A DNA stretch of 64,000 nt from Streptomyces flavochromogenes (GTDB taxonomy: Bacteria; Actinomycetota; Actinomycetes; Streptomycetales; Streptomycetaceae). Below are positions 1 to 64,000 of the stretch, piece after piece; position 1 is the first letter of the stretch, and each line of letters opens with the position of its first letter. The translations under genes and the position numbers were made by a program. Under the pieces are notes generated by a model that was given only the letters and a program-made list of their open reading frames with translations, searched no databases and was not told the origin of the DNA. The stretch lies in NCBI RefSeq assembly GCF_000717595.1, contig NZ_JNZO01000002.1, positions 310,001-374,000 of the forward strand, written 5' to 3'.

Positions 1-840
1 CGAACTGTCCGTGCCGTGGTCGGTGAAGGAGTCGACCCCGGCGCGCAGCGACGCGGCCACCGCTTCCTCGTGCGTCGCGAAGTACCCCTGGGAATCGGCC
101 AGGTTGGAGGGCGCACCCGCATCCGAGCAGACCAGGAGTTCCTGGTCCGTCCAGGTGCGCAGCTCCTCCTCGATGTACGGGGAGAGGTGGTTGGGCCGGC
201 CGTTGACGAGGTTGTACGCGGGCATCACCCCGGCCACCGCGCCCGCCTCGACGGGGCCCCGGAAGGCCCGCAGGTCGTACTCGTGCAGCACTCGTGGGCG
301 TACCGAAGCGGAGGACGTGTCCCTGGCCGTCTCGTTGTTGTGCGCCAGCCAGTGCTTGAGGACGGGTGCCGTGCGCCAGTACACGGGATGGTCGCCACGC
401 AGGCCCCGGGTGTACGCGGTGGCGATCGCGGCGGTCAGCGCCGGGTCCTCCGCGTACCCCTCCTCGCCGCGACCCCACAGGGGGTTGCGCAGCGGATTCA
501 CCGTCGGCGCCCACAGGTTGAGCCCGACCCGGTCGTCCTTGGCGCGCATCGCGCGCGCCTCGCGGGAGACCGCCTCGCCGACCCGGCGCACCAACTCCGG
601 GTGCCAGGTGGCTCCGAGGCCCACGGACTGCGGGAACACGGTCGCCGGTCCCATCCAGGCGACGCCGTGCAGGGCCTCCTGGCCGGTGCGGAAGGCGGCG
701 AGGCCGACGCTGTCGGCCCCCGGCGTGAACTGGTGCAGGAGTGCGAGTCGTTCGCCGGCGGTGAGCCGGTCGAGCAGGTCGTCGACCCGGCGGGCGACGG
801 GGAGCGCCGGGTCGTGGAAGGGCGGCCGGTGTGCAGTCAC
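1..840 (-). CDS. Glycoside hydrolase family 3 beta-glycosidase, N-terminal part
   Basis: Reading leftward from a GTG at 840 (AAGGGA about 8 nt upstream) the frame stays open to the window edge, giving the first 280 residues of a GH3 exo-glycosidase. Visible signatures are NLWAPTVNPLRNPLWGRGEE followed by GYAEDP, GVMPAYNLVNGRPNH, and LLVCSDAGA, whose aspartate sits where GH3 enzymes carry the catalytic nucleophile. No signal peptide is visible, so it is probably cytoplasmic and acts on imported oligosaccharides. It is divergent from the ABC importer at 1190 and shares operators with it. GH3 specificity (glucosidase, xylosidase, arabinosidase) cannot be told from this part; the C-terminal domains lie outside the window. 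Confidence 0.9.
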   Translation of the reverse strand, partial: MTAHRPPFHDPALPVARRVDDLLDRLTAGERLALLHQFTPGADSVGLAAFRTGQEALHGVAWMGPATVFPQSVGLGATWHPELVRRVGEAVSREARAMRAKDDRVGLNLWAPTVNPLRNPLWGRGEEGYAEDPALTAAIATAYTRGLRGDHPVYWRTAPVLKHWLAHNNETARDTSSASVRPRVLHEYDLRAFRGPVEAGAVAGVMPAYNLVNGRPNHLSPYIEEELRTWTDQELLVCSDAGAPSNLADSQGYFATHEEAVAASLRAGVDSFTDHGTDSS

Positions 841-887
841 GTGCGAGTCCCTTGCAGAGGGGTGTGGAGGCCGGGAAGGCTGAGCTT

Positions 888-901
888 TCGAAGCGCTTCG
901 A
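888..901. promoter_or_regulatory. LacI-type operator, copy 1
   Basis: Perfect 14-bp palindrome TCGAAGCGCTTCGA, 47 bp upstream of the GH3 start. The central CG and inverted halves are typical of LacI-family sites. Identical copies lie at 1060-1073 and 10372-10385 and a 12/14 match at 10272-10285, all beside genes of the same sugar cluster, so the likely ligand is the LacI regulator encoded at 9203-10234. Confidence 0.8.
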
Positions 902-1020
902 TGCTCCGTGCGGGAGGAGTGGGTGTCAAGGCGTGGTCCACCACCATCTCCCCTACGTTCCAACCCACTTGGGTGTTCTCGTGCCGACGGGCAATCCCGA
1001 GAGATTCTCGGCGGCGACTC

Positions 1021-1049
1021 TTGCCGCGCCTGTGACGTTCACTTAACCT
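1021..1049 (+). promoter_or_regulatory. Possible promoter of the ABC importer operon
   Basis: TTGCCG (1021-1026) and TAACCT (1044-1049) are 17 bp apart, in front of the solute-binding protein gene. The operator at 1060-1073 would lie at the transcription start, a normal place for repression. The -10 match is weak, so this is tentative. Confidence 0.35.
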
Positions 1050-1059
1050 CGCAGCAATA

Positions 1060-1073
1060 TCGAAGCGCTTCGA
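1060..1073. promoter_or_regulatory. LacI-type operator, copy 2
   Basis: Second perfect TCGAAGCGCTTCGA, 116 bp upstream of the solute-binding protein start. With copy 1 it brackets the divergent GH3/ABC promoter region (841-1189), which holds no other gene. Confidence 0.8.
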
Positions 1074-1189
1074 CTCTCGATCGTCGAGAGCGCCCGGGCT
1101 ATCGCCCCGCCCGCACCACCTCCACCACAGCCGGCCGGCACCCCCGCGGTCGCCGTATGTCCTGGCGCGTGCCATGAAGGGTTGACGCA

Positions 1190-2914
1190 ATGACGCCGAA
1201 CGCCGTCTCCACGGACTCCCGGAGATCCACCCCGAGCCGGAGCGGCTCCGGGCAGAGCCGCAGGGGCTTCCTCGCCTCCACCGCCGTCGCCGCCGCCGTG
1301 GCCGCCGGCGGCGCGCCGCTGCTCACGGCCTGCGGGGGCGGCGGCTCGGGCAGCGGGAAGAAGGACGGCACCACCACCGGCAAGGACGCGGCCAAGCTCC
1401 TCCCCGCCTTCGTCGCGAGCACCGTCGTCGCCCCCGACATCGCGCCGAAGAACGGCTCGGCGGCCGGCTTCACCCGCGCCATCCCCGGCGCGGAACTCAA
1501 GGCCTCCGTCACCGGGAGGAGGGGCAAGGGCGGCGCCCTCACGATCATGGCGCCGTTCTGGGGACCGCCGCCCGCCCCCGACAACCCGTACTACAAGGCC
1601 ATGAACGAGGCCATCGGAGTCCGGGCCACCTGGCAGAACCAGGACGGCAACGTCTACGACCAGAAGCTCGGCGCCGTCCTCGCCTCCAGCGAGATCCCCG
1701 ACGTGGTCGTCGTCCCCGGCTGGAACCTCGGCGGCAGGATACCCAGCGCCGTCGACGCCAAGTTCGAGGACCTCGGCCCGTATCTCTCGGGCGACAAGGT
1801 CAAGGCGTACCCCAACCTCGCGGCGATCCCCACCGACGCCTGGCAGCGTTCCATCTTCGGCGGCACACTCCGCGGTCTGCCCATGCCCGCCTCGTACGTC
1901 ACCAACATCGCGCCCTTCTACCGCAAGGACCTCTTCGACGCGAAGGGCTGGCAACTCCCCAAGAACGCCGACGAGTTCCTCGCCCTCGCCAAGGAGATCA
2001 CCAGCGCCAAGGCGAAGGTGTGGGCCTGCGGCGACATGACCTGGACCGCGTACAACATGTTCGGCGTGCTGTCCGGCAGCGACAAGGCGCTCGGCTGGAA
2101 CCTCGTCGACGGCAAACTGGTCAACCGCATCGAGACCCCCGAGTACCTCGAAGCACTGGAATGGACCCGCAAGCTCTTCGACGCCGGAGTCGTCCACCCC
2201 GACGAGAAGACCCAGAACCAGGGCGACACCGGCAACCGCTTCACCGCCGGGCAGTGCCTGATCTACAACAACGACCTCTCGCACTGGTACGCCAAGACCT
2301 CCGAACAGGCCGCGCGGAACGCGTCGTTCGCGATGGCGGCCATGGACATCCCCGGCCACGCCGGCGGACTCCCGAAGCTGTGGGCCACCAACCCCGCCAA
2401 CATCTGGGCCTTCATCAGGAAGGGCAGCTCCAAGGCGGTGATCGAGGACGCCCTCGCCGTCGCCGACTTCACCGCCGCCCCCTACGGCACCAAGGAGCGG
2501 ATGCTCACCGACTACGGCGTCGAGGGAGTCCACCACACCGTCAAGAACGGCCTTCCGGTCAAGACCGACAAGGGGAACCAGGAGGTCAGCAGCTCCTGGA
2601 TGTTCGTCGCGAGCCCCGCCCCGTACATCGCCCACCCCGACACCCCCGAGGTCACCCGGGCCATGACCGAATGGCAGCAGCGCATGGGCGCGGTCACCTC
2701 CAAGTCCTCCTTCTACGGCATGACCGTCACCGAGCCGTCCCGGTGGACCGGCCTCATGAACGACTTCGAGCAGCTGGAGAAGGACATCGTGCGCGGCCGC
2801 AAGAAGGTCTCGGACATGCAGCAGGCCGTCTCCGAATGGAAGACCAAGGGCGGCGACGAGCTCCGCGACTGGTATCGCAAGCTCCTCGACACCAACGGCT
2901 CCGCGGCGAGCTGA
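1190..2914 (+). CDS. Sugar ABC transporter solute-binding lipoprotein
   Basis: A 574-residue extracellular binding protein that would capture an oligosaccharide at the outer face of the membrane and hand it to the two permeases downstream. The N terminus has a twin-arginine signal (SRRGFLAST, Arg24-Arg25) and a lipobox LLTAC with the lipidated Cys at 48, followed by a Gly/Ser linker. The rest is a family-1 binding protein of the LplA/YtcQ size class, longer than the usual 420-450 residues. The ATG at 1190 has AAGGG about 9 nt upstream. It heads a tightly packed operon: permeases at 2917 and 3945, GH42 and GH95 enzymes behind. No ATPase is encoded here; such importers commonly use a shared MsiK-type ATPase encoded elsewhere, which is an inference. 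Confidence 0.92.
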   Translation: MTPNAVSTDSRRSTPSRSGSGQSRRGFLASTAVAAAVAAGGAPLLTACGGGGSGSGKKDGTTTGKDAAKLLPAFVASTVVAPDIAPKNGSAAGFTRAIPGAELKASVTGRRGKGGALTIMAPFWGPPPAPDNPYYKAMNEAIGVRATWQNQDGNVYDQKLGAVLASSEIPDVVVVPGWNLGGRIPSAVDAKFEDLGPYLSGDKVKAYPNLAAIPTDAWQRSIFGGTLRGLPMPASYVTNIAPFYRKDLFDAKGWQLPKNADEFLALAKEITSAKAKVWACGDMTWTAYNMFGVLSGSDKALGWNLVDGKLVNRIETPEYLEALEWTRKLFDAGVVHPDEKTQNQGDTGNRFTAGQCLIYNNDLSHWYAKTSEQAARNASFAMAAMDIPGHAGGLPKLWATNPANIWAFIRKGSSKAVIEDALAVADFTAAPYGTKERMLTDYGVEGVHHTVKNGLPVKTDKGNQEVSSSWMFVASPAPYIAHPDTPEVTRAMTEWQQRMGAVTSKSSFYGMTVTEPSRWTGLMNDFEQLEKDIVRGRKKVSDMQQAVSEWKTKGGDELRDWYRKLLDTNGSAAS

Positions 2915-2916
2915 CC

Positions 2917-3948
2917 GTGAGCACGCTCGACACCAAGACGGCGGAGCCGGCCGCGCCGGCCGCCACCGCCCGGACCCCACGGGGCCGCCGCCGGGACCCG
3001 CGGCGGCCCCGTACGGCCGGACACGTCCCGTTCGGCCGGCGGCTCCGCCGCGACAGGGCCCTGCTCCTGATGACCGTCCCGGCGCTCGTCCTCGTCGTCG
3101 TCTTCAACTACGTCCCGATCCTGGGGAACGTGGTCGCCTTCCAGGACTACGACCCGTACCTCTCGACCAACGGCGTCACCGCCATGCTGGAAAGCCCGTG
3201 GGTCGGCCTCGGCCAGTTCGAACGGGTCCTCTCCGACCCGGGGTTCTGGCACGCCGTCGAGAACACCCTCGTCCTCTTCCTCCTCCAACTGGTGCTGTTC
3301 TTCCCGGTGCCCATCGCGCTCGCCCTGCTCGTCAACAGCGTCCTGCGACCCCGGGTGAGGGCGGTCGTCCAGGCGATCCTCTACCTGCCGCACTTCTTCT
3401 CGTGGGTCCTCGTCATCACGGTCTTCCAGCAGATCCTCGGCGGCGCCGGCATCATCGCGCAGACCCTCCGGCAGCACGGCCACGAGGGCTTCGACCTCAT
3501 GACCGACCCGGCGGTCTTCCCGTTCCTCGTCACCGCCGAAGGCATCTGGAAGGACGCCGGCTGGGGCGTCATCGTCTTCCTCGCCGCGCTCGCCGCCGTC
3601 AACCAGGACCTGTACGAGGCCGCCGCGATGGACGGTGCCGGGCGATGGCGGCGCATGTGGCACGTCACCCTGCCCGCGCTGCGCCCCGTCATCGCGCTGC
3701 TGCTCGTCCTCCGCGTCGGCGACGCGCTGACCGTCGGCTTCGAGCAACTGCTGCTCCAGCGCGACGCCGTCGGCCCGGGGGCGGCCGAGGTCCTCGACAC
3801 CTTCGTGTGGTGGACCGGTCTGCGCAGCCAGGACTTCAGTTACGCGGCCGCCGCCGGACTGGTCAAGGGAGTCGTCGGCCTCGTGCTGGTCCTCTCGGCG
3901 AACAAGACCGCCCATCTCATGGGCGAGCAGGGGGTGTACCGCACGTGA
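2917..3948 (+). CDS. Sugar ABC transporter permease (LplB type)
   Basis: A 343-residue inner-membrane permease. The GTG start lies two bases after the stop of the binding-protein gene. The first 45 residues are a Pro/Arg-rich cytoplasmic tail, then hydrophobic segments begin at LLLMTVPALVLVVVF. The EAA loop that docks to the ATPase is visible as YEAAAMDGAGRWRRMWHV. It ends with a GTGA overlap onto the second permease, so the two are translationally coupled and expected to form a heterodimer. Confidence 0.92.
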   Translation: MSTLDTKTAEPAAPAATARTPRGRRRDPRRPRTAGHVPFGRRLRRDRALLLMTVPALVLVVVFNYVPILGNVVAFQDYDPYLSTNGVTAMLESPWVGLGQFERVLSDPGFWHAVENTLVLFLLQLVLFFPVPIALALLVNSVLRPRVRAVVQAILYLPHFFSWVLVITVFQQILGGAGIIAQTLRQHGHEGFDLMTDPAVFPFLVTAEGIWKDAGWGVIVFLAALAAVNQDLYEAAAMDGAGRWRRMWHVTLPALRPVIALLLVLRVGDALTVGFEQLLLQRDAVGPGAAEVLDTFVWWTGLRSQDFSYAAAAGLVKGVVGLVLVLSANKTAHLMGEQGVYRT

Positions 3949-4901
3949 CCCGGAGCCTGGCAGCGAACCGGCGACCGCAGACGACCGGACGTCCTGCCCG
4001 ATCCCGATGGGCGGCGCCCGCCCGGCCCGTCTGGGAGGAGCCGCCCGGCCGGACGGGCCTCGCCGCGAAGGGCGCGGTCCTCGTCCTCGCCTGCCTCGCG
4101 GTCCTCTTCCCGCTGTGGATCGTGGTGGTCACCAGCCTCTCGACCAAGAAGACGATCACGGAGACCGGCGGCCTCGTGGTCGTCCCCAGGGACATCACCT
4201 TCATCGCCTACCAGGAGCTCCTGAGCGGAGGCCAGGTCACCCGCGCCGCCGTCGTCAGCGTCCTGGTGACCCTGACCGGCACGGTCTTCTCGATGACCGT
4301 GTCGATCCTCTGCGCGTACGGACTCTCCCGGCCCGGCTCGCTCGGCCACCGCTTCATCCTGCTCACCCTGATGGCCACCATGTTCTTCGGCGCCGGCCTG
4401 ATCCCCACGTACCTCCTCGTACAGACCCTCGGCCTCACCGACACCTATCTCGCGCTGATCCTCCCCAGCGCCGTCAGCGTCTTCAACATCCTCGTCCTGC
4501 GCGGCTTCTTCATGGGCGTCTCACCCGAACTCGTCGACAGCGCACGCATCGACGGAGCCGGAGACCTGCGCATCCTCTGGCAGATCGTGATGCCGCTGTC
4601 GAGAGCGGTCATCGCCGTCATCACCCTCTTCTACGCGGTCGGTTACTGGAGTGCCTGGTTCAACGCCTCCATCTACCTCAGCGACCAGAACATGATGCCG
4701 CTCCAGAACGTCCTCATCCAGCTCGCGCAGAAGCAGGAGATCCCCGTCGGCCTCGGCCAGGCCGTCAAGGCGGGCAACCTCTCCGGACTCGCCGTCCAGA
4801 TGGCCGTCATGGTCCTGGCCCTGCTGCCCGTGGCCGTCCTCTCGCCCTTCGTCCAGAAGCACTTCAGGAAGGGCATGCTCACCGGCGCCGTCAAGGGCTG
4901 A
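3945..4901 (+). CDS. Sugar ABC transporter permease (LplC/YtcP type)
   Basis: A 318-residue second permease of the importer. GTG at 3945 overlaps the stop of the previous gene (GTGA). Membrane segments start at GAVLVLACLAVLFPLWIVVV, and the EAA loop is VDSARIDGAGDLRILWQIV. The extracytoplasmic segment STKKTITETGG after the first membrane helix is usual for the LplC group. The downstream gap of 47 bp to the GH42 gene holds only its ribosome binding site. Confidence 0.92.
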   Translation: MTRSLAANRRPQTTGRPARSRWAAPARPVWEEPPGRTGLAAKGAVLVLACLAVLFPLWIVVVTSLSTKKTITETGGLVVVPRDITFIAYQELLSGGQVTRAAVVSVLVTLTGTVFSMTVSILCAYGLSRPGSLGHRFILLTLMATMFFGAGLIPTYLLVQTLGLTDTYLALILPSAVSVFNILVLRGFFMGVSPELVDSARIDGAGDLRILWQIVMPLSRAVIAVITLFYAVGYWSAWFNASIYLSDQNMMPLQNVLIQLAQKQEIPVGLGQAVKAGNLSGLAVQMAVMVLALLPVAVLSPFVQKHFRKGMLTGAVKG

Positions 4902-4948
4902 TCCCGCCGCCCGATCCACACCACCCCCCTTTTCCCACGGAGAGTCGG

Positions 4949-7021
4949 ATGCCGAGCCTCGACGATGTGACCCGGCCGCCCGGCCGCCCGCCCCAGATCC
5001 TCTACGGCGGCGACTGGAACCCCGAGCAGTGGCCCGAGGAGACCTGGACCGAGGACGTCCGGCTCATGCGCCGCGCCGGGGTCACCTCCGTCACCCTCGG
5101 CGTCTTCTCCTGGGCGCGCATCGAACCCAGCCCCGGGAAACGCGAGTTCGACTGGCTGGACCGCCTCATGGACCTGACGCACACCCACGGCATCGGCGTC
5201 GTCCTCGCCACCCCCACCTCCTCGCCACCGCCCTGGATGGGACGGCTCCACCCCGAGACGCTGCCCCGCGACGAGGACGGCCGGACCGAATGGTGGGGCT
5301 CACGCCAGCACTTCTCCCACTCCAGTGAGGTCTACCGGCAGTACGCGGCCTCGATCACCGAGGACCTCGCGGCCCGCTACGCCGGCCACCCCGCGCTCAC
5401 GATGTGGCACATCAACAACGAGTACTGCACGTACGACTGGGGCGACGAGGCGGCCCGCACCTTCCGCCGCTGGCTCCAGGACCGGTACGGCACCCTCGAC
5501 GCGCTCAACACCGCCTGGGGCACCGACTTCTGGAGCCAGCGGTACGGCGACTGGGCCGAGGTCCTGCCACCCCGGCGGGCGCACTACCTGAAGAACCCGG
5601 CGCACGTCCTCGACTTCCGCCGCTACACCTCCGACCAGCTGCTCGCTTGCTACCGCGCCGAACGCGACATCGTCCGCCGCCACACCCCGGACCTCCCCGT
5701 GACCACCAACTTCATGCCGTTCTGGTCCGGTCAGGACGGCTGGACGTGGGCGGCCGAGGAGGACCTCGTCTCGGTCGACGTCTACCCCGACCCGAGGGAC
5801 CCGGGCTCCGCCGCCTACAACGCCATGATCGGCGACCTGACCCGCTCCCAGGCGGGCGGCGGACCGTGGATGGTCATGGAGCAGGCCGCAGGCGCCGTCA
5901 ACTGGCGAGGCGTCAACCACCCCAAGCCGTACGGACTCAACCGCCTGTGGGCCCTCCAGGCCATCGCCCACGGAGCGGACGCCGTCTGCTACTTCCAGTG
6001 GCGCCAGTCCCGGCAGGGGGCGGAGAAGTTCCACTCCGGAATGCTCGGCCACGCGGGCGAGCGGGGGCGCGTCTTCCAGGAGACCGTCCGCATCGGGGAG
6101 GACCTCGCCCGGCTCGGCCCCCGGGTCGCGGGCAGCCGGGTCACCACCGGCATCGCCGTCCTCCACGACTGGAACTCCTGGTGGGCCGGCGACCAGGAGG
6201 GGGCGCTCTCGCGCCGCGTCGACCACGCCGAGATCGTCGGCGCCTGGCACCGGGCCCTGTGGGACGCCCACCTTCCCGCCTCCTTCGCCCACCCCCACCA
6301 CGACCTCGGCTGCCACCGGCTCGTCCTCGTGCCGCACCTCTACCTCCTCGACGACACCGCGATCGACAACCTCGTCGCGTACGTGCGGGGCGGCGGCACC
6401 CTCGTGTGCGGTTTCCTCACCGGTATCGCCGACCAGGACGACCGGGTCCGCCCCGGCGGGATGGACGCCCGCCTCCGCGAGCTCCTCGGCATCGACCTGC
6501 TCCAGGAGTGGTGGCCGCTCGACGAGGGCGAACACGTCGACTGCGGCACCTTCCGGGGGACACTCTGGTCGGAGGAACTCATCGCCGCCCCCGGCGCCGA
6601 GACGGTCGCCGCCTACCGGGGCGGGGAGCTCGACGGCCTGCCCGCCGTGCTCCGCAACGGCCGCGCCCGCTACCTCACCACCCTCCCCGAACCGGCCGCC
6701 CTGAGCCGGCTCCTGTCCGCCGTGGCGGAGGAGGCCGGAGTGCGGCCCGTCGTCGACGGCCTGCCGGCGGACGTCGAGGCCGTCCGGCGCGGCGACCTGC
6801 TCTTCCTCCTCCGGCACGGCCACGACCCGGTCACGGTCACGCTGCCCGGCCGCCACCGCGACCTGCTCACCGGGACGGAGATCGCGGGGGCGCTGAAGCT
6901 GGAACGGTACGGAGTGGCGGTCCTGGAGGTGTCCGGAGCGCAGGTCCCGGAGCCAGCGGACGCGGGGACACGGGAGGAGCACGGACCGGGGGCCCGTCCC
7001 GTGCCGGAGGGGCGTCCGTGA
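4949..7021 (+). CDS. GH42 beta-galactosidase
   Basis: A 690-residue retaining beta-galactosidase of family 42, with no signal peptide, so it would hydrolyse imported galactosides in the cytoplasm. The N terminus carries the family signature YGGDWNPEQWPEETW; the acid/base Glu is at about residue 158 (WHINNEY) and the nucleophile at about residue 311 (MEQAAGAVNW). The ATG at 4949 follows ACGGAGAG. The C-terminal region fits the trimerisation and beta-sandwich domains. It ends in a GTGA overlap with the GH95 gene, so the two enzymes are coupled. It is distinct from the second GH42 enzyme at 16451, which sits in its own galactan operon. Confidence 0.93.
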   Translation: MPSLDDVTRPPGRPPQILYGGDWNPEQWPEETWTEDVRLMRRAGVTSVTLGVFSWARIEPSPGKREFDWLDRLMDLTHTHGIGVVLATPTSSPPPWMGRLHPETLPRDEDGRTEWWGSRQHFSHSSEVYRQYAASITEDLAARYAGHPALTMWHINNEYCTYDWGDEAARTFRRWLQDRYGTLDALNTAWGTDFWSQRYGDWAEVLPPRRAHYLKNPAHVLDFRRYTSDQLLACYRAERDIVRRHTPDLPVTTNFMPFWSGQDGWTWAAEEDLVSVDVYPDPRDPGSAAYNAMIGDLTRSQAGGGPWMVMEQAAGAVNWRGVNHPKPYGLNRLWALQAIAHGADAVCYFQWRQSRQGAEKFHSGMLGHAGERGRVFQETVRIGEDLARLGPRVAGSRVTTGIAVLHDWNSWWAGDQEGALSRRVDHAEIVGAWHRALWDAHLPASFAHPHHDLGCHRLVLVPHLYLLDDTAIDNLVAYVRGGGTLVCGFLTGIADQDDRVRPGGMDARLRELLGIDLLQEWWPLDEGEHVDCGTFRGTLWSEELIAAPGAETVAAYRGGELDGLPAVLRNGRARYLTTLPEPAALSRLLSAVAEEAGVRPVVDGLPADVEAVRRGDLLFLLRHGHDPVTVTLPGRHRDLLTGTEIAGALKLERYGVAVLEVSGAQVPEPADAGTREEHGPGARPVPEGRP

Positions 7022-9213
7022 TCCACGGCACCTGGGAACCCGCGCCCGCCGCCCGCTGGGAGGACGCCTTTCTCGCCGGGAACGGCAGGCACGGCGCCCT
7101 GGTCCTCGGCGATCCCGGGGACGACCGGGTGATCGTCACCCACCACACCCTCGTGCGGCCGAACAACGCCCCCGCCGACACCACGCCGCCCCGCCTCGCC
7201 GCAGCGCTGCCCGCCCTCCAGGACGCCCTGCTCGCCGGAGACGCGACGGCCGCCGAACGGTTCACGGACGGGCGCCCGCTGCGCTGGGTCCAGCCGTTCC
7301 ACCCGGGCTTCCTGACCCGGCTGCGGAGACGAGAGAACACCGCCCCCGCCGCCCCCGTCCGCCGGAACGTGGACTTCACCACCGGGGTGGTCACCGGGGA
7401 GTGCGGGGAGCGCCGCAGCGAGGTCTTCGTCTCACGCGCCGACGACGTCATCGTCCAGTACGTCACCGCGCCCGGTCCCGTGGTGGACATCGACCTCGAC
7501 CACCGGCTGCCCGGCGTCCCCCTCGGACTCGGGACCGGCCGGGGCGTCGTCACCGCACGCCGGGAGACCGTCCTCACCCTGCGGGCCCGGTACCCGGACA
7601 GCCCGCTCGGCTACACCGGCATCACGCTCCTGCTCACCGACACCGGACGCACCACGGTCACCGCCGGCGGCGTCCGCGTCGAAGGCGCGGGGCAGCTGCT
7701 CCTCCTCACCCGGGTGCGACGCCACACGGAGCACTTCGACCCGGCCCCGGCGACGGAGGACCTGCGGTCACTGACCGGCGGCCACGACCTCCCCACCCTC
7801 CACGACCGGCTGCTCGCCCGCCACACCGCTCTGCACAGCGCCGCCTACCGGCGTGTCTCGCTCGACCTCGGCGCGGACCCCACCGAGCGCGCCCTCCCCG
7901 GCTCCGCCCTCCTCCGCCGCCCCGACGGCCCCGCCCTCCTGGAACGCCTCTTCGCGGCAGGCCGCTACCACCTGCTCTCCTCCTCGGGCTCGCATCCGCC
8001 CCGGCTCCCCGGACTCTGGACCGGGGACTGGAACACGGCCTGGTCCGGGGCCTTCACCACCAACGCCAACCTCAACCTCCAGACCGCCTCCGCCGCCGCG
8101 GCCGACCTGCCGGAGGTGACGAGCGCCCAAGCCGACCTCGTCCACGGCCAGCTGTCCGACTGGAGGGACAACGCCCGGGCGATCTTCGGCGCCCGGGGCG
8201 TCGTCGCCCCCTCCCACACCGACGGCTTCTCGGGGCACACGTACCACTTCAGCCGTGAGTACCCCCTCCACCTGTGGACGGCGGGCGCCGACTGGCTTCT
8301 CAAGCCGCTGCTCGACCACGAGGAGACGAGCGGTCGGCGCGACCCGAGGACCTCGACCCTCCTCGCCGAACTCGCCCTCTTCTACGAGGACTTCCTCACC
8401 AGGACCGGACCCGACGGCCGTATCGTCGTCGTCCCCTCGTACTCACCCGAGAACCGGCCGCGCGCCGGGAGCTGGGGCGCGGTCGACGCCACCATGGACA
8501 TCGCCGCCGCCCGGCACGCCCTGCGTGCCGCGGCCGACCGCGCGCCCCACGCCGACGCCACGCGGCTGCGCGCCCTCGCGGACCGCCTCCCGCCCTACCG
8601 GATCAACGAAGAGGGCGCGCTCGCCGAGTGGGCCCGGCCCGGGCTGGGCGACCGCTACGACCACCGGCACCTCAGCCACCTCTACCCCGTCTGGCCGCTG
8701 GACGAGATCAACCCGTACGACACCCCCGAGCTCGCCGCGGCGGCCCGGCGCGCCCTCGCACTCCGCGGCAGCGAGAACGACTCGGCCCACGGACACCTGC
8801 ATCACGGCCTGGTGGCGGCCCGGCTGGGCGACGCGGCCCGTACCGAGGAGGCTCTGGCGCGCGTGCTGACCGGCGACTACTTCCACGACTCCCTGATGAG
8901 CGCGCACTACCCGGCCCGCGACGTCTACAACGCCGACGCCGCCCACACCCTGCCCGCGCTCCTCGTCGAGACCCTCGTGCAGTCCACGGCCGAGCGGCTC
9001 GTGCTGCTCCCCGCCCCGCCTGGCCGCTGCCCGCGCGGCCGGCTCACCGGCGTACGGACCCGGTTCGGCGCCCGCGTCGACCTGACGTGGTCACCGGGGA
9101 CGTACCGGGCCGTCCTCCGCCCGGACCGGGACGCCGAGATCGACGTCCGCACCCCGGCCGGTGCGACCCGGCTCGTCCTGCGCGCCGGCGAGGAGCGGAT
9201 CGTCAGCTCCTGA
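7018..9213 (+). CDS. GH95-family glycosidase (alpha-L-fucosidase or alpha-L-galactosidase type)
   Basis: A 731-residue cytoplasmic enzyme starting at a GTG that overlaps the GH42 stop. The fold is GH95: an N-terminal beta domain opening with AFLAGNGRHGALVLG, then an alpha/alpha barrel. Family landmarks include the Asn-rich FTTNANLNLQTA (Asn at about 349, 351, 353, where GH95 activates the catalytic water), SPENRP (Glu about 478, general acid position) and HLSHLYPVWPLDE. GH95 enzymes are inverting and remove terminal alpha-L-fucose or alpha-L-galactose; a few have other specificities. Its pairing with GH42 and GH3 suggests trimming of a branched plant oligosaccharide. The last 11 bases overlap the convergent LacI gene. 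Confidence 0.82.
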   Translation: MIHGTWEPAPAARWEDAFLAGNGRHGALVLGDPGDDRVIVTHHTLVRPNNAPADTTPPRLAAALPALQDALLAGDATAAERFTDGRPLRWVQPFHPGFLTRLRRRENTAPAAPVRRNVDFTTGVVTGECGERRSEVFVSRADDVIVQYVTAPGPVVDIDLDHRLPGVPLGLGTGRGVVTARRETVLTLRARYPDSPLGYTGITLLLTDTGRTTVTAGGVRVEGAGQLLLLTRVRRHTEHFDPAPATEDLRSLTGGHDLPTLHDRLLARHTALHSAAYRRVSLDLGADPTERALPGSALLRRPDGPALLERLFAAGRYHLLSSSGSHPPRLPGLWTGDWNTAWSGAFTTNANLNLQTASAAAADLPEVTSAQADLVHGQLSDWRDNARAIFGARGVVAPSHTDGFSGHTYHFSREYPLHLWTAGADWLLKPLLDHEETSGRRDPRTSTLLAELALFYEDFLTRTGPDGRIVVVPSYSPENRPRAGSWGAVDATMDIAAARHALRAAADRAPHADATRLRALADRLPPYRINEEGALAEWARPGLGDRYDHRHLSHLYPVWPLDEINPYDTPELAAAARRALALRGSENDSAHGHLHHGLVAARLGDAARTEEALARVLTGDYFHDSLMSAHYPARDVYNADAAHTLPALLVETLVQSTAERLVLLPAPPGRCPRGRLTGVRTRFGARVDLTWSPGTYRAVLRPDRDAEIDVRTPAGATRLVLRAGEERIVSS

Positions 9214-10234
9214 GCCCGGCCGGGGGAGGAGGACCAGAACTGTCCCGTACGGTCAGCACCGGCGTGAGCAGTTCGATGCCCGCCGTGTCCGCCCCCTCCC
9301 CGGGGGAGAGGCCCGCGACGAGCCGCTCCACCGCCCGGTGGCCCAGCTCCTGCGCGGGGATCGCCACCGAGGTGAGCGGCACCGAGGCCTGGGCGGCGAT
9401 CTGGCCGGCGCACACCGCGACCACCGACACGTCCTCGGGCACGGCCCGGCCGGTCCGCCGCAGGAGCGTGAGCACCGGCTCGACCGCCGTCTCGTTCTGC
9501 ACGACGAACGCGCTGACCCCGGGCCGCTCGTCGAAAACCCTGGCGAGCACCCCCGCCACCGCGTCATGACCGCCCTCGCACGGCCGGTGCAGCAGCCGGA
9601 CCCCTCGCTCGGCAGCCCGGTCGCGCAGTCCGCGCAGGGTGCGCTCGGCGAAGCCCGTATGGCGCGCGTAGACGCCGGGCGACTCGCCGACGACCGCGAT
9701 CTCCCGGTGCCCGAGGTCGGCCAGATGCTCCACGCACAGCGCCCCGGCCGCCGCGAAGTCCAGATCGACGCAGTCGAGCCCCTCCGGGTCGGCGGGCAGC
9801 CCGACCAGGACGGCCGGCGGACCCGCCGCGCGCAGCAACGGCAGCCGCTCGTCGTCGAGCTGGACGTCCATCAGGATCACCGCCTCGGCGAGCCCGCTGC
9901 CGGTCACGCGGCGGAGCGCCGAAGGGCCTTCCTCACCGGTGAGGAGCAGCACGTCGTAGCCGTGCGCGCGGGCGGCGGTGGCGACGGCGACCGCGATCTC
10001 CAGCATGACGGGCACATACATGTCGGTGCGCAGCGGGACCATCAGGGCGATGATCCGCGAACGGCTGCTGGCGAGTGCGCGGGCGCCCGCGTGGGGCTGG
10101 TAGCCGAGCTGCTCGATGCTGGCCCGCACCCGCCGCCGGGTGGGGTCCGAGATGGGGCGCTTGCCGCTGAGGACGTAGCTCACCGTGCTGGCCGACACTC
10201 CGGCGTGCCGGGCGACCTCGGCAAGCGTGACCAT
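9203..10234 (-). CDS. LacI-family transcriptional regulator of the GH3/GH42/GH95 cluster
   Basis: A 343-residue repressor. The start is taken at the ATG at 10234 because the helix-turn-helix follows at once (TLAEVARHAGVSASTVSYV) with the hinge and a periplasmic-binding-protein-like ligand domain behind; upstream in-frame starts only add Arg/Ser-rich sequence. It is convergent with the GH95 gene. A 12/14 copy of the cluster operator lies at 10272-10285, 38 bp before the start, and a perfect copy at 10372-10385, which points to autoregulation. Effector unknown; probably the sugar released by the cluster enzymes. Confidence 0.9.
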   Translation of the reverse strand: MVTLAEVARHAGVSASTVSYVLSGKRPISDPTRRRVRASIEQLGYQPHAGARALASSRSRIIALMVPLRTDMYVPVMLEIAVAVATAARAHGYDVLLLTGEEGPSALRRVTGSGLAEAVILMDVQLDDERLPLLRAAGPPAVLVGLPADPEGLDCVDLDFAAAGALCVEHLADLGHREIAVVGESPGVYARHTGFAERTLRGLRDRAAERGVRLLHRPCEGGHDAVAGVLARVFDERPGVSAFVVQNETAVEPVLTLLRRTGRAVPEDVSVVAVCAGQIAAQASVPLTSVAIPAQELGHRAVERLVAGLSPGEGADTAGIELLTPVLTVRDSSGPPPPAGLRS

Positions 10235-10271
10235 CCGTTCTCCCCGCGGGCCGTGACTGAGGTGAGGCGAT

Positions 10272-10285
10272 GCGAATCGCTTCGA
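10272..10285. promoter_or_regulatory. Variant LacI-type operator
   Basis: GCGAATCGCTTCGA matches the cluster operator at 12 of 14 positions and lies just upstream of the LacI gene start, in a position suited to negative autoregulation. Confidence 0.6.
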
Positions 10286-10371
10286 CGATGCCACTCGAAC
10301 GATCGCGTCGACGGCTCAGCGAGACCGTAACGCGGGTGTGTTGACGTGTCCAGAGAAGTGGGTCAAGAAGA

Positions 10372-10385
10372 TCGAAGCGCTTCGA
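10372..10385. promoter_or_regulatory. LacI-type operator, copy 3
   Basis: Third perfect TCGAAGCGCTTCGA. It lies inside the last codons of the damaged dehydrogenase reading frame (read there as VEALR) and about 140 bp upstream of the LacI gene. That a reading frame runs through an operator supports the view that the frame has lost its native 3' end. Confidence 0.75.
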
Positions 10386-11031
10386 CGGGCGAGGTGTCGG
10401 CGTCGAAGCGCCGGAGTTCCCCCGGGTGCCGGGAACCGAGCGGGGACATCCCGCCGTCCGCCCCGTGCCGGGCGAGCAGATCCAGGACGAGCCGGCCGCG
10501 CCGCACCCGCTCCCGAGCCGTGGCGAGGGCGAGTTCCCGCAGATGGGCCCCGTACGGGTAGATCCCGGCCGCCCGGCTCAGCCCGAACTTCAGATACAGG
10601 GGCGCGCCCCGCCGTATCAACTCGGCCGCCTCGTACATCCGGACGTAGCCGCCGCCCGGCTCGGTGAAGCCGGTCTCGGCGTATCCGGCGGTGCAGAGAC
10701 TGGTCTCCCCGTACCGGCAGCGCTCGCAGTGACCGCAGGCCCGGAAGCCCTCGGCCACGCAGGGCCGGCCCAGGAGTGCGGGATCGACCCCGGCGCCGAC
10801 GGCGTCCACGGTGCCGGACCACTCGTGGCCGGGGACGATGGGGTAGCGGACGTAGCCCGGGGCGCGGTGGCCCTCGTGCAGCTCGCGGTCGCTCATGCAG
10901 ATCCCCGCGGCGGCGACCCGCACCCGGACCTCGCCGGGGCCGGGTGCGGGGACCGGCCGTTCGATCAGCCGGTGCACGCCGGGCCGCTCGACGAGAACGG
11001 TGCGGCTCACGGCGGCGCGGCTCATGGCGGG

Positions 11032-11155
<124 letters not shown>

Positions 11156-11156
11156 C

Positions 11157-12100
11157 TCACTTCGGCTGCCTCTTCTCCCAGCCCTCGGCCCAGAGGCCGC
11201 GGTGAGGACCGAGCCGCCCACGTTGTGCGGGGCGACGAGCACGTAGTGGGTCTCGGCGGTCGCGGCGAGCTTCCTGGCCTCCAGGATGCCGCCGATGTGA
11301 CCGATGTCGGGCTGCACGATGTCGGCGGCCTGGGACTCGAAGAGCTCACGGAACTCGATCCGGTCGTGGATCCGTTCCCCCGTCGCGATCGGCAGGTCCA
11401 CCTTCTCGGCGACCTTCGACAGGGCCCTGAGGTTCTCCGGCGGCACCGGCTCCTCCAGCCATGCGGGCCGGAACGGGGCGAGTTCGCGTGCGAGCCGCAC
11501 CGCGGTCGAGGGGGAGAAGCGGCCGTGCATCTCCACCATCAGCTCGGTGTCCGGGCCGATGGCGTCCCGTACCGCCTCGATGAGTGCGACGGCCTCCCGC
11601 GAACGCTCGGCGTCCAGCTCGTAGTGGCCGTTCCCGAACGGGTCGATCTTCAGCGCCCGGTAGCCGCGCGCCACGACCTCACGCGCCGCCGCGTGGTACG
11701 CCTCCGGGGTGCGCTCGGTGGTGTACCAGCCGTTCGCGTACGCCTTCACCCGGTCGGTCACCTTCCCGCCGAGCAGCTGCCAGACGGGCACGCCGAGGGC
11801 CTTGCCCTTGATGTCCCAGCAGGCCATCTCGACGACCGCGACACCGGACATGACGATCTCGCCGGCCCGCCCGAAGTCCCCGTACTTCATGCGCCGTACG
11901 AGATCCTCGACCGCGAACGGGTCGGAACCTGCGATGTGGTTGTGCTCTGCCTCGCGGAGGTAGCCGACGGGCGCGTCGGTGTGCCCGAGCATCTGGGTCT
12001 CGCCGACACCGGTCAGCCCCTCGTCGGTGTGGACGAGCACATAGGTGAGATTGCGCCAGGGCGTGCCGACGACGTGTGTGGTGATTCCCGTGATGCGCAC
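11157..12100 (-). pseudogene. Enolase-superfamily (mandelate racemase/galactonate dehydratase-like) protein with an internal deletion
   Basis: The GTG start at 12100 has GGGGAG upstream. About 297 residues match a sugar-acid dehydratase of the mandelate racemase group: the Lys region RALKIDPFG, metal ligands in ELMVEMHGRFS, WLEEPVPPEN and IATGERIHD, and the His of VAPHNVGGSVLTAAS. At that point (about 11209) the family sequence stops. In the next frame a plausible native C terminus, GLWAEGWEKRQPK and stop, follows immediately and overlaps the start of the dehydrogenase. The simplest reading is loss of about 80-90 residues of barrel with a frame change at a GCGGCCTC sequence. In the original frame translation instead runs on through Arg-rich sequence to 10316. 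The enzyme is probably inactive; a sequencing or assembly gap cannot be excluded. Confidence 0.65.
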
Positions 12101-12114
12101 GGTGGTTGCTCCCC

Positions 12115-12138
12115 GGGGACGTGGACGTGGACGTGGAC
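12115..12138. repeat. GTGGAC hexamer repeat
   Basis: Three perfect GTGGAC units (12121-12138) preceded by one imperfect unit, between the dehydratase start and the IclR operator. Non-coding in any supported gene. Confidence 0.7.
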
Positions 12139-12173
12139 GTTGGCGTGGTGGGGGTCTGCGGTCTGCCTGCTTG

Positions 12174-12187
12174 TTCGAGATATCGAA
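12174..12187. promoter_or_regulatory. Probable IclR-family operator
   Basis: TTCGAGATATCGAA is a near-perfect inverted repeat in the divergent space between the dehydratase and the IclR gene. GATATCGAA recurs at 12345-12353, and TTCGCGATTTCGG at 12321-12333 resembles it, so the region may hold two or three sites for the adjacent regulator. Confidence 0.55.
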
Positions 12188-12288
12188 TATCGTTCGGTGG
12201 ATCGGCGTGACGGTAGGCAGCGGCCCGCCGGGGTGTGAACGGGAGCGCGTCCACTCGCTCCGCGCGGGGCGGGATCTCCGGCGAACCG

Positions 12289-12317
12289 TTGCCCGGCGGG
12301 GGGCGCGCCGCTAGTCT
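12289..12317 (+). promoter_or_regulatory. Probable promoter of the IclR gene
   Basis: TTGCCC (12289-12294) and TAGTCT (12312-12317) with 17-bp spacing, matching the actinobacterial TAGNNT -10. The IclR-like half-sites lie just downstream of the expected start of transcription. Confidence 0.5.
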
Positions 12318-12378
12318 CTGTTCGCGATTTCGGTCGTAGTGCGGGATATCGAACGGGCAGAGGTGAGGTGGGGGACCC

Positions 12379-13149
12379 ATGGGACGACTCGTTCCGGCGG
12401 TGACCAGGGCATTCGACGTTCTGGAGCTCTTCCTGGAGGGCGACGGCACCCTGTCCGCCCCCGAGATCACCCGCAGGCTCCAGCTGCCGCGCACCACCAC
12501 GCACGAGCTGGTCACCACCCTGACCGCCCGCCACTACCTCGTGGCGGTGCCGGAACAGCCCGGCCGCTACCGGCTCGGCGTCCGCACGTACCAGCTCGGC
12601 AGCCGGTACGCCGAGCAGCTCGACCTCGCCGCCGAGGGCCACCAGGTCGCACGCGAAGTCGCCGACACCTGCGGCGAGACGGTGCATGTGGCCGTCCTGG
12701 AGGACATGGACGTCATCTACATCGCGAAGGTCGACTCGACCCACGCGGTACGGATGGTCTCCGCGGCCGGACGCCGACTGCCCGCCCACTGCACGGCCGT
12801 CGGCAAGATGCTGCTCGCGACCCTCCCGGAGGCCGAGCTCGAGGAGCGCCTCGACGGATACGACCTGGCGGGCATGACGCCCCGCAGCATCACCGACCCG
12901 GACGCGCTGCGCGCCGCGCTCGCCGAGATCCGGATCCTCGGCGTCGCGGGCGAACAGCAGGAGTCCAACCCCGACGTCAGCTGTGTTGCCGCGCCGGTAC
13001 GGGACCGCACCGGACGGGTCGTCGCGGCGCTGTCCGTCTCGGTACCCGTGCACCGCTGGAGCGAGGACCGTGAGAACGAACTCACGGCGCTGGCCGTGAA
13101 GGGTGCGAGCCGGCTGGCGGAGCGGCTCGGGCACCGGACCGTGCGCTGA
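12379..13149 (+). CDS. IclR-family transcriptional regulator
   Basis: A 256-residue regulator with the N-terminal winged helix (AFDVLELFLEGDGTLSAPEI, then LPRTTTHELVTTL) and the C-terminal ligand-binding GAF-like domain (GETVHVAVLEDMDVIYIAKV, ending with ALSVSVPVHRW). The ATG is preceded by GAGGTGGGGG. It is divergent from the dehydratase/dehydrogenase pair and upstream of an SMP-30 lactonase, so it most likely controls sugar-acid catabolism. IclR proteins of this type respond to small carboxylic or sugar acids; the ligand is not evident. Confidence 0.9.
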   Translation: MGRLVPAVTRAFDVLELFLEGDGTLSAPEITRRLQLPRTTTHELVTTLTARHYLVAVPEQPGRYRLGVRTYQLGSRYAEQLDLAAEGHQVAREVADTCGETVHVAVLEDMDVIYIAKVDSTHAVRMVSAAGRRLPAHCTAVGKMLLATLPEAELEERLDGYDLAGMTPRSITDPDALRAALAEIRILGVAGEQQESNPDVSCVAAPVRDRTGRVVAALSVSVPVHRWSEDRENELTALAVKGASRLAERLGHRTVR

Positions 13150-13191
13150 ACCTCGGCCCGCACCGCCGCTGCCAGGACTCCACCGTGCCGG

Positions 13192-13307
13192 CCCCGGGAC
13201 TCCGCCGCCCGGAGTCGGGAGTTCGCCTCTCGGTGTCGGGGCTCCACCGTCCGGACTCAGGACGCCCCTCGCCCCCGGGACTCCGCCGCCCGGAGTCGGG
13301 ACTTCGC
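13192..13307. repeat. Duplicated 35-bp unit with a hairpin
   Basis: The 35 bp at 13192-13226 recur at 13273-13307 with one mismatch. Each copy contains the 7-bp inverted repeat GACTCCG/CGGAGTC around CCGCC, so each can form a hairpin. They follow the IclR stop by about 43 bp and could act as a transcription end, but the lack of a T-run leaves this open. Confidence 0.65.
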
Positions 13308-13385
13308 ACCGGAGGGCCCGGTCCGGTCGACGACCTCCGTAGTTTTCCTGATGTCGCACCACTGACACGACACCGAGGAGGCCAG

Positions 13386-14291
13386 ATGCAGCACCTCAGG
13401 GCCCAGCCCTGTTCCCCCCTGCCCGGACGCCTGACGGAAGGGCCCGTCTGGGACGCCCGGCGCCAGGAACTGCTCTGGGTGGACATACCCGACGGCCTCG
13501 TCCACCGGGCCGCCCTGACCCACGAGGACGCGAAGCCGGACCTGGTCGCCGTCTCGACGCTCCGCCTCGACCGTCCCGTCGGCGCGGTCCAGCCCTGCGC
13601 CTCGGGAGCCCTGCTCGTGGCGGCGGGTACCTCCGTCCTCCGGCTGGAGGAGGACTGCCCGATCGCCGAGGCCGTCGAACTGGCCGCGCCGGTCATGCTC
13701 GAGGACGGCCTGCCCCGCCGTATGAACGACGCCGCCGTCGACCCGGCGGGCCGGCTCCTCGCCGGAACGATGGCGTACGACGAGAGCCCCGGCGCGGGCG
13801 CCCTCTACCGCCTCGACCGCGACGGCCTCACCACGCTCCTGGAGTCGGTGACCATCTCGAACGGCCTCGGCTGGAGCCCGGACGGCACGCTCCTCTACTA
13901 CGCGGACAGCCCGACCGGCCGGGTCGACGTCTTCGCGTACGACGTGGCCACGGGCACCCTGAGCGACCGCAGGCCGTTCGCGGTCCTCGACCGCGGAGTG
14001 CCGGACGGGCTCACCGTGGACGCCGAGGGACGGGTGTGGGTGGCGGTGTGGGGTGGCGGCGAAGTCCTCGCCTTCACGCCGGAAGGCACCCTCCACGCGC
14101 GCGTGGAGGTGCCCGCCTCCCATGTGACGAGCTGTGCCTTCGCCGGACCTGACCTCGACGTCCTGGTCATCACGACGGCCACCGAGGGCCTGCCCGGGCC
14201 CCGCCGCCGGGCGGAGCCGGACGCGGGACGGCTGTTCGTCTGCCGTCCGGGTGGGAGGGGACTGCCGAGCGTTCCGTACGCCGACCTCTGA
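13386..14291 (+). CDS. SMP-30/gluconolactonase-family lactonase
   Basis: A 301-residue six-bladed propeller of the SMP-30/gluconolactonase family, which hydrolyses sugar lactones to aldonic acids in oxidative sugar pathways. Metal-binding positions are visible: Glu18 in LTEGPVWD, Asn in TISNGLGWS, and Asp in VPDGLTVDAEG. The ATG at 13386 follows GAGGAG. It would supply the aldonate used by the neighbouring sugar-acid dehydratase, which is broken here. The substrate (galactono-, arabinono- or fucono-lactone) is not determinable. Confidence 0.88.
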   Translation: MQHLRAQPCSPLPGRLTEGPVWDARRQELLWVDIPDGLVHRAALTHEDAKPDLVAVSTLRLDRPVGAVQPCASGALLVAAGTSVLRLEEDCPIAEAVELAAPVMLEDGLPRRMNDAAVDPAGRLLAGTMAYDESPGAGALYRLDRDGLTTLLESVTISNGLGWSPDGTLLYYADSPTGRVDVFAYDVATGTLSDRRPFAVLDRGVPDGLTVDAEGRVWVAVWGGGEVLAFTPEGTLHARVEVPASHVTSCAFAGPDLDVLVITTATEGLPGPRRRAEPDAGRLFVCRPGGRGLPSVPYADL

Positions 14292-14456
14292 CCGGCCGCC
14301 GGGGGAGCGGGAAGGGCGCGCGCCCGTAGAAGGCCGCCTCCGGGGCGACGCCGCCTCCGTGGGAACGCCGACTCCGCACCCTGGCGGGCCCGCGGCGCCG
14401 CGACCGCGGCCTGCCGCCCCACCTCCGACGAGTCGTCTCCGAGGCAGAGCCCCGGC
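14292..14456. other. Stretch without a recognisable gene
   Basis: Between the lactonase stop and the dehydratase remnant. GC-rich, with no frame showing family similarity; probably decayed sequence of the remnant that follows. Confidence 0.4.
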
Positions 14457-14660
14457 ATCCACTACAACACCGGTTCCGACCTGCTCGACCCTCTGGTCGA
14501 CCGCTCCGTCTTCCGGTACGAGGACGGGCATGTGGGCCTGCCCACGGGACCCGGTCCCGGAAGGGAGGGCGACGCGAAGGCCGTGGAGCGGGCCGAGGTC
14601 GGCCACCGCCGGCGCAACCCGGCCTGGCGGCGCGACGACGGCTCCCTCGCCGAGTGGTAG
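14457..14660 (+). pseudogene. C-terminal remnant of a second enolase-superfamily dehydratase
   Basis: A 67-codon frame ending in TAG reads HYNTGSDLLDPLVDRSVF, then YEDGHVGLPTGPGPGREG and finally GHRRRNPAWRRDDGSLAEW. This is the typical C terminus of mandelate-racemase-type sugar-acid dehydratases (GSDLLDYV, PTGPGLGV and GHRWRNPVW in relatives). No start codon, ribosome site or barrel domain precedes it. It is not simply the missing end of the gene at 12100, since that gene keeps its own C terminus. Confidence 0.6.
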
Positions 14661-14717
14661 CCGGAACGTGCGGAAGGGGCGGGCCCGTGACCGAGCCCGC
14701 CCCTTCCGCACGGTGGG

Positions 14718-16304
14718 TCAGCGGTGCGCCAGCCAGTTCGCCGCCGGGAGCAGCTTGCTGTCGTAGTCGAACAGCGCCTGGTTCTCCCAGCCGTTGCCGG
14801 ACGAGGAGTCGGCCGGGTCCCAGCCGTTGCCCGGGACGGCCGTCCAGGTCGGCTCCCAGTAGAAGACACCGAGACCGCGGCCGTTCGGCACCGCCTCGAC
14901 GACGTTCATGACGTCCCGCAGCCAGGCCGACTGGCCGGCGGCGCTCGCCGGGTAGCCGGCAACCAGCTCCGAGGACAGGTCGATGATGTTCTCGTGGGCG
15001 TCCTCGCTGTCGAGCCGGAACGGGTACGCGGTCTCGGCGACCATCACCTTCTTGCCGTAACGGGCGGAGACGTCGTCGAGGTTGGCCTGGAGCGAGGACA
15101 GGGCGCCGTGCCAGTAGCCGTAGAAGGAGAACGCGATCACGTCGTAACGCACGCCCTGCGCGGTCGCGTTGTCGAACCACGTGCGGTACAGGGCGTTGTC
15201 CCCGCCGTTCGCGAGGTGCAGCGCGATCTGGGTGGTCGAGGAGACCGCCTTCGCCGCGGAGACACCGGAGTCGAGCAGCCCCGCCAGTTGCGACCAGTTG
15301 CTCGTCGAGCCCTCCGGCCACAGCATGCCGGTGTTGATCTCGTTGCCGATCTGCACCATGTCGGCCGTGGTGCCCTGCGCCTTCAGGGCGTTGAGGACGT
15401 CGTACGTGTGGTTGTAGACGTCCGTCCTCAGCTGCGCGTACGAGTGGCCCTGCCAGGCGGCGGGCTTGGTCTGGGCGCCCGGGTCGGCCCAGATGTCGGA
15501 GTAGTGGAAGTCCACGAGCAGCTTCATGCCCCGGGCCTTGATCCGCTGCGCGGTGGCGAGGACGCGAGCCTTGTCGTTGTAACCGTCGGCCGGGTTCACC
15601 CACACCTTCAGGCGCCCGTAGTTGGCACCCGCGTTCTTGAGGAGGGCGACCGCGTCGCCCGTGGTGCCGGAAGCCGACCTGTAGGTCCCGCCGAGATCCT
15701 CGCTCTTCCTGAGGGAGGACACGTCGACGCCCCTGACCGTGAGACCGGTCGATCCCGCGGTGAACGTCAGATCGTCGACGTTCAGCCAATTGCCGGCCTT
15801 GGCGTCGGAGTTGATGCTGACGGTGCAGGCGCCGCCCGTCACGGTGACCGGAGTGACGATCCGTATCCAGGAGGCGGACGTCACCGGCAGGTCGGTGCGC
15901 TGCTCGGCCGAGCCGCAGTTCCGCAGGGCGAGATAGGCGGAGTTCTGGCCGCCGCCCGAGCGGACCCAGGCGCTCAGCGTGTACGTGCCGTCGGCGAGCC
16001 CGGAGAGGTACTGGTACGTCTCCACCTTGTACGCCGATGCCGACCAGTGGCTGAGGCGGTAGCCGCCGCCGTGGCCCCCGGCCTCGGTGAACGAGGCGGC
16101 ATTCTGTCCGGCGGCCGAGTAGGTCGACCAGCCGGCCGGGTTCGCGGTCCCGGTGGCGTCGCTCTCGAACCCGGCGTTCGTGAGGGTGGCGGCGGCCTCT
16201 GCCTGGTGTGCGGCGGGCAGCGGAGCGAGGAGCAGGGCGCCCAGCGCGGCTGCGACGGCAGCGGCGCGCAGGCGGATGCGGCTTCCGGCGGTGGTGGGGT
16301 GCAT
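14718..16304 (-). CDS. Secreted GH53 arabinogalactan endo-beta-1,4-galactanase with N-terminal carbohydrate-binding module
   Basis: A 528-residue secreted enzyme. Residues 1-39 are a Sec signal peptide (Arg-rich start, hydrophobic AAAVAAALGALLLAPL, Ala-x-Ala cleavage site). Residues 40-190 form a jelly-roll binding domain beginning LTNAGFESDATG, and 195-528 the GH53 barrel: RGVDVSSL, GRLKVWVNPADG, LLVDFHYSDIWADP, the acid/base Glu at about 322 in QIGNEINTG, SFYGYWHG, and the nucleophile Glu at about 424 in VAETAYP. It cuts beta-1,4-galactan (pectin side chains) outside the cell to oligosaccharides for the importer at 18679. It lies 146 bp downstream of the GH42 gene on the same strand. Confidence 0.92.
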   Translation of the reverse strand: MHPTTAGSRIRLRAAAVAAALGALLLAPLPAAHQAEAAATLTNAGFESDATGTANPAGWSTYSAAGQNAASFTEAGGHGGGYRLSHWSASAYKVETYQYLSGLADGTYTLSAWVRSGGGQNSAYLALRNCGSAEQRTDLPVTSASWIRIVTPVTVTGGACTVSINSDAKAGNWLNVDDLTFTAGSTGLTVRGVDVSSLRKSEDLGGTYRSASGTTGDAVALLKNAGANYGRLKVWVNPADGYNDKARVLATAQRIKARGMKLLVDFHYSDIWADPGAQTKPAAWQGHSYAQLRTDVYNHTYDVLNALKAQGTTADMVQIGNEINTGMLWPEGSTSNWSQLAGLLDSGVSAAKAVSSTTQIALHLANGGDNALYRTWFDNATAQGVRYDVIAFSFYGYWHGALSSLQANLDDVSARYGKKVMVAETAYPFRLDSEDAHENIIDLSSELVAGYPASAAGQSAWLRDVMNVVEAVPNGRGLGVFYWEPTWTAVPGNGWDPADSSSGNGWENQALFDYDSKLLPAANWLAHR

Positions 16305-16374
16305 CGTCGAGTCCCTTCGACGGCGGCCAATGAGAGGTGTGGTGCGGGTGGTTCCTTACGGGTGGTGCGGTTCA

Positions 16375-16410
16375 CCCGGGGGCGGCGCAGCGGACGCCGC
16401 CGCCCCCGGG
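16375..16410 (-). terminator. Strong hairpin between the GH42 and GH53 genes
   Basis: CCCGGGGGCGGCG (16375-16387) pairs perfectly over 13 bp with 16398-16410, with a 10-nt loop. It is in the intercistronic space and may end or attenuate transcription of the GH42 gene, or stabilise a processed message; there is no clear T-run. Confidence 0.5.
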
Positions 16411-16450
16411 GAGATCGGGGCCCGGCCGGGCCGGGGGACGGGAGGTGCGG

Positions 16451-18472
16451 TCAGGCGTCGAGGCGTACGACCCGCACGGCGCCGGCCGGAACGGTGATCT
16501 TCCCGTCGGCCGGCGTGCCCCCGAGCAGCTCGGTCCCGGAGCCGTCGAGCGGCACCTCGGCGTCCTCGGCGGAGTGGTTGAGGGCGAACAGGTACTGCCC
16601 GCCGTCGCCCGCGCGGCGTACGACCTCCACGTCACGCGGCAGCGCACCGCGCTCCGCGACCCCCGCGTCCTCGCACGCCGCGGCGACGATCGCGTCGAGC
16701 GACGCCGCGTCCAGCCGGGTGGAGACGTACCAGGCGGTGCCCCGCCCGAGCCGGTGGCGGGTGACGGCGGGGCCGCCGGCGGCCGGCCCGTCGGCGTACG
16801 TCCACACGGTCTCGGCGCCGCGCGGCCGGACGAACTCCGTCCAGACGTCTCCGGTGAGCGCGGCGCCGTCGGGTCCGCTGATCCGTACGCGCTGGTCGTC
16901 CAGGAGGGGCGACCACTCGTCCACGGTGAGGCCGAGGACGTCCCGCAGGGCACCCGGGTACGCGCCGGGGTGCACGGCGTCGTGCTCGTCGACGATCCCG
17001 GAGAAGTACGAGACGACGAGTGTGCCGCCGTTCTCGACGTACTCCCGGAGGTTCTGCCCGGCGGCCTCGGTCATGAGGTAGAGGGCGGGGACGACGACCA
17101 GCGGGTGGGCGGAGAGGTCGGCCTCGGGGTGGGCGAAGTCGACGGTGAGGTGCCGGTCGTAGAGGGTCTCGTAGAAGCTGTCGGCGCGCTCACGGGCGTC
17201 GTGGGCGGCGTTCGGCCGCCACTCCAGGTTCTGCGCCCACCAGGACTGCCAGTCCCAGAGCATGGCGACGTCCGGGACGGTCCGGCTGCCGCGCACCTCC
17301 TCCAGGGCCTCCAGGCCGGCGCCCAGGGCGACGACCTCGCGCCAGATCCGGGAGTCGGTGCCGCCGTGCGGCACCATCGCGGAGTGGAACTTCTCGGCAC
17401 CGCGCCGGGACTGGCGCCACTGGAAGAACATGGCCCCCTCGGAGCCGCGGGCCACATGGGCGAGGGAGTTGCGGGCCATCTCGCCGGGGCGCTTGGCCGG
17501 GTTGCGGGGCTGCCAGTTCACGCCCGAGGTGGAGTGCTCAAGGAGCAGCCAGGGCGCGCCGCCGGCGACGGAGCGGGTGAGGTCGGCGGCCATGGCCAGG
17601 TTGACGTGGGTGCGGCGGCCGTCGGTGATCAGGTAGTGGTCGTTGGTGACGAGGTCGACCTCGCGGCCCCAGGCCCAGTAGTCGATGGAGTCGCACTGGC
17701 TGAGCGCGGTCATGAAGTTGGTGGTGACGGGCACTCCGGGCGCGAGCTCGTGCAGGATGTCCCGTTCCGTCCGGAAGTTCTCCCGGATGGTGGCGTCGGC
17801 GAAGCGCCGGTAGTCGAGCTGCTGGGCGGGGTTGCCCACGGTGGGGGTGACCCGCGGGGGGTCGATCTCCTCGTACGAGGAGTAGCGCTGCCCCCAGAAC
17901 GCGGTGCCCCAGGCCTCGTTCACGGCCTCCACCGAGCCGTACGCGGCGTCGAGCCAGCGGCGGAAGTGGGCGGCGCAGCTGTCGCAGTAGCAGGCGCTGA
18001 CGGGGACGCCGTACTCGTTGTGGACGTGCCAGAGCGCGAGAGCCGGGTGGCCGCCGTAGCGGCGGGCCAACTCGGTGGTGATGCCCGCGGCGGCCGTTCG
18101 ATAGGCGGCGGAGCTGTGACAGATCGCCCCGCGTGAGCCGTACGCGTAGCGCATGCCCTCGGCGGTGACGGGCAGCGCCTCGGGGTGTGCCCGGTAGAAC
18201 CAGGCGGGCGGCGCCACGGTCGGTGTGCCCAGGTCGACGCGGACGCCGTTCTCGTGGAGCAGGTCGAGGAGCCGGTCGAGCCAGCCGAAGTCGTACCGGC
18301 CCGGCTCCGGTTCGAGGAGTGCCCAGGAGAAGATCCCGACGCTCACCATGGTGACGCCGGCCTCCCGCATGAGCCGGACGTCCTCCTGCCAGACGCTTTC
18401 CGGCCACTGTTCGGGGTTGTAGTCCCCGCCGAACGCGAGCCGGAGCAGGCCCTTGGGAGTGGTCTGCGGCAT
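16451..18472 (-). CDS. GH42 beta-galactosidase of the galactan operon
   Basis: A 673-residue cytoplasmic GH42 enzyme. The start is placed at the ATG at 18472 (GGAGAG just upstream) because FGGDYNPEQWPESVW follows about 13 residues later, as in the family; earlier starts would read through the operator. The acid/base Glu is at about 153 (WHVHNEYG) and the nucleophile at about 312 (LLLEHSTSGVNW). The zinc-cluster cysteines of many GH42 enzymes are present (CYCDSC). Unlike the GH42 at 4949 it is divergent from a galactan-type importer and upstream of the endo-galactanase, so it should split imported galacto-oligosaccharides to galactose. Confidence 0.93.
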   Translation of the reverse strand: MPQTTPKGLLRLAFGGDYNPEQWPESVWQEDVRLMREAGVTMVSVGIFSWALLEPEPGRYDFGWLDRLLDLLHENGVRVDLGTPTVAPPAWFYRAHPEALPVTAEGMRYAYGSRGAICHSSAAYRTAAAGITTELARRYGGHPALALWHVHNEYGVPVSACYCDSCAAHFRRWLDAAYGSVEAVNEAWGTAFWGQRYSSYEEIDPPRVTPTVGNPAQQLDYRRFADATIRENFRTERDILHELAPGVPVTTNFMTALSQCDSIDYWAWGREVDLVTNDHYLITDGRRTHVNLAMAADLTRSVAGGAPWLLLEHSTSGVNWQPRNPAKRPGEMARNSLAHVARGSEGAMFFQWRQSRRGAEKFHSAMVPHGGTDSRIWREVVALGAGLEALEEVRGSRTVPDVAMLWDWQSWWAQNLEWRPNAAHDARERADSFYETLYDRHLTVDFAHPEADLSAHPLVVVPALYLMTEAAGQNLREYVENGGTLVVSYFSGIVDEHDAVHPGAYPGALRDVLGLTVDEWSPLLDDQRVRISGPDGAALTGDVWTEFVRPRGAETVWTYADGPAAGGPAVTRHRLGRGTAWYVSTRLDAASLDAIVAAACEDAGVAERGALPRDVEVVRRAGDGGQYLFALNHSAEDAEVPLDGSGTELLGGTPADGKITVPAGAVRVVRLDA

Positions 18473-18514
18473 GGGTCTCTCCTGAAGCCTCGAGCGATGA
18501 AAGCTTTGGTTCGT

Positions 18515-18528
18515 TGTGAACGTGCACA
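18515..18528. promoter_or_regulatory. LacI-type operator of the galactan operon, left site
   Basis: TGTGAACGTGCACA, a one-mismatch palindrome, 43 bp upstream of the GH42 start. It pairs with the site at 18605-18618; the two sit 90 bp apart across the divergent promoter region. Confidence 0.7.
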
Positions 18529-18576
18529 CAGCCGATCTCGATGTGGCAACGCAACATAACCGCACACGAACAACCA

Positions 18577-18605
18577 TTGACAAGTGTCTGGAACGTTTCT
18601 CTACT
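18577..18605 (+). promoter_or_regulatory. Probable promoter of the galactan importer operon
   Basis: TTGACA (18577-18582), a consensus -35, and TCTACT (18600-18605) with 17-bp spacing. The right operator overlaps the end of the -10 and the start site, which would allow direct repression. Confidence 0.6.
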
Positions 18606-18618
18606 GTGAACGCTCACA
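18605..18618. promoter_or_regulatory. LacI-type operator of the galactan operon, right site
   Basis: TGTGAACGCTCACA, inverted repeat TGTGA/TCACA with the same TGTGAACG half as the left site. It lies 61 bp before the binding-protein start, over the predicted transcription start. Confidence 0.72.
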
Positions 18619-18678
18619 GATGCATGGTCGGCCTCCCCGCCCTAGGGAGAGGCCCTTTCGGTCAGGGAGAAGTACCCC

Positions 18679-19992
18679 ATGCCCCACACGATGCGCCGCA
18701 GCCTCGCCGCCGCCACCGCCGTCCTGCTCGGCGCCACCGCGCTCACCGCCTGTGGATCCTCCGGCTCCGGGGACGGGGCTGCGGCCGGCTCCGGCCCCGT
18801 CTCGCTCACCTACTGGGCCTGGGCCCCCGGAATGGACAAGGTCGTCGCCCTCTGGAACGCCGAACACCCCGACATCAAGGTCACGGTGCAGAAGCAGGCC
18901 TCCGGCGACGACCTCGTGACCAAGATCATCACCGCGGCCAAGGCGCACAAGGCCCCCGACCTCGTCCAGGCCGAGTACCAGGCCCTGCCGACCCTCGTCT
19001 CCAACGACGCCCTCGCCGACATCGCCCCCGATGTCGCCGGCGTCAAGGACAAGTTCGCCCCCGGCATCTGGCAGCAGACCACCTTCGGCGGCGAGGCCGT
19101 CTACGCCCTGCCGCAGGACTCCGGACCGCTGATGTTCTTCTACCGCCAGGACCTCTTCAAGAAGTACGGACTCTCCGTCCCCACCACCTGGGAGGAGTTC
19201 GCCGCCACCGCGCGCGACCTGAAGAAGAAGGCCCCGAAGCAGTCGCTGACCACCTTCTCCGCCAACGACTCCGGCCTCTTCGCCGGACTCGCCCAGCAGG
19301 CCGGCGCCGCTTGGTGGACCTTCGAGGGCGACACCTGGAAGGTCGGCATCGACGACGCCGCCACCCGCAAGGTCTCCGACTTCTGGGGCGGCCTGGTCGC
19401 CGAGGGCGCCATCGACAACCAGCCGATGTACACCCCCTCCTGGAACAAGGCGATGAACACCGGCGAGCAGCTCGCCTGGGTCTCCGCCGTCTGGGCCCCC
19501 GGCACCCTGACCACCGCGGCCCCCGACACCAAGGGCAAGTGGGCCATGGCCCCCCTCCCGCAGTGGACCGAGGGCGGCTCGTCCACCGGCAGCTGGGGCG
19601 GCTCCTCCACCGCCGTCACCACCGACTCGAAGCACAAGAAGGCCGCCGCCCAGTTCGCCACCTGGCTGAACACCGACCCGGTCGCCCTCGCCGCCCTCGT
19701 CAAGGAGAGCGGCATCTACCCGGCGGCCACCGCCGCCCAGACCAGCGGCGCCCTCGCCAAGGCCCCCGACTACTTCGCCAACCAGCCCGACTTCTACACC
19801 CGCGCCGCCGAGATAGCGAAGACCACCGCACCGGCCGCCTGGGGCCCCAACGTGAACGTCGCCTACACCGCCTTCAAGGACGAGTTCGGCAAGGCCGCCA
19901 AGGCCAAGTCCGGCTTCGACACCGCCCTGACCGCCGTCCAGTCCGCCACCGTGACGGACCTGCGGAAGCAGGGCTTCGAGGTCGCCAAGTGA
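18679..19992 (+). CDS. Galacto-oligosaccharide ABC transporter solute-binding lipoprotein
   Basis: A 437-residue family-1 solute-binding lipoprotein: signal MRRSLAAATAVLLGATALTAC with lipobox Cys25, then the mature domain starting VSLTYWAWAPGMDKVVALWN. AGGGAGAAG lies upstream of the ATG. It is followed without a gap by two permeases and is divergent from the GH42 gene, so the cargo is most likely the oligosaccharides released by the GH53 galactanase. Specificity is inferred from neighbours only. Confidence 0.9.
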   Translation: MPHTMRRSLAAATAVLLGATALTACGSSGSGDGAAAGSGPVSLTYWAWAPGMDKVVALWNAEHPDIKVTVQKQASGDDLVTKIITAAKAHKAPDLVQAEYQALPTLVSNDALADIAPDVAGVKDKFAPGIWQQTTFGGEAVYALPQDSGPLMFFYRQDLFKKYGLSVPTTWEEFAATARDLKKKAPKQSLTTFSANDSGLFAGLAQQAGAAWWTFEGDTWKVGIDDAATRKVSDFWGGLVAEGAIDNQPMYTPSWNKAMNTGEQLAWVSAVWAPGTLTTAAPDTKGKWAMAPLPQWTEGGSSTGSWGGSSTAVTTDSKHKKAAAQFATWLNTDPVALAALVKESGIYPAATAAQTSGALAKAPDYFANQPDFYTRAAEIAKTTAPAAWGPNVNVAYTAFKDEFGKAAKAKSGFDTALTAVQSATVTDLRKQGFEVAK

Positions 19993-21023
19993 CGCAGCCC
20001 CCCAAGGGCGCGCGCCGGTCGTACGGGGCCGAGGCGGCCCCGTACGCCCACCCGTCGCCCACCACCACCCTCACACGAGCGCGAAGCGCCCAGTACCTCT
20101 TCCCGTCGCCCACCACCACCCTCACACGAGCGCGAAGCGCCCCCTACCTCTTTCTCCTCCCCGCCGCCGTCCTCTTCGCCCTCTTCTTCGCCCTCCCCAT
20201 CGGCTACGCCCTCTGGCTCAGCTTCCACAAGGTCGAGATCAAGGGTCTCGGCCTCGGCAAGGGCGCCAAGTCCGAGGTCTGGGCCGGCCTGGAGAACTAC
20301 ACCTCCGCACTCACCGACTCCGAACTCGCCGCCAGCGCCCTGCGGGTCCTCGGCTACGGCGCCATCGTCGTCCCCGTGATGCTCGGCCTCGCCCTCTTCT
20401 TCGCGCTCCTGCTCGACTCCGAGCGCGTCCGGGCCCGCTCCTTCGCCCGGCTCGCGATCTTCCTGCCGTACGCCGTCCCCGGTGTCATCGCCGCCGTCCT
20501 CTGGGGCTTCCTCTACCTCCCGGACGTGAGCCCCTTCCACTTCCTCCTCGGCAAGCTCGGCCTGCCCGAGCCCGACCTCATGGACGGCGGACCGCTCTAC
20601 CTGGCGATGTCGAACATCGCGATCTGGGGCGGCACCGGCTTCAACATGATCGTCATCTACACCGCGCTGCGCTCGCTGCCCGCCGAGGTGTACGAGGCGG
20701 CCACGCTCGACGGCTGCTCGGAACTCCAGATCGCCCTGCGCATCAAGATCCCGATGGTGGTGCCCTCGCTGGTGCTCACCTTCTTCTTCTCGATCATCGC
20801 GACCCTCCAGGTCTTCAACGAGCCCATGACGCTCAAGCCGCTCACCAACGGCATCCCCTCCACCTGGAGCCCCCTCATGAAGGTCTACAACGACGCCTTC
20901 ACCGGCGGGAACATCCACGCAGCCTCGGCCACCGCCGTCGTGCTCGCCCTCGCCACCTTCGTCCTCTCCTTCGCCCTCCTCAGGATCTCCAACCGCCGCA
21001 CCACGCAAGGAGCCGGCCGATGA
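19989..21023 (+). CDS. Sugar ABC transporter permease with a duplicated N-terminal segment
   Basis: A 344-residue permease, GTG start overlapping the binding-protein stop (GTGA). The membrane core starts at about residue 55 (LLPAAVLFALFFALPIGYAL); the EAA loop is VYEAATLDGCSELQIALRI. The cytoplasmic N-terminal tail carries a 17-residue unit, PSPTTTLTRARSAQYLF, repeated directly as PSPTTTLTRARSAPYLF, from a 51-bp tandem duplication. The second copy runs straight into the first membrane helix as expected for a native protein, so the first copy looks like the extra one. Transport function should survive since only the tail is lengthened. Confidence 0.9.
   Translation: MTQPPKGARRSYGAEAAPYAHPSPTTTLTRARSAQYLFPSPTTTLTRARSAPYLFLLPAAVLFALFFALPIGYALWLSFHKVEIKGLGLGKGAKSEVWAGLENYTSALTDSELAASALRVLGYGAIVVPVMLGLALFFALLLDSERVRARSFARLAIFLPYAVPGVIAAVLWGFLYLPDVSPFHFLLGKLGLPEPDLMDGGPLYLAMSNIAIWGGTGFNMIVIYTALRSLPAEVYEAATLDGCSELQIALRIKIPMVVPSLVLTFFFSIIATLQVFNEPMTLKPLTNGIPSTWSPLMKVYNDAFTGGNIHAASATAVVLALATFVLSFALLRISNRRTTQGAGR
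20051..20152 (+). repeat. 51-bp in-frame tandem duplication
   Basis: 20051-20101 and 20102-20152 are identical except for one codon (CAG against CCC). The unit is a multiple of three and keeps the permease frame. Confidence 0.9.
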
Positions 21024-21946
21024 CCGGGCTCGCCTCCCCGCCGCTCCGCACGACGGTCAACGGCGACGGCCGTGCCGCGGGCACCACCCCCGGCGCGTCC
21101 CAGGGCCGTCCCCGGCCCCGCCGCACCGCGCTGCTCCCGACAGCCGCCCTCGTCCTCGGGGCGCTCTACTGCCTGCTCCCCGTCGCCTGGGTGGTGGTCG
21201 CCGCCACCAAGCCCGACAACGAGCTCTTCTCCACCTTCACCTTCCTGCCCGGCGACGGAATCGCCGACAACGTCACCGACCTCAGCGCGTACCGCGACGG
21301 CATCTACTGGCGCTGGATGCTCAACTCCGTGTTCTACGCGGGCCTCGGCGCCGTCCTGTCCACCGTCGTCTCCGCACTCGCCGGCTACGCCCTCGCGATC
21401 TACCGCTTCCGCGGCCGTGAGGCCTTCTTCAACGTGATGCTCACCGGCGTCCTCATGCCCCCGGTCATCCTCGCCATCCCCCAGTACCTGCTGATGGCCG
21501 AGGCCGACCTGACGGACAGCTACGCCTCGGTGCTGCTGCCGCTGATCCTCTCCCCGTACGGCGTCTACCTCGGCCGCATCTACGCCGAGGCCGCCATCCC
21601 CATGGAGCTCGTCGAGGCCGGCCGCATGGACGGCGCGGGCGAGTGGCGGATCTTCCGGCGGATCGCCGTCCCCATGATGGCCCCGGGCCTGGTGACGATC
21701 TTCCTCTTCCAGTTCGTCGCCATCTGGAACAACTTCCTGCTGCCGTTCATCATGCTCGGCGACGACGAGAAGTTCCCCATGACCGTCGGTCTGTTCACCC
21801 TGCTCAAGCAGGGCGCCTCCCAGCCCTCCCTCTACACCCTGGTGATCACCGGCGCGCTCCTCGCCATCGCCCCGCTCATCGCCCTGTTCCTCGTCATCCA
21901 ACGCTTCTGGAGCCTGGACCTGCTGTCCGGCGCCGTAAAGTCCTGA
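21020..21946 (+). CDS. Sugar ABC transporter permease
   Basis: A 308-residue second permease (MalG-like), ATG overlapping the previous stop (ATGA). Hydrophobic helices begin at LLPTAALVLGALYCLLPVAW; the EAA loop is LVEAGRMDGAGEWRIFRRI. It partners the permease at 19989. The regulator gene starts 29 bp downstream and is probably cotranscribed. Confidence 0.92.
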   Translation: MTGLASPPLRTTVNGDGRAAGTTPGASQGRPRPRRTALLPTAALVLGALYCLLPVAWVVVAATKPDNELFSTFTFLPGDGIADNVTDLSAYRDGIYWRWMLNSVFYAGLGAVLSTVVSALAGYALAIYRFRGREAFFNVMLTGVLMPPVILAIPQYLLMAEADLTDSYASVLLPLILSPYGVYLGRIYAEAAIPMELVEAGRMDGAGEWRIFRRIAVPMMAPGLVTIFLFQFVAIWNNFLLPFIMLGDDEKFPMTVGLFTLLKQGASQPSLYTLVITGALLAIAPLIALFLVIQRFWSLDLLSGAVKS

Positions 21947-21975
21947 GCACAGGGGATCGAGGGGAAACACACAGC

Positions 21976-23001
21976 ATGAGCACAGCAGCGAGCAGACGCC
22001 GCCCGGCGACCATCCACGACGTGGCCCGCGAGGCCGGGGTGTCGCGCGGCACCGTCTCCCGTGTCCTCAACGGCGGCCACTACGTCAGCCCGACGGCCAA
22101 GGCCGCCGTGGACGCCGCGATCCGCAGAACGGGCTACGTCGTCAACCGGCACGCCCGCTCGCTGATCACCGGCAGGTCCGACTCGGTCGCCTTCCTCCTG
22201 ACCGAACCCCAGGAGCGGTTCTTCGAGGACCCCAACTTCAACGTACTGCTCCGCGCCTGCACCCAGGCGCTCGCGGCCCAGGACATCCCGCTCCTCCTGA
22301 TGATCGCGGGCACCGAGGACGAACGCCGCCGCAACCTCCGCTACATCGAGGCCGGTCACGTCGACGGCGTCCTCCTCGTCTCCAGCCACTCCGGCGACCC
22401 CGTGGTGGCCCGGCTGCACGAGGCCGGCGTCCCCGTCGTAGCCTGCGGCAAGCCCCTGGGCCAGACCGCCAGGATCGGCTACGTCGCCGCCGACGACCGC
22501 GAAGGCGCCCGCGACATGGTCCGCCACCTGTACGCCTCCGGGCGGCGCCGTATCGCCACCGTCACCGGCCCGCTCGACACCCCCGGCGGGGTGGAGCGCC
22601 TCGCCGGATACCGCGAGACGCTCGCCGAGTTCGGGCTGCCCGCCGACGAGACGCTGATAGCCACCGGCGACTACAGCCGGGCCAGCGGGGAGGACGCCGC
22701 CCACGCCCTCCTGGAGCGGGCCCCGGACATCGACGCGGTGTTCGTCGCCTCCGACCTGATGGCACAGGGCGTCCTCGACGCCCTCTCCCGCGCGGGCCGT
22801 AAGGTCCCCGAGGACATCGCCGTCGGCGGCTTCGACGACTCCCCGGCGGCCCTGTCCTCCCGCCCCTCGCTGACCACCATCCGCCAGCCCTGGGACCGGA
22901 TCAGCACCGAGATGGTACGGACCCTCCTCGCCCGGATAGCGGGCGAGGACCCGGCGACGGTGATCCTGCCGACGCATCTGGTCCGGAGGGAATCGGCCTA
23001 G
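21976..23001 (+). CDS. LacI-family regulator of the galactan operon
   Basis: A 341-residue repressor with helix-turn-helix TIHDVAREAGVSRGTVSRV at the N terminus, hinge, and a sugar-binding domain ending in DDSPAALSSRPSLTTIRQP. The ATG at 21976 leaves a short basic N terminus before the helix-turn-helix, as is usual. It ends the importer operon, so it should feed back on the TGTGAACG-type sites at 18515 and 18605. By analogy with galactan regulators of other bacteria the inducer may be galactobiose, an inference. Confidence 0.9.
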   Translation: MSTAASRRRPATIHDVAREAGVSRGTVSRVLNGGHYVSPTAKAAVDAAIRRTGYVVNRHARSLITGRSDSVAFLLTEPQERFFEDPNFNVLLRACTQALAAQDIPLLLMIAGTEDERRRNLRYIEAGHVDGVLLVSSHSGDPVVARLHEAGVPVVACGKPLGQTARIGYVAADDREGARDMVRHLYASGRRRIATVTGPLDTPGGVERLAGYRETLAEFGLPADETLIATGDYSRASGEDAAHALLERAPDIDAVFVASDLMAQGVLDALSRAGRKVPEDIAVGGFDDSPAALSSRPSLTTIRQPWDRISTEMVRTLLARIAGEDPATVILPTHLVRRESA

Positions 23002-23016
23002 AGTCCACGCCGGGGA

Positions 23017-23044
23017 AGCGGCCGTACGTCCACGTGCGGCCGCT
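23017..23044. terminator. Bidirectional hairpin terminator
   Basis: AGCGGCCG (23017-23024) pairs with CGGCCGCT (23037-23044), between the convergent regulator and lutC genes; CCTT follows on the plus strand. Suited to end transcription from either side. Confidence 0.6.
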
Positions 23045-23055
23045 CCTTCGTCGTG

Positions 23056-23706
23056 TCAGCCGCCGGCCGGACGCGGAGTCACCAGAATCACTTCCAGCGT
23101 CCGGGGGCCGTGGACGCCCTCGACCCGGTCGAGTTCGATGTCGCTCGTCGCGGACGGCCCCGAGATCCAGGTCAGCGGGCGGGCGGGGTCGAGCCGGGGG
23201 AGCGCCTGCGGCACGGAGGCCACCACCTGCTCGGGGGCCCCGACCACGCACACGTGCAGATCGGGCACGAGGGTGAGGGCGCGACGGCCCTGCCCGGGGC
23301 CGCCGTCGAGGACGATCGTGCCGGTCTCGGCGATGGCGACCGCGCACCCCGTCACCACCGCGTCGATGCCGTCGAGTTCGTACGGGGTGAGCCGGGGCGC
23401 GTCGGACCGCCGCTCGGCGCCGGTCGCGGCGAGCCACTCCTCGGGCAGTCCGGGCGGTACGACGACACTGCGGACGCCGCGCTCCGCGAGGAGCACGGCG
23501 ATGAGCTCCGGCAGGCCGTCCGGCCCGGAGCGGTGGACGTGGGCGCGGTAGTCGGCGAGATTCTCGTGGAGCAGATCGAGGAGCGCGTCGGGGTCCTCGG
23601 TGGCATGGCTCGTGCGGTAGCCGCGGGTGACATCGGGGGCCTCGGGGGCGCCGGCCACGGCGGCGCGGATGCGGGCGAGCACGCGCGCGCGTGAGTCGGT
23701 GGTCAT
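23056..23706 (-). CDS. lutC: L-lactate utilisation protein LutC (LUD domain)
   Basis: A 216-residue LUD-domain protein, the third subunit of the LutABC L-lactate dehydrogenase complex. ATG at 23706 overlaps the lutB stop (ATGA). Family features are the AIAETGTIVLDGGPGQGRRAL segment and LVPDLHVCVVG. It is the last gene of the long rhamnose-lactate operon that starts at 30547. Confidence 0.9.
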   Translation of the reverse strand: MTTDSRARVLARIRAAVAGAPEAPDVTRGYRTSHATEDPDALLDLLHENLADYRAHVHRSGPDGLPELIAVLLAERGVRSVVVPPGLPEEWLAATGAERRSDAPRLTPYELDGIDAVVTGCAVAIAETGTIVLDGGPGQGRRALTLVPDLHVCVVGAPEQVVASVPQALPRLDPARPLTWISGPSATSDIELDRVEGVHGPRTLEVILVTPRPAGG

Positions 23707-25139
23707 CGGCGGTTCCTCTTCCACCAGTCGCGGAACGGTTCGGCGGGCAGTTCGGGCAGGTTCCGGTGCTCGGACCACTGGCGGGCGCCCGGCCCCGGCA
23801 GTCGTTTCGGGTGCAGCGCGCGCGTGGCGGAGGCGATCCGCTCGCCCGCCGCGAGGGCGGTCGGATGGTCGAGCACCCACGAGGAGGCCTTGATCGCCGC
23901 CCGCTCGAGCCGGTGTCCCCTCCCGCCCTCGGCCGCGACCCGCTCGCGCAGATGCACCAGGACCTTGGGGATGTCGATGGCGACCGGGCACACCTCGTAA
24001 CAGGCCCCGCAGAGCGAGGAGGCGTACGGCAGGGAGGCGTCGACCTCGCTCACCGTGCCCCGGAGCTGAGGGGTGAGGATCGCGCCGATCGGCCCGGGGT
24101 AGACGGAGCCGTACGCGTGACCGCCGGCCCGCTCGTACACCGGGCAGACGTTCAGACAGGCCGAGCAGCGGATGCAGCGCAGCGCCTGCCTCCCCACCTC
24201 GTCGGCGAGCGCGTCCGTGCGTCCGTTGTCGAGGAGCACCAGATGGAAGTCGGACGGCCCGTCGTCGTCGCTCGTGCCGGTCCACATGCTCGTGTACGGG
24301 TTCATGCGCTCGGCGGTCGACGAGCGCGGCAGCGTCTGGAGGAACACTTCGAGGTCCCGCCAGGTCGGCACCACCTTCTCCACGCCGACGACGGAGATCA
24401 GGGTCTCGGGAAGCGTGAGGCACATCCGGCCGTTGCCCTCGGACTCGACGACGACGAGGGTGCCGGTCTCGGCGACCATGAAGTTCGCCCCGGAGATCCC
24501 GACCTTGGCCCGCAGGAACTTCTCCCGCAGGTGCAGCCGGGCCGCCTCCGCGAGATCGGCCGGGGTGTCACTCAGCCCCTCCGGCGCGGGGCGTCCCCAA
24601 CTCCCCATCTTCTCGCGGAAGATGTCACGGATCTCGCCCCGGTTGCGGTGGATGGCGGGGACCAGGATGTGCGAGGGCCGGTCCTCGCCGAGCTGCACGA
24701 TCAGCTCCGCGAGATCCGTCTCGTACGCGGCGATCCCCTCGGCCGCCAGGTGCTCGTTGAGCCCGATCTCCTGGGTGGCCATCGACTTGACCTTGACCAC
24801 CTCCGTCTCGCCCGTCGCCCTGACGAGGCCGGTCACGATCCGGTTGGCCTCGGCCGCGTCGGCGGCCCAGTGCACGGTGCCGCCCGCGGCCGTCACCGCC
24901 TCCTCCAGCCGGAGCAGGTGGTCGGCCAGGTGACGGAGCGTCCGGTCCTTGATCTCCTTCCCGGCCTGTCTGAGCTCCGCCCAGTCGTCGAGCTCCGCTA
25001 CGGCCCGCGCCCGCTTGTCGCGGATGGTGTGGGTCGCGTGCCGCAGGTTGGCGCGGAGTGTCGCGTCCCCGACCGCCGCCCGTGCCGCCTCCGGGAAGGC
25101 CGGCATACCGACGAAGGTCCCGCCGAACGTGTCGCTCAC
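23703..25139 (-). CDS. lutB: L-lactate utilisation iron-sulfur protein LutB
   Basis: A 478-residue iron-sulfur protein. The N-terminal two thirds is a LUD domain (AETGTLVVVESEGNGRM); the C-terminal part has two cysteine clusters for [4Fe-4S] centres, CIRCSACLNVCPVY and CGACYEVCPVAIDIPK. GTG start overlaps the lutA stop (GTGA), giving close coupling. With LutA and LutC it oxidises L-lactate to pyruvate at the membrane. Confidence 0.92.
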   Translation of the reverse strand: MSDTFGGTFVGMPAFPEAARAAVGDATLRANLRHATHTIRDKRARAVAELDDWAELRQAGKEIKDRTLRHLADHLLRLEEAVTAAGGTVHWAADAAEANRIVTGLVRATGETEVVKVKSMATQEIGLNEHLAAEGIAAYETDLAELIVQLGEDRPSHILVPAIHRNRGEIRDIFREKMGSWGRPAPEGLSDTPADLAEAARLHLREKFLRAKVGISGANFMVAETGTLVVVESEGNGRMCLTLPETLISVVGVEKVVPTWRDLEVFLQTLPRSSTAERMNPYTSMWTGTSDDDGPSDFHLVLLDNGRTDALADEVGRQALRCIRCSACLNVCPVYERAGGHAYGSVYPGPIGAILTPQLRGTVSEVDASLPYASSLCGACYEVCPVAIDIPKVLVHLRERVAAEGGRGHRLERAAIKASSWVLDHPTALAAGERIASATRALHPKRLPGPGARQWSEHRNLPELPAEPFRDWWKRNRR

Positions 25140-25852
25140 CGCCAGGGCTCCTCTTCCGTGCTCGCCAGGATGTCCGCCAGATGCACCGCGCGCAGCGGTG
25201 CCCCCTGCCGGGTCAGCATGCCGCCCACGTGCAGCAGACAGGAGTTGTCCGCTCCGCACAGGACCTCGGCGCCCGTGGACAGCGCGTTCGCGATCTTGTC
25301 GGCGCCCATCGCCGCCGACACGTCCGGGTTCTTCACCGCGAACGTGCCGCCGAAGCCGCAGCACTCCTCCGCACCCGGCAGCTCCACCAGCTCAAGCCCC
25401 TTCACCGCCTCCAGGAGCCGGCGCGGCCGCTCCCCCAGCCCGAGGAGACGCAGGCCGTGACAGGACGGGTGGTACGTCACCCGGTGGGGGAAGTACGCGC
25501 CCACGTCCGTCACCCCGAGCACGTCCACCAGGAACTCCGTCAGCTCGTACACGCGGGGAGCCAGGCCCGCCGCCTCCCCGCCGAACGAGGCGTAGTGGTG
25601 GCGCACCATCGCCGCGCACGAGCCCGAGGGGGTGACCACGTACGCGTACCCCTCGAAGGCCCGGACCGTGCGCCGTACCAGCGGCGCCGTCTCGGCGCGG
25701 TACCCGGTGTTGAACTGCGGCTGTCCGCAACAGGTCTGCGCGGCTGGGAAGTCGACCTCCACGCCGAGGCGTTCGAGGACGCGGACGGTGGCCACGCCCG
25801 TCGCGGGGAAGACGGCGTCGTTGACGCAGGTGACGAAGAGGGCGACTCGCAT
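25136..25852 (-). CDS. lutA: L-lactate utilisation protein LutA (CCG-domain oxidoreductase)
   Basis: A 238-residue protein with the duplicated CCG motif of LutA/GlcF-type subunits: TCCGQPQFNTGY, YHPSCHGLR, and ECCGFGGTFAVK. The ATG at 25852 (GAGGAC upstream) gives the usual family length; a GTG at 25900 overlapping the rhaB stop (GTGA) would add 16 residues and cannot be ruled out. It links the lactate genes to the rhamnose genes in one operon. Confidence 0.9.
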   Translation of the reverse strand: MRVALFVTCVNDAVFPATGVATVRVLERLGVEVDFPAAQTCCGQPQFNTGYRAETAPLVRRTVRAFEGYAYVVTPSGSCAAMVRHHYASFGGEAAGLAPRVYELTEFLVDVLGVTDVGAYFPHRVTYHPSCHGLRLLGLGERPRRLLEAVKGLELVELPGAEECCGFGGTFAVKNPDVSAAMGADKIANALSTGAEVLCGADNSCLLHVGGMLTRQGAPLRAVHLADILASTEEEPWR

Positions 25853-25896
25853 CACGGGGTCCTCGGGCTCCTCTGTCCTCACGGGCTGTCCTGCCT

Positions 25897-27402
25897 TCAC
25901 GGGTTCCTCGGGGACGTTTCGAGTCGGTCGGCGGCCGTGTCCCAGGCGGCCCGGCCGGCGCGGTCCTCGCGCGGTTCGTAGTGTCGCAGGGGCTGTGTGC
26001 GCGCGACGAGCCGACGCATCGCGTCGCGGTCGCCGACGAGCCCGGCGGCCCGTGCCTGGACGAGGACGTTCCCGAGGGCCGTGGCCTCCACGGGGCCCGC
26101 GACGACGGGCAGCCCGGTGGCGTCGGCCGTCCACTGGCAGAGCAGCGCGTTACGGGCTCCGCCGCCCACCAGATGGACCCGCGCGATCTCCCGGCCCGCC
26201 AGCTCGGCGGCCTGCCGCAGCGTACGGCGGTGGGCGAGCGCCAGACTTTCCAGGACGCACCGGACCACCGCCCCCGGGCCGCCGGGCGCGGGCTGCCCGG
26301 TGCGGCGGCAGTACGCCCGTATCCGCTCCGGCACGTCTCCGGGAGCGAGGAACTCCGGCGCGTCCGGATCGACGAGCGCCGCGAACGGCTCCGCGCCCGC
26401 CGCCTGCGCGAGCAGCTCGTCCAGACCGACGGGCAGTCCCCGCGCCGCCCAGGTCCGCCGGCACTCCTCCAGGAGCCACAGCCCCATGACGTTCCGCAGG
26501 AAACGGACGGTGCCGTCGATGCCGCGTTCGTTGGTGAAGTTCGCCGCCCGGGACTCCTCGGTCAGGACCGGGGCGTCGAGCTCCAGGCCGGCGAGGGACC
26601 AGGTCCCGCACGAGATGTAGGCGAAGTCCGGGGCCGTGGCGGGAACGGCGACGACGGCCGACGCGGTGTCGTGCGAGGCGACCGTCGTCACCGGTGTGCC
26701 GACGGGGAGACCGGTGAACCCGGTGACGTGAGGGAGGAGTTCGCCCGCCGGATCGCCGGGTGCGCGGAGCGGCGGCAGCAGTCCGGAGGTGATGCCGATG
26801 CCGTCGAGCAGCTCCGTGGACCAGACGCCCGAGCGGGCGTCGAAGAGCCCCGTGGTGGAGGCGTTCGTCTCCTCGGCGCCGATCGACCCGGTCAGCCAGT
26901 GGACCAGCAGATCGGGCATCGGCAACAGCGTCCGGGCTGCCGCGAGCTGGGCGCTTCCGGCGGCGGAGGCCAGCTGGAAGACGGTGTTGAACGGCAGATG
27001 CTGGAGACCGGTGATCCGGTACAGCTCCGCCGCCCCCACCCGCGCCAGAACGCCCGCCGCCGCCCCCTCCGTACGCCGGTCGCGGTAGTGGTGGGGCGCC
27101 CCGAGCAGCGCGCCGTCCGCGTCGAGGAGCCCGTAGTCCACCGCCCAGGTGTCGACGCCGACGGAGGCCACGGGACCGGACCGGGCGGCCGCCCGCAGCC
27201 CCTCCAGGACACCCTGGAAGAGTCCGAGGACGTTCCAGCGCAGTCCGTCGGGCAGCATGACCGGGGTGTTGGGGAAGCGGTGGGCCTCGGTGAGTGCGAG
27301 CCGGCCCGCGCCGACCTCGCCGAGCATCACCCGGCCACTGGTCGCCCCGAGGTCGGCGGCGGCGAAGACACCGCCGGCCGAGGCGGAGTGCGGGGCGCTC
27401 AC
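25897..27402 (-). CDS. rhaB: Rhamnulokinase
   Basis: A 501-residue FGGY-family kinase that phosphorylates L-rhamnulose to rhamnulose 1-phosphate. The start GTG at 27402 overlaps the aldolase stop. The N-terminal nucleotide-binding motif is AADLGATSGRVMLG, and rhamnulokinase-specific stretches are SVGVDTWAVDYGLLD, LPMPDLLVHWLTG and ISCGTWSLAGLELD. It sits between the aldolase fusion and lutA, with overlapping or close gene borders throughout. Confidence 0.92.
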   Translation of the reverse strand: MSAPHSASAGGVFAAADLGATSGRVMLGEVGAGRLALTEAHRFPNTPVMLPDGLRWNVLGLFQGVLEGLRAAARSGPVASVGVDTWAVDYGLLDADGALLGAPHHYRDRRTEGAAAGVLARVGAAELYRITGLQHLPFNTVFQLASAAGSAQLAAARTLLPMPDLLVHWLTGSIGAEETNASTTGLFDARSGVWSTELLDGIGITSGLLPPLRAPGDPAGELLPHVTGFTGLPVGTPVTTVASHDTASAVVAVPATAPDFAYISCGTWSLAGLELDAPVLTEESRAANFTNERGIDGTVRFLRNVMGLWLLEECRRTWAARGLPVGLDELLAQAAGAEPFAALVDPDAPEFLAPGDVPERIRAYCRRTGQPAPGGPGAVVRCVLESLALAHRRTLRQAAELAGREIARVHLVGGGARNALLCQWTADATGLPVVAGPVEATALGNVLVQARAAGLVGDRDAMRRLVARTQPLRHYEPREDRAGRAAWDTAADRLETSPRNP

Positions 27403-29444
27403 CGGAGGAAGGCCGCCGCCACGCCCGCGTCCACCGGCACGTGCAGTCCGGTGGTGTGGGCGAGGTCGCCGCCGGTCAGGGCGAAGACCGCGTCGGCCAC
27501 GTGCTCGGGCAGCACCTCGCGCTTGAGCAGGGTGCGGCCCGCGTAGAACGCGCCGAGCTCCTCCTCCGCGATGCCGTACGTGGCCGCCCGCTGCGCGCCC
27601 CAGCCGCCCGCGAAGATGCCCGAACCGCGCACCACCCCGTCGGGGTTGACGCCGTTGACGCGGATCCCGTGCTCGCCCAGTTCGGCGGCCAGCAGGCGTA
27701 CCTGATGGGCCTGGTCGGCCTTCGTGGCGGAGTAGGCGATGTTGTTCGGGCCCGCGAACACCGCGTTCTTGGAGACGATGTACACGATGTCGCCGCCCAG
27801 ACCTTGCGCGATCATGACCCGAGCGGCCTCCCGCGCGACCAGGAACGAACCCCGGGCCATGATCGTGTGCTGGACGTCCCAGTCCCGCGCCGTGGTGTCC
27901 AGAAGAGGCTTGGAGACGGAGATTCCGGCGTTGTTGACGACCAGGTCCACCCCGCCGAACGCGAACAGCGCCGCCCGGAGCCCGGCCCCGATCGCCTCCT
28001 CCGACGTGACGTCCATGGCGACGGCCACGGCCCGGTCGGGACCGCCGAGTTCCGCCGCGACCGTCTCGGCGCTCGCCGCGTCGAGATCGGCGACCACCAC
28101 ACAGGCCCCCTCGGCGACGAGCCGGTGCGCGATCGCGCGGCCGATGCCGCTGCCCGCGCCCGTCACGAGCGCCACACGGGTCGCGAGCGGCTTCGGCCGG
28201 GGCATCCGCCGCAGCTTGGCCTCCTCCAGCTCCCAGTACTCGATCCGGAACTTCTCCGACTCCTCGATCGGCGCGTACGAGGAGACGGCCTCGGCGCCGC
28301 GCATCACATGGATCGCGTTGACATAGAACTCGCCCGCCACGCGCGCGGTCTGCTTGTCCCGGCCGAAGGAGAACATGCCGACCCCGGGCACGAGCACGAT
28401 CGCGGGATCGGCGCCCCGCATCGCCGGGGAGTCCTCGGTGGCGTGCCGCGCGTAGTAGGCGGCGTACTCCTCGCGGTAGGCGGTGTGCAGCTCCCGCAGT
28501 CGCGCGACCGCCCGGTCGAGCGGCGCGTCGGCCGGCAGGTCCAGGACGAGCGGCCGGACCTTCGTCCGCAGGAAGTGGTCGGGGCAGGAGGTGCCCAGGG
28601 CAGCGAGCCGGGGGTGTTCGGCGCGGGCCAGGAAGTCGAGCACCGGCTCCGCGTCGGTGAAGTGCCCGACCTGAGGGGCGTCCTGGGAGGCGAGCCCCCG
28701 GACGTACGGGGCGAGGGCGGCGGCGCGCTCCCGCCGCTCGGCCTCGGGGAGCGGGCCGAAGCCCTCGACCACCGGCCCGAACGGCTCCGGTCCGCCCCGC
28801 TCGGCGAGGAAGGCCTCGGCGGTACGGACGATGTGCAGGGAACGGCGCTCGCACTCCTCCGAGGTGTCGCCCCACGCGGTGATGCCGTGACCGCCGAGGA
28901 CACAGCCGATCGCCCGTGGATGGGCCTCCTTGACCGCCGCGATGTCCAGGCCGAGCCGGAAGCCGGGACGGCGCCACGGCACCCAGACCACCGAGTCGCC
29001 GAAGCACTCGGCCGTCAGCTTCTCGCCGTCGGCGGCGCAGGCGAGCGCGATGCCCGCGTCGGGGTGGAGGTGGTCGACGTGGGCCGCGTCCACCAGTCCG
29101 TGCATGGCGGTGTCGATGGACGGGGCCGCGCCGCCCTTCCCGTACAGACAGTGGTCGAAGGCGGCGACCATCTCGTCCTCCCGCTCGACCCCGGGGTACA
29201 CCCCGGCGAGGGCGCGCAGCCGGTCGAGGCGGAGCACCGCGAGCCCGTCCTCGGTGAGCGTGCCCAGGTCGCCGCCGGAGCCCTTGACCCACATGAGGGT
29301 GACCGGGGCCCCGGTCACGGGGTCGGTGACGGCGCCCTTGGCGGAGGCGTTGCCGCCCGCGTAGTTGGTGGTGCGGGGATCGGAGCCGAGCCGGTGGGCC
29401 CGGGCGAGGAGGTCGGCGACTTCGGGAGGGCTGCTGGAGACCAT
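27399..29444 (-). CDS. Bifunctional rhamnulose-1-phosphate aldolase / lactaldehyde dehydrogenase (class II aldolase-SDR fusion)
   Basis: A 681-residue fusion often called RhaD/RhaE. Residues 1 to about 420 are a class II aldolase (YAGGNASAKG, metal-binding HVDHLHPDAG, GCVLGGHGITAWG) that splits rhamnulose 1-phosphate to DHAP and L-lactaldehyde. From about 430 a short-chain dehydrogenase follows: VALVTGAGSGIGRAIAHRL, NNAGIS, catalytic YSATKA. In related bacteria this half oxidises lactaldehyde to L-lactate, which fits the lutABC genes behind it. ATG at 29444 has GAAGGA upstream. Its 5' end overlaps 130 bp of the abnormal 3' tail of rhaI. Confidence 0.92.
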   Translation of the reverse strand: MVSSSPPEVADLLARAHRLGSDPRTTNYAGGNASAKGAVTDPVTGAPVTLMWVKGSGGDLGTLTEDGLAVLRLDRLRALAGVYPGVEREDEMVAAFDHCLYGKGGAAPSIDTAMHGLVDAAHVDHLHPDAGIALACAADGEKLTAECFGDSVVWVPWRRPGFRLGLDIAAVKEAHPRAIGCVLGGHGITAWGDTSEECERRSLHIVRTAEAFLAERGGPEPFGPVVEGFGPLPEAERRERAAALAPYVRGLASQDAPQVGHFTDAEPVLDFLARAEHPRLAALGTSCPDHFLRTKVRPLVLDLPADAPLDRAVARLRELHTAYREEYAAYYARHATEDSPAMRGADPAIVLVPGVGMFSFGRDKQTARVAGEFYVNAIHVMRGAEAVSSYAPIEESEKFRIEYWELEEAKLRRMPRPKPLATRVALVTGAGSGIGRAIAHRLVAEGACVVVADLDAASAETVAAELGGPDRAVAVAMDVTSEEAIGAGLRAALFAFGGVDLVVNNAGISVSKPLLDTTARDWDVQHTIMARGSFLVAREAARVMIAQGLGGDIVYIVSKNAVFAGPNNIAYSATKADQAHQVRLLAAELGEHGIRVNGVNPDGVVRGSGIFAGGWGAQRAATYGIAEEELGAFYAGRTLLKREVLPEHVADAVFALTGGDLAHTTGLHVPVDAGVAAAFLR

Positions 29445-30547
29445 GACGGAACGTCCTTCGGGGCGGGGCGGGGCGGGGCGGGGCGGGGCGGCGCGCGCAG
29501 CAGGGGCCGTACGTCGGTGGCGTAGGCGTCCATCAGGATGGAGTTGGCGGCCAGGACGTCTCCGTCCCGCTGGGCGGCGGCGAGGGCGTCCGCGTCGACG
29601 AGCAGCGCCTTGGCGGTGGCCTCCTGCACGTTCATGACCGAGCGGATGACGGCGGGGACCTTCGCCTCGATGTTGTGGCACTGGTCGAGCATGAAGGCGA
29701 TGTCCGCCGCCGGCGCCAGGCCGCCGTTGCGGACGACCTCGTGCATGATCCGGAAGAGCTGGAAGGGGTCGGCGGCGCCGGCCATCAGGTCGTCGTCGGC
29801 GTAGAAACGCGAGTTGAAATCGAAGCCGCCGAGGCGCCCCTCCCGCAGCAGCAGGGCGACGATGAACTCGATGTTGGTGCCCGGAGCGTGGTGGCCGGTG
29901 TCCACGACGACCCGCGCCCGCGGGCCGAGCGTGAGGCAGTGGGCGTACGCGGTTCCCCAGTCCGGCACGTCGGTGGCGTAGAAGGCGGGCTCGAAGAGCT
30001 TGTACTCCAGGAGCAGCCGCTGGCCCTCGCCGAGCCGCCCGTACACCTCGGCGAGGCACTCCGCGAGCCGCTCCTGGCGGGCGGAGATGTCGTCCTGCCC
30101 GGGGTAGTTGGTGCCGTCCGCGAACCAGAGCTTCAGATCCGCCGAACCGGTCGCGTCCATGATGTCGACGCATGCGAGGAGGTGGTCCACGGCCCTGCGG
30201 CGCACGGCGGGGTCCGGATGGCAGACACTCCCCAGCCGGTAGGCGTCGTCCTGGAAGGTGTTGGAGTTGATCGCGCCGAGCTCGACCCCGCGCTCCTTCG
30301 CGTACCCGGCGAGACCGGACCAGTCGTCGACCCGGTCCCAGGGGATGTGCAGGGACACCTTGGGGGCGATGCCGGTGTACGCGTGGACCTGCGCCGCGTC
30401 GTCGAGCTTCTCGTACGGGGTGCGGGGAACGCCCGGCTGCGTGAACACCTTGAAGCGGGTCCCGGAGTTGCCGTAGCCCCAGGAGGGCGTTTCGATCCGC
30501 TGGGCGGCGAGTGCGGCCTTCACGGCAGCGATGTCGGGCATGTCCAC
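29315..30547 (-). CDS. rhaI: L-rhamnose isomerase with a replaced C terminus
   Basis: Residues 1-352 are a clear actinobacterial/Pseudomonas-type L-rhamnose isomerase (TPSWGYGNSGTRFKVF, KVSLHIPWD, LLLEYKLFEP, VVVDTGHHAPGTNIEF, GFDFNSRFYADDDLM), which converts L-rhamnose to L-rhamnulose. Metal ligands expected in the LEYK and VVDTGHH regions are present. After YATDVRPLLRA (about 29492) the frame enters a six-fold GGGGC repeat and continues for 58 Pro/Ser-rich residues that are simply the rhaD start read in another frame. Relatives end with about 40-45 more residues of normal sequence here. Either a deletion across the GC repeat removed the true end or the assembly collapsed there. It heads the operon behind the promoter at 30581-30609. 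Confidence 0.8.
   Translation of the reverse strand: MDMPDIAAVKAALAAQRIETPSWGYGNSGTRFKVFTQPGVPRTPYEKLDDAAQVHAYTGIAPKVSLHIPWDRVDDWSGLAGYAKERGVELGAINSNTFQDDAYRLGSVCHPDPAVRRRAVDHLLACVDIMDATGSADLKLWFADGTNYPGQDDISARQERLAECLAEVYGRLGEGQRLLLEYKLFEPAFYATDVPDWGTAYAHCLTLGPRARVVVDTGHHAPGTNIEFIVALLLREGRLGGFDFNSRFYADDDLMAGAADPFQLFRIMHEVVRNGGLAPAADIAFMLDQCHNIEAKVPAVIRSVMNVQEATAKALLVDADALAAAQRDGDVLAANSILMDAYATDVRPLLRAPPRPAPPRPAPKDVPSWSPAALPKSPTSSPGPTGSAPIPAPPTTRAATPPPRAPSPTP
29460..29489. repeat. Six GGGGC pentamers
   Basis: Six perfect tandem copies (plus-strand view) at the point where rhaI loses similarity and 16 bp before the aldolase start. A slippage-prone tract that could shift the rhaI frame. Confidence 0.9.
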
Positions 30548-30557
30548 CTCGATCTAA

Positions 30558-30569
30558 TGAATCGATTCA
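30558..30569. promoter_or_regulatory. Rhamnose operator, operon side
   Basis: Perfect 12-bp palindrome TGAATCGATTCA between the rhaI promoter and its start codon. Same pattern as the site at 30660-30671; probable target of the LacI protein at 31175. Confidence 0.75.
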
Positions 30570-30580
30570 GTTCATCGGGG

Positions 30581-30609
30581 AAGCTAGTCACCCGGCAGGA
30601 AGCGGTCAA
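30581..30609 (-). promoter_or_regulatory. Promoter of the rhamnose-lactate operon
   Basis: On the minus strand, TTGACC (30604-30609) and TAGCTT (30581-30586) have 17-bp spacing, a good actinobacterial sigma-70-type match. The operator at 30558-30569 begins 11 bp after the -10, covering the start of transcription. Confidence 0.7.
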
Positions 30610-30614
30610 GACTC

Positions 30615-30644
30615 TTGACGCTGCTCCGATCGGCGCCCTAGCGT
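30615..30644 (+). promoter_or_regulatory. Promoter of rhaM
   Basis: TTGACG (30615-30620) and TAGCGT (30639-30644), 18-bp spacing, divergent from the operon promoter. The second operator starts 15 bp after this -10. Confidence 0.6.
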
Positions 30645-30659
30645 CCGGACGCGGCGATG

Positions 30660-30671
30660 TGAAACATTTCA
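30660..30671. promoter_or_regulatory. Rhamnose operator, rhaM side
   Basis: TGAAACATTTCA, palindromic TGAAA/TTTCA arms around CA, 18 bp before the rhaM start. Shares the TGAA....TTCA frame with 30558-30569. Confidence 0.7.
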
Positions 30672-30689
30672 GTCAATCGGAAGGGGTCG

Positions 30690-31019
30690 ATGGCGGCGAT
30701 GCGGCGGGTCTGTTTCCTGCTCAAGGTCAGGGCCGAGCGGGTGGAGGAGTACCGGGCGCGCCACGCCGACGTCTGGGCCGACATGCTCACGGCGCTCTCC
30801 GCGGCCGGCTGGCACAACTACTCCCTCTTCCTCCGCGAGGACGGGCTGCTCGTCGGCTACCTGGAGACACCGGACTTCGACCGGGCGCGCGCCGCGATGG
30901 AGGCGACCGAGGTCAACGCCCGCTGGCAGGCGGAGATGGCGGAGTTCTTCGAGGAGCTCGAAGGGAGGGCACCCGACGCCGTCATGCGCCCGCTGACGGA
31001 GGTGTTCCACCTCGCGTGA
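30690..31019 (+). CDS. rhaM: L-rhamnose mutarotase
   Basis: A 109-residue RhaM-family protein (MRRVCFLLKVRAERVEEYRA, HADVWADML, GWHNYSLFLREDGLLVGY) that interconverts alpha- and beta-L-rhamnopyranose before isomerisation. His of ARHADVW and Trp/Tyr of WHNYS match family positions. AAGGGG lies just before the ATG. Length matches the family (about 104-110 residues). Confidence 0.92.
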   Translation: MAAMRRVCFLLKVRAERVEEYRARHADVWADMLTALSAAGWHNYSLFLREDGLLVGYLETPDFDRARAAMEATEVNARWQAEMAEFFEELEGRAPDAVMRPLTEVFHLA

Positions 31020-31174
31020 GGGCAGGGGCGTTCCCCCTCGTGTCAGGGCGTGGGGGCGGGAGTCAGGGTGATCCCGTGGCGACGGCCCGGCCCGGAGCGG
31101 CCGCATAGGATGAAAACCGGGGCGGGACCTCGCCCGGACGGGGCGGTAGGGGCAGGACGGACCAGGTGGGACGG

Positions 31175-32212
31175 ATGACGGACACCGCGCGGACGGTCGG
31201 GAACGTCGGCATCAAGGACGTGGCACGCGAGGCGGGAGTCTCCGTCGGCACCGTCTCGAACGTGATCAACCAGCCGGACCGGGTCTCGCCCGCGACGCTC
31301 GAACACGTACGGCGGGTCATCGCCCGCCTCGGTTACGTGCGCAGCGAGTCCGCCCGCCAGCTGCGGGCCGGCCGCAGCCGGATCATGGCCCTGCTCGTCC
31401 TCGACATGGGCAACCCCTTCTTCGTCGACATCGCCCGGGGCGCCGAGCGCACCGCGCGGGCCGCCGGTCTGGGCGTCATGGTCTGCAACAGCGACCAGAA
31501 CGCCCGGGACGAGGCCGACTACCTCTCCCTCTTCGCCGAGCAGCGCGTCCGGGGCGTCCTGGTCACCCCCGCCGACCCCAGTGGCGCGAACCTGCAGGAG
31601 TTCCGCCGCCACGGCATCGCGTCCGTGCTCGTCGACCGGGTGGCCGGCGACGACACCGGCTGCTCCGTCTCCGTCGACGACGTCGCCGGCGGCTCGCTGG
31701 CGATCCGGCACCTCGCCGCGACGGGGCACCGCTCCTTCGCGTACGTCAGCGGCCCGTCCCACCTCCAGCAGATCCGCGACCGGCGGGACGGCGCCCTCCT
31801 CGCGCTCGCCGAGGCCGGACTGCCCGCGTCGGCCCTCCGGGAACTCCCCGCCGAGCGTCTCGACGTGGCCTCGGGCCGTGACGCGGGTGCCCGACTGCTC
31901 GGACTCGCCGACCGCCCGACAGCCGTCTTCTGCGCCAACGACCTGCTGGCGCTCGGTGTGCTCCAGTCGCTGTACGCGGCGGGGGTCCGGGTCCCGGAGG
32001 ACATGGCCATCGTCGGTTACGACGACATCGAGTTCGCCGCGGCCGCGACCGTACCCCTGACGTCGGTGCGCCAGCCGGCGCTGACGCTCGGCGCCAAGGC
32101 CGCCGAGCTGCTCCTGGACGAGACCGGCGAGCGGGCGGCCGACCACCGGCACGAACACGTGGTGCTCCAGCCGGAACTGGTCGTCCGCCGCTCGACGCTC
32201 GCCGGGCACTGA
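31175..32212 (+). CDS. LacI-family regulator of rhamnose genes
   Basis: A 345-residue repressor with helix-turn-helix IKDVAREAGVSVGTVSNV and a ligand domain with MGNPFFVDIARGAE and IVGYDDIEFAAAATVPLTSVRQP. ATG at 31175 is preferred over a GTG nine bases earlier because AGGTGGG is well spaced from it. Lying next to rhaM and near the divergent TGAA....TTCA sites, it is the likely rhamnose-responsive repressor. It ends 19 bp from the convergent xylA. Confidence 0.88.
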   Translation: MTDTARTVGNVGIKDVAREAGVSVGTVSNVINQPDRVSPATLEHVRRVIARLGYVRSESARQLRAGRSRIMALLVLDMGNPFFVDIARGAERTARAAGLGVMVCNSDQNARDEADYLSLFAEQRVRGVLVTPADPSGANLQEFRRHGIASVLVDRVAGDDTGCSVSVDDVAGGSLAIRHLAATGHRSFAYVSGPSHLQQIRDRRDGALLALAEAGLPASALRELPAERLDVASGRDAGARLLGLADRPTAVFCANDLLALGVLQSLYAAGVRVPEDMAIVGYDDIEFAAAATVPLTSVRQPALTLGAKAAELLLDETGERAADHRHEHVVLQPELVVRRSTLAGH

Positions 32213-32231
32213 CCTCCCCGGGGCGCGGCCG

Positions 32232-33401
32232 TCAGCGGACGCCGAGCAGGTGCTCCAGGGCCAGCTGGTCGAGGTGCTCGAAGGCCATGGAGCGGGCGGC
32301 CGCCGCGTCCGGGTCGAAGGTCTCGTACGCCGCGGGGTCGGCGAGCAGCCCCGCGAGGCCGTCGGCGGCCGTGGGGACGGCCAGTTCGGGCAGGCGGGAG
32401 GCGGCCAGGGCCTGCTGGACGTCCGGGTCGGCGCGGAAGGCCGCCGCGCGCTCCTTGAGGATCAGGTAGTTGCGCATGCAGTTCTTCGCGGACTCCCACA
32501 CCCCGTCGGCGCCGTCCGTCCGCACCGGCTTGAAGTCGAAGTGGCGCGGGCCCTCGTACCCGGCCGTCTCGAGCAGGTCCACCAGCCAGAACGCCTGGCG
32601 CAGATCGCCCGCCCCGAAGCGGAAGTCCTGGTCGTACTTGATGCCGGACTGGCCGTTCAGGTCGATGTGGAAGAGCTTGCCCGCCCAGAGCGCCTGGGCG
32701 ATGCCGTGCGGGAAGTTGAGTCCGGCCATCTGCTCGTGGCCCGTCTCCGGGTTCACGCCGACGAGTTCGGGGCGCTCCAGACGCTCGATGAAGGCCAGGG
32801 CGTGCCCGATGGTGGGCAGCAGGATGTCGCCGCGCGGCTCGTTCGGCTTGGGCTCGATGGCGAAGCGCAGGTCGTAGCCCTGCTCGGTGACGTACTGGCC
32901 GAGCAGGTCGAAGGCCTCCTTCATGCGGTCGAGCGCGACCCGGACGTCCTTCGCCGCGCCGGACTCGGCGCCCTCCCGGCCGCCCCAGGCCACGTACACC
33001 GTGGCGCCGAGCTCGACGGCCAGATCGATGTTGCGGAGGGTCTTGCGGAGCGCGAAGCGGCGCACGTCCCGGTCGTTGGCCGTGAACCCGCCGTCCTTGA
33101 AGACGGGGTGGGTGAAGAGGTTCGTGGTGGCCATCGGCACCGCGAGCCCCGTGCGGTCGAGTGCGGCCCGGAAGCGCTTGACGATCGCGTCGCGCTCGGT
33201 GTCCGGAGCGCCGAAGGGGATCAGGTCGTCGTCGTGGAAGGTGACGCCGTACGCGCCGAGCGCGGCGAGCCGCTCGACCGTCTCGACGGGGTCGAGGGCC
33301 GGTCGGGTGGCCTCGCCGAACGGGTCGCGGCCCTGCCAGCCGACGGTCCACAGGCCGAAGGTGAAGCGGTCCTCGGGGGTGGGGGCGAAGAGCTCCGGCA
33401 T
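32232..33401 (-). CDS. xylA: Xylose isomerase
   Basis: A 389-residue class I xylose isomerase, the length of the classic Streptomyces enzymes. ATG at 33401 (GAAGGA upstream) gives [20 protein letters not shown]. Active-site landmarks are [19 protein letters not shown] (base His54-type), [40 protein letters not shown] and the metal-binding HIDLNGQ and HFDFKP. Converts D-xylose to D-xylulose for the divergent kinase. Confidence 0.97.
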
Positions 33402-33430
33402 GGTGTGTCCTTCTCTTGCTCTGGGGATTT

Positions 33431-33445
33431 GTTTTCTGAGATAAC
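33431..33445. promoter_or_regulatory. Probable xylose operator
   Basis: GTTTTCTGAGATAAC: GTT/AAC and TCT/AGA arms pair around a central G with one mismatch pair. It lies between the divergent xylA and xylB genes. The ROK regulator at 37784 is the best candidate to bind it. Confidence 0.55.
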
Positions 33446-33538
33446 TAATACGGGACGGACACACCGGGGCGCCAGCCCCAGCCATGAATCGGCTTCCGTG
33501 ACGGCCTGCGGTGACGCACTACAGGAAGAGGTGAGGAC

Positions 33539-35185
33539 GTGCCCACGAGGCGCTCCGTCGTGATCGGCGTGGACAGCTCCACGCAGTCCACCAAGGCCGT
33601 GGCCGTCGACGCCGACACCGGCGAGCTCCTCGCCGTCGGCCGCGCCCCGCACACCGTCACCGGCTCCGCCGGCGCACGCGAGAGCGACCCCGAGGAGTGG
33701 TGGAGCGCCCTCGTGACGGCCGTCCGCGCGGCGGTACGGGACGCCGGCGTCCCGGCCGGAGCCGTCACCGGCATCGCCGTCGCCGGACAGCAGCACGGGC
33801 TCGTCACCCTCGGCGCGGACCGCCGCCCCCTGCGTCCCGCGCTGCTCTGGAACGACACCCGCTCCGCCCCCCAGGCCGCCGCCCTCGCCGCCCGTCTCGG
33901 CGGCCCCGCAGCCTGGCTGGAACGCACGGGCTCGGTGCCCGTCGCCTCCATGACCGCCGCGAAGTGGCAGTGGTTGCGCGAGCACGAACCCCGCCGTGCG
34001 GAGGCCGTCGCGGGGGTCCGCCTCCCGCACGACCACCTCACGGAGCGCCTCACCGGGATCGCGGTGACCGACCCCGGGGACGCCTCGGGAACGTGCTGGT
34101 ACGGGAGGGGCGCCCGCGGCGGCGAGGGCGCGGCAGGGACCGAGGGGCTCCGCGACTCGACGGGCGGGCTCGACGGCAAGGAGTCCGCCGGTGCCTACGA
34201 CCCCGAGATCCTGGACCTCGTCGGACTCGACCCGGCCCTGCTGCCCGCCGTCGCACCCGGCGGCGCCACCCGCGTGGGCACCCTGACCCCGGCCGCCGCC
34301 GAGGCCCTCGGGCTGCCCCGTACCGTCGTCGTCGCCGCCGGGACCGGCGACAACATGGCCGCCGCGGTCGGCCTCGGCCTCGGCGGTGCGGGCCTCCTCG
34401 ACCACCCGGTCGTCAGCCTCGGCACCTCGGGCACGGTCTTCGCCGCGACCCGCGCGCGCCCGGCGGACCCCGGCCTCGCGGGCTTCGCCGCCACCGACGG
34501 GACGCACCTTCCGCTCGGCTGCACCCTCAACTGCACGCTCGCCGTCGACCGGTTCGCCACGCTCCTGGGCCTGGACCGCGAGGACGCGTCACCGGGCGGA
34601 GGCGACGGCGGTGGAGTCGTCGTACTGCCCTACCTCGACGGCGAACGCACCCCCGACCTGCCGCACGCGGCCGGCCTGGTCACCGGCCTGCGGCACGGCA
34701 CGGACCCGCGGTCGGTCCTCGGTGCCGCCTACGAGGGCGCGGCCTTCACGGTGCTGCGCGCCCTCGACCACCTCCTCGCCGCCTGCGGCCTGGACCCGGC
34801 CGCCCCCGACGTACGGGACCGGCCGCTGCGCCTCATCGGCGGCGGGGCGCGGGGCCGGACCTGGACCGAGACCGTCCGCAGACTCTCCGGCCGCCCCCTG
34901 GTCGTCCCGGCCGCCGAGGAGCTCGTGGCCCTCGGCGCCGCGGCCCTCGCGGCGGGCGCGGTGACGGGGGCGGACCCGGTGGCCCTGACGACGGCCTGGG
35001 GCACGGGCACGGGCGAGATCCTGCCCGCGGTCGGCCGCGACGAGGAGACCTGGAACCGCATCGCGGGGGTCCTGTCGGCCGCGACGCCGGCCTTGCTGTC
35101 AACGACCGTCGAAGAGGTGGGCCAGGGTGGTCGGGGTGAGGCGGATGTCGTCGAAGTCGACGCGGCATCCCTCGCCGACGGGTGA
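33539..35185 (+). CDS. xylB: Xylulokinase
   Basis: A 548-residue FGGY kinase phosphorylating D-xylulose to xylulose 5-phosphate. GTG start with AGGTGAGG upstream. N-terminal IGVDSSTQSTKAV, then AGQQHGLV, LLWNDTRS, LPHDHLTERLTG and VSLGTSGTVFA are typical. Two oddities: a Gly-rich insertion of about 27 residues after GTCWYG (about 34108-34190), and a C-terminal tail beyond LSAATPALL that is unlike the family and runs 87 bp into the 3' end of the convergent DUF1349 gene. The native stop probably lay near 35100 and has been lost. The kinase core appears complete. Confidence 0.92.
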   Translation: MPTRRSVVIGVDSSTQSTKAVAVDADTGELLAVGRAPHTVTGSAGARESDPEEWWSALVTAVRAAVRDAGVPAGAVTGIAVAGQQHGLVTLGADRRPLRPALLWNDTRSAPQAAALAARLGGPAAWLERTGSVPVASMTAAKWQWLREHEPRRAEAVAGVRLPHDHLTERLTGIAVTDPGDASGTCWYGRGARGGEGAAGTEGLRDSTGGLDGKESAGAYDPEILDLVGLDPALLPAVAPGGATRVGTLTPAAAEALGLPRTVVVAAGTGDNMAAAVGLGLGGAGLLDHPVVSLGTSGTVFAATRARPADPGLAGFAATDGTHLPLGCTLNCTLAVDRFATLLGLDREDASPGGGDGGGVVVLPYLDGERTPDLPHAAGLVTGLRHGTDPRSVLGAAYEGAAFTVLRALDHLLAACGLDPAAPDVRDRPLRLIGGGARGRTWTETVRRLSGRPLVVPAAEELVALGAAALAAGAVTGADPVALTTAWGTGTGEILPAVGRDEETWNRIAGVLSAATPALLSTTVEEVGQGGRGEADVVEVDAASLADG

Positions 35186-35695
35186 CTGGACCTCGATGCC
35201 GGCCCGTACGGGACCGGGGCCGTCCAGGGCGAACTGCCGCACCAGGCGCCAGGACTCGCCGTCGTCCGAGACGTGGAAGGCGAAGCCCGCACCGATCCGG
35301 CTGATGCGCAGCCACAGGGCTTCGCCCGCGACCGGGCCCGCGAGCGCGTCGTCGGACCGGCCGCGGGTCACGACGGAGAAGACGCTGGGAGTTCCGTCGG
35401 GTGCCTGCTCGAAGTTGAGCTTGGCCCAGTGGTCGTCGTCGGAGCGGATGAACAGGGCCCCCGCGTCCCACGCCGACCGGAAGCCGACGCGAAGGCGGGC
35501 CGAGAGCTGCCAGTCGCCGTCCGGGGGAGTGGTCAGGGCCACGGCGGCGTCACGCCGGGCCGCCCCGCCGACCGGGTCCGTGAAGGCGTCCGTGTGCGGG
35601 GCGGCCGTGACGGTGAGGACGCCGTCGGCGAGGGACCACGCGGCGGGGGCGGTGACCCAGTCGAGGCCGAGGGGGAGAGAGGTGTCGACATTCAT
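35099..35695 (-). CDS. DUF1349 concanavalin-like protein
   Basis: A 198-residue protein of the DUF1349 family (beta-sandwich, related to yeast Ree1): WDAGALFIRSDDDHWAKLNFE, VVTRGRSDDALAG, and GFAFHVSDDGESWRLVRQF. No signal peptide. Often found beside sugar genes and thought to bind carbohydrate or act on sugar derivatives, but no reaction is established. ATG at 35695. Convergent with and overlapped by xylB. Confidence 0.85.
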   Translation of the reverse strand: MNVDTSLPLGLDWVTAPAAWSLADGVLTVTAAPHTDAFTDPVGGAARRDAAVALTTPPDGDWQLSARLRVGFRSAWDAGALFIRSDDDHWAKLNFEQAPDGTPSVFSVVTRGRSDDALAGPVAGEALWLRISRIGAGFAFHVSDDGESWRLVRQFALDGPGPVRAGIEVQSPVGEGCRVDFDDIRLTPTTLAHLFDGR

Positions 35696-36147
35696 GACGT
35701 CATGATCGTGAGCCGGCCGTCAGCGTGCCAGGGACTCCGCGGAGGATCCAAGAAGTGGCACGAGAGTCCAACTCGGTGCCCCTCCGGGGAGCGAGCCGCG
35801 CGAACTGCCGTCCGTGTCCCCCTGATGCGGTGGATCCACGGCCGGCCGGCCGTCGGCGACGACGCCCGACGCCGGGCCCCGCCCGGGGGGTCGGCGACCG
35901 CGTCCGACGTCCGAGGCCTGCCGATCGGTGACCACCCCGGATGCCTGCCGATCGGTGACCACCCCGGATGCCTGGCCGAGCGGTGACCCGTGCCGACGCG
36001 TGTCGCCCGACGTCCGAGGGCCTGACCCAGGGCCCCGGCCGCCCGGCCTGCCGGCGCCCGAGGTCCGATGCCCGGCCCCGGCGCCGCCCGCCGGGGCCGG
36101 GGCGGTCCTCTCCTCAGGTCGCGCCGCCCGCCGCCCCGGTCCTCCCC
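35696..36147. other. Gene-free stretch dominated by local repeats
   Basis: About 450 bp between the DUF1349 start and the ketopantoate reductase stop. It holds the repeats listed separately at 35916-35969 and 36104-36171; no frame shows family similarity on either strand. Confidence 0.6.
35916..35969. repeat. 27-bp tandem repeat
   Basis: 35916-35942 and 35943-35969 are identical, and a degenerate third copy begins at 35970. Not coding in any supported gene. Confidence 0.9.
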
Positions 36148-36171
36148 TCAGGTCGCGCCGCCCGCCCCCGT
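36104..36171. repeat. 34-bp duplication containing the ketopantoate reductase stop codon
   Basis: 36138-36171 carries the last codons and TGA of the gene at 36148; 36104-36137 is a close copy just downstream of it (a few changes). The 3' end of the gene has been duplicated in tandem. Confidence 0.85.
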
Positions 36172-37086
36172 CGTGACGCGCCGCTGGTGCACCCGCAGGT
36201 GCAGGGTCGCCAGGTCCAGGAGCGGGGTCGCCACGCCCAGCGCACGCGCGCGCGTGGTGAGGTCGCCGAAGAGGTGCTCGACCTCGGTCGGTCGGCCCGC
36301 CGCCAGGTCCCGGTAGAGGGACGGAACCATCGGCGACCCCGGCGCGGCCACCACGGCGAGCGTCGTCGCCCGCTCCGCCTCCGGTAGGGGGTGTCCGGCC
36401 GCGTCGGCGACCGCGGACGCCTCGGCGAGCAGCGCCGGGGCCAGGGAGGGACCGCCCGGGGTGTCGTGGACGTCGCCGACCGTACCCCGCATCAGGCTGG
36501 TCACGGCGCCGAGGGTCGTGATGAACACCCACTTGTGCCACATCGCCGTGACCACGTGCTCCGGCTCCGGCGAGGCGATGCCCGCCTCCTCCAGCACCGC
36601 CCGGAACTTCGCCACGCGCGCGGAGCGCGTGCCGTCCTGCTCGCCGAGCGTCAGATGGGCCAGGGGGGCGAGCCGTCGGATGTCACCGGTCTCGTCGAGC
36701 GTGGTGACCACCTTGGCCACGCCACCGAGGACGACCGAGGTCCCGAAGCGGGCGTTGAGGGCGTCGATGTGGGCGAGACCGTTGAGGAGCGGGACGACGG
36801 CCGTGTCCGGTCCGACGGCCGGCACGATGTCCTCGATCGCCTGATCGAGGCCGGTGGACTTCACCGACAGCAGCACGAGGTCGTACGCGGTGTCGAGCGC
36901 GTCGGCCGTCACGAGGCGGGGCGCGAGGACCCATTCCTCGTCCCGGCCCACCACCCGGAGCCCGCGCTCGCGCAGCGCCGCCGCACGGGCCGGGCGGACC
37001 AGGAAGGTGACGTCCTGTCCGGCGCGGGCGAGCAGGGCGCCGAAGTAGCCACCGGTGGCACCGGCGCCGACGACCAGGATCTTCAT
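36148..37086 (-). CDS. 2-dehydropantoate 2-reductase (ketopantoate reductase family)
   Basis: A 312-residue ApbA/PanE-family NADPH-dependent reductase. N-terminal Rossmann motif MKILVVGAGATGGYFGALLA, conserved Lys in LLSVKSTGLD, PLLNGLAHIDAL, and the C-terminal ADAAGHPLPEA and PSLYRDLAAGRPTEVEHL typical of the family. The classical role is ketopantoate reduction in pantothenate synthesis; many actinobacteria have several paralogues of unknown substrate. It is coupled to the HxlR-type regulator upstream by an ATGA overlap, hinting at a specialised, regulated role. Confidence 0.85.
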   Translation of the reverse strand: MKILVVGAGATGGYFGALLARAGQDVTFLVRPARAAALRERGLRVVGRDEEWVLAPRLVTADALDTAYDLVLLSVKSTGLDQAIEDIVPAVGPDTAVVPLLNGLAHIDALNARFGTSVVLGGVAKVVTTLDETGDIRRLAPLAHLTLGEQDGTRSARVAKFRAVLEEAGIASPEPEHVVTAMWHKWVFITTLGAVTSLMRGTVGDVHDTPGGPSLAPALLAEASAVADAAGHPLPEAERATTLAVVAAPGSPMVPSLYRDLAAGRPTEVEHLFGDLTTRARALGVATPLLDLATLHLRVHQRRVTTGAGGAT

Positions 37087-37664
37087 CGTTGTGAACCTCT
37101 CGTGGGGCGCCCCGGGGGCGCGGTGGTGAGCGGGGGGCCGAGCAGGGGCCGGAGCAGCCGGTGGGGCCGGGCGAGCGCGGCGGTCACCGGGTCGTCGTCC
37201 GGGGTGGCGGGTGCGAGTCCCGGGCCCGGGGCGACCACGACGTCCGCGACGGGGACAGCCGTGCCGCAGCTCGTACAGCGTCCGTCCGCGTCGAGCGGTG
37301 CCTCGTCCCCGGCGTGCCGGAAGACGCGGCGCGGCCCGCCGTCGGCCGCGTGGAACTCCTCGCCCCAGGAGGTGAGCGCGCGGACCGCCGGCCAGAGGGC
37401 GATCCCCTTGGGCGTGAGCCCGTACACCTCGCGGCGGCCCGTGCCGGTACCGGGACGGCGCTCCAGGACGCCCGCCGCGGTGAGGGCGGTGAGCCGGTCG
37501 GTGAGCACGGCCCGGGGCACGCCCAGGTGCGCGGCGAACTCCCCGAACCTGCGGACCCCGTAGAAGGCGTCGCGCAGGATCAGCAGCGTCCAGCGTTCGC
37601 CGACGATCTCCATGGAGCGGGCGAGGGCGCAGGTCTGACCGCGGTAGTCACGCGGAAGCGTCAT
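37083..37664 (-). CDS. HxlR-type winged-helix regulator
   Basis: A 193-residue regulator: CALARSMEIVGERWTLLILRDAFYGVRRFGEF is the HxlR DNA-binding domain, with VLTDRLTALTAAGVLERRPG as recognition and wing region. The C-terminal 90 residues contain a CTSCGT pair, possibly a redox or zinc site. ATG at 37664 is chosen because AGGG lies 8 nt upstream; an ATG two codons earlier is also possible. Its stop overlaps the reductase start. An inverted repeat at 37688-37702 just upstream may be its own site. Confidence 0.85.
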   Translation of the reverse strand: MTLPRDYRGQTCALARSMEIVGERWTLLILRDAFYGVRRFGEFAAHLGVPRAVLTDRLTALTAAGVLERRPGTGTGRREVYGLTPKGIALWPAVRALTSWGEEFHAADGGPRRVFRHAGDEAPLDADGRCTSCGTAVPVADVVVAPGPGLAPATPDDDPVTAALARPHRLLRPLLGPPLTTAPPGRPTRGSQR

Positions 37665-37687
37665 GGTCATGACCCTAGTGCACAAGA

Positions 37688-37702
37688 GTTCGGTGACTGA
37701 AC
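37688..37702. promoter_or_regulatory. Inverted repeat upstream of the HxlR gene
   Basis: GTTCGGTGACTGAAC: GTTC/GAAC ends and GT/AC inner pairs around a central G, 24 bp before the regulator start. A plausible autoregulatory site. Confidence 0.45.
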
Positions 37703-37783
37703 CGTTTGGGTCGGGTGGTGCCGCACTCCGGCGGCGGAGCTGTTTTCGGGTGAGCGAAAGGGGCGGCTAGGCTCGCGCTCACC

Positions 37784-38995
37784 ATGAACCAGCCCACGGA
37801 ACCCAAGGCCGACAAGTCGGGCGTGCGCCGGCACAACCTGAGTCTCGTCCTGCGGACCGTCCACGACGCGGGCGAGACGACCCGGGCGGCCGTCGCCGCC
37901 CGCGTCGGACTCACCCGGCCCGCCGTCTCCTCCCTCGTCGAGCAGCTCCTCGAACTGGGCTTCCTCGTCGAATCGGGCAAGACGTTCAGCGGGCAGGCGG
38001 GACGGCCGGGCACCGTCCTGAAACCCGCGGACACCGGCCCCGCCGGCCTCGGCGTCGAGATCAACGTCGACTACGTGACGGTCTGCGTCGTCGACCTCAC
38101 CGGCACCGACCGCGTCCGCCGCACCGAGCGCCTCGACAACCGCGCCGCCGGTGCCCCCGACGTGCTGGCCCGCGCCGCCCGGATCGCCGCCGACGTCCTC
38201 GACACGGCCGCCGCAAGACGCCTCGCCCCGGCGGCTGCCGGACTCGCCCTGCCGGGCCTCGTCTCCGGCGGAGCCGTCCGGCAGGCACCCAACCTCGGCT
38301 GGTACGAGGTCGACGCCGAGCGCCTCTTCGGCGAGGCCCTCACCGCGCTGCGCCCCGGCACCGCGGGCCTCCCCCTCACCTCCGACAACGAGGCCAACAT
38401 GGCCGCCCTCGCCGAGCTGTGGTTCGGCACGCTCGGCGACCTCCGGACCTTTCTGCACCTGACGGGCGAGATCGGCGTGGGCGGCGCGATCGTCGTCCAC
38501 GGCGAACTCCTGCGCGGCGCGCACGGCTTCGCCGGAGAGATCGGCCATCTGGTCGTCGACGCCGGGGGCCCGCGCTGCCGCTGCGGCTCACGAGGGTGCC
38601 TGGAGCAGTACGCGGGCCAGGCCGCGCTCCTCGGAGCGGCGCGGGCCGCCGACGTCACCGACCTGGCGGACCTCGCCGGGGCGGGGGAGCCGCGTGCCCT
38701 CGCGGCGCTCGCCGAGGCGGGCAGGATGCTCGGGCGCGCCCTGTCGGGCGCCGTGAACCTCCTCGACCCCGAGGCGGTCGTCCTCGGCGGCATCTACCCG
38801 CACCTCATGCCGTGGCTCGTCCCCGCCCTGGCCGAGGAGCTCTCCGACCGCGTCGTCTCCGGCCTCTGGACCCCGGACGCGGGCCGCCTCCGTCCGGCCT
38901 CGGCCACCACGGACGCCTCCCGGGGCGCGGCGGCCCTCGTCCTCCACGACGTCCTGGCCGACCCCCTCGCGTACGCCACGGGGACGGGGGCCTGA
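37784..38995 (+). CDS. ROK-family transcriptional regulator (XylR/NagC type)
   Basis: A 403-residue ROK repressor: N-terminal winged helix (RRHNLSLVLRTVHDAGETTRAAVAARVGL in part), then the sugar-kinase-like fold with DNEANMAALAELWFG, GEIGVGGAIVVHGELLRG, and the zinc motif GHLVV with CRCGSRGCLEQYAG. Genes of this type near xylA/xylB usually encode the xylose repressor, though here 2 kb of other genes intervene. Ligand binding to xylose is inferred. Confidence 0.88.
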   Translation: MNQPTEPKADKSGVRRHNLSLVLRTVHDAGETTRAAVAARVGLTRPAVSSLVEQLLELGFLVESGKTFSGQAGRPGTVLKPADTGPAGLGVEINVDYVTVCVVDLTGTDRVRRTERLDNRAAGAPDVLARAARIAADVLDTAAARRLAPAAAGLALPGLVSGGAVRQAPNLGWYEVDAERLFGEALTALRPGTAGLPLTSDNEANMAALAELWFGTLGDLRTFLHLTGEIGVGGAIVVHGELLRGAHGFAGEIGHLVVDAGGPRCRCGSRGCLEQYAGQAALLGAARAADVTDLADLAGAGEPRALAALAEAGRMLGRALSGAVNLLDPEAVVLGGIYPHLMPWLVPALAEELSDRVVSGLWTPDAGRLRPASATTDASRGAAALVLHDVLADPLAYATGTGA

Positions 38996-39002
38996 CGCGG
39001 GG

Positions 39003-39830
39003 TCACAACCCCGCGCGACTCGCCGGCACGTCGACGAACGGCCGGGTCAGGTGGGCCGTCGCGAGGACCGCCCCGCCGGCGGCGGCACGCGCGAGCAGGT
39101 CCTCCCGCGAGGCCCGGGCGGTCGCGGGGTCGCGCTCGTGGGCGTAGGCCACGGCGGGCGCGGCGAGCTGCACGGCGTGTACGAGGAGATCGCCGGTGAC
39201 CAGGACGTCCCGGCCGTCCGGCCGTTCGACCAGGACGGACTGGTGGCCGGGGGTGTGCCCGGGGGTGGGCAGCAGCGTGACACCCGGGCGCAGCCGGTGC
39301 CTGCCGTCGACCTCGTGCAGTTGCCCTGCGGCGCGGAGCGGTTCCACCACCCAGTCCCACACCGGGTCGAGGCGGTCGAGGGCGGCCGTCTCCGCCCGCT
39401 GGACGACGTACCGGGCGTCGGGGAAGAACGGCCGGCCGGCGGCGTCGGCGGCCCAGCCGGTGTGGTCCTCGTGCAGATGCGTCAGAACGACGGTGTGGAC
39501 GTCCGCCCGGTCGATCCCGGCCCGCGCGAGTACGTCCGGCAGCCGGCCGGGCACAGGGCACCAGGGCGCGCCGGGTCCCTCGGCGGGTCCGACGCCCGCG
39601 TCGATCAGCGTCCAGCCCGAACCGTCGGGGTCGGCGACGGCGAAGCAGCGGAAGTCCAGCCGCCACGCGCCGTCGGGCCCGAACGCGCCGGGGTCGAGGG
39701 CCGCGGCGGCCGCCCAGTCCGCCGCGACCGCCCCGGGGAACGCGTCGCGCGCCGCCTTGAAGAACAGCCCGGTGGCGTCCAAGAGTGCCGTCACCGGGCC
39801 CGACCGCGTCCATTCGCTGCTGCTCGACAT
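39003..39830 (-). CDS. Metallo-beta-lactamase-fold hydrolase
   Basis: A 275-residue MBL-fold protein with the metal-binding THLHEDHTGW motif, PTPGHTPGHQSV and VTGDLLVH. No signal peptide. The arrangement is that of the large lactonase/hydrolase subgroup (AHL-lactonase-like and others), so a small ester or lactone substrate is possible but unproven. ATG at 39830; convergent with the ROK gene at 7 bp. Confidence 0.85.
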   Translation of the reverse strand: MSSSSEWTRSGPVTALLDATGLFFKAARDAFPGAVAADWAAAAALDPGAFGPDGAWRLDFRCFAVADPDGSGWTLIDAGVGPAEGPGAPWCPVPGRLPDVLARAGIDRADVHTVVLTHLHEDHTGWAADAAGRPFFPDARYVVQRAETAALDRLDPVWDWVVEPLRAAGQLHEVDGRHRLRPGVTLLPTPGHTPGHQSVLVERPDGRDVLVTGDLLVHAVQLAAPAVAYAHERDPATARASREDLLARAAAGGAVLATAHLTRPFVDVPASRAGL

Positions 39831-39929
39831 GACACCGACCCTGCCATCGCCGGGACCCGCGCGTACAGGAGATCGATCACTCTCATCCCGCTCTCACGCC
39901 GGCCTTATCCCGTCATCACGCGCCGCCCC

Positions 39930-39935
39930 TAGCTT
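39930..39935 (+). promoter_or_regulatory. -10 box placing the transcription start at the ABC permease ATG
   Basis: TAGCTT ends 7 bp before the ATG at 39943 and no Shine-Dalgarno sequence is present, so the message is probably leaderless. No convincing -35 is seen. Confidence 0.45.
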
Positions 39936-39942
39936 CACGCCC

Positions 39943-41448
39943 ATGTTCTTCACCTACCTCCGGCGCGAACTGCGCCGCCGCAGAAAGGCGGCGCTCGTCG
40001 TCGCCTCCGGGCTCGCGCTCGGGATCGCGCTGGTCATCGTCGTCAACTCCGTGTCCTCCGGCATGAACCAGGCCCAGGGCAAGGTCCTGGAGTCCCTCTA
40101 CGGTCTCGGTACGGACCTGACGGTGACCAAGGCGCAGGAACGGCCCGCGGACGGTGCGCAGCCGCAGCGCCCCCGGTTCGAGTTCCAGGGCAAGGACGAG
40201 GGCGAGGAGCAGAGCAGCGACCGGCTGATGGTCCAGGGCTTCCAGACCCTCGCGGACTCCACCGTCGCCACGGTCGCCGGACAGCCGGGTGTCGACCGCG
40301 CGGTGGGCGGGCTCAGCCTCGTCAACCTCAAGATCAACGGAGAGTTCGCGCGGGGACGGATCCAGCGCGGTCAGACCCAGCAGGGTCCGCCGGGCGCCGA
40401 GACCGGCGGCAACGGGTCCGGCATCGGCGGCGGTTCCGGTGGCGGCTCCGGACCCGGTGACACGGTCACCGGCGGCGGCGCGGCCTTCGACGTCGACTCC
40501 TTCACGCTCTACGGCACCGACGTCACCGCCCCCGACCTCGGCCCCCTCACCACCTCCACCGTCTCCCAGGGCCGTACCTTCGAGACCACCGAGACGGACG
40601 CCGCGGTCGCCGTCGTCGACAGTGCCTACGCCCAGGAGAAGGACCTCGCCGTAGGCGACGAACTGACCGTGAAGAACGTCGCGTTCGAGATCGTCGGCAT
40701 CGCGACCGCCGACCGGGGACAGGCCGCCGCCCAGGTCTATCTGCCGCTGAAGCGGGCGCAGACGCTCTCGGCCTCCGCGGCCGAGATCACCACGATCTAT
40801 GTGAAGGCGACCGACTCGACGCGGATCGACGCGGTCAAGACCGCCATCCAGAAGAACGTCACCGGCACCACCGTCACCACCTCGGCCGACCTGGCCCAGA
40901 CGGTGTCCGGCTCGCTCGACACCGCCGCCGACCTCGCCTCGAACGTGGGCAAGTGGCTCTCGTACGCCGTGCTGCTCGCCGCCGTCCTCGTCGCCGGCCT
41001 CCTCACCTCCTCCGCCGTCACCCGCCGGGTCCGTGAGTTCGGCACGCTCAAGGCACTCGGCTGGAAGAGCGGCCGCGTCACCCGTCAGGTGGTCGGCGAG
41101 GCCCTCGTCAACGGCTTCATCGGCGGTGCCCTCGGCATCGCGATCGGCCTGGCCGGCGCCTACGCGGTGACCGCCGTCAGCCCCACGCTCACCGCCGAAC
41201 TCGGCTCGACCGGCGGCATGTTCGGTGGAGGCGGCGGTGGCGGCCGGGGTGGCATGGTCTTCGGCGGCGGTCCCGCAGGTACGGCGGCCGGAAAGACCGT
41301 CGACATCGCCCTCACCGCCCCGGTCAGCGTCACCACGGTGGGTCTCGCCGTCCTCCTCGCCCTCGGCGGCGGCCTCGTCGCGGGAGCCTTCGGGGCCTGG
41401 CGCGCCTCGCGGCTGCGCCCCGCCGACGCGCTGCGCCGCGTCGAGTAG
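39943..41448 (+). CDS. MacB/FtsX-type ABC transporter permease
   Basis: A 501-residue permease with one N-terminal membrane helix (AALVVASGLALGIALVIVV), a large extracytoplasmic MacB-PCD-like domain (about 45-340) and a C-terminal FtsX domain with three helices (KWLSYAVLLAAVLVAGLL; EFGTLKALGWKSGRVTRQVVGEAL). Gly-rich inserts occur at about 150-170 and 425-450 (MFGGGGGGGRGG). With the ATPase at 41488 it forms an export or mechanotransmission ABC system; the cargo is unknown. Confidence 0.9.
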   Translation: MFFTYLRRELRRRRKAALVVASGLALGIALVIVVNSVSSGMNQAQGKVLESLYGLGTDLTVTKAQERPADGAQPQRPRFEFQGKDEGEEQSSDRLMVQGFQTLADSTVATVAGQPGVDRAVGGLSLVNLKINGEFARGRIQRGQTQQGPPGAETGGNGSGIGGGSGGGSGPGDTVTGGGAAFDVDSFTLYGTDVTAPDLGPLTTSTVSQGRTFETTETDAAVAVVDSAYAQEKDLAVGDELTVKNVAFEIVGIATADRGQAAAQVYLPLKRAQTLSASAAEITTIYVKATDSTRIDAVKTAIQKNVTGTTVTTSADLAQTVSGSLDTAADLASNVGKWLSYAVLLAAVLVAGLLTSSAVTRRVREFGTLKALGWKSGRVTRQVVGEALVNGFIGGALGIAIGLAGAYAVTAVSPTLTAELGSTGGMFGGGGGGGRGGMVFGGGPAGTAAGKTVDIALTAPVSVTTVGLAVLLALGGGLVAGAFGAWRASRLRPADALRRVE

Positions 41449-41487
41449 CAGCGCCCGAACCCACCTACGTACAAAAGGAGTCGGATC

Positions 41488-42231
41488 ATGTACGAACTCA
41501 TCGGCGTCACCAAGCAGTACCGGCGGGGGCAGGAGAGAGTCGACGCGCTCGCCGGGGTCGACCTCACGCTCGCGCAGGGCGACCGGCTGGTCATCCAGGG
41601 TCCCACGGGCGGCGGCAAGTCGACGCTCCTCCAGATGCTCGGCGGCCTCGACCGCCCGACCTCGGGCCGGGTCCTGCTCGACGGCACCGACCTCGCCGCG
41701 CTTCCCGAGCGCAAGCTGACCGCGGTCCGCGGCCAGAACATCGGCTTCGTCTTCCAGAGCTTCAACCTCATCCCCACGCTCACCGCCCAGGAGAACGTGG
41801 AGACCGCGCTCGTCCCGCTCGGCGTCAAGCCCGCCGAGCGGCGGAGCCGGGCCGCCGAGGCCCTGGAGTCGGTCGGGCTCGGCGAACGCAGCGGGCATCT
41901 CCCGTCCGAGCTCTCCGGCGGCCAGCAGCAGCGGGTGGCGATCGCCCGCGCGCTCGTGAAGCGCCCGAAGGTGCTGCTCGCCGACGAACCCACCGGAAAC
42001 CTCGACGAGTCGATGCGCGACGAGATCGTCGAGCTGCTCGAAGGGCTGTGGAAGGAACACGGGCTGACCTTCGTCATGGTCACCCACGACAGCGCGATCG
42101 CCCGCCGGGCGCCCCGCCTCGCCACGATCCGCAAGGGCCGGATCACGATCAAGGAGAACCCCCGGGCGGCGACGCCGGACCGGGCGTCGGCCCCGGTGCC
42201 GGGCACGGCGTCGGACCCGGTCGAGGCCTGA
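41488..42231 (+). CDS. ABC transporter ATP-binding protein (LolD/MacB type)
   Basis: A 247-residue ATPase with Walker A GPTGGGKST, the Q-loop FVFQSFNLIPTLTAQENV characteristic of the LolD/MacB group, signature LSGGQQQRVAIARAL and Walker B VLLADEPTGNLD. GGAG precedes the ATG. Partner of the permease directly upstream (39-bp gap). Confidence 0.95.
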   Translation: MYELIGVTKQYRRGQERVDALAGVDLTLAQGDRLVIQGPTGGGKSTLLQMLGGLDRPTSGRVLLDGTDLAALPERKLTAVRGQNIGFVFQSFNLIPTLTAQENVETALVPLGVKPAERRSRAAEALESVGLGERSGHLPSELSGGQQQRVAIARALVKRPKVLLADEPTGNLDESMRDEIVELLEGLWKEHGLTFVMVTHDSAIARRAPRLATIRKGRITIKENPRAATPDRASAPVPGTASDPVEA

Positions 42232-42545
42232 CCGGCCGACCCGACCGCCCCGACTCGCGGGCGGCTGCACCGGCACGCCGTGGCCGCGCAGACAGGCCGG
42301 CGGACCGATGGCCGAACCGAAGTACGGCGTGGTCCGCGCCTCGACGCGCAGATGCGGACCCGTCACCCGCCTGGTCGCCCCCCGACCGTGCGGGTGACGG
42401 TATGTCGGATGATCTTCACGGGCCGTCGTCACAGGGGTGCAGGTCCGGTACGCCGCGGCGAACGTCCCGAATGCCGGGGCCTCAGGTTCTTCGGCCAAGG
42501 CTTCACCGGCGGCCGTTGTCAGTGGGTGCCCCTACCGTTTTCACC
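42232..42545. other. Stretch without a recognisable gene
   Basis: 314 bp between the ABC ATPase and the WGR protein. I see no gene, clear promoter or repeat in it. Confidence 0.5.
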
Positions 42546-43979
42546 ATGACGACGACCTATCTGGAGCTGTCGCAGGACGACGGCGGCGCCCACAAGTTCT
42601 ACGAAGTGACCGTCGAGGACCTCGCGGTGTCGGTCCGTTACGGCCGGATCGGGACGGCGGGCCAGACACAGAGCTCCACGTTCCCCACGGTGGCGAAGGC
42701 GCAGGCGGCCGCGGCGAAGAAGATAGGGGAGAAGGTCCGCAAGGGATACGCCCCGGCGGTCCGGGGACAGCGGGCCGCCCGCGCCGTGACGCGCCGCGCG
42801 GTGACCTCCGCGCCCTCCACCGCCCGCGCCGTCGCCCCCGTCCTGTGGCGCTTCCGGACCGGGTCGGCCGCCTTCGGCATCCACGTCGACGAGGAGCGCT
42901 GCTGGGTCGGCAACCAGGCGGGGGACGTCTTCACGCTCGACCGCTCCGGCGAGGTGCAGGCCCGGTTCAGCCTGCCCGACGGAGTCAAGTGCCTGGTCGC
43001 CGACGACTTCTGGATCTACGCCGGGTGTGACGACGGCAAGGTGTACGACCTGTCGTCGAAGCTGCCCTTCGCCGCGTACGACATCGCCACCGACGTCGAC
43101 ATCTTCTGGCTCGACATCCACGAGGGCGTCCTGCACGTCGCCGACCGCTCGGGGCGGCTCACCGTCATCGACCACGAGGACGAGCACCAGTGGGCGCGCG
43201 GCGGCCAGGGCGAGCACGCCTGGATGGTCCGCGCCGACGGGGACGCCGTCTACTACGGGGACACGCGGGGCGTCGCCGCCCACGCGCCGGACGGCGGCGG
43301 CGAGCTGTGGCACACGGCCACCGAGGGCGGGGTGCTCTTCGGCTGGCAGGAGGACACCGCGGTCTACGCGGGCACGGCCCGCAAGAAGGTCCAGCGGCTC
43401 GCCAAGAAGGACGGGCGCGTCGAGGCGGTCTACAGCTGCGACAGCCCCGTGTACTCCTGTGCCACCTCGCCCGGCGGCCGGTTCGTCTTCGCGGCCGACT
43501 CGGCCTCCTCCGTCTACTGCTTCGCGGAGGACGGCACCCGGCTGTGGAAGCTCGGCACGGGAGGGGGCTCCGCGCTCTCCATGCAGTACCGCGACGAGCG
43601 CCTCTACCTGGTGACCACGGACGGTTCGCTGGTCTGCGTGGACGCGAGCGAGGCGGCCATCCAGGCCGCCCAGGGCGGTACGGTGCCGGTCGCGCGGGAC
43701 ATCAAGCTCGCCGCGGCCATGCCGGTGTACGAGCCGGCGACGACCGTCACCGCCGTCACCACCGTCAGCGTCGCCCCGGCCGGTTCGGTGGTCGTGGAGT
43801 GTGTGAACGAGTCGGGCAGGACACGGGTCCGGGTCCTCTCCGAGGGCTACGACTCCGCGTGGAACGTGCAGTTCCCGCGCGCCATCAGGGAGCCCGGCGC
43901 GCGGTACGTGGTCGATGCCCTGCACGCGGCCGCGGGAGGCTTCTACCGGGTTCGCGGTGACATCCGGCGGCTGCAGTGA
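42546..43979 (+). CDS. WGR-domain protein with beta-propeller repeats
   Basis: A 477-residue cytoplasmic protein. Residues 1-75 are a WGR domain (YLELSQDDGGAHKFYEV, VRYGRIGTAGQTQSSTF), a module also found in poly(ADP-ribose) polymerases and molybdate regulators. Residues 95-430 form PQQ/WD-like propeller blades (VWRF-type start, AFGIHVDEERCWVGNQAGDV, FWIYAGCDDGKVYDL, WLDIHEGVLHVADRSG). The function is unknown. No Shine-Dalgarno site precedes the ATG, so it may be leaderless. A small hypothetical gene overlaps its stop by GTGA. Confidence 0.85.
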   Translation: MTTTYLELSQDDGGAHKFYEVTVEDLAVSVRYGRIGTAGQTQSSTFPTVAKAQAAAAKKIGEKVRKGYAPAVRGQRAARAVTRRAVTSAPSTARAVAPVLWRFRTGSAAFGIHVDEERCWVGNQAGDVFTLDRSGEVQARFSLPDGVKCLVADDFWIYAGCDDGKVYDLSSKLPFAAYDIATDVDIFWLDIHEGVLHVADRSGRLTVIDHEDEHQWARGGQGEHAWMVRADGDAVYYGDTRGVAAHAPDGGGELWHTATEGGVLFGWQEDTAVYAGTARKKVQRLAKKDGRVEAVYSCDSPVYSCATSPGGRFVFAADSASSVYCFAEDGTRLWKLGTGGGSALSMQYRDERLYLVTTDGSLVCVDASEAAIQAAQGGTVPVARDIKLAAAMPVYEPATTVTAVTTVSVAPAGSVVVECVNESGRTRVRVLSEGYDSAWNVQFPRAIREPGARYVVDALHAAAGGFYRVRGDIRRLQ

Positions 43980-44458
43980 CGGCGGGCCACGGGGGCGGCG
44001 GCACGTTCGCGGCGGCCACGGGGGACGGCCCGCCGGTGCCCCCGGCGGACGTCGAACAGCGGTCGAGGGAGGTCCGGGCCGCCCTCGACGGGCTGCTCCA
44101 GATCAGACGGCTGACACACCGCCGGGACGGGGGTGACCCGAAGGCCGTCCCGGCCGACTGGGAGCGCCGGCAGCCGGTCCGCGCGGTGGCCCTCGCCCTG
44201 GAGTCGGGCGGCCTCACGCCCTCGGGCGTGGACGCCTCCGGGGCGCGGATCGTCACGGGCTACCGCGTCCGGCCGGGGGACCGGCCGGGAACGGCCGTGG
44301 TCGAGTGGCTGGGCCCGGCGGGCTCGGGAGCGGCCCAGGAGGAGGCGGCGACCCTCGGCGCCTGCGTGCCCGCGCTGGCGCGACTCGGCTGGGAGGCCCT
44401 GCTGTACAAGGGGCCGCGCGGGCGCCGCTTCCTGGAGGTGGAGCCGATGGCGGGCTGA
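43976..44458 (+). CDS. Hypothetical protein coupled to the WGR protein
   Basis: A 160-residue frame whose GTG overlaps the WGR gene stop (GTGA). It has a Gly-rich start, a helical middle (DVEQRSREVRAALDGLLQI) and alternating beta-like sequence ending in LGWEALLYKGPRGRRFLEV. No family recognised. Coupling and normal codon bias suggest a real gene working with the WGR protein. Confidence 0.6.
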   Translation: MTAGHGGGGTFAAATGDGPPVPPADVEQRSREVRAALDGLLQIRRLTHRRDGGDPKAVPADWERRQPVRAVALALESGGLTPSGVDASGARIVTGYRVRPGDRPGTAVVEWLGPAGSGAAQEEAATLGACVPALARLGWEALLYKGPRGRRFLEVEPMAG

Positions 44459-44488
44459 ACCCGGAAGGGCACGGCCCTCCCCGGTGGC

Positions 44489-44911
44489 TCAGGCGATGGA
44501 GGCGGAGACGATCGCCGAGACCGCGATGTTGCAGGAGGCGGTCACCCAGACGGCGGGGTGCGGCTCGGGGTCGACCAGGGTGGCGCCCAGCTTGCCCGGC
44601 GTGACCAGGTCCACGACCAGGAACGCCACGGCCATCATCACCAGGCCGAGCAGGCCGAACGCGGCCGTCGACACGAGGCCCTTGCCGAAGTTGTCGTACG
44701 TGGTCCAGATCGAGGTGAAGACGATGCCGCCGATGCCCAGGAGCGCGGAGCTCAGCAGGATCGCGGCGTTGCGGTTGCGGTCCTCCCAGATCTGCCGGCG
44801 GAGCTTGCCGGGGGTCAGCAGATCCACGAGGACTATGCCGAGGATCAGCAGGACCACGCCGAGTGCGCCGTAGGCGCCGGCCCGGCCGAGGCCGTTGACG
44901 ATGTCGCTCAT
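44489..44911 (-). CDS. DUF350 membrane protein
   Basis: A 140-residue protein with four hydrophobic helices arranged as a tandem repeat (GALGVVLLILGIVLVDLLTPGK and GLLGLVMMAVAFLVVDLVTPGK), the hallmark of DUF350. Function unknown; related proteins occur beside stress or membrane genes. ATG at 44911. Confidence 0.88.
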   Translation of the reverse strand: MSDIVNGLGRAGAYGALGVVLLILGIVLVDLLTPGKLRRQIWEDRNRNAAILLSSALLGIGGIVFTSIWTTYDNFGKGLVSTAAFGLLGLVMMAVAFLVVDLVTPGKLGATLVDPEPHPAVWVTASCNIAVSAIVSASIA

Positions 44912-45055
44912 GGTGTGCCGGTCTCCGGGAATTCGCGATCACGGGGGATCAGTGGTCAAGGACCGGCAAAATGTAGCGCACGCGTCAACAGCAGTCGCCG
45001 CCCGCCCGGGAATCGGGCGGACGGCGAGCGGTCGGGCGGGGAGGCGCGGACGCCG

Positions 45056-45193
45056 TCATGCCCCCGGCGGGGGTTCTCTGCGCGGGGACGCGACTCCGGC
45101 GAAGAGAGGCGCCTGCCAGGCGGCGCCCGCGAGCACGCGGAGCGGGCCTGGAGGTATGTCCTGGTGCCTCGGGCCGCCTTGCGTCTGTGTCAT
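45056..45193 (-). CDS. Possible 45-residue protein coupled to the M20 peptidase
   Basis: ATG at 45193 overlaps the peptidase stop (ATGA) with GGGAG upstream. The product, rich in Pro, Ala and Gly (MTQTQGGPRHQDIPPGPLRV at the start, ending EPPPGA), resembles nothing I know. Gene arrangement is the main support; it could be chance. Confidence 0.35.
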   Translation of the reverse strand: MTQTQGGPRHQDIPPGPLRVLAGAAWQAPLFAGVASPRREPPPGA

Positions 45194-46620
45194 GGACGGC
45201 TCCCGTCCTTCCGGGGGGAGGGGGTGGGCGGAGCTGGGGCGGGTCGGAGCGGGGTGGCGTAGGTACTGAGGAAGAGCGCCTCGGCCAGCGCCATGTGCTC
45301 GATCTCGGAAGGGTCCACGCTCTCGTTGGGCGCGTGGATGAGACAGCCGGGCTCCTCGACGCCGATCAGGGCGATCTCGGCGGTGGGGAAGTGGGCGGCG
45401 AGCACGTTGCAGAGCGGGATCGAACCGCCCTGCCCCGACTGGACCATGTCCTTCCCGTACGCCTCGCGGAGCGCCGTCGCCAGCGCCCGGTAGGCGGGGC
45501 CGTCGGTCCTCGCCCGGAACGGCCGGCCGCCGCTCTCCGGCTCCACCTCCACGCGGGCGCCCCACGGGGCGGCCGAGGTCAGATGGGCGGCGAGGGCGCG
45601 CTGGGCGTCGTCGGCGTCGACCCCCGGCGGGATCCGCAGGCTGACCCGGGCGCTCACCTTGGCCTGGACGGCGGCCGAAGACCCCACCACCGGCGGGCAG
45701 TCGATGCCGAGCACGGTGACGGCGGGCCGGGCCCAGAGCTCGTCGGCGACCGAACCCGTACCGACCAGGGACACCCCGTCGAGGACGCCGGCATCGGCGC
45801 GGAACTGTTCGGCCGGGTAGTCCACACCGTCCCAGGCGCCGTCGCCGGGCAGCCCCTTGATCACGGTGTTGCCGTGTTCGTCGCGGAGGCTGTCGAGGAT
45901 CCGGATCAGCGCGGCCAGGGCGTCGGGCGCGGGGCCGCCGAACATGCCGGAGTGCATCGCCCCCTTCAGGGTGGAGACGGTGACGACGACGTTGGCGAGC
46001 CCGCGCAGTGAGGTGGTCGTGGTGGGCAGACCGCGCTCGAAGTTGCCGGTGTCGCAGATCAGCAGGGTGTCGGCGGCGAACAGTTCCGGCTGCAGGGGGA
46101 CGAGCCGCTCCAGGCCGCCGGTGCCCTGTTCCTCCGAACCCTCCGCCACGAACTTGATGTTCACGGGAAATCCCCGGCCGTCCGGACCGCCGAGCGCGCG
46201 GAGGGCGGTGAGGTGCATGGCGATGTTGCCCTTGCAGTCGGCCGAGCCACGGCCGTACCAGCGCCCGTCACGCTCGGTGAGTTCGAAGGGCGGGGTCTCC
46301 CACGCCGCGTCGTCCAGTGGCGGCTGTACGTCGTAGTGGCAGTACAGGAGGACGGTGGGCGCCCCCTCGGGGCCCGGCGCGTGCCCCACGACCGCGTCCG
46401 TGCCGTCGGGGGTCGTCACCCGCCGCATGTCCTGGAGCCCCGCCTCGGTGAAGGCCCGTACGAGGAAGTCGGCTGCCTTCGCGCACTCCTCCGGGGGGAA
46501 CTGGCGGGCGTCGGCGACCGATCGCATCGCCACGAGCTCGGTCAGGTCCTCCTTCGCCCGGGGCATCAGGGCTCGGACCTTCTCCCGCAGGGCTTCGGTC
46601 CCGGTGGACTCGGCGGTCAT
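45190..46620 (-). CDS. M20-family dipeptidase
   Basis: A 476-residue zinc peptidase of the M20 group (CNDP/PepV-like dipeptidases). Metal and catalytic positions: VLLYCHYDVQP, RGSADCKGNIAM, AEGSEEQGTGG, LICDTGN and C-terminal NESVDPSEIEHM. The ATG at 46620 starts directly before a normal family N terminus. Cytoplasmic, probably peptide turnover. Confidence 0.93.
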   Translation of the reverse strand: MTAESTGTEALREKVRALMPRAKEDLTELVAMRSVADARQFPPEECAKAADFLVRAFTEAGLQDMRRVTTPDGTDAVVGHAPGPEGAPTVLLYCHYDVQPPLDDAAWETPPFELTERDGRWYGRGSADCKGNIAMHLTALRALGGPDGRGFPVNIKFVAEGSEEQGTGGLERLVPLQPELFAADTLLICDTGNFERGLPTTTTSLRGLANVVVTVSTLKGAMHSGMFGGPAPDALAALIRILDSLRDEHGNTVIKGLPGDGAWDGVDYPAEQFRADAGVLDGVSLVGTGSVADELWARPAVTVLGIDCPPVVGSSAAVQAKVSARVSLRIPPGVDADDAQRALAAHLTSAAPWGARVEVEPESGGRPFRARTDGPAYRALATALREAYGKDMVQSGQGGSIPLCNVLAAHFPTAEIALIGVEEPGCLIHAPNESVDPSEIEHMALAEALFLSTYATPLRPAPAPPTPSPRKDGSRP

Positions 46621-46834
46621 GCGTACCCACTTCCCTCGGGCCGTGGCGGGGCGCGGCTCAGCGGAGCCCGGGACGGCGGCGGCCCTCTCACCCAACCATC
46701 GGTGGACAAGTGCCGCAAAAGGTGACCCGTACGGAGTAGGCGCCCGGGGTCCCGAGCGGCGGAGCCCGGACAGGGAGACGACAGTGGACCGCGTACGAGT
46801 CCGCCCTTTCCTCCTCCCGCACCTGGAGCATCAC

Positions 46835-47383
46835 ATGGGCCACCCCAACCGACGCGACCTCGGGCTCCTCGTGCTGCGGGTCGGCACCGGAGCCGTACTC
46901 GCCGCCCACGGAACCCAGAAGCTCTTCGGCTGGTTCGGCGGCGGAGGCATCGAGGGCACCACCAAGGCCATGGAGGCCATGGGCTTCCACCCGGGCCGGG
47001 AGAGCGCCATCGCCGCCGGTCTCGGCGAGGCGGGCGGCGGCGCCCTGCTCGCCCTCGGACTCGCCACCCCGGCCGCCGGAGCCGCGGCCGCCGGAGCCAT
47101 GACCGGCGCCGTCGCCGTCCACGCCCCGGCCGGCTTCTTCGCCCAGAGCGGCGGCTACGAGTACCCGGCCTTCCTGGGCTTCGTCGCCGCCGCGATCGGG
47201 GTCACCGGCGCGGGCCGGTACTCCCTCGACCACGCCACGGACCATGTCCTCGACCGTCCCTGGGTGGTGGCCGCCGCCTTCCTCGGCACCGCGATCGCCG
47301 CCGCGGCCGTGGTCAACCGGCGGGCCGACGACCAGGCCGCCGCCGAGGCCACGGCGGAGGACGCGGCGCCGGAATCCGTGTGA
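46835..47383 (+). CDS. DoxX-family membrane protein
   Basis: A 182-residue protein with four membrane segments and the DoxX motif LRVGTGAVLAAHGTQKLFGWFGGGG in part. ATG at 46835 (GGAG upstream) gives the usual start; a GTG at 46784 with AGGGAGA upstream would add 17 residues. DoxX proteins take part in thiol and redox stress responses in related bacteria; specific role here unknown. Confidence 0.88.
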   Translation: MGHPNRRDLGLLVLRVGTGAVLAAHGTQKLFGWFGGGGIEGTTKAMEAMGFHPGRESAIAAGLGEAGGGALLALGLATPAAGAAAAGAMTGAVAVHAPAGFFAQSGGYEYPAFLGFVAAAIGVTGAGRYSLDHATDHVLDRPWVVAAAFLGTAIAAAAVVNRRADDQAAAEATAEDAAPESV

Positions 47384-47465
47384 AGCGGGCCGAGGACGGG
47401 GGCCCGCACGCGTCCGCCGCGCGGGAGGGTTAGGCTCGCCGCAGAGGAAGGGACGGTCGCCGCGC

Positions 47466-48416
47466 ATGAAGATCGATCTGACGGACACCAACTCCAGCAA
47501 GATCAACAAGGCGATCCTGGACGGCCGCAGGGCCGTCGGCACACCCGCCGCCGGTGTCGTGCTCACCCTGGTCGTCGTCACCGACGAGGAGAACGCCTAC
47601 GACGCGGTGAAGGCCGCCAACGACGCCTCCCGGGAACACCCCTCCCGCATCCTGGTGGTCATCAAGCGCCACGCCCGCTCGCCCCGCGGGCGCCACGAGA
47701 CCCGGCTCGACGCCGAGGTCCGGCTCGGCACCGACGCCGGTTCGGGCGAGACGGTGCTGCTCCGGCTCCACGGCGAACTCGGCGACCGTGCCGACTCCGT
47801 GGTCCTGCCGCTGCTCCTGCCCGACGCCCCCGTCGTCGTCTGGTGGCCCGTCGACGCTCCCGAGGTGCCCTCCCGCGATCCACTGGGCTCACTCGCCCAG
47901 CGCCGCATCACCGACATGTACGCCGTCGAGGACCCCCTCGCCGCCCTGGAGAAGCGGGCCGCCTCGTACGCCCCCGGGGACACCGACCTCGCCTGGACCC
48001 GGCTCACCCCGTGGCGCTCCATGCTCGCCGCCGCGCTGGACCAGGCCCCGCTGACCGTGACCTCGGCCGCCGTCGAGAGCGAGGCCGAGAACCCGAGCGC
48101 CGAACTCCTCGCCCGCTGGTTCGAGGTCCGGCTGGGCGTCCCCGTCGACCGGATCGTCACCGACGGGCCCGTCGTCACGGCCGTCCGCATGGGCACCGCG
48201 GACGGCGAGATCCGCATCGACCGGCCCGAGGGGCCGGTGGCGCGGCTCTCCATCCCCGGGCAGCCCAGCCGGGTCCTCGCCCTCAAGGTCCGGACGACGG
48301 CCGAGCTGATCGCCGAGGAACTACGCCGCCTCGACCCGGACGACGCGTACGCGGCGTCCCTGCGCGGCCACGGCCCGGCGGCGAGGCAGACGGGCGACCT
48401 GCGGTCCCACGCATGA
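47466..48416 (+). CDS. opcA: Glucose-6-phosphate dehydrogenase assembly protein OpcA
   Basis: A 316-residue OpcA (MKIDLTDTNSSKINKAILDG, VVVWWPVDAPEVPSRDPLG, AQRRITDMYAV, DLAWTRLTPWRSMLAAALDQ). OpcA activates or assembles glucose-6-phosphate dehydrogenase. It normally sits between zwf and the 6-phosphogluconolactonase gene; here neither is nearby, so this is an orphan or second copy. Xylose and galactan genes feeding sugar phosphates lie upstream but no direct link is shown. The 3' flank is repetitive. Confidence 0.92.
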   Translation: MKIDLTDTNSSKINKAILDGRRAVGTPAAGVVLTLVVVTDEENAYDAVKAANDASREHPSRILVVIKRHARSPRGRHETRLDAEVRLGTDAGSGETVLLRLHGELGDRADSVVLPLLLPDAPVVVWWPVDAPEVPSRDPLGSLAQRRITDMYAVEDPLAALEKRAASYAPGDTDLAWTRLTPWRSMLAAALDQAPLTVTSAAVESEAENPSAELLARWFEVRLGVPVDRIVTDGPVVTAVRMGTADGEIRIDRPEGPVARLSIPGQPSRVLALKVRTTAELIAEELRRLDPDDAYAASLRGHGPAARQTGDLRSHA

Positions 48417-48425
48417 TCTGCGGGG

Positions 48426-48522
48426 CCTGTGAGCCCAGCGGGGCTCGTGAGACCAGCCCGGGATCCGCTGCCCTGTGAGCCCAGCGGAGCCCGTGAGACC
48501 AGCCCGGGACGGGATCCGCTCC
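48426..48522. repeat. Imperfect tandem duplication with hairpins after opcA
   Basis: 48426-48470 recurs at about 48471-48522 with small changes and an insertion. Each copy has GAGCCC pairing with GGGCTC (or its variant) around AGCG, so each can form a hairpin that might end opcA transcription. The rest of 48417-48652 has no gene. Confidence 0.7.
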
Positions 48523-48652
48523 GGACCTCGCGGGACCCGCGGGTCCCGCGCCTGACGTCGTGGAGGCCGTGGAACCCGTGGGGCCCGCGACCCGACCCGG
48601 GCCGACGCCCCCGCCGGCACCACGGCCTCGGCGTCGGCCCCGGCTCCGGGCC

Positions 48653-49417
48653 TCAGGGCTTCTCGAACACCATGACGAAGTCGGCCATCTCCCGCACGCG
48701 CGGAACGTCCGGGTCCGGGAGCGCGAGAAGCCGCTCCTGTGCCTCGGCCACCAGGCGGGTGGCGTCGCCCGTGACCGACCAGGCGCCGGTGAAGAGGCCG
48801 CCCGACAGGGAGCGGGCCATCGCGCGGGGCGACACCCGGAAGGCCGTGGGGCGTTCGGAGGCCGTGCCCCGGTAGACGAGCCCGCGGGCCTCGGCGATCG
48901 GTGCGAGGGTCCACGGACCGTCCTGACGGGTCCGGAGCGGGTCGAGCCGGTCCTCCAGCTCGCCCACCACGGCCCCGATGTCGTCCGTGGGGCGGGTGCC
49001 CCCGGCCGGGATCACCAGATAGCGGCCTCCCGGGCGCAGGACCCGGGCGACCTCGTCGAAGACCCTCCCGTGGTCGGGCCCCGTGTGCAGCAGCCAGGTG
49101 GACACCGCCTGGCTCACCGAGGAGGTCCGTACCGGAAGCCGGCAGGCGTCCGCCACCGTCACCCGCGGGCCGAGCCGCTCCAGGGCCCGGGCGAGCATCC
49201 CGGTCGACAGGTCGAGCCCGTACACCACGTGTCCGCGTGCGGTCAGTTCGGCCGCCACGATGCCCGTGCCCACGCCGATGTCGAGCACCGGGCGGTCGGG
49301 GTCGAGCAGGGGCGCGAGCTGCTCGGCGAAGCCGGCGGCCCGGGCCGTGCCGCCGCGCGAGGCGTCGTACCCGGGGGCGATCGCGTCGAACTCCGCCGTA
49401 CCGGAGGGCGAAGTCAT
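48653..49417 (-). CDS. Class I SAM-dependent methyltransferase
   Basis: A 254-residue methyltransferase with SAM motif I VLDIGVGTG, motif II-like GLDLSTGML and ARVLRPGGRYLVI. It follows the P450 gene by 41 bp on the same strand and is probably cotranscribed with it. In a P450-RiPP setting it could N- or O-methylate the product, but small-molecule methyltransferases of this type give no substrate clue. Cytoplasmic. Confidence 0.85.
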   Translation of the reverse strand: MTSPSGTAEFDAIAPGYDASRGGTARAAGFAEQLAPLLDPDRPVLDIGVGTGIVAAELTARGHVVYGLDLSTGMLARALERLGPRVTVADACRLPVRTSSVSQAVSTWLLHTGPDHGRVFDEVARVLRPGGRYLVIPAGGTRPTDDIGAVVGELEDRLDPLRTRQDGPWTLAPIAEARGLVYRGTASERPTAFRVSPRAMARSLSGGLFTGAWSVTGDATRLVAEAQERLLALPDPDVPRVREMADFVMVFEKP

Positions 49418-49458
49418 CCGTCTGTCTCCATTCGTCTGTCCGCCGTCGGGGCGACGGG

Positions 49459-50685
49459 TCAGGCCTCGGGCGTGAAGGCCACGGGCAGGGTCGCCATACC
49501 GCGCAGGATGCCCTCGCGCCGGCTCAGGTCCGCGTCCGGGTCGGCGAGCCGCAGGTCGGGGAAGCGGCGCAGCAGCGTACCGATGGCGATCCGCGCCTCC
49601 GCACGGGCCAGCGGCGCACCCAGGCAGAAATGCACGCCATGGCCGAAAGCGAGCTGTTGCGGAACCTCGCGGCGTGCCACGTCGAGGATGTCGGGACGGT
49701 CGTAGCGGCCAGGGTCGCGGTTGGCGGCGGCGAGCCCGATGATGATCATCTCGCCCGGCGGGACGGTGACCCCGCCGATCTCGTACGCGTCGGTGGTGAA
49801 GCGGGCGACTCCGCGGCTCACCGGGCCCTCGTAGCGCAGGAGTTCATCGATCGCCCCCGGCAGCAGCGCGGGGTCGTCGCGGAGCGCGGCGAACTGGTCC
49901 GGGTGGCGCAGCAGGGCGTGGACGCCGTTGGCGATGAGGCTCGCCGTCGTCTCGTGGCCGGCGAGCGTGAGCAGGATCGTCATCGCCGTCAGCTCACGGT
50001 CGCTGATCCGCTCCTCCGCCTGCGCGGCGCACAGCGCGCTCAGTAGATCGTCCTTCGGGTCCGCCTTCCGCTGCGCGATCAACGGTTCGAAGAACTCCGT
50101 GAGTTCGGCTCGCGCGCGAGCACCCTTGGCGAGCCTCTCCGGGGTGTTGGGCGGCATGATCAGACCGACCGCGAGGCGGGCGAAGTCGGGTTGACCCTTG
50201 GCCGGGATGCCGATGAGCTCGCTGAGGACGGCCATGGGGAGCGGCAGCGCGAACTCGGAGACGAGATCGGCGGTTCCACGTGTCGCGAAGGCGTCGAGGA
50301 AGGCGTCGGTGTGCGCCTGGACGCGGGGCGCGAGCTGCTCCACCCGGCGGGCCGTGAAGGCCTTCGAGACGAGGTTGCGCAGCCGCGTGTGGTCCTCGCC
50401 GTTGGCGACGAGCATGCTGGCCATCAGGACGTTGGTGCGCTCCTGGTGGGCCATCTCCTCCTCAAGTCCTTTCACCCCGACGGGACTACTGCTGAGCCGC
50501 GGGTCGGTGAGTGCGGCGACGGCCTCGTCGTAACCCGTGACCATCCAGACTTCAAGAGTGGGATTCAGCCGCACGCGCTGGACGACACCGTGCTCGCGGA
50601 TGCGCTCGAAGAGCGGGTAGGGGTTGGGCTGTTGGGCCACGTTTACCGGGACATCGTGAATGATTGTCTGCTCTTGACCGGTCAT
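49459..50685 (-). CDS. Cytochrome P450 (CYP107-like)
   Basis: A 408-residue bacterial class I P450. I-helix LLTLAGHETTASLI has the usual acid-alcohol pair; ExxR is in DELLRYEGPVSR; the heme loop is FGHGVHFCLG with Cys at about 354. ATG at 50685 overlaps the stop of a small aromatic-rich frame (ATGA). It is divergent from the second P450, sharing a 240-bp control region, and is followed by a methyltransferase. Probably a tailoring hydroxylase or cross-linking enzyme of the cluster. No ferredoxin gene is present nearby. Confidence 0.92.
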   Translation of the reverse strand: MTGQEQTIIHDVPVNVAQQPNPYPLFERIREHGVVQRVRLNPTLEVWMVTGYDEAVAALTDPRLSSSPVGVKGLEEEMAHQERTNVLMASMLVANGEDHTRLRNLVSKAFTARRVEQLAPRVQAHTDAFLDAFATRGTADLVSEFALPLPMAVLSELIGIPAKGQPDFARLAVGLIMPPNTPERLAKGARARAELTEFFEPLIAQRKADPKDDLLSALCAAQAEERISDRELTAMTILLTLAGHETTASLIANGVHALLRHPDQFAALRDDPALLPGAIDELLRYEGPVSRGVARFTTDAYEIGGVTVPPGEMIIIGLAAANRDPGRYDRPDILDVARREVPQQLAFGHGVHFCLGAPLARAEARIAIGTLLRRFPDLRLADPDADLSRREGILRGMATLPVAFTPEA

Positions 50686-50765
50686 CTTCCGTAACTCCCC
50701 GATGATTTGTGAAAGATCTCTGGCAGGTAGTCATACCAGCCACCCCAGTTGCGTGGTAGCGTCAC
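50682..50765 (-). CDS. Small aromatic-rich peptide coupled to the P450 (candidate RiPP precursor or leader)
   Basis: A 27-residue frame from GTG at 50765 to a TGA that overlaps the P450 ATG (ATGA). The product starts VTLPR and contains NWGGWYDYLPEIFHKS before a Ser/Gly-rich end (SGSYGR). Two Trp, three Tyr, one Phe and one His in 27 residues are unusual. The frame stays open further upstream but that part is Arg/Ser-rich and unlikely to be coding; the ribosome site for the GTG is weak, so the start is uncertain. Overlap with the P450, as at the other P450-peptide pair, suggests a substrate-enzyme unit; a leader peptide for coupling is the alternative. Confidence 0.45.
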   Translation of the reverse strand: MTLPRNWGGWYDYLPEIFHKSSGSYGR

Positions 50766-50850
50766 CGGCGCTCGGCTCGGATTGATGTTCGGAGAAGGAC
50801 CGGCGAACTGCCGGTGACAAGATCGGCGAGGCGCTCCACCCACCGGTGAC
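50761..50850. promoter_or_regulatory. Repeated GTCACCGG elements in the divergent P450 control region
   Basis: GTCACCGGC at 50761-50769 is inverted at 50810-50818, and CCGGTGAC recurs at 50843-50850. Three copies of an 8-mer in the 240-bp space between divergent P450 genes could be regulator sites; one overlaps the proposed GTG of the small peptide. No convincing promoter pair was found. Confidence 0.4.
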
Positions 50851-50923
50851 CGGCGCCTCGTGCAGCTCGACTCGGTAGCAGCCAAGGCCTCAACCAGGCC
50901 CGATGCGCAGGGGGAGACGTTTC

Positions 50924-52114
50924 GTGGAGCAAGCGGCAGCCGTGGACCCGATTCTGGATCTGGCCCGTCCGTCGATCCTGCGGAACCCGTACCCGTCGTA
51001 CGCCCGGATGCGTGAGACCTCCCCCGTCCTGTGGCACGAACTGCTCGGTTCCTGGGTCCTGACCCGGCACGCCGACTGCCTCGCCGTGCTCACCGACAGC
51101 AACCGCTTCGCCTCCGACTGGCGGCGCGCCGGGGAGGAGATCCCCGCCCCGCTGCTCAGTGTGCAGACCCTCGACCCTCCGGAGCACACCGCCATCAGGC
51201 ACCTGCTGCTCGACGGTTTCCGGGCACAGGACCGCCAGGCGCTCAACGACGGCCTGGAGGGGCAGATCGCCGATCTGCTCGCGGAGTTGGCCCGGCGCCC
51301 CTCCTTCGATCTCGTCGGGGAGCTCGCCGAGCCGGTGGCGCTCCGCTTCGTGACCGCCTTTCTGGGCGTCGAGGCTCCCGGGCTCGACTGGTTCGTGCCC
51401 ATGTCCCGTACCGTCGTGGACGGCATGGACGCCGGCCTCTGGCCCGAGAAGCACGAACCGGCCGTCGCGGCCCGCGCCCGGCTCGCGGAGTACGCGGGCG
51501 GGTGGCTCGCGGACCCGCCCAAGGAAGGTCTCATCGCGTACGTCGCCGAACACGCGGCGGACAGCGGCGTGGCAGAAACGGTTCTGCGCAACAGTCTGCG
51601 CGCCGTCCTCCACGCCGGCTACGAATCCGCCTCCCGGCTCCTCGGCAACGCGGCGGCCGGCCTCCTCACCACCCCCGGCGCGCTCGAAGCGTTCCGGGCG
51701 ACCCCGGCCACGGCCGTGGACGAACTCATCCGGTACGACGCACCGGTCCAGGCGGACGCCCGGGTCTGCGTCACCGACACCGAACTGGGTGGCGTCACGA
51801 TGAAGGCGGGTGATCCGGTCACGCTCTTCCTGGGCGCGGCCAATCACGACCCGCTCCGTTTCGCCCACCCCGCAGAGCTGCGACTCGACCGCGCCCCGAA
51901 CCCGCACCTCGGGTTCGGCCGCGGGGCCCATGCCTGTCTGGGCGCGTCCATGGCGATCCGGCTCACCGGATCGGTCCTGGGTGCCCTGGCCAGGGACTAT
52001 CCGCAGGCAAGGGCAGTCGCGGAACCGGAACACCGGCGCAATCTGACCCTCCGCGGTCTCGACCGCTTTGAGGTCACCCTGCGTCCAGACACGGGGGAGG
52101 AGGTACGACCATGA
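50924..52114 (+). CDS. Cytochrome P450 with atypical I-helix, candidate peptide-cross-linking enzyme
   Basis: A 396-residue P450. GTG at 50924 is chosen since AGGGGGAG lies 7 nt upstream; an ATG seven codons earlier is less well placed. The heme loop is FGRGAHACLG (Cys about 338) and ExxR is in DELIRYDAP. The I-helix reads LHAGYESASRLLG: the position of the usual oxygen-activating Thr is Ala/Ser, a feature of some P450s that perform radical coupling rather than hydroxylation. The stop overlaps the ATG of the MKYWH gene, tying the enzyme to that peptide. By analogy to biarylitide P450s it would join the Tyr and His (or Trp) side chains; this is inference from context. Confidence 0.85.
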   Translation: MEQAAAVDPILDLARPSILRNPYPSYARMRETSPVLWHELLGSWVLTRHADCLAVLTDSNRFASDWRRAGEEIPAPLLSVQTLDPPEHTAIRHLLLDGFRAQDRQALNDGLEGQIADLLAELARRPSFDLVGELAEPVALRFVTAFLGVEAPGLDWFVPMSRTVVDGMDAGLWPEKHEPAVAARARLAEYAGGWLADPPKEGLIAYVAEHAADSGVAETVLRNSLRAVLHAGYESASRLLGNAAAGLLTTPGALEAFRATPATAVDELIRYDAPVQADARVCVTDTELGGVTMKAGDPVTLFLGAANHDPLRFAHPAELRLDRAPNPHLGFGRGAHACLGASMAIRLTGSVLGALARDYPQARAVAEPEHRRNLTLRGLDRFEVTLRPDTGEEVRP

Positions 52115-52128
52115 AGTACTGGCACTGA
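52111..52128 (+). CDS. Pentapeptide gene MKYWH, biarylitide-type RiPP precursor
   Basis: An 18-bp gene (ATG AAG TAC TGG CAC TGA) whose ATG overlaps the P450 stop as ATGA. GGGGGAGGAGG ends about 7 nt before the ATG, one of the best ribosome sites in the window, and serves no other gene. The product MKYWH matches the M-x-Y-x-H pattern of biarylitide precursors such as MRYYH, described from Planomonospora, in which a partner P450 joins Tyr3 and His5 and the last three residues become the product. Here the product would be a cyclised Y-W-H tripeptide. A perfect terminator hairpin follows 67 bp later. Trp4 and a gene order with the peptide after the P450 may be variants of the known type. Confidence 0.8.
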   Translation: MKYWH

Positions 52129-52194
52129 AACCAGTGAGCGTGCGGCCCGTCCGGGAGGCGGGCACCACGCCCGTGCACGACAACCGTGCACCTC

Positions 52195-52232
52195 GCCGGA
52201 GCCCGAGCCCGCTGCACGGCTCGGGCTCCGGC
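52195..52232 (+). terminator. Terminator of the P450-pentapeptide unit
   Basis: A perfect 15-bp stem (52195-52209 with 52218-52232) and 8-nt loop, followed by CCTT. It closes the transcription unit soon after the pentapeptide gene, supporting that gene as the last cistron. Confidence 0.75.
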
Positions 52233-52310
52233 CCTTGCGCGCGCCGCGCGCTCCACGAGGAGCCGGGGAGCGGACGAGCCGAGGGCCGAGGAGTCAGGCC
52301 GAGCGGTGGG

Positions 52311-52811
52311 TCACCGGCCGTCGGCCGGCGCCATGCGCACGTCGTCGACGAGCAGGCTCAGCGCGCCGTCGACCGGACATCGCAGGCCGACCGACAGACG
52401 GCGCATGTGACCGTCCGGGCCGAGCGTGAACGCGGCGGCCACCTGGAACAGGTCGTGGTCGGCGGGGCACGTGACCATGTTCAGGCCCGCCGCGGGGTCC
52501 GGAGCCGTGGGCGGCCGGAGCTCCCAGGTCATCGGGTCCGCACCGTCGTACCCCTCGTCGTCCTGTACCTCGATCGGCAGGCAACAGCCCTCGCAGAAGC
52601 ACTCGTCCGACGTCACCTCGAACCGGTCCCAGTCGCAGTACCGGCAGACGATGACACCGGTCACGATCCGCCGCTCGGCCCCGCCGGCCTCGGTCCGGGA
52701 CTCCGCCTCTCCGGCATCGGCCCCGGCTCCGCCGAGCAGCCGCACCAGGCCGTCGTTCGCGGCCGCCTCGTCACCGACCGGTCCGTCACTCCATATGCGC
52801 GCGCTCTTCAC
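52311..52811 (-). CDS. Hypothetical protein with a cysteine-rich zinc-ribbon-like region
   Basis: A 166-residue frame from GTG at 52811 (AAGGAT upstream). An acidic N-terminal third is followed by CRYCDWDRFEVTSDECFCEGC, whose paired cysteines resemble a zinc ribbon, then VTCPADHDLFQVAAAF. No family recognised. It is convergent with the P450-peptide unit and separated from it by the terminator, so a role there is unlikely. Confidence 0.65.
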   Translation of the reverse strand: MKSARIWSDGPVGDEAAANDGLVRLLGGAGADAGEAESRTEAGGAERRIVTGVIVCRYCDWDRFEVTSDECFCEGCCLPIEVQDDEGYDGADPMTWELRPPTAPDPAAGLNMVTCPADHDLFQVAAAFTLGPDGHMRRLSVGLRCPVDGALSLLVDDVRMAPADGR

Positions 52812-52859
52812 GGCAGTGATCCTTTCACGCCGGAGCGGAACGGCCCGGCCGGCCGAGCG

Positions 52860-53831
52860 TCAGCCCCGCAGCCTCCCCGGCAGCCAGCGGAGTTGGGCCG
52901 CCTGCTGGAAGGCGCCGCCGCCCTCGTGGTCGTTGAAGTCGTACACCTCGATCGCCTTCTCGTCCCCGGCGTACGCGTTGAAGGCCGCGAACACCGTCGA
53001 CGGCGGGCACGTCAGGTCCTCCAGTGCCGTCGAGAACAGGGCCGGTGCCGAGGCGCGGGCGGCGAAGTGGACCCCGTCGAAGTAGGAGAGGGTCTCCCGG
53101 ACCAGGGCCACCCGGCCGCGATGCGTCTTGAGGTAACTGCCTATCTCGCGGTACGGCGCGCGGTCCGTGACCGTCGTCGCGCGCGGGAAGTCGCACAGGA
53201 ACGGCACGTCCGCCGCCACCGCCACCAGGTTCCGTACGAGCCCCGCCACGGCGAGCGTGATCCCGCCGCCCTGGCTGACGCCGGTCACCGCGGTACGGCT
53301 CGCGTCCACCAGCGGGTGCGAGCGGGCGGCCTCCACGGCGCGGACCGCGTCGGTGAAGAGGCGCCGGTAGTAGTAGGTGTACGGATCCTCGACGCCGCGC
53401 GTCATGAAGCCGGGGAACGAGGGCGCGCTGCCCACCGGGTCGGGGGTGTCACCGGTGGCCCAGCCGCTGCCCTGGCCGCGGGTGTCCATCACGAAGTGCG
53501 CGAACCCGGCGGAGGCCCAGAGCAGATGCGTGTGCGGCAGGCCGCGCCCACCGCCGTACCCGAGGAACTCCACGACGACGGGCAGTGGTTGGGACGTGCC
53601 GGCGGGCAGCACGAACCAGCCCTTGACCGGCTGGCCGTCGAATCCGGCGAAGGTGACGTCGAAGGTCTCGACCGTGGAGAGCCCCGTCGGAACCGCCTCG
53701 AAGCGCGCGTCGAGCGCGTGCGTGCGGGCCTCGCCGAGCGTCTTCGCCCAGAACGCGTCGAAGTCCTCGGGCTCCACGGATGCGCTTCGGTAGGTGCGGA
53801 GTTGGTCGAGGGGCAGGTCGAACTGGGTCAT
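52860..53831 (-). CDS. CE7-family acetyl xylan esterase / cephalosporin-C deacetylase
   Basis: A 323-residue alpha/beta hydrolase of carbohydrate esterase family 7. Signature elements: MDTRGQGSGWATGD, the nucleophile Ser in TGVSQGGGI, Asp in ALEDLTCPPST and His in NDHEGGGAFQ. No signal peptide, so it deacetylates imported short xylo-oligosaccharides in the cytoplasm. ATG at 53831 gives the normal N terminus (FDLPLDQLRTYRS). It fits the hemicellulose theme of the left part of the window. Confidence 0.93.
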   Translation of the reverse strand: MTQFDLPLDQLRTYRSASVEPEDFDAFWAKTLGEARTHALDARFEAVPTGLSTVETFDVTFAGFDGQPVKGWFVLPAGTSQPLPVVVEFLGYGGGRGLPHTHLLWASAGFAHFVMDTRGQGSGWATGDTPDPVGSAPSFPGFMTRGVEDPYTYYYRRLFTDAVRAVEAARSHPLVDASRTAVTGVSQGGGITLAVAGLVRNLVAVAADVPFLCDFPRATTVTDRAPYREIGSYLKTHRGRVALVRETLSYFDGVHFAARASAPALFSTALEDLTCPPSTVFAAFNAYAGDEKAIEVYDFNDHEGGGAFQQAAQLRWLPGRLRG

Positions 53832-54079
53832 GAACACCGCCTGGTGAGTCGCTCGGTGAGGGAAGGGCACGTTCGAGATCGCGACCGGTTGACCCGGCCT
53901 GCCCCACCCTAATCGCGGGACCCCGCGGATTCATATACGTGAATTCGGACGGGTCCGGCCGGACACTCCGCGCCGCCGGCGTCACGAGAAGGGCTCTGGG
54001 CCGGTCGCCATGACATCCTCGGACGAACCGCCCACAGCGTGTCCAGTTGTGGGCCTTCGTCGTCCTGCGCGGAGGGACC

Positions 54080-54361
54080 ATGCTCATCAGCCACGTCGTA
54101 CGTCACCATGTGCTGCACGTGACGCTCCACCGCGACCTGGACGTCACCAACCGGGCCGCCGTCGCCCTCCAGATCCAGGCCCTGGTCCAGATGCTCCGGC
54201 CGACCCGGGTGACCGTCGCCCTCCCGGCCGTCGACCCCACCCCGGCCACCCTCAGCGCCCTCGCCCGGGCCCACCGCATGTGCGCGAGCCTGGACATCCC
54301 GCTGACCCTGAGAGGCGCGAGCGCCCGCACCCGCGGACTCCTGGACGTCACGGCCGAGTAG
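54080..54361 (+). CDS. STAS-like small protein
   Basis: A 93-residue protein from ATG at 54080 (GGAGGGA just upstream). Alternating hydrophobic strands and helices (VLHVTLHRDLDVTNRAAVAL, RVTVALPAVDPTPATLSALA) resemble anti-sigma-factor antagonist (STAS) folds common in Streptomyces, though the usual phosphorylatable Ser is not clear. No partner kinase nearby. Confidence 0.55.
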   Translation: MLISHVVRHHVLHVTLHRDLDVTNRAAVALQIQALVQMLRPTRVTVALPAVDPTPATLSALARAHRMCASLDIPLTLRGASARTRGLLDVTAE

Positions 54362-54362
54362 C

Positions 54363-54580
54363 CGGCCCAGTGGCCGCTGCCGAGGCCGATGCCCAGGTCC
54401 GCACCGGCGAGCGCGACGGCGTCGTTCCCGCCGTCGGACCCGGGACGCACCACGTCCTCGATCTCGACGAGAGCCGCCGCCCCGCCGTCGGCGTGCACGA
54501 GGACCGGCGTACGGGAGGTGACCTCGGCCGCCGTCAGCGCGTCGGCGAGGACGGCCGGCAGTTCGCCGTCGGCCCCCCGG
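54363..54580 (-). pseudogene. Remnant of a P-type ATPase HAD domain
   Basis: On the minus strand the frame reads PVLVHADGGAAALVEIEDVVRPGS and then DGGNDAVALAGADLGIGLG, the P-type ATPase hinge motif (GDGxNDAxALxxADxGIxxG). The sequence between these two blocks in intact pumps (phosphorylation and nucleotide-binding parts precede; a Rossmann stretch joins them) is missing, and there are no membrane helices, start or stop around it. Likely a decayed gene. The rest of 54362-54808 holds nothing else recognisable. Confidence 0.4.
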
Positions 54581-54808
54581 CCTCGAACGGCCTGCCGCCG
54601 ACGACGCCGCGGGCTCCTCATCCCGGCAGGGCACGGAAGCCGACGACCGCCCGGCCCGGCGGACGCACCGCACGACATCCCCCTCGCCGAGGCCACGGGC
54701 ACCGGGGACGGGGGTGCGGCGGGCGATGAGCCCCGCCAGGACGGGAGGGGGATCACCTCGGCGTGGGACGAACCCGTATGACCCCGGGAGGCTCGTGCCG
54801 CCCGGGCG

Positions 54809-57370
54809 TCAGAGCGTGTCGCGGCTCTCCCAGCGCTCCCGGAACCACGCCAGCGTCTCGGCGAGCAGCTTGCGGTTGTGGTCCTCCTCCAGCAGCGACA
54901 GGCGGATGTGGGGGCGCAGTTCCAGCTTTCCCTCCGGGATGGCCACCCCCTCCAGTTCGTTGAGTCTCCGGAGCAGCTCGGCACGCAGCGTGCGGTCGGT
55001 GAAGGGCTCGCGTGCGGCGAGGTGCTGGAACACCACCTCCGCCGTGCCGCCGCGTCCGCCACCCGGATAGAGCGTCAGGGGCCAGATGCCGCGGCCCGGC
55101 GCGCCCGCCTCCCCGAGCATGAGATACGCGCTGGTGGTGGTGTGGCCTGACCCGTGGCCGATCCAGCCGCCGAGCTCTTCCCAACCCTTGAAGGTCGCCC
55201 GGACCGCCTCCACCGTCTCGGGGGAGTCGTCCGCGGCGAGCTGACGGAAGAACCGGTCGGCGCGCGTCTGGCCGCCTTGGCCATCCGCGGTGTCCTCGCC
55301 GTCCGTCTGTTCGTCGCCGCCACTGGCGACCAGCAGGGCGAGATCGTCGGCGGTGAGGCGCTGTGCCGGGTCGGCGGCCCCGTTGACCGTGAAGTGGACG
55401 CCGTCGGCGCTCAACCGGGCCCGGACGTCGCCTCCCTCGTCCGGGGACGTCCAGTGGAAGCCGTCGGAGACCTTGCCCTCGGATGTGAGTACCCGGTACG
55501 CGTTCGTCAGTCCCGCTGTGTTGGCCATGTGGCTGCCGACGGCCTGGGCGCCGGAGCCGAGAAACGCGGCCAGGTCGCCGTAGGAGGTCCAGGTGCCGTG
55601 GGGGAGCACCGCAAGCACCTGGTGGGCCAGCTGCCAGTCCCGGCTGCGTTCCGCGCGGCCGACTCCGCGCAGCGGGGCCGGCCAGAGCGTGGTCGCGCGG
55701 TCGGCGATTTCGTCGGCGCGGGCGAGGATCTCCCGCATGCCCCAGCGTTCGGTGGCGGCGATCCGGCGGTTCATCTCCAGGTGGCTTCCCTGGAGCAGGC
55801 CCTGCTTGCGCTCGAAGGGGTGATTGGAGAGCTCCGAGTTGACCGCGGTGAGTGTCAGGTTCCCGAGGGTGTGCCGCAGCCGGGCGTGCAGGTCCTCGGC
55901 GCTGTCCGGGGCGTTCGCGTCCTCGGCCAGCATGCGCATCCACTCGTCGCCGGCCGACTGGGGCAGAACATGCTCGATGGTGAGCTGCGCGGCGGCGAAG
56001 TCCAGCGGCTCGGGATGCTCGTAACTCTCCTCCAGCCGCTGGAGCACCATCTTGCGCTGGTGCCAGCGTCCGTACTGGTAGAACGGCGCCGTCCGGATCT
56101 TGTCGCGCAGTTCCTTGTCGTCGGGCCAGAACCGGTTGTCGGCGGAGAGGAGCCGGTGCAGGCCGTCGGCCACGGGCACGTCGGTCGGGAGCTGTCCGGG
56201 CACGGACTGGAAGACCCTGTTGAGATTGTTCGTCGGCACCCGGCAGATCATCCGGCGGACGAGGAAGCTCTCGATGTACGACATCGCGCGGGCCGCCTCC
56301 GAGGATGCGAGTTCGCCCCGCTCCCGTCGGTCGAGGAGCAGCATCAGAGCGGGGTAGGTGACCTGTGCCTGCCAGGCGTCCAGGCGCCGCAGACGGGCGC
56401 GGACCGCCGTGTCCGGCTCCTCCTGGGGATGGAGCAACCGGCGGAAGAGAGTGCTGTGCCGGTACAACTCCCTGATGTACGCCTCGATCTCGGCCTCGGT
56501 CACCTCGCGGCGCTCGAAGCGGTGCTGCTGTGCCGCGTACAGGTCCTGGCGGCGCACCCGGTCGTCCCCGTCGAGCACCAGCTGAAGCCACATGAGCTGT
56601 TCGAGCTCGTCGTTGCTCAGGCTCTCCTGCAGCGGCAGCCAGTAGGTCTCGTAGACGTGCTCCCCACGCGTGGGCAGCCGCATGAACAGGTAGTTGCGCA
56701 GCAGGTCGGCCTGACTGAGCTTGAGGCCGGTGTTGTTGAGCGACTCGAAGATGCGGTGCACGTTGTCGCCGCGCTCGGCGGTCACCGCCACCAGCGTGAG
56801 CCGGGAGGTGATGGCCTGCTCGATACGGAAGACGTCCTGCGGGGCGGCCGGATCGTCCGCCTCGACGAGCTTGCGGCGGAAGAAGCCGTAGGCCGCGGCG
56901 ACGTTCCCGCCGGCGGTCTGCGTCGCGAGCGGCCCGCGCACGTGTGCGGCGAACTGGGGGCGGTCGGCCTGGGTCGGCAGAAGCCGGAAGTGGTCGCTGC
57001 CGCCCTTGCGCTTGTTGATCAGGTATTCCTCGTCGATGCGCTCGGCCTCGTCCGGCTTGGCATCCGCGATGTGATCGCGGATCGCGGCCAGTGCGAGGGA
57101 GAGTGTGGTCAGCCGCTGCTGACCGTCCACCACGAGCCAGCGCGGAAAGGTCGCCTCGTTCTGAGGGGACGGTGCCAGGACGACGGAACCCAGGAAGTGC
57201 GTGCTCGCCCTGTCCCCCGACTCCAGCAGCTCGGCCTGCTCCAGAACATCACTCCACAGCTGCCCGAGCTGTTTCTCCGTCCAGGAGTACGTCCGCTGGT
57301 AGAGCGGCACTTGGAACTGCTGCGCCCTGCCCTGGACGAGATCGGCGAACAGCGTCTCCTTCGCCTGCAT
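54809..57370 (-). CDS. DUF262/DUF1524 (GmrSD-like) nuclease with an alkyltransferase-like domain
   Basis: An 853-residue protein. Residues 1-330 are DUF262 with the nucleotide-binding DGQQR motif (82-86) and the VPLYQRTYSW start; residues 340-565 hold DUF1524 with the His-Me nuclease motif LTIEHVLPQS (His about 467) and NLTLTAVNSELSN..F..K. About 570-680 is an MGMT/alkyltransferase-like DNA-binding domain (VLPHGTWTSYGDLAAFLG, VGSHMANTAGLTNAYRV, SDGFHW) without the alkyl-acceptor Cys motif. The C-terminal 170 residues are unassigned. GmrS/GmrD proteins cut modified phage DNA; the extra domain could sense modified bases. AAGGGGG precedes the ATG. It stands alone, without other restriction genes. 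Confidence 0.88.
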   Translation of the reverse strand: MQAKETLFADLVQGRAQQFQVPLYQRTYSWTEKQLGQLWSDVLEQAELLESGDRASTHFLGSVVLAPSPQNEATFPRWLVVDGQQRLTTLSLALAAIRDHIADAKPDEAERIDEEYLINKRKGGSDHFRLLPTQADRPQFAAHVRGPLATQTAGGNVAAAYGFFRRKLVEADDPAAPQDVFRIEQAITSRLTLVAVTAERGDNVHRIFESLNNTGLKLSQADLLRNYLFMRLPTRGEHVYETYWLPLQESLSNDELEQLMWLQLVLDGDDRVRRQDLYAAQQHRFERREVTEAEIEAYIRELYRHSTLFRRLLHPQEEPDTAVRARLRRLDAWQAQVTYPALMLLLDRRERGELASSEAARAMSYIESFLVRRMICRVPTNNLNRVFQSVPGQLPTDVPVADGLHRLLSADNRFWPDDKELRDKIRTAPFYQYGRWHQRKMVLQRLEESYEHPEPLDFAAAQLTIEHVLPQSAGDEWMRMLAEDANAPDSAEDLHARLRHTLGNLTLTAVNSELSNHPFERKQGLLQGSHLEMNRRIAATERWGMREILARADEIADRATTLWPAPLRGVGRAERSRDWQLAHQVLAVLPHGTWTSYGDLAAFLGSGAQAVGSHMANTAGLTNAYRVLTSEGKVSDGFHWTSPDEGGDVRARLSADGVHFTVNGAADPAQRLTADDLALLVASGGDEQTDGEDTADGQGGQTRADRFFRQLAADDSPETVEAVRATFKGWEELGGWIGHGSGHTTTSAYLMLGEAGAPGRGIWPLTLYPGGGRGGTAEVVFQHLAAREPFTDRTLRAELLRRLNELEGVAIPEGKLELRPHIRLSLLEEDHNRKLLAETLAWFRERWESRDTL

Positions 57371-57721
57371 CGTGTTCCCCCTTGGCCACCGCTCCGTTGG
57401 TGGGATCGACCCTAAGGCCTCGCACCGACACTCACAGCGGCGTTTCAGCCCTCGTCCGGACGGACGGCACCCGGGCCAGCAGGTCGGCGGTGAGGGCGGG
57501 GGCGGGATCGAGGGGCTCGGTGTCTGGCCGGACCCCACCGGCCTGGCGGAGCGGGTACGGCTCGCCTCCGCCGGCCGCACGCGGGCGGGCGTCGGCAGAG
57601 GGATTCGGCCACGCTATATCCCGCATTGATCGTTTGCCTATCCCCGTCCCTTTTCATCAAGTCCGGGGGGCGCGGAGCCCCTCGACCGACTGCCGGTGAT
57701 CCGGGGGACAGGAGCTGACGC
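57371..57721. other. Intergenic region before the YcaO-like gene
   Basis: 351 bp between divergent genes, with a lower-GC patch at about 57610-57660 that may hold promoters. A 64-codon minus-strand frame (57432-57626, from ATG at 57626, starting MRDIAWPNPSADARP) has a weak ribosome site and no recognised family; I do not count it as a gene with confidence. Confidence 0.35.
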
Positions 57722-59554
57722 ATGCGTCCGCGATGGAGTGACGACGACCGGCCTCGTGACGAGGTCGCGCCCCAGGGCAGCGTGGACGGCGATGCCTACG
57801 TCGACCCGCCGGCCCGGGGGTCGGGGTCCGGACCGGCGCCGGACGGGCGGCTGCTGCTGGCCGGCGAGGGGCAGGTGCTCCGGGCGCTCGCGGCGGCGGC
57901 GGAGCGGGCCGGGTGCCGCGAGGTCCGGGTCCGCCGGACGGGCGGGGGCGACGCGGAGGCGCTCGGCGGCCTCGCGGAGTGGGAGGAGAGGGAGACGCTC
58001 ACGGCCGCCGACGCCGTGCTTCACGTCGCGCGTTCGGCAGCCGAGCTGGCGGCCACGGCCGACCGGTGTGCCGACGCCGGTGCATGGCTGGGGCAGGTCC
58101 TGGTCCACGGAGACGAACTGTGGACCGGTCCGCTCGGTCCCGCGGACCGCACCGCGGCGGCCTCGGCCTGGCGGCGACTGCGCGGTGCTGCGCCGCGGGG
58201 CCGGCCGGACGGGCCGGTGGGCGCCGGGCCGGTGGGCGGTGCGGCGGACGGCACCGCCGACGCCGTGCTCGCCGCCGGGCGGGCGGAATGGATCGCCGAC
58301 CGGCTCCTGGGTGCCTGGCTGGGCCGCGGCGGCGCGGGGGCGGCGGGTGCCGTGGAAGGGACCGGAGGCGCGGAAGCGGGGAGAGCGGGAAACGACGCGG
58401 CTGCGGGGGCGGGAGAAGCCGGAGGCGCGGGAGCGGCAGGGGCCGGAGGCGTCGCAGGCGGCTGCGGGCACGCCGGAGAGCCGTACCTCGTGCGTACCGA
58501 CGTGCGGACGTCGTCCAGCGGTCGTCACCCCGTGGTGCCCCTGCCCCGGCCCGGCCGATCGGCCACCCGGGCGGCTACCGAGACGGGGGCGCGGGTCGCG
58601 TTCCTCGGGCGGATCGGGGGTGCGGCCGTCGAGCCCGCGCGGCTGCTGGAGCGGATCGACGCCGTGGCGGACGCCCGGACCGGGCTCCTCGGGCCGGTCC
58701 CGGAGGCCACGCCGGGGCCGACGGGCCTGTGGGGGTGCGCGGTCGCGGTGCCCGACCCGTTCGGGCCGCTGCCCGCCGACGCGCCGGGTGTCACCGTGCG
58801 GGGGCACGGGCGGGACGCCCCGAGCGCCCGCCTCGCGGCCCTGCTCGACGCGCTCGCCGCGTACGGGACCCTCGCCGCCGCCGCGGACGCCCGGGGCGGT
58901 CGCGAGGTCTGGGGCCTGGACCTCGTCACCGACCGGCTGCGCCGGGTCCCCGCGGCCGAGGCGTACCCGGCCCCGGTGCCGGGCACGTCGTACCGGCTGC
59001 CGACCGGCGCGGCGGCCGGGCTCACCTGGGCGGCCGCGGTGGAGGCCGCTCTGACCGGGCACTGCGAGGCGCTGGTGATCCACCGGCTCGACCAGCCGGG
59101 CGTACGCGTCCCCCGGCTCGCGCTTCCGGACCACGGGGGACCTGACGCACTCCGCGTGCTGCGCGCGGCGGGTGAGCCCGTCGCCCACGACCTGTCGGCG
59201 CTGCTCTCCGTGCCTGCCTGCGCGATCCGGCTCGGGGACGACACCGTCGTCGGCGTCGCCGCCACGCGGAGCGAGGCCCTCGCGGCCGCCGCGGAACGCG
59301 CCCTGCTCGCCCGGGAGAAGGGCGTCGCGCGCACCGGCGCCGCCCCCTTCGTCCCGACCGTCCCCTCCGTCACGCCGGACCGGGAGGCGGCCGGAAGGCC
59401 GCTGCCGGTGGAGGACGGGGCGCCCGGGCGGGCGGGGCTCGTCGAGGTGCTCCGGGCGCGGGGGCGCACCCCCGTCGCGGTGCTGCTCGATCATGATCCG
59501 CAGGCCGTCCGCCTGCTGCCGTATCTCGTCCATGTGGCGCTGCTGGACGGCTGA
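57722..59554 (+). CDS. TOMM-type docking protein: ThiF-like domain fused to a degenerate YcaO domain
   Basis: A 610-residue protein. Residues 45-160 resemble the ThiF-like cyclodehydratase partner domain that binds leader peptides (LLLAGEGQVLRALAAAAERAG, DAVLHVARSAAELA, GELWTGP-like WTGPLGPADR). A low-complexity Gly/Ala stretch follows (about 205-255). Residues 260-600 follow the YcaO layout (VAFLGRIGGAAVEPARLL, RDAPSARLAALLDALAAYG, GTSYRLPTGAAAGLTWAAAV, GDDTVVGVAATRSEALAAA). The ATP-binding Glu/Arg residues of active YcaO enzymes (ALxExxERY) are lost (LLDALAAYG), so it probably acts as a scaffold. AGGAG precedes the ATG. It suggests a thiazole/oxazole-peptide or related locus, although no precursor or dehydrogenase is seen. 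Confidence 0.6.
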   Translation: MRPRWSDDDRPRDEVAPQGSVDGDAYVDPPARGSGSGPAPDGRLLLAGEGQVLRALAAAAERAGCREVRVRRTGGGDAEALGGLAEWEERETLTAADAVLHVARSAAELAATADRCADAGAWLGQVLVHGDELWTGPLGPADRTAAASAWRRLRGAAPRGRPDGPVGAGPVGGAADGTADAVLAAGRAEWIADRLLGAWLGRGGAGAAGAVEGTGGAEAGRAGNDAAAGAGEAGGAGAAGAGGVAGGCGHAGEPYLVRTDVRTSSSGRHPVVPLPRPGRSATRAATETGARVAFLGRIGGAAVEPARLLERIDAVADARTGLLGPVPEATPGPTGLWGCAVAVPDPFGPLPADAPGVTVRGHGRDAPSARLAALLDALAAYGTLAAAADARGGREVWGLDLVTDRLRRVPAAEAYPAPVPGTSYRLPTGAAAGLTWAAAVEAALTGHCEALVIHRLDQPGVRVPRLALPDHGGPDALRVLRAAGEPVAHDLSALLSVPACAIRLGDDTVVGVAATRSEALAAAAERALLAREKGVARTGAAPFVPTVPSVTPDREAAGRPLPVEDGAPGRAGLVEVLRARGRTPVAVLLDHDPQAVRLLPYLVHVALLDG

Positions 59555-59652
59555 CGCTCCCTCGTGCCCGGTTCGTGCCCGATGCCGCACGGGTCCGGAG
59601 GAGACATTCCCGGGGGCAGGTGCCGCTTCCGTGCGGCCCGTGTAATGATCTC

Positions 59653-59679
59653 GTGATCTGACGCCTGGCGTCAGGTCAC
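59653..59679. promoter_or_regulatory. 27-bp inverted repeat upstream of the SARP gene
   Basis: A perfect 17-bp palindrome CTGACGCCTGGCGTCAG (59658-59674) is flanked by GTGA and TCAC, extending the symmetry to 27 bp with a single mismatch pair. It lies 46 bp before the regulator start, in the right place for an operator; a hairpin ending the upstream gene is the alternative. Confidence 0.6.
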
Positions 59680-59725
59680 TGTGCGACGGGGGGTCGCGTA
59701 GCCGCGAGTGCAGAAGGCAGGATCC

Positions 59726-62700
59726 ATGGGGGGGTCGATTCGGTTCAGCGTGCTCGGAGCCGTGTCCGTGCACAGGGGCGAGACACCGATCACCATCGGT
59801 TCTCCGCAGCAGCAGGCCCTGCTCGTGGCGCTGCTGCTGCGTTCCGGACGGGTCGCCTCCACGCACGAACTGATCGCTTCGGTCTGGGGCGAGGAGCCCC
59901 CGGGCTCCGCGCTGGCGAGCCTGCGCACCTACGTGTGGCGGCTGCGGCAGCTCCTGGAGGAGGACTCCACCGCACCTCGGCTGCTGCTCTCACAGCCCGA
60001 CGGCTACCGCATGGTGGCGCCGCGGCTCTCGGTGGACCTGCACCGTGCCGAGCAGCTCGCCGCCGACGCCGGCCGGGCCCGGGCCGGGGGCGACGACGAG
60101 GCCTGCGGGCGGCTGCTGACCGAGGCGCTCGGCCTCTGGCAGGGCGCGCCCCTGGCCGGAGTGCCCGGCCCGTACGCCGAGCAGCAGCGGGCTCGCTTCA
60201 CCGAGCTGCGGATCGGGCTGGAGGAGGAACGTTTCGCGCATGCGCTGCAGGCGGGCCGGCACGGCGCGGTCATTCCCGACCTCACCGTGTTCACGCAGGA
60301 ACATCCGCTCCAGGAGCGGCCGTACGGCTTTCTCATGCGCGCCCTGTACGCCTCCGGGAGGCAGGCGGACGCACTGGCGGTCTACGCGCGGGCCCGGCGC
60401 GTCCTCGCCGAGGAACTCGGCGTCGACCCGGGCCCCGAACTGGCCGCGCTGCACGAACGGGTCCTCGCCGGCGACCCGCTCCTCGACGTCTCGGTCCGCG
60501 GCACCGAGCCGGCCGCGACCGCCCCCGAGGCCCCCCGCGCCCCCCGGAGCCCCGAGCATCCGCAGCCCTCTCCGGCGCTTCGAACCGCCGAACCCGACGC
60601 CGGCCCCGCACCCGACCCCGACTCCGCCGCACCCGCCCTTGGCAGGCCCGCCCAACTCCCCGCCGACGCCTTCGACTTCACGGGCCGCGCCGAACAGGTC
60701 GAGGAGCTGAGCCGGGTCCTCACCGCCCCGGACCGGACCTCGCTTCCGGTCGCGTCCATCAGCGGCATGGGCGGCCTCGGCAAGACCACCCTCGCCCTGC
60801 GGGTCGCCCACCGGATCAAGCACGAGTTCCCCGACGGGCAGCTCTACGTCGATCTGCGCGGCAGCGGCCTCGAACCCGCCGACCCGTCCGCCGTCCTCGG
60901 CAGCATGCTCGCCGCGATGGGCGTGCCGCCGCACGCGCTCCCGGCCATGACCGACGACCGCGCCCGGCTCCTGCGCACCCTGCTCGACGGCCGGCGCATG
61001 CTGCTGCTCCTCGACAACGCCCGGGACCCCGCCCAGGTGGGCCCGCTGCTGCCCGGCTCGGCCGACTGCGCCGTGATCGTCACCAGCCGGACCCGGCTCG
61101 TCGGCATCCCCAGCGCGGTCACCGCCGTGGCTCTGGAAGCCTTCGCGACCGACGAGGCGATCGAGCTGCTCACCGCGATCGTCGGCGCCGATCGCGTGGC
61201 GGCGGAGCCCGCCGCCGCGACCGATCTGGTGACCGCGTGCGGACACCTCCCGCTCGCCGTCCGGATCGTGGCCGCCCGCCTCGCCGCCCGGCCGCGCTGG
61301 CAGATCGAGACCATGACCCGTCGACTCGCCGACGAGCGCCGCCGCATCGGCGAGCTGCGCGCCGGAGACCTGGCCGTCGCGGCCACCTTCGAACTCGGCT
61401 ACCGCCAGCTCCCGCAGGAGCAGGCGTGCGTCTTCCGGCTCCTCGCCCCGGTGGCCCGGCCCAGCATCGGACTGGACGTGGCCGCCGCGGCCCTCGGCCT
61501 CGACGCCTACGACACCGAGGAGATCCTCGAGTCCCTGGTCGACGCGGCCATGCTGGAGGCCCCGCAGCCCGGGAGGTACCGCTACCACGACCTCGTCTGG
61601 GCCTTCGCCCTCCAGCTCGGCGTGCCGCCCGGCGACGGCGGGGGCGAGGCCGGCATCCCCGTGCTGCCGCCGCTCCTCGACCACCTGCTGGCCGCCGGGC
61701 GCGCCGCGTTCCAGTGCATGGTGCCCGGCAACCCGGACGGGATCTTCCTCACCCCCGGATCCACGCCCGCGCCGCACTTCGCCGGGCTGGCGGAGGCCCG
61801 CGGCTGGGTGGCCGCCGAGTTCGAATGCCTCACCAACGCGTTAATGCTGGCCGCCCGCAGCCCCGCCGGGGCGGCCCCGCGGATCCTGCGCGTCGCCGCC
61901 GACCTGCTCATCGCCCTCACCCCCTTCGGGAAGGACATCCCGTACGGGCAGCTCGCCGCCGCCGCGCAGGCGCTGGCCGAGACGGCCGCGCAGCGCGGCG
62001 ACGACCACGTCGCCGGGCGGGCCCGCTTCGTCTGCGGGAACGCCGCTCTGCAGAGCGCCCGGCTCGCCGAGGCCGAGCTGTTCACCCGGCTCGCGGCGGA
62101 GGCCTGCGAGCGGGTCGGCGACCGGGTGATCCTCCGTCAGACGCTCAATGACCGTGGCCTGATAGCGCAGTTCCAGCACCACTACGAGGACGCGGTGCAC
62201 TACTACGACCAGGCGATCGAGCTGGCGAAACAGCTCGGGCACCGCTCGGGAGAACTGGTGACGCGGCTCAACGCGGCGCAGGCCCGGCTGTGCGGTGGCC
62301 GCGCCGAGGAGGCGCTCGTCGCCTGCGCCGAGGCGCTGGTCGCGCTGCGGGAGGTCGAGGATCACCACGGCGCCGCCTACGCGCTCTACGTGCAGGCGAT
62401 GGCCCTGCACGAACTCGGTCGGTACGACGAGGCGGTCGAGAGCCATGCCCGGTGCCTCGACCTGTGCGCGACCTGGCAGATCCGCGGACAGGAGTCGCAG
62501 GCGCGCCACCGGCTGGCCGAGACCCTGCGGATCACGGGCCGCCGGGAGGAGGCCCTCAAGGAGGCGAGCCGCGCGCTGGTGCTGTGCGAGCAGCGCGGCG
62601 CGGCACGCGACCAGGGGCTCGCCCTCCTGGTGCTCGGACGTACCCTCGCCGACCTCGGCGACACCGGGGCCGCGGAGGCCAGGGCCCGGCAGGCCCACAC

Positions 62701-62776
62701 GCTGTTCACCCGGCTCGGGCTGCCCGACGCCGACCACGCGGCCGCCCTCCTCGCAGCCCTCGGCGAAGCGCTGTGA
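59726..62776 (+). CDS. Large SARP regulator (DNA-binding, BTAD, NB-ARC, TPR; AfsR-like)
   Basis: A 1016-residue pathway activator. Residues 1-95 are an OmpR-type winged helix (RFSVLGAVSVHRG, LASLRTYVWRLRQLL), 100-250 the bacterial transcriptional activation domain (RFTELRIGLEEERFAHAL, RPYGFLMRALYASGRQADAL), then a Pro/Ala linker, an NTPase with P-loop GMGGLGKTTLALRVAH at about 346-361, and TPR-like helices at 780-1000. ATG at 59726 is preferred to a GTG six codons earlier. Such proteins switch on antibiotic clusters; its neighbour with a YcaO-like domain and the second SARP suggest a biosynthetic locus extending right of the window. Confidence 0.92.
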   Translation: MGGSIRFSVLGAVSVHRGETPITIGSPQQQALLVALLLRSGRVASTHELIASVWGEEPPGSALASLRTYVWRLRQLLEEDSTAPRLLLSQPDGYRMVAPRLSVDLHRAEQLAADAGRARAGGDDEACGRLLTEALGLWQGAPLAGVPGPYAEQQRARFTELRIGLEEERFAHALQAGRHGAVIPDLTVFTQEHPLQERPYGFLMRALYASGRQADALAVYARARRVLAEELGVDPGPELAALHERVLAGDPLLDVSVRGTEPAATAPEAPRAPRSPEHPQPSPALRTAEPDAGPAPDPDSAAPALGRPAQLPADAFDFTGRAEQVEELSRVLTAPDRTSLPVASISGMGGLGKTTLALRVAHRIKHEFPDGQLYVDLRGSGLEPADPSAVLGSMLAAMGVPPHALPAMTDDRARLLRTLLDGRRMLLLLDNARDPAQVGPLLPGSADCAVIVTSRTRLVGIPSAVTAVALEAFATDEAIELLTAIVGADRVAAEPAAATDLVTACGHLPLAVRIVAARLAARPRWQIETMTRRLADERRRIGELRAGDLAVAATFELGYRQLPQEQACVFRLLAPVARPSIGLDVAAAALGLDAYDTEEILESLVDAAMLEAPQPGRYRYHDLVWAFALQLGVPPGDGGGEAGIPVLPPLLDHLLAAGRAAFQCMVPGNPDGIFLTPGSTPAPHFAGLAEARGWVAAEFECLTNALMLAARSPAGAAPRILRVAADLLIALTPFGKDIPYGQLAAAAQALAETAAQRGDDHVAGRARFVCGNAALQSARLAEAELFTRLAAEACERVGDRVILRQTLNDRGLIAQFQHHYEDAVHYYDQAIELAKQLGHRSGELVTRLNAAQARLCGGRAEEALVACAEALVALREVEDHHGAAYALYVQAMALHELGRYDEAVESHARCLDLCATWQIRGQESQARHRLAETLRITGRREEALKEASRALVLCEQRGAARDQGLALLVLGRTLADLGDTGAAEARARQAHTLFTRLGLPDADHAAALLAALGEAL

Positions 62777-62805
62777 AGCCGCCTCCCGCCTCCGTCAGGA
62801 GTGAT

Positions 62806-62843
62806 ATATCCGCAGGTCAGAGCAGATATCCAGGATCTATCCA
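62806..62843 (+). promoter_or_regulatory. Candidate SARP-binding direct repeats
   Basis: ATATCCA (62826-62832) and CTATCCA (62837-62843) are heptamers 11 bp apart, the spacing used by SARP proteins, and ATATCCG occurs 20 bp earlier (62806-62812). They lie upstream of the small peptide gene at 62912. Confidence 0.45.
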
Positions 62844-62911
62844 GCGTAGATCGACAGGGGGCAGAGTCTGACCCGGCAACCCGAACGACGAGCGAACGGA
62901 AGACCGAGCAC

Positions 62912-63103
62912 ATGCGAGCGATCACCTCCACCCCCCACACCTCCCACGCCCTGCGCACCGTCTGTGTCGCGGTCGCCGCGATGATCGGCCTCTCGCTCCT
63001 GGCCGTCGTCGAGCAGCAGCACACGGCGTCCGTGCCGAGCACCGTCGTGGCCGACGGCCCGATCGTCGCCGAGCCCCACGAGGAGTGGGACAGCCGCGGC
63101 TGA
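62912..63103 (+). CDS. Small membrane or secreted peptide between two SARP genes
   Basis: A 63-residue protein from ATG at 62912. Basic start, hydrophobic helix VCVAVAAMIGLSLLAVV (about 18-34), then a polar tail ending DGPIVAEPHEEWDSRG. This is the layout of a signal-anchored or secreted peptide. It may be a target of the SARP repeats just upstream. A role as an exported signal sensed by the TPR domain of the neighbouring regulator, as in peptide-TPR systems of Gram-positive bacteria, is speculation. No known family. Confidence 0.6.
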   Translation: MRAITSTPHTSHALRTVCVAVAAMIGLSLLAVVEQQHTASVPSTVVADGPIVAEPHEEWDSRG

Positions 63104-63174
63104 CCACGCCTGGCGCGGTCCGTCGCAGACGACGGGACGGACGGCGAAACGAACGACCATGCCATGGGGGAGTC

Positions 63175-64000
63175 ATGACGGGTGGTAGTCCGGCGACGGC
63201 GTTGGCTGAACGAGACGTCGCCACCTTGGTCCGCGCCGCGCGGACCCGCAACGGGGTCAGTCAGCGGGACCTCGCCGAGAAGTCCGGGATAGGTCTGCGG
63301 ACGCTCCGCGAGATCGAACGGGGCCGGGTCCGCGCCCCGAGATCCGGATCGCTGCGCAGAATCGCCGAAGCCCTGCACGAACCCGCGCTGCTCGCGCAGG
63401 TCGGTGCCACGGCCGGCGCCGAAGGAGACATCCCGGAGGACGCCCCGCTGGTCCTGAGGATCCTCGGCAGGCTCTCCGCCACGCGCGGCGCCGCCGAACT
63501 GCTCACCGGAACGCCCAAGCAGCGGACGCTGCTCGGACTGCTCGCGCTCCAGGCCCATCAGGTGGTCGAACGCGACGAGATCATCGAGGTCCTGTGGGAC
63601 GGCGAACTTCCGGACACGTTCGGCCAGTTGATCCACACCTACATCTCCCGCATCCGACTGATGCTGGAGGCGCACACCCTCCCCGGCACCGGCCGGACCG
63701 CGGTCCTGCGGCGCGGCGGCGGTTACGAGCTCCGTATCGAGGGGGACAGCCGGCTCGACATCCTGGAGTTCGGCCGGCTGACGCACGAGGCCGCGCGGGC
63801 CCGCGCAGGCGACGACCCGGTACACGAACAGGCTCTGCTCGCCGAGGCGTTGCGCCTCTGGCGCGGACAGCTCCTGGAAGGCGCCCCGCCACGGCTGGCA
63901 GGTCATACCGCCGCCGTCGAGCACGCCCGCCTGCGCGTCGCCTCCGCGCTGCGCCTCGCCGATCTCGCCCTCGCCCGCGGACAGTACGAGGAGGTGCTCG
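63175..64000 (+). CDS. SARP regulator with N-terminal XRE helix-turn-helix, partial
   Basis: From ATG at 63175 (GGGGGAG upstream) the frame is open to the window end (275 codons). Residues 15-75 are an XRE/Cro-type helix-turn-helix (ARTRNGVSQRDLAEKSGIG, LRTLREIERGRV), followed by an OmpR-type winged helix (LRILGRLSATRGAAELLTG, IHTYISRIRLMLEAHTL) and the start of the activation domain (LAEALRLWRGQLLEGAPP). A two-DNA-binding-domain SARP is less common than the AfsR type upstream. It likely continues with NB-ARC/TPR parts beyond the window. Confidence 0.88.
   Translation, partial: MTGGSPATALAERDVATLVRAARTRNGVSQRDLAEKSGIGLRTLREIERGRVRAPRSGSLRRIAEALHEPALLAQVGATAGAEGDIPEDAPLVLRILGRLSATRGAAELLTGTPKQRTLLGLLALQAHQVVERDEIIEVLWDGELPDTFGQLIHTYISRIRLMLEAHTLPGTGRTAVLRRGGGYELRIEGDSRLDILEFGRLTHEAARARAGDDPVHEQALLAEALRLWRGQLLEGAPPRLAGHTAAVEHARLRVASALRLADLALARGQYEEVL

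Follow-up and report, generated by a model that had tools for sequence, protein, structure and literature searches.

The precursor genes of biarylitides have been called the smallest known genes (PMC13417212). In July 2026 the P450 AchB was reported to cross-link MKYWH between Tyr3 and His5 (Padva et al., 2026, PMC13417212). The substrate tested was Nle-KYWH, tryptophan was preferred at position 4, and the bond joins a Tyr3 carbon to the N-tau of His5, with Trp4 not a partner (PMC13417212). Work on AchB in vivo was unsuccessful as reported there. According to sections of the same paper and of PMC8708641, antimicrobial tests of biarylitides showed no activity. The introduction of PMC13417212 raises the possibility that related peptides act on plants. 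Sections of PMC12951456 describe the biarylitide clusters that preceded myxarylin as being without additional genes, and suggest that the gene for the protease that trims biarylitides may lie at another place in the genome.

Thus, from the AchB results (PMC13417212), both the peptide MKYWH and its likely link are already known. A first-pass annotation of the window (the whole 64-kb stretch of Streptomyces DNA analyzed here) had offered Lys2 and Trp4 as a new variant, but MKYWH is named and tested in that paper. It had also offered Trp4 as an alternative cross-link partner; as AchB is published to link Tyr3 to His5 (PMC13417212), we rejected this for the first P450. We consider it probable, from sequence comparisons, that the window contains a biarylitide-type RiPP locus in which MKYWH is cross-linked and a second P450 and a methyltransferase oxidize and methylate the Y-W-H ring.

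The BytO-type P450 and its pentapeptide gene

We identified a gene for a BytO-type cytochrome P450 of 396 amino acids (50924..52114, plus strand), a predicted peptide cross-linking enzyme based on its solved relatives, key residues and position in trees. As the start of this gene we prefer the GTG at 50924, preceded by GGGGGAG, to the ATG at 50903. Pfam assigns the product to P450 and to nothing finer. Ten solved chains match it at 350 to 267 bits, after which the scores drop to 148 bits, and both RufO (8SPP) and P450Blt (8U2M; identities from PMC12186263) are within these ten. The chains 8SPC, 9EBY and 9M47 score nearly the same as 8SPP, and 22YX, 9JVJ and 9JV0 are also included. The solved relatives are 46-50% identical to the window P450. 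When aligned, its residues V169, A231, H234, E238 and S239 are the P450Blt set (roles of these positions: PMC12186263, PMC10929621). The motif AGYES is found in this enzyme, versus AGHET in the neighboring CYP107-like P450, to which it is 29% identical. The first-pass annotation had suggested a phylogeny with biarylitide P450s. In ours, the enzyme groups with AchB, P450Blt and RufO inside the biarylitide group, separate from ordinary P450s, and is sister to the AchB clade in trees of 41 P450s (support 98/91) and of 59 rows (96/79). By these comparisons the window P450 is of the biarylitide type. The earlier reading of such a P450 with an 18-bp precursor gene of its own agrees with the solved relatives, residues and tree.

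The bytA-like precursor gene for MKYWH, ATGAAGTACTGGCACTGA (52111..52128, plus strand), is 18 bp long including the TGA, with codons ATG AAG TAC TGG CAC TGA. Its ATG at 52111 overlaps the P450 TGA (52112-52114) by four bases (ATGA), and its own TGA ends at 52128, just as the first pass had read the overlap. The encoded peptide has the features of a biarylitide precursor (five residues of the form MxYxY/H, aromatic at 3 and 5, from 18 bp). Precursor genes of this kind lie within about 500 bp of a BytO-type P450 gene, and here the two overlap by the four bases. In size the MKYWH gene belongs with the smallest genes known. Seven bases ahead of its ATG, in the 3' end of the P450 gene, is a strong ribosome binding site, GGGGGAGGAGG (52093..52103, plus strand). 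The site was singled out for its strength in the first pass, but the claim there that it serves no other gene goes too far. Copies of GGAGGAGG number nine on the plus strand of the window (the MKYWH site counted) and 13 on the minus strand, and three of the others stand 5-12 bases ahead of mechanical start codons (predicted ORFs of 39, 93 and 156 aa).

A scan of genome contigs with the P450, sensitive only to close relatives, yielded 20 named loci. All are from Streptomyces, with P450s 80-99% identical to that of the window. In 20 of 20 the 18 bases are kept letter for letter at the P450 3' end; homologues without a conserved short ORF there, named in the first pass as counter-evidence, do not occur in this set. 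A purine-rich ribosome site is present in 21 of 21 rows (the 20 loci plus the window). All 18 columns of the ORF are invariant across these rows, versus none of the 60 ungapped columns after it. Within the P450, no change is seen at 160 of 395 third codon positions (15 equal-length rows), so the ORF is conserved beyond the P450 background, with the qualification that GC-rich codon choice favors its invariance. The pattern ATG-N3-TAY-N3-CAY-TGA has a single match on both strands of the 64 kb and was found in 0 of 100 shuffles. From the single match, the shuffles and the 18 invariant bases in 21 of 21 rows, we conclude that the ORF is not there by chance. It is nearly certain that the P450 and the 18-bp ORF are a biarylitide enzyme and its precursor.

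The ATGA overlap with the P450 stop is found in 15 of the 20 loci. The P450 stop is shifted in four others, where the MKYWH ORF and its ribosome site are still present and the ORF begins four bases (L013, L015, L017) or 25 bases (L014) from the start of the stop codon. L020 was excluded from this judgement because its P450 frame is disrupted. In that locus (L020/L034) assembly error or decay has disrupted the frames of both BytO and the methyltransferase and left the MKYWH ORF and the second P450 whole.

We also drew 392 Streptomyces genomes, including that of the window and some from strains that are also represented among the named loci. A BytO-type P450 is found in 24 of the 392 at E 1e-85. 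Thirteen of the 24 have the MKYWH-type P450 (at least 91% identity; G224, among them, by a partial match), and the MKYWH ORF is present in 13 of 13. Plasmid records gave five matches at E 1e-60, all below 60% identity, and the draw for family f18 gave none of 35. A P450 of G685 is 38% identical to P0037 (E 8e-75).

Beyond the precursor gene is a perfect 15-bp hairpin with an 8-base loop (52195..52232), likely a bidirectional terminator for the convergent genes on either side. Of the 21 rows, 13 were compared; among these, four of the 15 pairs (3, 5, 11 and 12) are changed on both sides, pair 14 is T-G in three rows, and in two rows pair 1 is broken. Hairpins in the other eight rows (L008, L013-L018, L020) are shorter or different. 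The perfect stem reported in the first pass is present, and its naming as a terminator holds in part. There is no T run, a terminator scan of the window found no terminator and eight rows differ, so we treat termination as presumptive.

Gene order was compared using a pentapeptide search in which positions 3 and 5 could be Tyr, Phe, Trp or His; for family f17 (another actinobacterial family) and a survey of 19 BytO regions, a ribosome-site-like string was also required. The precursor is downstream of the P450 in the window clade, in an MRHAH/MRHVH group (5/5, one with two copies) and in six of nine f17 BytO loci (five at 17-42 bases; MRYWY at 1559). It is upstream in five of the 24 Streptomyces BytO genomes and three of the nine f17 loci (at 105-153 bases from where the match begins, and at 1340 in one case), and L050 and L051 are two further cases. 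One of the 24 (L041/L092) yielded no precursor in this search. The P450-first order is seen with MRHxH, MRYIH, MRYVH, MRYRH, MRYWY and MRYAY precursors. Thus this order, put forward in the first pass as a possible novelty, is common to several clades, and the downstream precursors of the MRHxH group and f17 rule it out as a new feature. The four-base overlap is particular to the Streptomyces group of the window among the loci surveyed.

The MRHxH group (L035, L036, L038, L039, L040) is a separate Streptomyces P450 clade, with MRHAH or MRHVH ORFs 19-103 bases downstream. L036/L084 encodes MRHAH twice in tandem, at 77 and 159 bases past the P450 stop. The P450s of this group have Q at 234 and 238 instead of His and Glu, which suggests a different link chemistry; a His-x-His link would be unusual chemistry.

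A second P450 and a methyltransferase

Divergent from the BytO gene is a gene for a second cytochrome P450 (49459..50685, minus strand), a predicted tailoring enzyme with a canonical AGHET motif. We call it CYP107-like because of its solved matches, of which the best is 5cje, followed by 7wex and PikC; its predicted function draws on family, motif and linkage. A class I SAM-dependent methyltransferase (48653..49417, minus strand; Pfam Methyltransf_11), also a predicted tailoring enzyme, is encoded 41 bases downstream of it. CorZ (9SOT/9SOV) is not among the 27 solved structures that match the methyltransferase at E 0.001, which is meaningful only if the copy searched includes those entries. 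The 238-bp intergenic region between the divergent P450 genes (50686..50923) is likely a shared promoter/operator and has conserved blocks, with GTAGTCATACCA exact in 18 of 21 rows and AGTTGCGTGGTAGCGTC in 17 of 21.

A complete second P450 is encoded in 19 of the 20 loci. In L018 (positions 252-889) deletion or misassembly has reduced it to the C-terminal half (residues 204-407), which abuts BytO with the intergenic region missing; MKYWH is intact. The methyltransferase is found in 15 of 20 loci, including L020 (in pieces), and is absent from L004, L010, L011 and L012; L018 was not judged. The locus is therefore not the minimal unit of P450 and peptide described in the first pass, since the second P450 and usually the methyltransferase are conserved alongside. 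Lacking among the conserved cassette genes is one for a peptidase. Acetyl xylan esterase, opcA, DoxX and other neighbors are not in all loci and were placed outside the unit. Elsewhere in the window (54809-57580, minus strand) is a GmrSD-type restriction protein that carries an extra alkyltransferase-like DNA-binding domain (Pfam DNA_binding_1).

At E 1e-120 the second P450 is present in 13 of the 392 genomes, exactly those with the MKYWH P450, and in 0 of the 379 others, a threshold just above the P450s about 50% identical to it that are common in Streptomyces. The methyltransferase (E 1e-40; 63 of the 392 genomes searched) is found in 10 of the 13 cassette genomes versus 0 of 50 others. Such co-occurrence is weak when taken alone because the 13 genomes are relatives, and a distant NO synthase gene is also enriched among them. 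Shared ancestry explains part of it. The argument for a cassette consequently rests on loci with changed flanks and on distant pairs.

In three loci, L014, L015 and L017, nothing in the fetched 5-kb flanks beyond this set is orthologous to an ORF of another locus; the one further match, a P450 in L014 at about 30%, is a paralogue. This comparison used mechanical ORFs; the methyltransferase of L015, hidden under a longer frame, was seen in separate searches.

Distant pairs were sought among the best 120 of 483 homologues of BytO, the best 120 of 274 of the second P450 and 54 of the methyltransferase; pairs on one contig are probable, as judged from equal source and equal contig size. The two P450s are probably paired in Micromonospora sp. 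NPDC003197 (P0063/P0131, 327,582-base contig), on a 9,269-base contig (P0114/P0142) and on a 5,295-base contig (P0099/P0145), and a BytO and a methyltransferase on a 2,241-base contig (P0068/P0284). These partners are 44-55% identical to the window proteins, and within each pair the two P450s are distinct proteins (29-33% identical to each other). The BytOs P0063, P0099 and P0114 fall in the AchB-side sister clade of the tree, as does P0068 by identity. A 36-row tree of second-P450 homologues separates into four clades, which contain the six close Streptomyces rows, P0131, P0142 with P0145, and the common ~50% Streptomyces P450s, respectively. The joins of the four clades are unresolved, so common descent of the second P450 and these distant partners is not established. 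No copy of the second P450 above 33% identity was found in 19 other BytO regions of 13 kb each. These comprise 10 of 11 other Streptomyces loci, with the RufO-like G013 locus left out, and nine of nine from f17; L078 alone represents the AchB-side clade. An Actinacidiphila methyltransferase is 62% identical to that of the window, and no BytO from this source is among the best 120 of 483 BytO homologues.

Participation of the second P450 in the same pathway as MKYWH is a reading we find rather likely, although weakened by the half gene of L018 and by a tree that does not resolve orthology of the distant relatives. We favor a role for the methyltransferase where it is present, with slightly less confidence.

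Proposed pathway and alternatives

We predict that the P450 and MKYWH are translated from one message, with the ATGA overlap and the strong ribosome site likely coupling and boosting synthesis of the peptide. BytO probably joins a Tyr3 carbon to the N-tau of His5, as AchB does on the same peptide, and by this analogy a Tyr3-His5 link in MKYWH is very probable. Met-Lys would be trimmed by a peptidase, likely encoded elsewhere. The second P450 would hydroxylate the cross-linked ring, for which a canonical AGHET is the fitting motif of a hydroxylase, and the methyltransferase would cap it, as BytZ/CorZ do in myxarylin. More tentative, and in our estimate falling a little short of an even chance, is a full two-P450 pathway in which the first enzyme closes the Tyr-His ring, the second oxidizes it (with Trp4 as the exposed target) and the methyltransferase caps it to give a class of tailored tripeptides. 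The missing later steps could then explain why no activity has been seen for bare biarylitides.

The pathway may instead consist of the P450 and MKYWH only, with the second P450 and methyltransferase retained through shared ancestry. The clusters described before myxarylin, without additional genes (PMC12951456), would be precedents, and the 13 cassette genomes have other genes in common too. L018 keeps MKYWH with only half of a second P450, and that enzyme is absent from the 19 more distant BytO regions. However, L014, L015 and L017 differ all around the locus, yet the second P450, methyltransferase, BytO and MKYWH stay together; no drawn genome without the MKYWH P450 has the second P450 at E 1e-120 (0/379); and probable pairs at ~50% identity occur in Micromonospora and on two other contigs. 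We regard this simpler pathway as unlikely, at roughly one chance in four.

Nitration of Tyr3 by the P450, making the peptide a source of 3-nitrotyrosine as with RufO, is very improbable. An NO synthase gene (L093, G000:C2:240646-241704) is on the same contig, outside the window and about 120 kb from the cassette. NO synthase is encoded in 11 of the 13 cassette genomes, at a distance of about 70-625 kb or on a different contig, versus 12 of 50 others. This and the ~50% identity with RufO are compatible with nitration, but D169 and V239 of the RufO type are V and S here, and the RufO clade is separate (100/98 on 41 rows, 100/100 on 59). In G013, which has a RufO-like locus, 130 bases separate the end of the NO synthase match from the P450 match that follows it, whereas the sole match here is far from adjacent, and two of the 13 cassette genomes yielded no NO synthase match. 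We rejected nitration because neither the residues nor the gene context agree with it.

Short overlapping ORFs can act on translation, and the MKYWH ORF overlaps the P450 stop; it could therefore be a translational-coupling or regulatory peptide and not a substrate. This is more improbable still, since the coding sense is kept in the loci where the overlap is lost (L013, L014, L015, L017) and AchB takes MKYWH as a substrate when Nle replaces Met (PMC13417212). Cheap as 18-bp ORFs are, one arising by chance where an ordinary hydroxylase P450 gene ends has a negligible probability and is ruled out by its presence in 20 of 20 loci and 0 of 100 shuffles, with the P450 itself placed among biarylitide enzymes.

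Returning to the tailored biarylitide that we favor, the cassette, found in 13 of the 392 drawn Streptomyces genomes, would provide a defined three-enzyme set. If the second P450 and methyltransferase do tailor the ring, the biarylitides tested so far may be intermediates, and the locus would offer a route to oxidized, methylated cross-linked tripeptides. It also illustrates how generic annotation of two P450s, and none for the precursor, can conceal a pathway.

Comparison with described systems

The two-P450 cassette appears new, as it was not found in the literature searched or in the main text of PMC13417212. That text has no "methyltransferase", "second P450" or "two P450", and its sole "additional P450" refers to training data; Table S1 of that paper may list these loci. 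AchB of Actinomadura hibisca, which we took to be P0103, acts on the same five-residue precursor as that of the window locus. It is 52% identical to the window P450 over 386 columns and lies in the sister clade, but unlike the window enzyme has A169, V231 and T238. Sections of PMC13417212 describe no second P450 or methyltransferase with it.

P450Blt (PDB 8U2M), whose precursor is MRYLH, has all five key residues in common with the window P450 and is 46% identical to it. The five P450s that group with P450Blt have their precursor 138-154 bases upstream, whereas that of the window is downstream, and P450Blt as published does not tolerate the Trp4 (PMC13417212) that the window precursor has. RufO of rufomycin biosynthesis (PDB 8SPP, 9DUJ) is likewise a P450 acting on a pentapeptide encoded in 18 bp. 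It differs in nitrating this peptide, with NO from the NO synthase RufN, and in residues 169 and 239.

Trp4 and a precursor downstream of the P450 are combined in the MRYWY type of Stackebrandtia nassauensis (PMC13417212), as they are in the window. The MRYWY locus of the AchB-side clade (L078) differs in its distant precursor (1559 bases downstream), in having Tyr5 in place of His5 and in lacking the four-base overlap. For myxarylin, sections of PMC8708641 and PMC12951456 name only bytA, bytO and bytZ, with the precursor MNYLH and no second P450; like the window locus, it is a biarylitide system with a co-encoded SAM methyltransferase.
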